From: a virus | Virus record (IMG/VR): IMGVR_UViG_3300005613_000482 | Location: 1 to 21,015 of that record | Direction: 5' to 3' (one strand) | Length of the DNA: 21,015 nucleotides | Shown: in pieces, positions 1-21,015 of the stretch | Layout: every line of letters begins with the position of its first letter | Position numbering within the stretch: the stretch's first letter is position 1 | Notes under the pieces: model-generated | Databases searched by the model: none | What the model saw: the letters and a program-made list of their open reading frames with translations, nothing else | Told to the model about the DNA's origin: nothing | Translations under genes and position numbers: made by a program

Positions 1-194
1 AATTTTGCAAGGCAAGAGTCAAGGCGGAATCAAAATATTCCAAAAATGATATTGATATTTTTGAAAAAATAATAGACGAAACATTGAAATTGGCAAGTAA
101 AAGAATTTACCTGAAATTAGATAAATTCGAATACGTGGTAGACGAGGAAGCTTTGTTGTCATGTAAAAAAGAAATTTTAAATAAAATTAAATAG
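1..194 (+). CDS. Hypothetical protein, C-terminal fragment
   Basis: This is an open frame entering from the left edge (codons start at position 3) and ending at TAG 192-194. It gives 63 residues, rich in Lys and Glu, with a plausible mix of helix-forming residues and a single Cys near each end. The gene start lies outside the window, so neither length nor family can be judged. A 53-base AT-rich gap follows before the next gene. The call as coding rests on the uninterrupted frame and on residue use that matches the neighbouring small genes. I do not recognise it. Confidence 0.55.
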   Translation, partial: FCKARVKAESKYSKNDIDIFEKIIDETLKLASKRIYLKLDKFEYVVDEEALLSCKKEILNKIK

Positions 195-247
195 AGACTA
201 TATATCAATACGTTTTAAAATAATTCGTATATTGCAAAAAACGATTT

Positions 248-562
248 ATGATAAGAAAACAAACAAATGAAAAATATTGCAGCAAGGTAGAAAAGTGCAT
301 CATTGAAATAAATAAAGCATTCGTTTCAATCAACAATGACCATATTAATAGAAAGCATGAAAACAGCAAACGAAGCATAAAAAATAAGAAATTAAAAAAT
401 AAGAAATATAAGATATTTACAGAAAAGGAATATCAATCAATTAAATTGAAAGCTGAAAGCAAAAAAATAAAAGAAATTGTAAAAAAATATAATTACGGAG
501 CTCCCTTATTAAATTATGAATCAATTAAAATTATAGTTTATGGCAAAAAAAAAGAAAAATAA
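248..562 (+). CDS. Small basic hypothetical protein (104 aa)
   Basis: The protein has 104 residues and is very lysine-rich, especially at residues 40-85, so it is strongly basic. It has no membrane segment and no motif I recognise. The basic charge would suit a nucleic-acid-binding early phage protein, but that is inference from composition alone. The ATG is preceded by an A-rich leader without a Shine-Dalgarno sequence, as is usual in Bacteroidetes. Its last 23 bases overlap the start of the next small gene at 540, so the two are probably translated from one transcript. Confidence 0.6.
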   Translation: MIRKQTNEKYCSKVEKCIIEINKAFVSINNDHINRKHENSKRSIKNKKLKNKKYKIFTEKEYQSIKLKAESKKIKEIVKKYNYGAPLLNYESIKIIVYGKKKEK

Positions 563-662
563 AAGAGGCCTAAGATTTTGGAAAAATATCTTAAAATTAG
601 CAAAAGAACACCCTTACATGCAGGAAGAAATTTTAAAAAGAATAAAAAGAATCAATGAATAA
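540..662 (+). CDS. Very small basic protein (40 aa)
   Basis: This short frame runs from ATG 540 to TAA 660-662 and encodes 40 residues. It opens with a Lys-rich run (MAKKKKNKRG) and continues as a likely amphipathic helix with Trp, Leu, Ile and Lys. It overlaps the upstream gene by 23 bases and the downstream gene by 8 bases. This chain of overlaps is the main argument that it is a real gene. A small, positively charged, helical peptide could bind nucleic acid or another protein, but no family is recognised. Confidence 0.5.
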   Translation: MAKKKKNKRGLRFWKNILKLAKEHPYMQEEILKRIKRINE

Positions 663-792
663 ACACGACATAATAAAAGAGAAGAAAAAAGAAATTGAGA
701 TTGAATTAAAACAAATGTATGTCGATTGGGAAAAGGTGAGGAAGTTAGCACATTATATTGAATTATTAATTAAAAGGGAAAATAATGAGTAA
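655..792 (+). CDS. Very small hypothetical protein (45 aa)
   Basis: The frame runs from ATG 655 to TAA 790-792 and encodes 45 residues. The pattern is that of one or two amphipathic helices with alternating Lys/Glu and Leu/Ile, so a short coiled coil is possible. It starts inside the end of the preceding gene and ends inside the start of the next (ATG 785). Four successive small genes from 540 to 1131 are joined by such overlaps, which suggests translational coupling in one operon. The function is unknown. Confidence 0.5.
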   Translation: MNKHDIIKEKKKEIEIELKQMYVDWEKVRKLAHYIELLIKRENNE

Positions 793-928
793 TTACAAAA
801 TAACGTATATGGTAGATAGTGGATTCGACACTATAATTATTAGCGCAAGAACTATAAGAGACGCAATTATCTCTTTTGAAATTGATTATCCTTTTGCGCA
901 ATTGTTACAAATAAAACTAGTTGAATGA
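785..928 (+). CDS. Very small hypothetical protein (47 aa)
   Basis: The frame runs from ATG 785 to TGA 926-928 and encodes 47 residues. It looks like a small mixed alpha/beta protein: a beta-like start (SNYKITYMVD), a second strand rich in Ile, then a helix with Arg and Ala. No motif is recognised. It overlaps the preceding gene by 8 bases, and its stop overlaps the next ATG in an ATGA arrangement at 925. That tight packing, typical of phage small-gene arrays, supports it more than the sequence itself does. Confidence 0.5.
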   Translation: MSNYKITYMVDSGFDTIIISARTIRDAIISFEIDYPFAQLLQIKLVE

Positions 929-1131
929 TATATATAAAACCAGAATTATCGAAATTAAATAAAAAGGCAAGTGATTTCATCTTTCATCTTTGCGATGAAC
1001 GTAAAAATTTAGGTTTGGAAAAATTCAAAGGCAAGAATATGATAACAATAGACGCTAATCATGGCAGTGGTGGCGAGATATACATTGCAGATGAATTAAT
1101 GCCAATATTAAATGATTATTTAAATGAGTAG
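925..1131 (+). CDS. Hypothetical protein (68 aa)
   Basis: This is a 68-residue soluble protein with no membrane segment or signal peptide. The middle contains ITIDANHGSGG, a turn-rich Gly/Asn/Asp stretch between two helical parts. I cannot tie it to a family. It starts in an ATGA overlap with the preceding gene and overlaps the next gene by 8 bases (ATGAGTAG at 1124-1131). It therefore belongs to the same compact operon as its neighbours. Confidence 0.6.
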   Translation: MIYIKPELSKLNKKASDFIFHLCDERKNLGLEKFKGKNMITIDANHGSGGEIYIADELMPILNDYLNE

Positions 1132-1360
1132 ATTAACAATAGAGTTATCTGATAAACTGAAATCAGAATTGATTATATATTCAATCAAAATAAACCAAGA
1201 TTTAAAATTTACTATTCGATACTTGCTGGCTTGTGCGTTGCTTGAAAAAGAAGAATGTTCTGCGTCAAGACTAAGCAGAGAGGACAGACAAAGAGAAATA
1301 AGTAAATATTTGACCCCAGAAAAAACCGCTGAATTTTTAAAATTATTAGACAAAGTATAG
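1124..1360 (+). CDS. Small ribbon-helix-helix-like protein (78 aa)
   Basis: The protein has 78 residues. Residues 1-42 fit the ribbon-helix-helix pattern seen in Arc/MetJ-type DNA-binding proteins: a short N-terminal strand (SRLTIELSD), then two helices rich in Leu, Ile and Lys ending near residue 42. The remainder is charged, with a terminal Leu-rich helix. If correct, it would act as a dimeric transcriptional regulator or nucleoid-type DNA-binding protein of the phage. This is a fold-pattern judgement by eye with no diagnostic motif, so an unrelated helical protein remains possible. It overlaps the upstream gene by 8 bases. Confidence 0.6.
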   Translation: MSRLTIELSDKLKSELIIYSIKINQDLKFTIRYLLACALLEKEECSASRLSREDRQREISKYLTPEKTAEFLKLLDKV

Positions 1361-1384
1361 TAAAATCGAAAAACAATTGTTTAA

Positions 1385-1525
1385 ATGAAAACAATAAAAA
1401 TAGTACTACGAATAATATTATTCTTGGCCATACTGCCAATAGCAATTCCGTTATTTGTTATTCATGTGATAAGATTAATAATTGTCGACAATATTAAGAC
1501 AATTAAATTAAAATCAAAAAAATAA
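1385..1525 (+). CDS. Small single-pass membrane protein (46 aa)
   Basis: The frame runs from ATG 1385 to TAA 1523-1525 and encodes 46 residues. Residues about 7-35 form one long hydrophobic stretch of Ile, Leu, Val, Phe and Ala, flanked by Lys and Arg at the start and a Lys-rich tail (KTIKLKSKK). This is the charge pattern of a small inner-membrane protein with its C-terminus in the cytoplasm. Phage membrane peptides of this size include holin-like and superinfection-exclusion proteins, but nothing here separates these options. A 24-base gap separates it from the gene before. Confidence 0.5.
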   Translation: MKTIKIVLRIILFLAILPIAIPLFVIHVIRLIIVDNIKTIKLKSKK

Positions 1526-1533
1526 TAAAAATT

Positions 1534-1596
1534 ATGGCAAATGCGAAATGGCATCAAATTCGTAGAATGTTAAAGCGCACAAAAAAACAAAGGTGA
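1534..1596 (+). CDS. Possible basic micro-peptide or gene remnant (20 aa)
   Basis: A 20-residue frame runs from ATG 1534 to TGA 1594-1596. Ten of its twenty residues are Lys, Arg or His. It is preceded by an A-rich leader like those of true genes, eight bases after the previous stop. It ends exactly where the sequence changes to a structured, non-coding stretch, so it could be the intact start of a gene whose remainder was lost when that stretch was inserted. It is equally possible that it is chance. Confidence 0.3.
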   Translation: MANAKWHQIRRMLKRTKKQR

Positions 1597-1764
1597 ATTA
1601 CTAGCTTGCGAAAGATAAACTGGTAATTGTGCAACGAACGAGTATGAGTAGTAGCGGTATAAAAACGGAGATAACCCTTTCGTATGGACAACAACTGTAA
1701 TAACCTACAAAAGATGGGAAACCAAGTGAAGCTATTGCTTATACTTATTATTATATGTTTTTTT
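1595..1764 (+). ncRNA. Candidate structured non-coding RNA
   Basis: No convincing gene covers this stretch, yet it folds well on the plus strand. Helix 1: AATTACTAG (1596-1604) pairs with CTGGTAATT (1620-1628), 9 bp with one G-U. Inside it, CTT and AAG close a GCGA tetraloop (1605-1614). Helix 2: positions 1640-1655 pair with 1731-1746 as 16 continuous base pairs, five of them G-U. Within helix 2 there is a TGG-GAAA-CCA hairpin (1715-1724), so both small loops are of the GNRA type. A possible third hairpin pairs ACGGAG with TTTCGT around 1665-1683. A run of seven T residues lies at 1758-1764. The pairing is read directly from the sequence. That it is a functional RNA, and its type, is inference. 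I could not match it to a known RNA class. Confidence 0.45.
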
Positions 1765-1814
1765 AAATTGCGCATAACGGAATAAGCAAGATTAGTAACG
1801 ATTAAATACAACAA

Positions 1815-2486
1815 ATGATGGAAAATACACATTACTTTTATTGGTTAGGGAATTTTATAAATATGCTCTGGTGGAAGTTATTAATTTTATTTGGTGTTAG
1901 GCGCAGTGCCCTACCAATACCAAAAGGAATGTATTGCTATGCCCCAGATGATGAGAAAAGCTGCGTCAAAGATGATAGTTTAAATAACCACGGTGATACA
2001 CATTATATAAAACCCTGCAAGTACTATAAAACTTTAGGGCGCAGGTTTAACGGATGCAGCTATCTTGGTATAATTACAGATGACTTAGTGTTTGATGACC
2101 AATGTAAGATGTGTTGTAAAAAACTACTGACTGATAATATCACAAGCAAAATGACTTATGACCACTTGTTAACGGCCGGCTTTGGTGAAGATGATTTCAT
2201 CGAGGGAGTTTTTTTAATAGAAGCGGCAGACAAGGACGAATTTTTACAACGTAGAGATACATTACAGAACAATACAGAATTTTGCGACCTTTCGCTTATA
2301 TCGCATGAAGAAGATGAAGAAGGAGGTCTATTTAAAACGACTATGAAGGCTTATTATAAAGACGTAGCTTCTATTAAAAAAGCGTGGGAAGAAATTACCG
2401 AAAAGTACGAATGGTTATTTAAAGAAGATTCTTCGATATTATTTGAGGGGGTGGAATTATGGAGCGATGGTAAGTGGGTGCTTTGA
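1815..2486 (+). CDS. Cys-rich hypothetical protein (223 aa)
   Basis: The protein has 223 residues. Residues 8-28 are hydrophobic and Trp-rich and may form a membrane-anchoring or buried helix. Residues 41-101 contain seven Cys (41, 50, 68, 81, 97, 100, 101) spaced with Pro, Tyr and Asp, which resembles a metal-binding or disulfide-stabilised module. Residues 115-223 look like an acidic alpha/beta domain. It could start at residue 1 or 2, both ATG. Unlike the surrounding small genes it does not overlap its neighbours: 218 bases lie before it and 81 after, and its Cys content is out of line with them. It may be accessory cargo. I do not recognise the family. Confidence 0.7.
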   Translation: MMENTHYFYWLGNFINMLWWKLLILFGVRRSALPIPKGMYCYAPDDEKSCVKDDSLNNHGDTHYIKPCKYYKTLGRRFNGCSYLGIITDDLVFDDQCKMCCKKLLTDNITSKMTYDHLLTAGFGEDDFIEGVFLIEAADKDEFLQRRDTLQNNTEFCDLSLISHEEDEEGGLFKTTMKAYYKDVASIKKAWEEITEKYEWLFKEDSSILFEGVELWSDGKWVL

Positions 2487-2567
2487 TTAAGTTTGCCGTT
2501 AACGTAAATAACATGGGCTGATTGCCCGACCAAAATAGTACAAAATTTAATTTAAAATACAAAGATT

Positions 2568-2804
2568 ATGAAACGTAGAAATTTAATTAGTAGAACGGCA
2601 ATTTGCCTATATTTAGTGTTAGCAGTTGTTAATTTTAGTAGTTGCGAAAACATACTAAATAAAGAAACTATGGTAGTTGAAGAGGTGCAAGTATCGCACT
2701 CATCAAAAGAGTGCAAATACTATATTGTGACGACTGGATATAATTTTTACACTGATAGCTTATTTAGTGTTGGCGATACGTTAATTATTACTAATAACCG
2801 CTAA
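2568..2804 (+). CDS. Predicted small lipoprotein (78 aa)
   Basis: The protein has 78 residues with a classical lipoprotein signal: positive N-terminus (MKRRN), hydrophobic core at about residues 11-22, then FSSC with the lipidated Cys at position 26. The mature part is only about 53 residues, polar and beta-like, with a second Cys near residue 49. Processing by signal peptidase II would place it on the host inner or outer membrane. Phage-encoded lipoproteins can act in superinfection exclusion or, as Rz1-type spanins, in lysis. The lack of a Pro-rich mature part and of an adjacent Rz argues against a spanin. The gene ends directly in a TAACG spacer. Confidence 0.65.
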   Translation: MKRRNLISRTAICLYLVLAVVNFSSCENILNKETMVVEEVQVSHSSKECKYYIVTTGYNFYTDSLFSVGDTLIITNNR

Positions 2805-2869
2805 CGAGAAACGCTGACCTTGCTCACGATTTAATTGATTTACACAGAGATTTAGATTTATTTGAACGT

Positions 2870-3133
2870 GTGGGCAAACTTGAAAATGAAAAGGGTAAGG
2901 AAGTGCCACGAAAAGGAATACACTCATTTACTGGTAGAGATGAAACATTTGAAGAACCTTGCTACGGAACTACGATTAAAACGCTTTACGGTGATGTTAT
3001 GAAAGGTGTGTTGGCTGGTGAATTAAAAGAAGTTTTGGCGGATTACAAAACAAATAGTTGGAAAAATAAAGCGTTTATTGCTTTTTTAAATGAACTTCCT
3101 AATGATTTAGAAATATGGTTGTATTGGTACTAA
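2870..3133 (+). CDS. Hypothetical protein, possibly 5'-truncated (87 aa)
   Basis: The only usual start in this frame is GTG 2870, giving 87 residues. The C-terminal half has a protein-like pattern (about residues 30-87) ending in aromatic residues (WLYWY). The same frame stays open upstream to 2798 and would read 24 further codons of regular Leu/Asp/Arg composition, as in a real helix, but without ATG, GTG or TTG. Either translation starts at the GTG, or the gene has lost its 5' end at the TAACG junction just upstream. No family is recognised. Confidence 0.5.
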   Translation: MGKLENEKGKEVPRKGIHSFTGRDETFEEPCYGTTIKTLYGDVMKGVLAGELKEVLADYKTNSWKNKAFIAFLNELPNDLEIWLYWY

Positions 3134-3162
3134 AATTAGATATATAAATAAGATAAATTAAA

Positions 3163-3459
3163 ATGACAACAAAAAATTACAAAGAGCATTTGCCTTTATT
3201 TAAGGCACTAATAAATGCATCAATAGCCAAATTGAATTTGCAAATGCATCAGGAATTTGATGAAAAAAAAGAAAATTACAAAAAAGAAATCGAAAGTCTC
3301 AAAGAAGTTGATTTCACAAACAAAGAAAGTAATCGTAAACTTATGCAAAAATTAATCAAAGATGCAATAGCAGAAATTGATTTGGAAATGCAGCAAGTGT
3401 CTAAAGCCGAAAAAGAGTATTATAAATCGCAAATTGACCAATTAAAAGAAATAATATGA
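3163..3459 (+). CDS. Coiled-coil protein with an internal duplication (98 aa)
   Basis: The protein has 98 residues and is almost entirely helical and charged. It is built from two copies of one 38-residue unit: residues 12-49 and 60-97 share 16 identical positions without gaps, including Leu-Ile near the start and LKE at the end. Each unit looks like an amphipathic helix of coiled-coil type. No signal or membrane segment is seen. Its stop overlaps the next ATG (ATGA, 3456-3459), so it is probably translated together with the small membrane protein that follows. The function is unknown. A structural or dimerising role is inference. Confidence 0.65.
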   Translation: MTTKNYKEHLPLFKALINASIAKLNLQMHQEFDEKKENYKKEIESLKEVDFTNKESNRKLMQKLIKDAIAEIDLEMQQVSKAEKEYYKSQIDQLKEII

Positions 3460-3680
3460 GATCGTTCAATGTGATTGGATTAATATTTTGTTTTTTCATT
3501 TCATCAGCAATGAACATAACACTTGTTACTGCATTGATTGCAAAAGGTGACACCTGGATAACTGTTAATTGGGTCCACGCAAATAATAACATATATACCA
3601 TATTTTATTTTGTTTTACACGTATTTTTTGCTTACTTTGTAATGAAAATCAGAAATAGCAAGTATGAAGGCGGCGAATGA
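3456..3680 (+). CDS. Small membrane protein with two predicted helices (74 aa)
   Basis: The protein has 74 residues. Hydrophobic segments lie at about residues 5-29 and 45-64, joined by a short polar loop (residues 30-44). The C-terminus is positively charged, then acidic (KIRNSKYEGGE). The topology is a two-helix hairpin in the inner membrane. This size and topology occur among class II holins, but no lysis enzyme is adjacent, so the holin label is only a possibility. The gene is coupled by ATGA overlap to the coiled-coil gene before it and overlaps the next small gene by 17 bases. Confidence 0.6.
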   Translation: MRSFNVIGLIFCFFISSAMNITLVTALIAKGDTWITVNWVHANNNIYTIFYFVLHVFFAYFVMKIRNSKYEGGE

Positions 3681-3840
3681 ATTAACGATTAAGAAAAAAA
3701 ATCTCAAGGAGCAAATATTAAAATTGTTAAAAGAGTTTGTAAATAGACATGGAAGGTGCAATGTCAAAATAACCACACACGCGGCAAAACGAGAAGATAC
3801 ATTTGGAGATCATAAAGTAGACATTGACATAGAGATATGA
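3664..3840 (+). CDS. Small hypothetical protein (58 aa)
   Basis: The frame runs from ATG 3664 to TGA 3838-3840 and encodes 58 residues. The N-terminal half is a Lys/Leu-rich amphipathic helix. The C-terminal part alternates hydrophobic and charged residues as beta strands would (KVDIDIEI at the end). It begins 17 bases before the stop of the membrane protein gene and ends in an ATGA overlap with the gene at 3837. The overlaps on both sides support it as a real gene. I do not recognise it. Confidence 0.5.
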   Translation: MKAANELTIKKKNLKEQILKLLKEFVNRHGRCNVKITTHAAKREDTFGDHKVDIDIEI

Positions 3841-4094
3841 AATTAATTGAAATAAAAACAGCTCGCGAATTAAGAAACAATAAAATTCTTAAAGTCAAAG
3901 TAGCTTATAACGATAGAACAAAAAAACATTTACCACTACAGTATTGGGAGGTGTTCAGGAATGATATAATTAAAAATCTGTATTTGAAAAATCTCTGCAA
4001 GATTAAATTTGTTAAAATGAGATGGTATCATTATTTCTGGGCGTTTGTAAATGTGAATTACAGGATAAAACATTTTATATTTAAACGGAATTAA
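3837..4094 (+). CDS. Small basic hypothetical protein (85 aa)
   Basis: The protein has 85 residues, strongly basic, with many aromatic residues in the last third (WYHYFWAFVNVNYR). That aromatic stretch is too polar for an obvious membrane helix but could associate peripherally with membrane. The start lies in an ATGA overlap with the preceding gene. Nothing identifies a family. It closes the compact run of overlapping small genes that started at 3163. Confidence 0.55.
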   Translation: MKLIEIKTARELRNNKILKVKVAYNDRTKKHLPLQYWEVFRNDIIKNLYLKNLCKIKFVKMRWYHYFWAFVNVNYRIKHFIFKRN

Positions 4095-4120
4095 ATGGCA
4101 GAATTACAAGATATGTTTAA

Positions 4121-4297
4121 ATGAAAAACACAGTAACAATATCATTAGAGAAATATGATGAATTAACTCAATCAGAGAGAGACTTGAAGATGTTATGGGA
4201 GGAAGATGGAGTTCTTAATAACCTAAATTATGACAGTCAAACAATTAATAAAAAAATTACAAATGAACACTTCAGCAGGATTAACTTGCGGATATGA
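4121..4297 (+). CDS. Small hypothetical protein with out-of-frame tail (58 aa)
   Basis: The frame runs from ATG 4121 to TGA 4295-4297 and encodes 58 residues. The first 36 or so residues look genuine (MKNTVTISLEKYDELTQSE and onward: a strand, then an acidic helix). The remaining residues are read through the start of the next gene (ATG 4230), a 68-base overlap that is unusually long for this genome. One base of shift just before 4230 would give a TAA directly ahead of the next ATG. A sequencing slip, a natural frameshift or a true long overlap are all possible. Confidence 0.5.
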   Translation: MKNTVTISLEKYDELTQSERDLKMLWEEDGVLNNLNYDSQTINKKITNEHFSRINLRI

Positions 4298-4700
4298 TTT
4301 TCTAGTGTCAAATAATAAAGTCAGTAGCGAAAATGCTAAAATAGGAATGAGAGTTTCTAAAGGTGAGGATTGGATTTACGAAGATCAAAATGATTCTAGT
4401 ACAGGAACTATAATCGCAATTGGGAAATGTAAATTCGACGAAAAAGAAATAGCTAAGGGTCAATGTGTTGTAAAATGGGATAAGGAAATTAACTTTTATA
4501 GGATTGGTGCACATGAAAGGTATGATTTATACATAGAATCATATCCATCAAAGGAAAAAGAAAAAACAATTAAAAATAAATATAAAAATTATGGAAGAAC
4601 AGAAATTAAAATACAAAGAACTGCTGGAAGAATCGAAAGAGAAGATCGAAGCAGAGGAACTATTGTCAAAAGTAGAAGATGCCGAGCTAGATGTGCGTAA
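4230..4700 (+). CDS. MIB/HERC2 domain protein
   Basis: The protein has 156 residues. Residues 38-102 match the MIB/HERC2 domain pattern closely: IGMRV, GEDW at 45-48, DQ at 52-53, GTIIAI at 59-64, VVKWD at 80-84, then YRIG at 90-93 and YDL at 98-100. In eukaryotes this small beta-rich domain occurs in the ubiquitin ligases Mind bomb and HERC2, where it binds protein partners. No RING, HECT or zinc finger is present here, so a ligase role is not supported and a protein-binding role is inferred from the family. Residues 1-37 are a separate N-terminal part. Residues 121-156 are Arg-rich and read through the next gene out of frame, so the natural protein may end near residue 115-120. Confidence 0.75.
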   Translation: MTVKQLIKKLQMNTSAGLTCGYDFLVSNNKVSSENAKIGMRVSKGEDWIYEDQNDSSTGTIIAIGKCKFDEKEIAKGQCVVKWDKEINFYRIGAHERYDLYIESYPSKEKEKTIKNKYKNYGRTEIKIQRTAGRIEREDRSRGTIVKSRRCRARCA

Positions 4701-4872
4701 TTGCATTAACAAAACAAGAAAAGCCTTAAATAGAGCGAAAAGAGAATTAAAAGAAGAATTAAGATCAGGCAGCTTTAATTACAAACAATACACTGAGAAG
4801 GAACAAGAAGTAGAAGAATTAAAACTAGGTTTAGCTAATGCTGAAAAATTCTTAAAAGAAAGATTTGATTGA
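4591..4872 (+). CDS. Coiled-coil hypothetical protein (93 aa)
   Basis: The protein has 93 residues, nearly all helical, rich in Glu, Lys and Leu, with heptad-like spacing across residues 3-90. That is the pattern of a long coiled coil or helical hairpin. It has one Cys (residue 38) and no membrane segment. The ATG follows an A-rich leader of the kind used throughout the window, and the upstream frame overlaps it by 110 bases. Forty bases downstream lies a clear intrinsic terminator, so this is the last gene of the upstream transcript. A scaffolding or adaptor role would be speculation. Confidence 0.65.
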   Translation: MEEQKLKYKELLEESKEKIEAEELLSKVEDAELDVRNCINKTRKALNRAKRELKEELRSGSFNYKQYTEKEQEVEELKLGLANAEKFLKERFD

Positions 4873-4913
4873 TTAGTTTTTTTCATATTGATAGGTTTTG
4901 ATTAATAATGAGT

Positions 4914-4939
4914 GGGGCGGTTCTCGCCGCCCTATTTTT
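4914..4939 (+). terminator. Intrinsic terminator
   Basis: GGGCGG (4915-4920) pairs perfectly with CCGCCC (4927-4932) around a six-base loop, TTCTCG. The stem is followed by TATTTTT. A GC-only stem followed by a T run in such AT-rich DNA is a standard Rho-independent terminator. It closes the small-gene transcript ending at 4872. Confidence 0.85.
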
Positions 4940-4958
4940 AAAACGAACTAAATAATAA

Positions 4959-5210
4959 ATGAAAAAAAGAAGGTGTTCAAAATGCAATGAATTACATTAT
5001 TGTGACGAACATCACATTTTACCCAGATTCTTTGGCGATAAAAAAGTTCAATATTTATGTAAAAATTGCCATGATGAATTTCATAGATACCTGGGTTTCA
5101 AATACTTGAGGATTTCAAATAGACAGCCAAAGGAATTTTATATAAAATCATATGCAAAATGGATAACTACGGCAAGTGTAATAATAGTGCTTATTTACAT
5201 TTTTTTATAA
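4959..5210 (+). CDS. HNH-like protein with C-terminal membrane segment
   Basis: The protein has 83 residues. Residues 6-43 have the layout of a zinc-containing HNH nuclease: CSKC (6-9), the DEHHILPRF signature with His18-His19, then CKNCHDEFH with Cys34, Cys37, His38 and His42. In HNH enzymes the first His acts as general base, the last His helps bind the catalytic metal, and the Cys pairs bind structural zinc. The usual Asn before the second Cys pair is not evident, so activity is uncertain. Residues 68-83 form a hydrophobic helix (ITTASVIIVLIYIFL), which is unusual for this family. HNH proteins near terminase genes often take part in packaging, but this one lies about 1 kb upstream behind a terminator. 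Confidence 0.7.
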   Translation: MKKRRCSKCNELHYCDEHHILPRFFGDKKVQYLCKNCHDEFHRYLGFKYLRISNRQPKEFYIKSYAKWITTASVIIVLIYIFL

Positions 5211-5222
5211 TAAATTAATAAT

Positions 5223-5504
5223 ATGACAAAAAGCGATTTAAAAAAGCAAGTTAGAGAGCTCATGATTGAGAACATACATAAAGTTCTATCTCAAGAAATC
5301 GATTATGTCGAATTATTATACGTCCGTCCAAACGAATTTATTAATTATATCGAAAGCATTGGTGGTGAATTAGAAAAATGGGAAAAGCCAAATGGTTGGG
5401 AATGGGATTACTCCAGTATTATTAAATTTAAAAATGTCAGGTATGAGTTTTATGGTGATGGATATCGTAGAAGCTCTATGTCATTCTGTATTTATAAAGA
5501 TTGA
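5223..5504 (+). CDS. Hypothetical protein (93 aa)
   Basis: The protein has 93 residues. The N-terminal 30 are helical and charged. Residues 45-93 are aromatic-rich and beta-like, with Trp at about 53, 59 and 61 and many Tyr and Phe (KWEKPNGWEWDY and onward). This suggests a small alpha+beta fold. No signal or membrane segment is seen, and no family is recognised. It starts 12 bases after the HNH-like gene and uses an AT-rich leader. Confidence 0.6.
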   Translation: MTKSDLKKQVRELMIENIHKVLSQEIDYVELLYVRPNEFINYIESIGGELEKWEKPNGWEWDYSSIIKFKNVRYEFYGDGYRRSSMSFCIYKD

Positions 5505-5536
5505 AATATGAAAATTTAATTAAAATTTAAGTAGAT

Positions 5537-5611
5537 ATGAAAGAAAACACCAAAAAAGAAATAGCTATCATTAATAAAGTTGGAGGTTACGAATATGAAA
5601 TTCAAGGATAA
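5537..5611 (+). CDS. Possible leader peptide (24 aa)
   Basis: A 24-residue frame runs from ATG 5537 to TAA 5609-5611 and overlaps the start of the next gene (ATG 5595) in another frame by 17 bases. Its ribosomes would terminate just past the downstream start, so it could couple translation to that gene. The peptide (MKENTKKEIAIINK and onward) has no recognisable feature. The evidence is position only. Confidence 0.3.
   Translation: MKENTKKEIAIINKVGGYEYEIQG
5582..5586 (+). promoter_or_regulatory. Shine-Dalgarno-like GGAGG
   Basis: GGAGG at 5582-5586 stands eight bases ahead of ATG 5595. Most genes in this window have A-rich leaders and no such sequence. It favours ATG 5595 over the in-frame TTG at 5580 as the start of the following gene. 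Confidence 0.45.
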
Positions 5612-6059
5612 ATACAACATTTCAAGTGAATTTGATGATATTTTTGCTTTCAATAGCGAAGAGGAGGAATTAGAACATGATGCACAAATGTTAATGTTTA
5701 ATGTAGAAAAAGCAATAAAAGCTTTAAGAAAATTAAGCGTATCAGAATACTACAAAGTAATCTCAAGTGTGGATAATGCTTTTAGTGAACGACAAGATGA
5801 AAAAGCTAAAAAAAAATTAAAAAAGAAAGTTAGAAAAATCATTAATTTAAATAAATTCTGGTTTAACTGTGTCGCTAATCCAGAAATTGTAACAATAATA
5901 ACTGCCCGTAAATTTTATGATAAACCCTTAACATATGAATATTTTACATGCACATTATTTGGCATTGAACATTCGGTAAATATCAAATCAATAGAAGATT
6001 TATTGGTAATAAAAAAATATTATGCAGGAAAAATAACACAAAAATATAAATTTTTGTGA
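5595..6059 (+). CDS. Hypothetical protein with regulator-like N-terminus (154 aa)
   Basis: Translation from ATG 5595, supported by GGAGG upstream, gives 154 residues. Residues 21-45 (EEEELEHDAQMLMFNVEKA and onward) resemble the start of a group of Bacteroidetes XRE-type helix-turn-helix regulators in which an acidic helix with LEHEAQMLMF precedes the DNA-binding domain. The expected helix-turn-helix is not clear after it. Residues 72-90 are instead very Lys-rich, and the rest looks alpha/beta with aromatic residues. The regulator link is therefore weak. It is the last gene before a terminator and the terminase promoter. Confidence 0.6.
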   Translation: MKFKDKYNISSEFDDIFAFNSEEEELEHDAQMLMFNVEKAIKALRKLSVSEYYKVISSVDNAFSERQDEKAKKKLKKKVRKIINLNKFWFNCVANPEIVTIITARKFYDKPLTYEYFTCTLFGIEHSVNIKSIEDLLVIKKYYAGKITQKYKFL

Positions 6060-6105
6060 CCCATAATATTATTAGAATGAATATTAAAAAAGCTTGCATG
6101 TCGTT

Positions 6106-6129
6106 GAAAGTTTGCGGACTTTTTTTATT
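6106..6129 (+). terminator. Probable intrinsic terminator
   Basis: GAAAGTT (6106-6112) pairs with GACTTTT (6117-6123) around a TGCG tetraloop, with two G-U pairs, and the stem runs straight into a T tract ending TTATT. The stem is AT-rich and therefore weak, but its place between the last upstream gene and the terminase promoter fits a terminator. Confidence 0.5.
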
Positions 6130-6158
6130 CGAATTTATTAAAATATGAAAATCTTTTG

Positions 6159-6166
6159 TAACTTTG
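6159..6166 (+). promoter_or_regulatory. Bacteroidetes-type -7 box before terminase
   Basis: TAACTTTG matches the Bacteroidetes -7 consensus TAnnTTTG. The expected TTTG-like -33 element, about 19 bases upstream, is weak (ATTTATT region near 6133-6139). The box lies after a terminator and 44 bases before the GTG of the terminase small subunit. The motif is expected by chance about a dozen times per strand in DNA of this composition, so the position is what gives it weight. Transcription would start near 6171-6173. Confidence 0.5.
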
Positions 6167-6171
6167 TATTT

Positions 6172-6207
6172 ATGAGATTATCTGATATAAAAATAACCGA
6201 GAAATAA
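6172..6207 (+). CDS. Possible leaderless mini-ORF ahead of terminase (11 aa)
   Basis: ATG 6172 opens an 11-codon frame (MRLSDIKITEK) ending at TAA 6205-6207, two bases before the GTG start of the terminase small subunit. The predicted transcription start from the -7 box at 6159 falls on or beside this ATG, so the mRNA could begin with a leaderless mini-ORF that delivers ribosomes to the weak GTG start. This is inferred from spacing only. Confidence 0.3.
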   Translation: MRLSDIKITEK

Positions 6208-6209
6208 CC

Positions 6210-6611
6210 GTGGCAGGGGATAAAGATATACATAATGATCCAAAGGCCAATACGAATGGTTTTAAGCAGAATCCACAAAATATTGGCAAGGGAAGAAAAA
6301 AGAAAATATATACTATTCTTAAAGAAAAAGGGTATAACGCAGATGATATTAAAACAGCCTTTGGGGAATTAGCTTTCTATACATTGCCTGAACTAAAAGA
6401 AGTGTATAATGATGAAAGCAAACCTGTAATAACTAGAATTATAGCAAATCAGTTTTATATTGCGCTGAAAAAAGGAGAGTGGAACAGGATAAAAGAAATT
6501 CTGGAGCATGTTATCGGAAAGCCACAACCTATATTAGTTCATGACAAAAAAGAAACTGTAATTAAACTTAAATTTGACGGGATAGACACAAAAGATCTCG
6601 AAGCCAAATGA
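6210..6611 (+). CDS. terS: Terminase small subunit
   Basis: The protein has 133 residues, the usual size for a small terminase subunit. It recognises phage DNA and regulates the large subunit during packaging. Visible features are a Gly/Asn/Lys-rich N-terminus (residues 1-33), then a helical body at about 34-110 (KIYTILKEKGYNADDIKTAF and onward) that fits the small-terminase helix layout, and a short C-terminal strand region from about 115. Start: GTG 6210 is the only usual start, because an in-frame TGA stands at 6183. Its stop overlaps the ATG of the large subunit (ATGA at 6608), the classic terS-terL coupling. The call depends on this position as much as on sequence. Confidence 0.8.
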   Translation: MAGDKDIHNDPKANTNGFKQNPQNIGKGRKKKIYTILKEKGYNADDIKTAFGELAFYTLPELKEVYNDESKPVITRIIANQFYIALKKGEWNRIKEILEHVIGKPQPILVHDKKETVIKLKFDGIDTKDLEAK

Positions 6612-7858
6612 TTGTTCAATCAAACATAACTCTCCACCCTGGACAAAAAAGAATATTCAAAGAAGTTTTAAGCAGTCCAACTAGATATAATGTAATCAAT
6701 GCGACTAGACAATTTGGCAAGTCTGTATTAGGGCGGGAATTAGTAAATTGGTTCGCATTTAATTTTAAAGATTATGAAGAAAGAGTTTTAAAGCCAAAAT
6801 TCCCTACGAAAAAATGCAAGATAATTTGGACGAGTCCCACAATCCCACAAGCGAGGAAAGTTTATAAAGAGTTGGAATTGGCATGGGCTCCAATTCTGAA
6901 ATATTCCAATAAGACAGAACGAATGCTCAAGACAATTAATGATACGCAAGTACAGTTTTTTGGAGTAGATAAACCCGACAATATAAGAGGTGAAAACTGT
7001 AATTATATGATATGCGATGAATTTGCTTTCTATAAGGAAAACGTATTCAATGAAGTTCTCAGGCCGATGTTATTAGTAGAGGGTAAAATGGTTTTTTTTA
7101 TATCGACACCTAAAGGACTTAACGAGTTTTATAGATTTCATGAAAAAGGCATTTCCTCTGAATTTCCTAACTATAAGTACTCATCTGGCATTTATACAGA
7201 AAATCCATATTCGAATTTAGAAGAAATAGAAGATGCTCGTAGAACATTGCCATTAGCTATATTTGAACAGGAGTACTTAGGAAAGTTTATTGGTGAGGGA
7301 GCTACTGTGTTCGGAGACTTCGGAAGATTGTGTATTATTAACGAATGGACGGAACCAATCCCAACAATGGAATATTATAATGGCAATGATATCGCTAAAC
7401 AGAAGGACTGGACGGTTTCTACTACTATAGACAAAAATCACAAGGTTGCTCACATGCTTAGAATGAGACAAATGAATTGGCAGGCTATCATTGACGGAAT
7501 TGTTGCCGACTTAAAAAGATATAATCCCTATTCGTTGATGGAAGTGAACGGGGTAGGTGACCCGGTATACGATTTAGTCCGGAACGAATATAGCCAACTG
7601 CAATCGTTTGTCACGACCAATCAATCGAAACAATTAATCATAAGTTCATTGATAGCCAGTTGCAATGTTGGTACTTTAAAATTACCCACGAAGGAACTAT
7701 GCCCTAGTTTATATGAGCAAATGAACATGTTTACATTTGATTACTCCCCAGAGAAAAGACAAATAGTTTATAAAGCCCAAGAGGGATATCATGATGATGA
7801 TGTGATTAGTTTAGCTTTAGCGAATATGCAATACAGGAGATATAACGGCAAAATTTAA
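6608..7858 (+). CDS. terL: Terminase large subunit
   Basis: The protein has 416 residues. It is the ATPase-nuclease motor that cuts concatemeric DNA and pumps it through the portal. N-terminal ATPase: Walker A-like TRQFGKS (33-39), Walker B YMICDE (133-138) with Asp137 and Glu138, and coupling motif STPKG (166-170). C-terminal RNase H-like nuclease: GNDIAKQKDWT (259-269) with Asp261 and Asp267, MEVNG with Glu312, and HDDD (395-398) near the end. All expected acidic positions are present, so it should be active. It overlaps the small subunit by four bases. Three minus-strand genes follow, converging on its 3' end, instead of the portal gene. Confidence 0.95.
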   Translation: MIVQSNITLHPGQKRIFKEVLSSPTRYNVINATRQFGKSVLGRELVNWFAFNFKDYEERVLKPKFPTKKCKIIWTSPTIPQARKVYKELELAWAPILKYSNKTERMLKTINDTQVQFFGVDKPDNIRGENCNYMICDEFAFYKENVFNEVLRPMLLVEGKMVFFISTPKGLNEFYRFHEKGISSEFPNYKYSSGIYTENPYSNLEEIEDARRTLPLAIFEQEYLGKFIGEGATVFGDFGRLCIINEWTEPIPTMEYYNGNDIAKQKDWTVSTTIDKNHKVAHMLRMRQMNWQAIIDGIVADLKRYNPYSLMEVNGVGDPVYDLVRNEYSQLQSFVTTNQSKQLIISSLIASCNVGTLKLPTKELCPSLYEQMNMFTFDYSPEKRQIVYKAQEGYHDDDVISLALANMQYRRYNGKI

Positions 7859-7903
7859 ACGTTAGTATAGCAAAAAGATAACTATTTGATTATCAATATT
7901 AAG

Positions 7904-7934
7904 TTTTGTCTAAGCCCGTAATATTTTTGTCTAA
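7904..7934. repeat. Pair of 10-bp direct repeats, 21 bp apart
   Basis: TTTTGTCTAA occurs at 7904-7913 and again at 7925-7934, start-to-start distance 21 bp, about two turns of DNA. It lies in the 99-base gap between the converging terL and minus-strand genes. A seven-base inverted repeat (ATAGCAA and TTGCTAT) also brackets this gap. Chance is possible in AT-rich DNA. Confidence 0.5.
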
Positions 7935-7957
7935 TTGTGTTGCTATTTCAATATGGG

Positions 7958-8296
7958 TTAGTGCGTTCCGTTAACTAAAGACGCTCCATGTTTAATCCCT
8001 TCAATGAAATCGAACAAATCATAATCTGGATTTTCTTTAACAAATTTACCTATTACCATTCCTATTTCATTTCCGATATCATCCAATTTCCAAGACGCGT
8101 CATTTATCCATTTAGAAAGCGGTGAATTATTTCTTTTTAATAATTCAATTAACTCATTAGCTTCAGTTAATTGATTTTCTATTCTGTGTAATTCATTTTT
8201 GTAAGCATTTAAATTATTAGTTTCATCAGATAGTTTAGTCACTAGTTCTTCAATTATCTTATTGAATGGCTTAGTCAATGTTGATGCTTTTTTCAT
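7958..8296 (-). CDS. Hypothetical protein with coiled coil (112 aa)
   Basis: This is the last gene of a three-gene minus-strand group. The protein has 112 residues. Residues 10-55 form a charged coiled-coil-like helix (NKIIEELVTKLSDETNNLN and onward). Residues 60-112 look like a small helical domain with Trp63 and Trp69. No membrane segment is seen. It starts two bases after the stop of the putative DNA-binding gene, so the two are surely cotranscribed. The function is unknown. A partner or oligomerisation role next to a DNA-binding protein is inference. It converges with terL. Confidence 0.65.
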   Translation of the reverse strand: MKKASTLTKPFNKIIEELVTKLSDETNNLNAYKNELHRIENQLTEANELIELLKRNNSPLSKWINDASWKLDDIGNEIGMVIGKFVKENPDYDLFDFIEGIKHGASLVNGTH

Positions 8297-8298
8297 AA

Positions 8299-8514
8299 TT
8301 ATCTTAAATCTTCATTTGCAATCCTTTCAATCCGTCTCATGGTATAACCATACTTTTCAGCAATAGCTCTATACATACTTCGTTTTGATTTGCCCGGTTC
8401 TTTATTCTTTAATTTTTGAACCAATTCATATTTAACGTTAATCCGGAATTGTTGTTGATCAGTTAGACTATTCCAAGCGAACTCCAGAAAAGTTGTAGAT
8501 ACATTATTCAGCAT
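8299..8514 (-). CDS. Small putative helix-turn-helix protein (71 aa)
   Basis: The protein has 71 residues. Residues 43-70 (SKRSMYRAIAEKYGYTMRR and onward) have the shape of a helix-turn-helix: a basic helix, AIAEKYGYT as turn region, then a recognition-like helix with Arg-Arg-Ile-Glu-Arg. Residues 1-40 are helical and may dimerise. It would bind DNA, perhaps as a repressor or activator of its own operon or of the flanking promoters, which is inference. It is the middle gene of the minus-strand group, overlapping the upstream gene by 11 bases. Confidence in it being a gene is good; in the DNA-binding role, moderate. Confidence 0.65.
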   Translation of the reverse strand: MLNNVSTTFLEFAWNSLTDQQQFRINVKYELVQKLKNKEPGKSKRSMYRAIAEKYGYTMRRIERIANEDLR

Positions 8515-8872
8515 AATTCCTATAATATTTAGTGGTCCAAATTTTCTGATGTAATCCAGGTGATAATGATTCAGCTTTGTTTCTTAACATGCTTAAAAGT
8601 TCAACTGTAAATGTTAAAATTGTATCATTATCTCTTTCATGATATTCTTTTGGCTTCGAAGGCAGCCACTCTGGCCAAACGCGAATATTTAATAAATGGC
8701 TTGTGACAGATAATCTAATAGGACAATTAATATTTCCAATCCATTCTATAAGTTCAGGGGTCCAATACTTTCTTGAATTTATCTTTCTCTCCCATTCAGT
8801 TTCTCTGTAAATCTTACATCTTTCTTCATATTCAATTTGCCCATTCTTTTTATTACTTCTAAATAATTTCAT
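8504..8872 (-). CDS. Hypothetical protein, first gene of minus-strand group (122 aa)
   Basis: The protein has 122 residues, soluble, rich in Trp (seven) and Arg/Lys, mostly helical in pattern. No family is recognised. It is the first gene of the three-gene minus-strand group that splits the head module between terminase and portal. A TAnnTTTG box lies four bases before its ATG, implying a leaderless mRNA. Codon and base use look like those of the neighbours, so there is no clear sign of a recent foreign origin. Confidence 0.6.
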   Translation of the reverse strand: MKLFRSNKKNGQIEYEERCKIYRETEWERKINSRKYWTPELIEWIGNINCPIRLSVTSHLLNIRVWPEWLPSKPKEYHERDNDTILTFTVELLSMLRNKAESLSPGLHQKIWTTKYYRNYAE

Positions 8873-8876
8873 GCGA

Positions 8877-8884
8877 CAAATTTA
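8877..8884 (-). promoter_or_regulatory. Minus-strand -7 box, apparently leaderless
   Basis: On the minus strand TAAATTTG fits TAnnTTTG, followed by TCGC and then ATG (8872). With the usual distance from -7 box to start of transcription, the mRNA would begin at or next to the A of the start codon. The -33 match is weak. It sits back to back with the portal promoter. Confidence 0.5.
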
Positions 8885-8932
8885 CACAAATAAACGGTAA
8901 GATCATAAATATTAATAAATAAAATTTATAAA

Positions 8933-8940
8933 TATCTTTG
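8933..8940 (+). promoter_or_regulatory. Bacteroidetes-type -7 box before portal
   Basis: TATCTTTG fits TAnnTTTG and lies 17 bases before the portal ATG (8958), giving a predicted 5' leader of about 12 bases. No good -33 element is seen. A promoter is expected here, because the minus-strand genes would prevent read-through from the terminase transcript from being a clean source of portal mRNA. Confidence 0.5.
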
Positions 8941-8957
8941 TGTTATAAGATATATCT

Positions 8958-10319
8958 ATGGTTTTTTGGAATAGAAAAAAGGAAACTCCAGTAGTTAAGC
9001 AGACTACGATCCCTAATTTGCCAATCATCGAGGCATTGGGAAAAATTACCACTAATTATATAGACGTTAAGACGCGTGAAGGTCTGGCAAACACTTTTAA
9101 CACAGTGTCAGAGATTTATGCACCAATAATGTACGCAGGTTCTTCATTCTCTAATATGAAATTGAAATTGTTTGTAACTGATAAAGATGGGCAGGACATT
9201 GAGGAGATCTATTCACATGAAATTCTTAAAAAGTTATCAGCTCCTAATCCGTTGAATAATTGGAAAGATTTCCTATTGAATTATTATGTCAATAAAAAAG
9301 TATTTGGGAATGCTTATATTTTTAAATACCAACCTAGTGGATTTGAAAGCGTAGAAGATGCTGTTTTTTGGGTGTTGCCGTCTCAGTATGTTTATCCTCT
9401 TCCAACTTCAAGAAAAATGTCGACTTATTACAAAGCGACAGACAAGGACAAATTTATTAGAGGTTATAGTTTTTTTAATAGGATTGACCTTAATAAAAAA
9501 CCCAATTGGTTACCTGAAGAGATAATGCATCAAAAAGAACCTAATTTAGATTTAAATATCGCAAATCAAGAAATATGGTTCCAACTATTAGAAGGTAAAA
9601 GCCCCTTAAGTACATTAACTGAACCAATTTCTAATATCAAAGCGGCTTATGAAGCGCAGAATGTTATTTTAAAAAAGAGGGGTGCGTTAGGAATCTTGAC
9701 TCCTGAAAATTCAAAAGATGCAATAGGCAGTCTTACATTAACGCCAGAAGACAAAGAAGAATTACAAAAACAGTTTGAATCATACGGACTAGGAAAAACT
9801 GACTGGCAATACATTATCAGCAACGTACAGATGCGGTGGCAACCAATGTCAATTCCGATTAGAGAGTTACAATTATACGAAGGTGTTGAAAACAATATGA
9901 TTGCCATTTGCAACACTTTAAATTTTCCAATTTCTCTCTTAAATTATCTAAAAGGAGCTACATATAGCAATGTTAACGAATTAAAAAAATCGTTATATCA
10001 AGATAATATAATCCCAGAAGCGAATAGCTTTGTATCTGAGCTGGGGAATTTTTTAGGCTTGCCGGAAAAGAACTTAGTCTTAAAGGCAGACTTTTCGCAT
10101 ATACCTGTATTACAAGCTGATGCAAAGTTAGAAGCGGAGAAAGATCAAATAACAGTTAATACGATTTTAAAAATACAAACAGCAATTAAGGAAGGAATAT
10201 TAAATATTGAAAATGCTCAATCAATTTTGTCCAACATTCTGTCTTTTTCGGATGAAATGATTGCAGGGATGATTTCTGAGCCAATTAATAATCAAAATGA
10301 AGACGATGAACAACAATGA
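8958..10319 (+). CDS. Portal protein, HK97 family
   Basis: The protein has 453 residues, close to the usual 400-500 for HK97-type portals. It forms the dodecameric ring at one head vertex through which DNA enters and leaves and to which the tail attaches. Supporting features are the early LSAPNPLNNWKDFL region (93-106), a GNAYIFKY strand (117-124), the IMHQK site near 189-193, the EGKSPLSTL segment (212-220) that is typical of the family, and the C-terminal crown-like helices with NFPISLLNYLKGATYSN (322-338). The C-terminus is acidic (NEDDEQQ). It follows its own promoter and overlaps the protease gene by 23 bases. Confidence 0.92.
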   Translation: MVFWNRKKETPVVKQTTIPNLPIIEALGKITTNYIDVKTREGLANTFNTVSEIYAPIMYAGSSFSNMKLKLFVTDKDGQDIEEIYSHEILKKLSAPNPLNNWKDFLLNYYVNKKVFGNAYIFKYQPSGFESVEDAVFWVLPSQYVYPLPTSRKMSTYYKATDKDKFIRGYSFFNRIDLNKKPNWLPEEIMHQKEPNLDLNIANQEIWFQLLEGKSPLSTLTEPISNIKAAYEAQNVILKKRGALGILTPENSKDAIGSLTLTPEDKEELQKQFESYGLGKTDWQYIISNVQMRWQPMSIPIRELQLYEGVENNMIAICNTLNFPISLLNYLKGATYSNVNELKKSLYQDNIIPEANSFVSELGNFLGLPEKNLVLKADFSHIPVLQADAKLEAEKDQITVNTILKIQTAIKEGILNIENAQSILSNILSFSDEMIAGMISEPINNQNEDDEQQ

Positions 10320-11199
10320 ACTTCCAAAATGTAACGATATGTTTGACGAAAGTAAATTTAAAACAAAAAAAGAATTATATGATTTTCTTATTGAGAATAA
10401 GGAAACACTAATCACTCAAAAGAAAGCATCAAGAAAAGAAGCTGACGGAATATTATACACCCAAATTCAGAAAAAAGATAAAATTATTTCTAACAAAGCA
10501 AATGAACCTATTGACGTATCAGATATTGATCAGATTAAAGTCATTGCAGTCATTAATACGACTAATATAATGGATTCGCATAAAGATGTTCACTTGCCCG
10601 GGATTTGGAATAAAAGCTTGAAAGAGAATCGGTTTATCATGCATGTGCAGGAACACAGGTCATCTGAATTTGATAAGATTATTTCTGAAGGCAAAGACTT
10701 AAAGGCGTATACAGCAGATTACAAATGGACAGATTTAGGGTATGATTTTGAGGGTAAAACACAAGCGTTAATGTTTGAAAGTATCGTAAGAAAGAATAGG
10801 AATCCGTTCATGTTTAATCAGTATGCTAAGGGATACGTGAAGAATCATTCGGTAGGGATGTATTATGTAAAATTAGATCTTGCTATAAACGACAAGGACT
10901 ATTCAGAAGAATTTGAAATTTATGAAAAATATATTAATCAGGTTGCAAACAAAAAGGAAGCTGAATCAAATGGTTACTTTTGGGTTGTAAAAGAAGCCAA
11001 AATAATCGAAGGAAGTGCAGTTCCATTAGGCAGCAATTACATAACTCCAACAATAGACAATAACGCAAAATCAAAAAAAGAAGAAAATATAGATGCTTTA
11101 AGAAAATTATTCATCGAAGAGCCGAAAGAGCCGGAATCGTCCACTCATGTCACTCAAGCAAGTGTTGAGTTTCTTAAAAAATTAAAGGATAATTTATAA
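10297..11199 (+). CDS. Prohead protease, HK97-like
   Basis: The protein has 300 residues. HK97-type prohead proteases cleave the N-terminal scaffolding part of the capsid protein during maturation. A catalytic triad in the family order can be read: His120 in MHVQEH, Ser185 in VKNHSVGM, and Glu238 in KIIEGS followed by AVPLGSN, which matches the family's position before a Pro/Asn turn. Residues 1-75 are an N-terminal extension rich in Lys. Residues 255-300 are a charged helical tail that may act in scaffolding or be removed. Start: ATG 10297 overlaps portal by 23 bases; ATG 10306 is an alternative. The place between portal and capsid supports the call. Confidence 0.82.
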   Translation: MKTMNNNELPKCNDMFDESKFKTKKELYDFLIENKETLITQKKASRKEADGILYTQIQKKDKIISNKANEPIDVSDIDQIKVIAVINTTNIMDSHKDVHLPGIWNKSLKENRFIMHVQEHRSSEFDKIISEGKDLKAYTADYKWTDLGYDFEGKTQALMFESIVRKNRNPFMFNQYAKGYVKNHSVGMYYVKLDLAINDKDYSEEFEIYEKYINQVANKKEAESNGYFWVVKEAKIIEGSAVPLGSNYITPTIDNNAKSKKEENIDALRKLFIEEPKEPESSTHVTQASVEFLKKLKDNL

Positions 11200-11202
11200 T
11201 TT

Positions 11203-11215
11203 AAATTAAATAGAA
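11203..11215 (+). promoter_or_regulatory. A-rich translation leader of the capsid gene
   Basis: AAATTAAATA at 11203-11212 stands three bases before the capsid ATG. The same ten bases stand two bases before the probable tail tube gene (18227-18236). Bacteroidetes genes with high expression use A-rich leaders in place of Shine-Dalgarno sequences, so this may be a strong initiation leader shared by the two most abundant virion proteins. Confidence 0.45.
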
Positions 11216-12859
11216 ATGGACGAAAAAGAACAGTTAGAACAATTAAAAAATGAGATTCTTGATAAATTCAACTTGAATCTTGAAGAAAAAACTAAAGGAT
11301 TCTTAAAGCCGGAAGATGCTGATAAACTAAAAGAAAGTTTCGAAAGCACAATTAAGGCATTTAACGAAGAAGGTATAAAAGAATTTAATGAAACAATTGA
11401 AAAATTAAATTCGGAACTAGTTAGTGTAAAAGAGTTTGCAGAGGAAATCAAAGAAGTTGCTCGCAAACAAGCAATCGAAATTGATGAACTTAAAGAAGTT
11501 CCTGTTGCTGAAGTGAGAAAAAATCTCTCCAAAGAAGAGCAATTAGAATTATTAGTGAAGAATGCTTTTCATTCTGAAGAATTTAAGAAATTTGAAGGAA
11601 TGGGTTTTAAGGGTGCAACTTCAAAAATGGCACTTGATAGTGATAGCAATGGCAAGATTAATCTTGTTGACGCGTCAAGTGTAAGAGATGCTGAAAAAGC
11701 TGTAATTCCTATTACGGATCATACTGGTACAGTAATGATCAGTGAAGTATCACCTATTGTTAGGGATGATAGCCCTGCTCGTAAGAAGCATATTAGAGAC
11801 TTGTTAAGTGTTAGTGGCACTTCTGCTGCTCAGATAGTTGGTGGACAAGTAACTGATTGGACTGATGCATTGACGTTAGGAGCCACTGTATTAGCAGAGA
11901 ACACTGAAGCTCCAGAGAGTGCATTTAAGTCGCAAGAGAACACCTGGGGACTTAAGCGCATTGCTAATTCATTTAGAATTTCTAAGCGTTGGTTAAAAGT
12001 TAATGGTCTTCAGTGGGTAATTGATCATGTTTTAGCCAAACTTCCTGATGCAACTTATACGGTTGAAGATTTTGAACTATTATTTGGTGACGGGTCTGGT
12101 AATCATGTTGATGGGCTTGCGAAAAATGCACAAACTTTTGATTTAACGCCTAATGTTTATGTAATTACTGATTTTTCTACAGTAGCAACATGGAATAGCG
12201 GCACTCAATCACTTATTACATTTGCCGCAGCACATGGGATTAAGAATGGAGACAGCTTGACTATTGCTAACGCAACTCATGCAGGTTATAACGCAACTCA
12301 TACAGCTGTTGAAGTAGTTAACGCTACCCAGGTAATCATAGACGTTGCTTATGTTGCTGAAGCTGCTGGCTTAGTTGCTGCCTGGACTGGTTCGAGCCAA
12401 TCAATATTCTATCACGCGATAGACAACGCGCAAGAGTATGACGTTCTTGCTGTTGTTGAAGCATTATTGGAGGCTGGCGAATATTCAGTTAATGGCCATG
12501 TGGTTAATCCGCAGCAAGCTATTCAAATGGGATTGCTTAAGGCTACTGACGCTAATTATCTAAACATTCAGAAAGATGGGAACGGTAGAGTGATTGGAGT
12601 TAATGGGCTTCCGATAGCTACTACTACTGCAATGCCTGCTGGTAAGTTTATTAGTGGGGACTTTTCCAGAAATGGAGCTGAATTAAAAGAATTTACACCT
12701 TTCAACATTCAATTTGTTGAGGACGTTGATACTGTTAAGAAAAATGAAATAGTATTAGTTGTAGAAGAAGAAATAATTTTTCCAATCTACAATCCTTACT
12801 GGTTCGTTTATGGCAAATTTGCCGATGCTAAAACTGAGTTGGAAACTCCAGCTTCGTAA
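11216..12859 (+). CDS. Major capsid protein, HK97 fold with inserted domain
   Basis: The protein has 547 residues and forms the head shell. Residues 1-115 are a Glu/Lys-rich coiled coil, the delta-domain scaffold normally removed by the prohead protease. Residues 170-300 carry the family pattern: the strand region before WGLKRIANSFRISKRWL (244-260) and LLFGDGSGNHVDGL (288-301). The helix EYDVLAVVEALLEAG (407-421), VVNPQQAIQMGLLK (429-442) and the C-terminal strands to FPIYNPYWFVYGKF follow. Between them residues 312-397 form an extra beta-rich stretch (ITFAAAHGIKNGDSLTIANA and onward) absent from the minimal HK97 fold. Its sequence resembles small Ig-like modules of phage surface proteins. 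The length exceeds the usual 385-420, consistent with this insert plus the long delta domain. Confidence 0.92.
   Translation: MDEKEQLEQLKNEILDKFNLNLEEKTKGFLKPEDADKLKESFESTIKAFNEEGIKEFNETIEKLNSELVSVKEFAEEIKEVARKQAIEIDELKEVPVAEVRKNLSKEEQLELLVKNAFHSEEFKKFEGMGFKGATSKMALDSDSNGKINLVDASSVRDAEKAVIPITDHTGTVMISEVSPIVRDDSPARKKHIRDLLSVSGTSAAQIVGGQVTDWTDALTLGATVLAENTEAPESAFKSQENTWGLKRIANSFRISKRWLKVNGLQWVIDHVLAKLPDATYTVEDFELLFGDGSGNHVDGLAKNAQTFDLTPNVYVITDFSTVATWNSGTQSLITFAAAHGIKNGDSLTIANATHAGYNATHTAVEVVNATQVIIDVAYVAEAAGLVAAWTGSSQSIFYHAIDNAQEYDVLAVVEALLEAGEYSVNGHVVNPQQAIQMGLLKATDANYLNIQKDGNGRVIGVNGLPIATTTAMPAGKFISGDFSRNGAELKEFTPFNIQFVEDVDTVKKNEIVLVVEEEIIFPIYNPYWFVYGKFADAKTELETPAS
12268..12309 (+). repeat. 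21-bp tandem repeat inside the capsid gene
   Basis: TAACGCAACTCAT occurs at 12268-12280 and 12289-12301, giving two units of 21 bases that encode NATHAGY and NATHTAV. A third NAT follows (residues 369-371). The repeat lies in the inserted capsid domain and keeps frame. Confidence 0.75.
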
Positions 12860-12866
12860 TATTATC

Positions 12867-12890
12867 AAGCCCCCATTGATTTGGGGGCTT
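12867..12890. terminator. Strong hairpin after the capsid gene
   Basis: AAGCCCCC (12867-12874) pairs perfectly with GGGGGCTT (12883-12890) around an eight-base loop. The plus-strand continuation is AATTAAAAAAA, so there is no proper T tract; on the minus strand the T run precedes the stem. It may be a weak terminator, or an mRNA-protecting hairpin that lifts capsid yield over downstream genes. Confidence 0.65.
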
Positions 12891-12902
12891 AATTAAAAAA
12901 AC

Positions 12903-13523
12903 ATGAAGGTAATAAATTCTAAAATAATCGAAGGCGAAAATCTGGAATTAAATTTATACAGATACTGCTTGGATTTGATGCCAAAGGGTTCATTACATGA
13001 TACTGGATGTGGGGAAGGAGACTATTCATTTATAGCAAACGAAAAAGGATTTAAGGTTACTGCTTCGGATGCCAGATTGGACAGAATTCCTAAAGAAGAA
13101 TTTAAATCAAAAGGTATAGTTTTTCAGCATTCGATAATTGAAACATTGGGGTTTAATCAAGATATAGTGTTACTATCAGGGATTTTTTACCATTTGGATG
13201 TATCTCAACAAGTCGTAGTACTCGATAATATTAGAAGGTCGAAAGCAAAAAGAATAATTCTAAACACACATTTTTATAATGAAAGTTGTAATGATGATTT
13301 TCCGAATAGATTTATACCCACAAACAAGAAATATTTCAGCGGAGCAATTTACATTGAAGGATCTAATTTAATAAATCGAACAATGGCAGCTATGCATAAT
13401 TATTATAGTTTCTGGCATGATTTGAAAAGTTTAGAAGAATTATTTCAATCTCACGAAATGGATATAGTGATGATTGATCCATTATTAACAAAAAATAGAG
13501 CATTTTTTATAGCAGAATGGTAG
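12903..13523 (+). CDS. Class I SAM-dependent methyltransferase
   Basis: The protein has 206 residues with the Rossmann-type methyltransferase layout: motif I DTGCGEGDYS (33-42) for SAM binding, an acidic residue at the end of strand 2 (Asp56 in TASDAR) for the ribose, and a strand-4 region with LLSGIFYHL (90-98). No DNA-methyltransferase DPPY or NPPY motif is present. The FYHL form is closer to small-molecule, sugar or protein O- or N-methyltransferases. It starts 13 bases after the capsid hairpin and overlaps the glycosyltransferase gene by seven bases, so a role in modifying a glycan or virion protein is a fair inference. The substrate is unknown. Confidence 0.82.
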   Translation: MKVINSKIIEGENLELNLYRYCLDLMPKGSLHDTGCGEGDYSFIANEKGFKVTASDARLDRIPKEEFKSKGIVFQHSIIETLGFNQDIVLLSGIFYHLDVSQQVVVLDNIRRSKAKRIILNTHFYNESCNDDFPNRFIPTNKKYFSGAIYIEGSNLINRTMAAMHNYYSFWHDLKSLEELFQSHEMDIVMIDPLLTKNRAFFIAEW

Positions 13524-15118
13524 TAAATAGTTACAATGTTGAGTTTGGATATGAATTAATAAGTGCATTACCTTATGCTTATTATCTTCATTCAATTGGT
13601 CAGCTCGAAAAAACAATTTCAGGCAACGACACTGAATGTTTATACTATTTTTCGCCAAAACACGAAATAAACAAGGAAGTAAGAAGTTGGTATAATACGC
13701 CCAAGGCTGTTAAAATTCCAAATATTGATATCCATAAACCATATTTAAACAAGGAACAGTTTTTAGCGCCACCTCTAAAAAAACATTACGCTAATAAGCG
13801 TTTCAAATTCAAAAAAGAAACTATAGTTATATGCAATAGGCACAATATCGAGTGGGGCAAAAAACCAATTAATTATTTCAACTTGACGGTTTTACGTGAA
13901 ATGTTTAAGCTATTACAAGGTAATTACCAAATTGTATATATAAATATAGATGGGATTCCTGAATTATATGATAATGCACCTCCTATTAAGCTAGGAGATT
14001 ATGAATTGCTAAAAAAATATCCAGGTGTAATAAATATACATGATTTGCACAGAAAAAATAAAGATCTCTCATTCAATGAATTGCAATTAATGATTTTTGC
14101 TAATTGTAGTAAATTTATTACAATGAACGGTGGGCACTCTATTTTAGCAAGTTATTTTGGAGGCGACAATATAATTATGAGCAAACATGGTACCCCTGAG
14201 ACAAGGGAAATCAATCCAGCAATTAATTCATTCTATCGATGGTACAATGAATTTGGCGGATCTAGAATAAGACATGTTGTAAATGAAAATAAATTAATAG
14301 AAGCGATTAGAACACAATGGATTGAAAAAGAACCTGTAATTAATATTTTGGTAAGAACATCAGGAAGAGTTAATTATTTCAAAAGATGCATCGAATCAAT
14401 AAGGAGACAAACATATACAAATGTAAATGTATTTTGCTGCATTGATTTTTGTGATGTTAAAAGCAAATATGATTACACTGTAAAGTATCCTGTGTATACA
14501 ATAGCTGTGAAAAAGTATACTCATGTGGATGATGCGCCAAAAAAAGAAATGTACGGGAAGAAATTTCCATACAACTTATATTTTAATACACTTCATGAGA
14601 AGGTAAAGGAAGGGGTTATAATGTATCTTGACGATGATGATATATTGCATTCACCTGACACGTTAAAAATGATTGCAAGGGAATTTAAAAGGGGGGGAGA
14701 CCTTGTTTTTTGGAAAGTTAAAAGTGGCGAAAGGGTCATTCCCAGTAAAAAGAATTTCGGCAAAGCACCTGTATGTTGTGATATATCAGGAATTGGATTC
14801 GCTTTTAATAGCAAATATAAAAAATATGCAGAGTGGGAACCATACAAACGAGGTGACTACAGAATTGCAACAAAATTATACAATAAGATAAAAAAAATAA
14901 AATTCATTGATGCGATATTAACTAGTACCCAAAATGGGCAACATAGTGGAAGCAACTCTGATTATAAATTTCCGATTAGTGTAAATTCAGGCGATTGGTA
15001 TATAAGAAGTGATGGGAAATATTGGTTTGGAGACTCAAGCGTAGTAAAGAAAAGAATTGCATCAGGTGAAATGAGAAAAGTTAAAATTGAAGATGTACCA
15101 GAAGAATTTAAAAAGTAA
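13517..15118 (+). CDS. Two-domain glycosyltransferase
   Basis: The protein has 533 residues. The C-terminal domain (about 274-480) is a family 2 GT-A glycosyltransferase: INILVRTSGRVNYFKRCIES (275-294), the RQTY turn (297-300), and YLDDDDILHSPD (370-381) with the metal- and nucleotide-sugar-binding DDDD at 372-375; RGDYRI (445-450) may supply the catalytic base. The N-terminal domain (1-265) has a different pattern, beginning VEFGYELISALPYAYYL (8-24) and with ITMNGGHSILASYFGG (201-216), which recalls GT-B-like transferases. It could thus add two sugars in turn. No membrane segment is present. It overlaps the methyltransferase gene, and fibre genes follow. The target could be the capsid, the fibre or a host glycan. 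Confidence 0.82.
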   Translation: MVVNSYNVEFGYELISALPYAYYLHSIGQLEKTISGNDTECLYYFSPKHEINKEVRSWYNTPKAVKIPNIDIHKPYLNKEQFLAPPLKKHYANKRFKFKKETIVICNRHNIEWGKKPINYFNLTVLREMFKLLQGNYQIVYINIDGIPELYDNAPPIKLGDYELLKKYPGVINIHDLHRKNKDLSFNELQLMIFANCSKFITMNGGHSILASYFGGDNIIMSKHGTPETREINPAINSFYRWYNEFGGSRIRHVVNENKLIEAIRTQWIEKEPVINILVRTSGRVNYFKRCIESIRRQTYTNVNVFCCIDFCDVKSKYDYTVKYPVYTIAVKKYTHVDDAPKKEMYGKKFPYNLYFNTLHEKVKEGVIMYLDDDDILHSPDTLKMIAREFKRGGDLVFWKVKSGERVIPSKKNFGKAPVCCDISGIGFAFNSKYKKYAEWEPYKRGDYRIATKLYNKIKKIKFIDAILTSTQNGQHSGSNSDYKFPISVNSGDWYIRSDGKYWFGDSSVVKKRIASGEMRKVKIEDVPEEFKK

Positions 15119-15121
15119 ATT

Positions 15122-15268
15122 ATGAAAATGACAATTGAAGGAAAAGAAAAATTAGTAAAGAAACTTAGAAAAGAATTGAGATACCGATTACGAAATGATG
15201 GGATTACAATGAAAGAAGTTGAAGAGGAGGCGCCAAAAAAGAAAAGAAGGAGAAAGGCTGATAAATGA
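15122..15268 (+). CDS. Small basic hypothetical protein (48 aa)
   Basis: The frame runs from ATG 15122 to TGA 15266-15268 and encodes 48 residues: a Lys/Arg-rich helix, an acidic stretch (KEVEEEAPK) and a strongly basic tail (KKKRRRKADK). It starts three bases after the glycosyltransferase stop and overlaps the next gene by four bases (ATGA at 15265). The double linkage makes it likely to be real. The basic tail could bind nucleic acid or the capsid interior, but this is only a guess from charge. Confidence 0.5.
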   Translation: MKMTIEGKEKLVKKLRKELRYRLRNDGITMKEVEEEAPKKKRRRKADK

Positions 15269-15450
15269 GATTTCATTTCATAGAATTAACAAATGGACAA
15301 GTTGTAGAAACTATGTTTGAGGCAGGTGAAAATTCGCAGCAAAAAACAACATTTACCGGATTTGATTTTAAAAGTTTAACAAATGGTAAAATTTCAAAAA
15401 AAATTGCATTTGTTGACGAAAATGGAGATCAAATAAAATTATTCATGTAG
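15265..15450 (+). CDS. Small protein of two tandem fibre-type modules (61 aa)
   Basis: The protein has 61 residues made almost entirely of two copies of one module: residues 3-30 start FHFIELTNGQVV and residues 33-60 start FDFKSLTNGKIS, the second continuing IAFVDENGDQIKLF. The same module forms residues 4-31 of the fibre-like protein encoded three bases downstream. It is probably a virion component or an adaptor that shares an attachment site or assembly partner with the fibre, which is inference from the shared module. The pattern suggests a small beta-strand pair with an NG turn. No family name is known to me. Confidence 0.65.
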   Translation: MRFHFIELTNGQVVETMFEAGENSQQKTTFTGFDFKSLTNGKISKKIAFVDENGDQIKLFM

Positions 15451-15453
15451 CAA

Positions 15454-17007
15454 ATGGACAAATTCGAATTTATAGAGTTAACAAACGGCAAACGGGTACA
15501 AGCTATTGCACTTGTTGATGCTAATGGTAATCAAATTACAACAGCATCATTTATTGGTGGGTCTGTTGCTGATTACTCATCATTGCCAGCAGCAGCGGAT
15601 CACGTAGGCGAAGTATGGTACTGCCAGGCAGGCAGTGGTGGATTGCTTTCAGTTGTTGGCTCTTATAAATATCCTAAAGGATTCTATTCGCCAAACGCGC
15701 TAAGTGCGTGGGAACTAGTGCCAATGAATGTTAAAGTTGCAGAAGATTCGACGACTATTATTAATATACAAAATTGGAGTGAGTTTGTTGCTTACTCATT
15801 TGAAATTAACGAAGGCGATAGAATAGTTTATAATAAAGTTATTTACGAAAATTTAACATCAGCATTAAGTGCGACTAATCCAAGTTTGGATACAACAAAT
15901 TGGAGACCGATATTAGATATTGAAGACGGCACCGCCGCTGGCCAGATGATATTTTGGGACGGCACCAAATGGGCGCGAACTGAAATAACGGAAATCTACT
16001 GGGACGACACCGATAAGAGGTTGGCATTAGGAACTTCAGATACTAACATAAGTATAGGCAATCAATCCCGAGGTGTTGTAGTAAAAGCTTTATTAACATC
16101 TGAAATTATAGCTTACGGAGCAGAACTTTATTCTAACACGTCACAATTATCGCCTGTTTTTTTGTCAGCGAGAGGACGCGGAACATCTGACACTCCTGTT
16201 ATCGTGCAGAATGGGGACGATTTGGGACGCTGGGTAGGTGCCGGATTTGATGGCACTAATTATGCGCAATCAACTTATATATTGTTTGAAGTTGATGGGA
16301 CTCCGGGGACAAATGATATGCCTGGTAGAATTAGGTTTGGTACAACCCCGGATGGGGCACAAATTCCAGTAGAGCGTATGAGAGTTGAAAGTAATGGACA
16401 CACCAGAATTGGAGACATTACAGGCGGAAATTATACAGAAACTGAAGCGGATGGTACTGTTAAATTTGAGGGGAATGCTACGGTTTGGGATGATGCAAAC
16501 GTAGGAGCTTATAATTTACAAGCACCTGCTGGTTTACAACCAGATATAGATGAGTTTAAAGACAAAAATGGTGTTGATACGGGCATTGCCACTTATGCAG
16601 TTGATACGGGGGAAGAATTAAGTGGGAGTATTGAAATTCCACATTCATATAAAGAAGGATCAGACATAACATTTCATGTCCATTGGCAAGGTATAATTGC
16701 GCCAACTGGTACTGATAATGTCCAATTCCAATTAAATTACACGGCTGCATCAGCTATTGTCGGTACTACATTAGACCCTGTAACCACAATTGTGGTAGAG
16801 ACTGGAATAGATACACAATATGGAGTTTATAGATCAGATTTTCCAACAATAACAGGTACTAATTTCAAAATAGGAGATCAGTTTTTGTTTACACTCGGCA
16901 GAATAGCAGCTAATACAAATGAATACGCAGGAGATGCATTGTTAGCAACTGTGGGATTTCATTACGAAGCTGACACAGTAGGTTCACGGCAAATAACAGT
17001 AAAATGA
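15454..17007 (+). CDS. Fibre-like virion protein, probably head or tail fibre
   Basis: The protein has 517 residues, Gly, Thr and Asn-rich, mainly beta. Residues 4-31 are the short module shared with the preceding protein. Residues 41-90 (YSSLPAAADHVGEVWYC and onward) resemble a module frequent in Bacteroidetes phage fibres. Residues 108-152 (GDRIVYNKVIYENL and the Pro-x-x-x-x-x-x-W end) fit a small carbohydrate-binding-module pattern. Residues 200-330 look repetitive and beta-rich. Residues about 335-517, with VWDD and HSYKEGSDITFHVHW (395-409), match a C-terminal domain common in phage structural proteins of unknown role. A location between capsid and connector genes favours a head fibre; receptor binding is likely. 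It overlaps the connector gene by four bases. Confidence 0.75.
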   Translation: MDKFEFIELTNGKRVQAIALVDANGNQITTASFIGGSVADYSSLPAAADHVGEVWYCQAGSGGLLSVVGSYKYPKGFYSPNALSAWELVPMNVKVAEDSTTIINIQNWSEFVAYSFEINEGDRIVYNKVIYENLTSALSATNPSLDTTNWRPILDIEDGTAAGQMIFWDGTKWARTEITEIYWDDTDKRLALGTSDTNISIGNQSRGVVVKALLTSEIIAYGAELYSNTSQLSPVFLSARGRGTSDTPVIVQNGDDLGRWVGAGFDGTNYAQSTYILFEVDGTPGTNDMPGRIRFGTTPDGAQIPVERMRVESNGHTRIGDITGGNYTETEADGTVKFEGNATVWDDANVGAYNLQAPAGLQPDIDEFKDKNGVDTGIATYAVDTGEELSGSIEIPHSYKEGSDITFHVHWQGIIAPTGTDNVQFQLNYTAASAIVGTTLDPVTTIVVETGIDTQYGVYRSDFPTITGTNFKIGDQFLFTLGRIAANTNEYAGDALLATVGFHYEADTVGSRQITVK

Positions 17008-17525
17008 GTATAATTGATGATACATATTTTATAGGAGAGATAAGTCTCCCAACGGATAATACAAATAGGCTTAACAAATTGCAGGTTTATATTAATAGTT
17101 CTCAGAAAAAGTATTTAAAATCAGTTTTGGGCTACGAGCTATATAAATTATTCATAGCAGAATTACCAGTGCCAACAAGTCAAAGATTTATAGACATCCT
17201 TGAAGGAGCCGATTTTACGAATGAGACTACGGACCTTTTAGATAGATGGGATGGGCTTTCAAATATTGAGCTTGAAAGTATGCTTGCCTATTTTGCTTAT
17301 TTTGAATATACAGAAGGTGTTTATATCGCAGAAACATCTAACGGAACAACATCTAATTTATTTGAAAATTCAGACAGGGTGGTTCCTATTCCAAAACAAG
17401 TAAATGCATATAATTTGGGAGTGAAACATTACAATAAGCTTTATGATTTTTTAAAAGCAAATGAAGATGATTATCCAGAGTGGGAATTTACAGAATTAGA
17501 AAAAGTTAATTTTTTAAATATATGA
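17004..17525 (+). CDS. Head-tail connector candidate (173 aa)
   Basis: The protein has 173 residues, mostly helical, with an internal region (FIGEISLPT, then NSSQKKYLKSVLGYELY) typical of a group of Bacteroidetes phage proteins that take the place of the gp6-like connector. Such proteins form a ring between portal and tail. The assignment is from overall pattern and gene order, directly ahead of a tail completion candidate and the tail tube candidate. It overlaps the fibre gene (ATGA, 17004) and the next gene (ATGA, 17522), so translation is coupled. An alternative is another head completion protein. Confidence 0.6.
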   Translation: MSIIDDTYFIGEISLPTDNTNRLNKLQVYINSSQKKYLKSVLGYELYKLFIAELPVPTSQRFIDILEGADFTNETTDLLDRWDGLSNIELESMLAYFAYFEYTEGVYIAETSNGTTSNLFENSDRVVPIPKQVNAYNLGVKHYNKLYDFLKANEDDYPEWEFTELEKVNFLNI

Positions 17526-18220
17526 GGCCAGAAATTATTTTTCAAAATATAAGAGATTTAATGGTGTTTGGTTCTGCGATGACAACTAGTGAGTTGTCAG
17601 GAGTAACTACATGCACTACGGATAACATATATACGTTGGAAGATGGGATGTTAGTGGAAATTCAAAATAAAGTTTTCCCAGTCAGTAACATAACAAGAAC
17701 AGGTGTTGCTGAATGGACATTTGAAATAACAGCAACTGGAATCACAGCTATAAGCTGGGAATTAGCATTGTACTATCTTCCTGGTAGAGCACTTGAAATT
17801 AACAACGTTCAAAAAGATAAGAAGGAAGATCCTTCAAATAAAAATAAACGATTTCCTTTAATGTGGTTATTAACTGGAATGGAAAAAAATGAAAACTTTG
17901 AAGAACCTGTTGCTTATGAGTCTAACGTAATAATTGCGTTTGTTTATATAAGCGAAGATAATTTGCGAACGCAAAAAAGAATAGACGATAAGTACGAACC
18001 AATATTAGATCCATTGGTCGAACTTTTTAAAAATACAATAAAAAAATCACCGGGCAGTAGATATTTTTCGCTGCCTTACGGTGAGACATTGGATATAACA
18101 ACAACAGATAAATTTAAGTATGGTTCTATTGACGGAAATAAGAATATATTCGTCGACATTGCGGATGCAATTGAATTAAACATGAATTTAAAATTTTTCG
18201 AAACAATAACTTGTAATTAA
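17522..18220 (+). CDS. Probable head-tail joining or tail completion protein (232 aa)
   Basis: The protein has 232 residues. The N-terminal 110 are beta-rich (about residues 20-90, Thr-rich, with a YTLEDGMLVEIQN strand pair). The C-terminal half is alpha/beta, with EPVAYESNVIIAFVYISED (124-142) and a helix at about 155-170. No catalytic motif is visible. In this type of gene order the slot between connector and tail tube holds the head closure or tail terminator protein, which caps the tail tube and binds the head. The assignment is positional. The stop precedes the tail tube start by 18 bases containing an A-rich leader. Confidence 0.55.
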   Translation: MRPEIIFQNIRDLMVFGSAMTTSELSGVTTCTTDNIYTLEDGMLVEIQNKVFPVSNITRTGVAEWTFEITATGITAISWELALYYLPGRALEINNVQKDKKEDPSNKNKRFPLMWLLTGMEKNENFEEPVAYESNVIIAFVYISEDNLRTQKRIDDKYEPILDPLVELFKNTIKKSPGSRYFSLPYGETLDITTTDKFKYGSIDGNKNIFVDIADAIELNMNLKFFETITCN

Positions 18221-18226
18221 TAATTA

Positions 18227-18238
18227 AAATTAAATAAA
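18227..18238 (+). promoter_or_regulatory. A-rich translation leader of the tail tube gene
   Basis: AAATTAAATA at 18227-18236 is identical to the ten bases before the capsid start (11203-11212) and stands two bases from the ATG. It is the likely initiation leader for an abundant protein. Confidence 0.4.
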
Positions 18239-19126
18239 ATGGCTTATAACGAATTAACTTGTGGTACTAACGCCGGTAACACTGGGTTGCAAAATTGCAA
18301 TGAGAATTTTGGTCAATGGGAAAATTTCCTTTTGGTAAATCAAGGATTCGAAATTGATACCCAGGCTAACGCGCTCTTAGAAGCCACTTACACGGCTGCT
18401 ATAAATGCAGCAAAAGCAACTAGAATGTACCCTCTTTTTGAAAATTTCAATGTAGAAATTGACCAAGAAGAGAGAGTGGCAGAAGAAGGTATGGCAGGAA
18501 AAACAGAAACTGTTCGCGAAGGAAAAGATCGTGCAACGTTTATATTCAAAAACATTCCTTTTTATAACCATAAGGAATTGAGGAAACATAATGATCGGAC
18601 TGGATTAGCGGTGTATATCATAACCTCACAAGGGTATATCCTTGGCAGATCTGTTGATGGTACTAAATTTTTACCATTATCACTTTCTGATTTTTACGCT
18701 GGAAAGAGAAATATCTCTGATGGCAGCAATATCGACAGAAGTAACGTACTTATTGAATTTGCAGATGCAAAACAATGGAATGATTATGGTGTTTATGTAA
18801 AACCAACCGCTTTTGATCCGCTATTACTAGAAGGAATTAAGGATGTATCTATTTCTGGAGTGCTTGGCGCAACTAGTGAAACCGTAACCGTACAAGGGGC
18901 CTCTGATGGGGTTGGAGTAGTTGGTTTAGTAGCAGCAAATTTCAATCTTTATGATGATGCTGCACCTACCGTTCCAATTGCAGTTGTGGTTGCAGCTGAT
19001 AATTTAGATGGAACTTATGATTTGACACACGCAAGTATTTCAGGAGCTCATACTATGACACTATTTGATCAACCAATAGGAACTTCGGGTTATGAAGCTA
19101 TAGACGAAATTAATACAAGTGTATAA
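18239..19126 (+). CDS. Probable major tail (tube) protein with Ig-like domain
   Basis: The protein has 295 residues. The N-terminal part (1-195) has the beta-rich pattern with one main helix (EATYTAAINAAKATRMY, 48-64) expected of a tail tube subunit, and begins with a CGTNAGNTGLQNC segment (Cys8, Cys20) that could form a disulfide or a tight loop. Residues 200-280 (DVSISGVLGATSETVTVQG and onward, ending TMTLFDQP) read as a separate Ig-like domain displayed on the tube surface, as seen on some siphovirus tube proteins. A strong leader before it and a hairpin terminator after it suit a highly expressed gene. The identity rests on gene order and fold pattern. Confidence 0.7.
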   Translation: MAYNELTCGTNAGNTGLQNCNENFGQWENFLLVNQGFEIDTQANALLEATYTAAINAAKATRMYPLFENFNVEIDQEERVAEEGMAGKTETVREGKDRATFIFKNIPFYNHKELRKHNDRTGLAVYIITSQGYILGRSVDGTKFLPLSLSDFYAGKRNISDGSNIDRSNVLIEFADAKQWNDYGVYVKPTAFDPLLLEGIKDVSISGVLGATSETVTVQGASDGVGVVGLVAANFNLYDDAAPTVPIAVVVAADNLDGTYDLTHASISGAHTMTLFDQPIGTSGYEAIDEINTSV

Positions 19127-19141
19127 TTTCATATTACTAAC

Positions 19142-19181
19142 AAAAGGGGGGTGGCAAATTGCCTCTACCCTTTAAAATTTT
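19142..19181 (+). terminator. Probable terminator after the tail tube gene
   Basis: GGGTGGC (19149-19155) pairs with GCC (19161-19163) and ACCC (19167-19170) with a three-base TCT bulge and an AAATT loop, flanked by A and T runs and followed by TTTAAAATTTT. The fold is read by eye. It suits partial termination after an abundant protein, as tail genes continue downstream. Confidence 0.6.
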
Positions 19182-19187
19182 AAAGAC

Positions 19188-19370
19188 ATGTCAGATTTTA
19201 TAAAAGTGAAAAATAAATGGTATTATTTACCATCATTGACAAAAGAAGATAAGGTAAAGCTTGGAATAATTGACAAAGAGATAATAAAAGAAATAAAAGA
19301 AACGCCTTTGGAAATAAAAAACGAGCCTTGCAAAAAAAAGAAAAAGCAAAATAAAGAAGTTAGCGAATGA
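19188..19370 (+). CDS. Small Lys-rich protein (60 aa)
   Basis: The protein has 60 residues. Residues 1-30 look folded (KVKNKWYYLPSLTKEDKVKL), and the rest is a Lys/Glu-rich tail with CKKKKKQNK. It sits between the tail tube candidate and the tail-region genes, beginning just after a probable terminator. It has no signal or membrane segment. In many phages small proteins in this slot assist tail assembly, but nothing in the sequence shows that here. Confidence 0.55.
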   Translation: MSDFIKVKNKWYYLPSLTKEDKVKLGIIDKEIIKEIKETPLEIKNEPCKKKKKQNKEVSE

Positions 19371-19390
19371 ATTAAACCCTCTCTCTGATT

Positions 19391-19861
19391 ATGAGTTTTA
19401 ATAGTTTTAAGGAAGTATCTCGATTATTTGATTTTGATATATTTAGCTTAATTGATGAAATATTCAAAAAAAAGCAAATACAAGATACAATGATTGAATT
19501 TAACCAGGACCAGTTGCAAGCTGGCATGGATGCGCTCGGGCAGACTATTAATACTATTGGAGGCAATCCTTATAGAGTGTTTACAATTCGTATAAAAAGA
19601 AAAGAAGGTAAACCAATGTCTCCAGCTGATAAAGTAACGCTATATGACACTGGTGATTTTTATAAAACATTTGCAGTCCGCATTTTAAATAATGGATATG
19701 AGATAATAGCTAATTTCATTAAATCGGATGGGGATATAAGAGATAACTTGCCGGGTGAATTTGATATACTTGGCCTAGATGATGAAAGTGCAACTGAATT
19801 GGTTATGGAACATGTTTATCCATTATTAGCGCAAGCAATTAAAAAGAAGCTAGGATTATGA
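19391..19861 (+). CDS. Conserved-looking tail-region protein (156 aa)
   Basis: The protein has 156 residues. After a helical N-terminus (1-38) comes QLQAGMDALGQTI (41-53), then strands VFTIRIKRKEG and KVTLYDTGDFYKTF (81-94), and a C-terminal helix ending KKKLGL. The LYDTGDFYKTF segment recurs, as I remember it, in uncharacterised Bacteroidetes phage proteins next to the tape measure gene, with a resemblance to the gp10-type tail completion group. The role is therefore tail assembly by position, not by proven homology. Its stop overlaps the next start (ATGA at 19858). Confidence 0.6.
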   Translation: MSFNSFKEVSRLFDFDIFSLIDEIFKKKQIQDTMIEFNQDQLQAGMDALGQTINTIGGNPYRVFTIRIKRKEGKPMSPADKVTLYDTGDFYKTFAVRILNNGYEIIANFIKSDGDIRDNLPGEFDILGLDDESATELVMEHVYPLLAQAIKKKLGL

Positions 19862-20352
19862 TTTTTGCATTTAAAATATTTGTCCGCGAATTATTATTAA
19901 TGGCATACGCTAAAGTGTTTGGTTATTATAAACGTCTCGACAAACTACCTGTATTTAATTGGTTTGAAATTTTACAAGGTAGATATCAATATATATATAA
20001 AAAACCAATAAAACACTCTCCCGCTATCTTTGGTAAAGTTTACATGGATTTATTTTATCAATTCGAAAAAGTTGATATGACTTACTTTAAAGACATTCAT
20101 AAGCTGGCATATCTGAGATCATTGCATGCTACGACTAAGCAATCGAGATTTCTTAATCAAGCCAATTTCCTGGAAGCAAAGATTAAAAAAGAAAAAAAAG
20201 GAGAGCTGCCAAAGTTGAATGATATGATTAATTTAATTGAGGAAGAAACAAATTCAATTGGTTCAATTGATAAATACAAGATGGATACAGCTAGATTTTA
20301 TAGTCTGTACCATAGAACAGTTGAAAAGATAAACGCTAAGAGGAAGAAATAA
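19858..20352 (+). CDS. Putative tail assembly protein before the tape measure (164 aa)
   Basis: The protein has 164 residues, basic and helical, rich in Tyr, Phe and Lys (KLPVFNWFEILQGRYQYIY, 29-47; HKLAYLRSLHATTKQSRFLN, 81-100). ATG 19858 overlaps the preceding stop; an in-frame ATG at 19900 (residue 15) would remove a hydrophobic N-terminus and is a reasonable alternative. The slot directly before the tape measure gene is where tail assembly chaperones are usually encoded. The usual slippery site for a G/GT-type frameshift was not found at either end. The stop overlaps the tape measure start (TAATG). Confidence 0.55.
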   Translation: MIFAFKIFVRELLLMAYAKVFGYYKRLDKLPVFNWFEILQGRYQYIYKKPIKHSPAIFGKVYMDLFYQFEKVDMTYFKDIHKLAYLRSLHATTKQSRFLNQANFLEAKIKKEKKGELPKLNDMINLIEEETNSIGSIDKYKMDTARFYSLYHRTVEKINAKRKK

Positions 20353-21015
20353 TGCCAATATTACAGCACAAGGACATACTACAACCTGGAAAAGTATTTG
20401 ACAAGCTTCAAAAAGAGTTACTAGAATCAGATAAATTAATCATCAAAATTACGGGAGATCTAAAAAAACTTCAAGATCAAACACGCGCTGTAAATCAAAC
20501 CGGATCTGGCAAAGAGGCAAAACAACGAATTGAACTCACTGCAAAATTAAGTAATTCGACTAAAAATTTAACTGAAATTCAAAAACAACGAATTAAAATA
20601 AGGGAACAGTTAAATAAAGTAATTGCAAAAAGTCAAGTAGCTAATGAGTTAAATAACAAACAATTAGTCAAAGCAAAACTATTAGGACAACAAACAACAA
20701 AAAACTTAAAGCAGCAAGCCAGGGAAGAATTGAAGTTAGTTGACGCGACCGAAAAATTAACAAAAGCAAGAAACAAGGCACAACGGGCATTAAAAAATTC
20801 TATAATTCTAACAGGCAAAAATTCAGCTGAAACAAAAAAAGCGGCTAAGGAATTTTCTGCCTTAGAAATAAAATTAAGACAAGCCAATAAAGCTGCTGCC
20901 GATGGGAGATCGGATGTAGGCAGATATGGATTGGCATTAAAAAATTTAGGACGTGAATTATTAGGAGCTGCCGGAGTGACGGCTGGCATAGCTGGATTAA
21001 TCCAAGGATTTCAAA
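20352..21015 (+). CDS. Tape measure protein, N-terminal part (runs off the window)
   Basis: The frame from ATG 20352 stays open to the window end, giving 221 residues. The first 170 or so are Lys/Gln/Asn/Ala-rich helix with coiled-coil character (KLQKELLESDKLIIKITGDL and onward), with almost no aromatic residues. Then DGRSDVGRYGLALKNLG leads into a Gly/Ala/Leu hydrophobic stretch (GAAGVTAGIAGLI), the pattern seen at the start of tape measure proteins. These set tail length and pass into the host envelope during DNA ejection. The location after the tail tube and assembly genes agrees. Confidence 0.8.
   Translation, partial: MPILQHKDILQPGKVFDKLQKELLESDKLIIKITGDLKKLQDQTRAVNQTGSGKEAKQRIELTAKLSNSTKNLTEIQKQRIKIREQLNKVIAKSQVANELNNKQLVKAKLLGQQTTKNLKQQAREELKLVDATEKLTKARNKAQRALKNSIILTGKNSAETKKAAKEFSALEIKLRQANKAAADGRSDVGRYGLALKNLGRELLGAAGVTAGIAGLIQGFQ

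Follow-up and report, generated by a model that had tools for sequence, protein, structure and literature searches.

Does a domain of the kind found in eukaryotic ubiquitin ligases really occur in a phage gene, and what might it do there? The MIB/HERC2 domain has been known mainly from eukaryotic E3 ligases, in which it serves to bind the target, and the first-pass annotation of the window (the whole 21,015-nt stretch analysed here, a linear IMG/VR fragment of 21 kb) had proposed such a domain in a short phage protein, acting as a recognition device of its own. The profile match and the predicted fold confirm the domain as a true MIB/HERC2 domain. The surrounding sequence and the relatives found in other phages suggest a wider picture, in which the domain belongs to an overlapping two-gene unit. 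The features concerned are the following.

4230-4700, plus strand: ORF with the MIB/HERC2 domain (ORF list)
4305..4700, plus strand: gene with the MIB/HERC2 domain, 131 aa from GTG 4305 (ORF list, sequence)
4344..4535, plus strand: MIB/HERC2 domain (PF06701, predicted barrel)
4536..4700, plus strand: tail of the MIB protein, rich in Lys and Arg, with the final 110 nt overprinted on CC
4591..4700, plus strand: MIB-CC overlap, 110 nt, relative frame +1
4591..4872, plus strand: partner gene CC, encoding a 93-aa helical-hairpin protein and shifted to frame +1 with respect to MIB
6608..7858, plus strand: terminase large subunit (PF03237, 47.2 bits; phrog_2, 147.8 bits)
8958..10319, plus strand: portal protein (PF04860, 103.4 bits)

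The likeliest start codon of the MIB gene is GTG 4305, with ATG 4263 and ATG 4230 as alternatives; it is favoured because it does not run into the preceding ORF, which stops at 4297, and because it agrees with the N-termini of the relatives. Downstream of the gene lie a probable small terminase gene, at a distance of approximately 1.5 kb, and terL, at approximately 1.9 kb, and the matches to the terminase large subunit (47.2 bits) and the portal protein (103.4 bits) bear out its phage origin.

Other parts of the window show peculiarities of their own. Between terL and the portal gene, three minus-strand ORFs (7958-8872) interrupt the plus-strand packaging operon, and the contig L002 has sequences similar to two of them in the same place. 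Directly after the ORF at 11216-12859, taken as the capsid protein gene, the region 12903-15118 contains an ORF resembling SAM methyltransferases and another of 533 aa whose C-terminal part resembles glycosyltransferases (read by eye, with only a weak PHROG match); virion glycosylation is a possible role. At 15265-17007, a 61-aa ORF and the following 517-aa ORF, possibly a tail fibre gene, both start with FxFIELTNGxxV, as if the start of the longer ORF had been duplicated.

Identity, predicted fold and rarity of the domain

Searched as DNA, the record matches PF06701 at 4344-4535 on the plus strand (model positions 1-64 of 66; 43.6 bits, E 5.9e-13), and the translated ORF compared with all of Pfam scores 42.1 bits (E 8.3e-11); both values exceed the curated cut-off of 33.5 bits, and 0 of 14 control genomes gave a match to this model. 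All motifs from which the domain had first been proposed (IGMRV, GEDW, EDQ, GTI, VVKWD, YRIG, and YDL) are in frame, the core motif G-x-[RK]-V-x-x-G-x-D-W ... V-x-W ... Y-R ... L is present, and the residues G, V, D, W, G, V, W, Y, and L are invariant among 19 aligned domains including that of the window. MIB_HERC2 is the sole domain found in the ORF by the Pfam search, which detected neither a RING nor a HECT catalytic domain, in keeping with the expectation that the ligase part is absent. Among PDB sequences, phmmer matched HECTD1 and MIB1 alone, and these weakly (E 0.009-0.015).

AlphaFold2, run on an alignment of 19 sequences from phage relatives and one Planctomycetota protein, predicted the SH3-like barrel expected of the family, with pLDDT values per block of about 83-94 over most of its length and one block at 61; confidence was low in the tail of the MIB protein (pLDDT 55-63). 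The Foldseek search with this barrel gave no match at E 0.001, and its top-ranked structures were those of the Mind bomb 1 MZM region (4xi6 and 4xi7; probability 1.00, E 0.015-0.027), the best matches including the complex of Mind bomb 1 with the Jagged1 N-box peptide. VIA-align superposed the model on 4xi7 with Z 7.3 and rmsd 3.0 (67 residues, 30% identity) and on HECTD1 3dkm with Z 6.8 (67 residues, 33% identity). An artefact or chance match was ruled out by the profile scores above the cut-off together with the Foldseek match to Mind bomb 1. Other SH3-type barrels (Tudor, KOW, PWWP, and Spt5/NusG) score nearly equally in the fold list, so membership of the family rests jointly on profile, motifs, and sequence identity.

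SH3-like barrels may bind nucleic acid too. The window protein might thus be a nucleic-acid-binding or structural accessory, with a KOW/Tudor-like barrel and a basic tail serving packaging or gene expression near the terminase genes. Consistent with such a role are the Lys/Arg-rich tail, the KOW, PWWP, and Spt5/NusG barrels in the fold list at Z ~6, and the location of the gene ahead of the terminase genes; however, MIB/HERC2 domains are its nearest matches in sequence and rank among the top ones in structure, and elsewhere the domain is found on AAA+ or caspase-like proteins. We judge this role unlikely, though a live alternative.

The domain appears to be rare in prokaryotes and their viruses. 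Single-sequence searches of viral and genome collections yielded no close relatives of the window protein. With tblastn, we found no match to the window protein, a phage relative, or the consensus MIB domain in 50,697 phage records; the 72,556 plasmids likewise contained no match to the first or the last of these queries. Degenerate patterns and alignments, scanned against 2.9 million viral contigs, recovered approximately 15 carrier contigs, which is a lower bound because the patterns were strict; two further DNA-pattern matches (L016 and L018) were judged to be due to chance. The alignment scan of the genome collection retrieved only a protein of a Planctomycetota genome (L005), and this genome was also the only one of 246 Planctomycetota genomes with PF06701 above the cut-off. 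These few carriers agree with the earlier suggestion that the protein belongs to a rare prokaryotic and phage set, and our search of the open-access literature found no paper describing a MIB/HERC2 domain in phages.

A partner gene overlapping in the +1 frame

The protein encoded by the CC gene is predicted to form a long helical hairpin (pLDDT 89), and its gene begins within the tail-coding part of the MIB gene. Similar overlaps are found in other phages: 110 nt in the window, 200 nt in L012/L074 (contig G250), 161 nt in L017 (contig G254), and 221 nt in L069-L073, the relative frame always being +1. When the viral collection was searched with CC only, using the aligned sequences of the window, G250, and G254 as query, six loci were obtained, and in all six an overlapping MIB gene lies directly upstream. 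As five of these loci belong to near-identical phages (L069-L073) and the remaining one (L074) is part of the G250 contig, from which a query row was taken, this search adds one new lineage, which is related to G250.

We found no similarity of the window's TerL and portal proteins to the G250 and G254 contigs, nor did the other proteins of the window have detectable relatives in the contigs compared. The MIB-CC pair thus recurs in three otherwise dissimilar phage groups. The contig closest to the window is L002, with 81% TerL identity, which ends short of the MIB region.

Whether the overlap is under selection was assessed with an openness test, devised after the overlap had been noticed, in which 20,000 recoded versions of each CC protein were generated from the codon usage of the respective contigs, and the open length of the upstream frame was compared. 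In the window, the MIB frame is open for 108 nt into CC, with P 0.0047 under this synonymous-codon randomisation. The openness of the upstream frame in G250 was reached in 0 of 20,000 randomisations (P <5e-5), and the corresponding values were P 0.002 for G254, 5e-5 for L069, and 0.0016 for gp047 of the Cellulophaga phage phi38:1, discussed below; for gp049 of the same phage, openness was within expectation (P 0.085). The tests are not all independent, since G250 and L069 are related. Synonymous-site conservation between G250 and L069 did not differ significantly (38/41 vs 30/35 identical codons, P 0.46). The idea that the MIB tail is a meaningless out-of-frame translation was dropped, as five of the six overlaps stay open for longer than the randomisation allows, and the MIB-CC overlap is probably functional.

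An overlap of this kind could also represent programmed +1 frameshifting, yielding a MIB-CC fusion instead of two separate proteins. The relative frame of +1 in every case and the upstream frame remaining open far inside CC are what such a mechanism would produce, but each CC gene begins with a start codon of its own, we identified no slippery site, and the CC frame is open for just 4 codons upstream of the ATG in G250 and G254, so that a frameshift would need to fall within CC itself. We regard a fusion as quite improbable.

CC homologues are also present in the Cellulophaga phages phi38:1, phi40:1, and Calle. In phi38:1, there are two copies homologous to the CC of the window (gp048 and an ORF after gp047), each overlapped in the +1 frame by the gene upstream. 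Unlike in the window, the proteins encoded upstream of these copies lack a MIB/HERC2 domain, even at E 1 and by profile search. As CC and the overlap thus also occur without MIB, they look like the constant element of this arrangement, with the MIB domain as one of several front ends. The gp numbers used in PMC13288928 denote products other than the phi38:1 genes compared here. The second copy (L078, 5298-6204) is a 90-aa ORF sharing 182 nt with the end of gp047, in the +1 frame, and a member of the CC family (5e-15); the phi38:1 annotation lacks it, and Calle_1 has a shorter gene at this position.

Domain architectures in relatives and the AAA+ link

Variability is also found in the proteins that carry the domain. 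Small stand-alone MIB proteins occur in the window and in G258, tandem MIB paralogues in G003, G251/G252, and G257, and combinations with other SH3-like or unassigned segments in G254, G256, and G250. In L003 (G002), the domain forms the N-terminus of an AAA_5 ATPase (MIB 33.7 bits, AAA_5 39.4 bits) encoded beside a DUF7192 gene, and L081 encodes a 788-aa MIB protein with the string RHEIEHF, by eye a possible HExxH metallopeptidase motif. The Planctomycetota MAG protein L005 has two MIB/HERC2 copies (111.5 bits in all) and a caspase-like Peptidase_C14 domain.

Several of these proteins share further segments. In G251 and G258, phages of ~135 kb, approximately 30 small proteins (L013 1-5500, L022 1-8712; L040-L046, L056-L062), several MIB proteins among them, have unlike N-terminal domains and a common helix like YNIxxIxxNLDKLExKL at or near the very C-terminal end; the helix was absent from the other contigs compared and could be a common docking or packaging tag. 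The tandem MIB-like paralogues at L004 6530-8503 have a common N-terminal, not C-terminal, helix like NTFVMERLVDVWGELNGC, and at L019 10918-11916 (G256) two tandem SH3-like repeats precede the MIB domain, their linker FEPYEEPRMVTTCDIG being repeated exactly.

Besides the fusion in L003, AAA+ ATPases are found in the neighbourhood of some MIB genes. The gene order in G250 is MIB, CC, a MoxR-like ATPase (MoxR/CobS-like), and a vWA/CobT-like gene; G257 encodes both MoxR-like and vWA-like proteins ~8 kb from MIB, and an AAA-family ATPase is encoded near the MIB array in G251 and G258. CobS/CobT-like genes are an established phage family. A universal AAA+ link was nevertheless ruled out: tblastn showed no MoxR similarity in the window, a 21-kb fragment, or in G254, and L069-type contigs of up to 112 kb had no AAA_5 match, so the AAA+ partner is not obligatory. 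For the MoxR-vWA pair of jumbo phages, a role in virion assembly has been proposed, with the tail assembly of ATV cited beside it (PMC7824862). The MIB-CC pair of G250 lies directly before genes of this kind, and L003 fuses MIB to AAA_5; in contrast, the consulted passages on the published pairs mention no MIB/HERC2 domain, and the window itself shows no such ATPase.

Against this background, the earlier proposal is right about a small MIB protein lacking a ligase part, and recognition of a host or phage protein would be a reasonable role, but the idea of a lone device is incomplete, given the conserved out-of-frame CC overlap and, elsewhere, the AAA+ fusion, the MoxR/vWA-like neighbours, and the tandem paralogue arrays.

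Putative function and comparison with known systems

A protein acting on its own could serve in host takeover or counter-defence if its domain sequestered one host protein, with no need for an enzyme partner. The small, single-domain MIB protein without a catalytic part would suit this task, and the diverging tandem paralogues of G003 and G251 resemble a fast-evolving recognition repertoire. Still, the protein had no match in a defence-protein library, which comprises defence systems and not their inhibitors, and the conserved overlapping CC and the enzyme fusions suggest more than sequestration; we thus consider this explanation possible, although rather unlikely.

The explanation we prefer, giving it about even chances, is a target-recognition adaptor, in which a peptide-binding MIB/HERC2 domain and CC form a two-gene unit, the domain being attached in some relatives to protein-remodelling or probable protein-cutting parts. 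The MZM region of Mind bomb 1 (MIB/HERC2-ZZ-MIB/HERC2) binds the N-box peptide of its ligand (PMC11887331). The phage domain retains the core residues and the predicted fold of the family; by analogy with Mind bomb 1, its barrel may recognise a short peptide motif in one particular protein of the phage or the host. The basic tail and the helical-hairpin CC protein would make up the two-gene unit, their pairing resting on synteny and a physical MIB-CC interaction being our inference, and the CC hairpin may serve as a coupler or oligomeriser. In the window's phage, a downstream enzyme, if one is encoded beyond the 21-kb fragment, may act together with MIB. The occurrence of CC without MIB in phi38:1 weighs against this adaptor-with-partner picture, as do the missing MoxR or AAA_5 matches in the window, G254, and the L069-type contigs and the ability of SH3-like barrels to bind nucleic acid. 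Since some other phages couple the domain to a part that remodels or probably cuts proteins, the general job of phage MIB/HERC2 domains is likely target selection for such machinery. A bolder extension, which we hold to be unlikely, is that they are interchangeable recognition subunits of ubiquitin-independent AAA+ unfoldase/peptidase machines of phages, with MIB and a coiled-coil coupler overlapping deliberately and arrays widening the range of targets.

Phage MIB/HERC2 domains without ubiquitin machinery, joined in related proteins to AAA+ modules or probable peptidases, suggest ubiquitin-independent target recognition, and the MIB protein of the window, small, expressible, and with CC as candidate partner, offers a means of testing it.

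Among known systems, the Planctomycetota protein L005 has the domain family in common with the phage protein, in two copies, but is bacterial, about 1,400-1,500 aa long, and carries a Peptidase_C14 domain. The MZM region of MIB1 (4xi6/4xi7) and HECTD1 (3dkm, 2dk3) share the core motif, the Pfam model, and the SH3-like fold with the phage domain, at about 30% identity over 67-70 aligned residues. In contrast to these ligases, the phage protein comes from a prokaryotic virus and is a single-domain protein without RING, HECT, ZZ, or ankyrin domains, with a basic, overprinted tail. The domain family itself is thus already known, and what is new here is a phage MIB/HERC2 protein as a putative adaptor in an overlapping two-gene unit.
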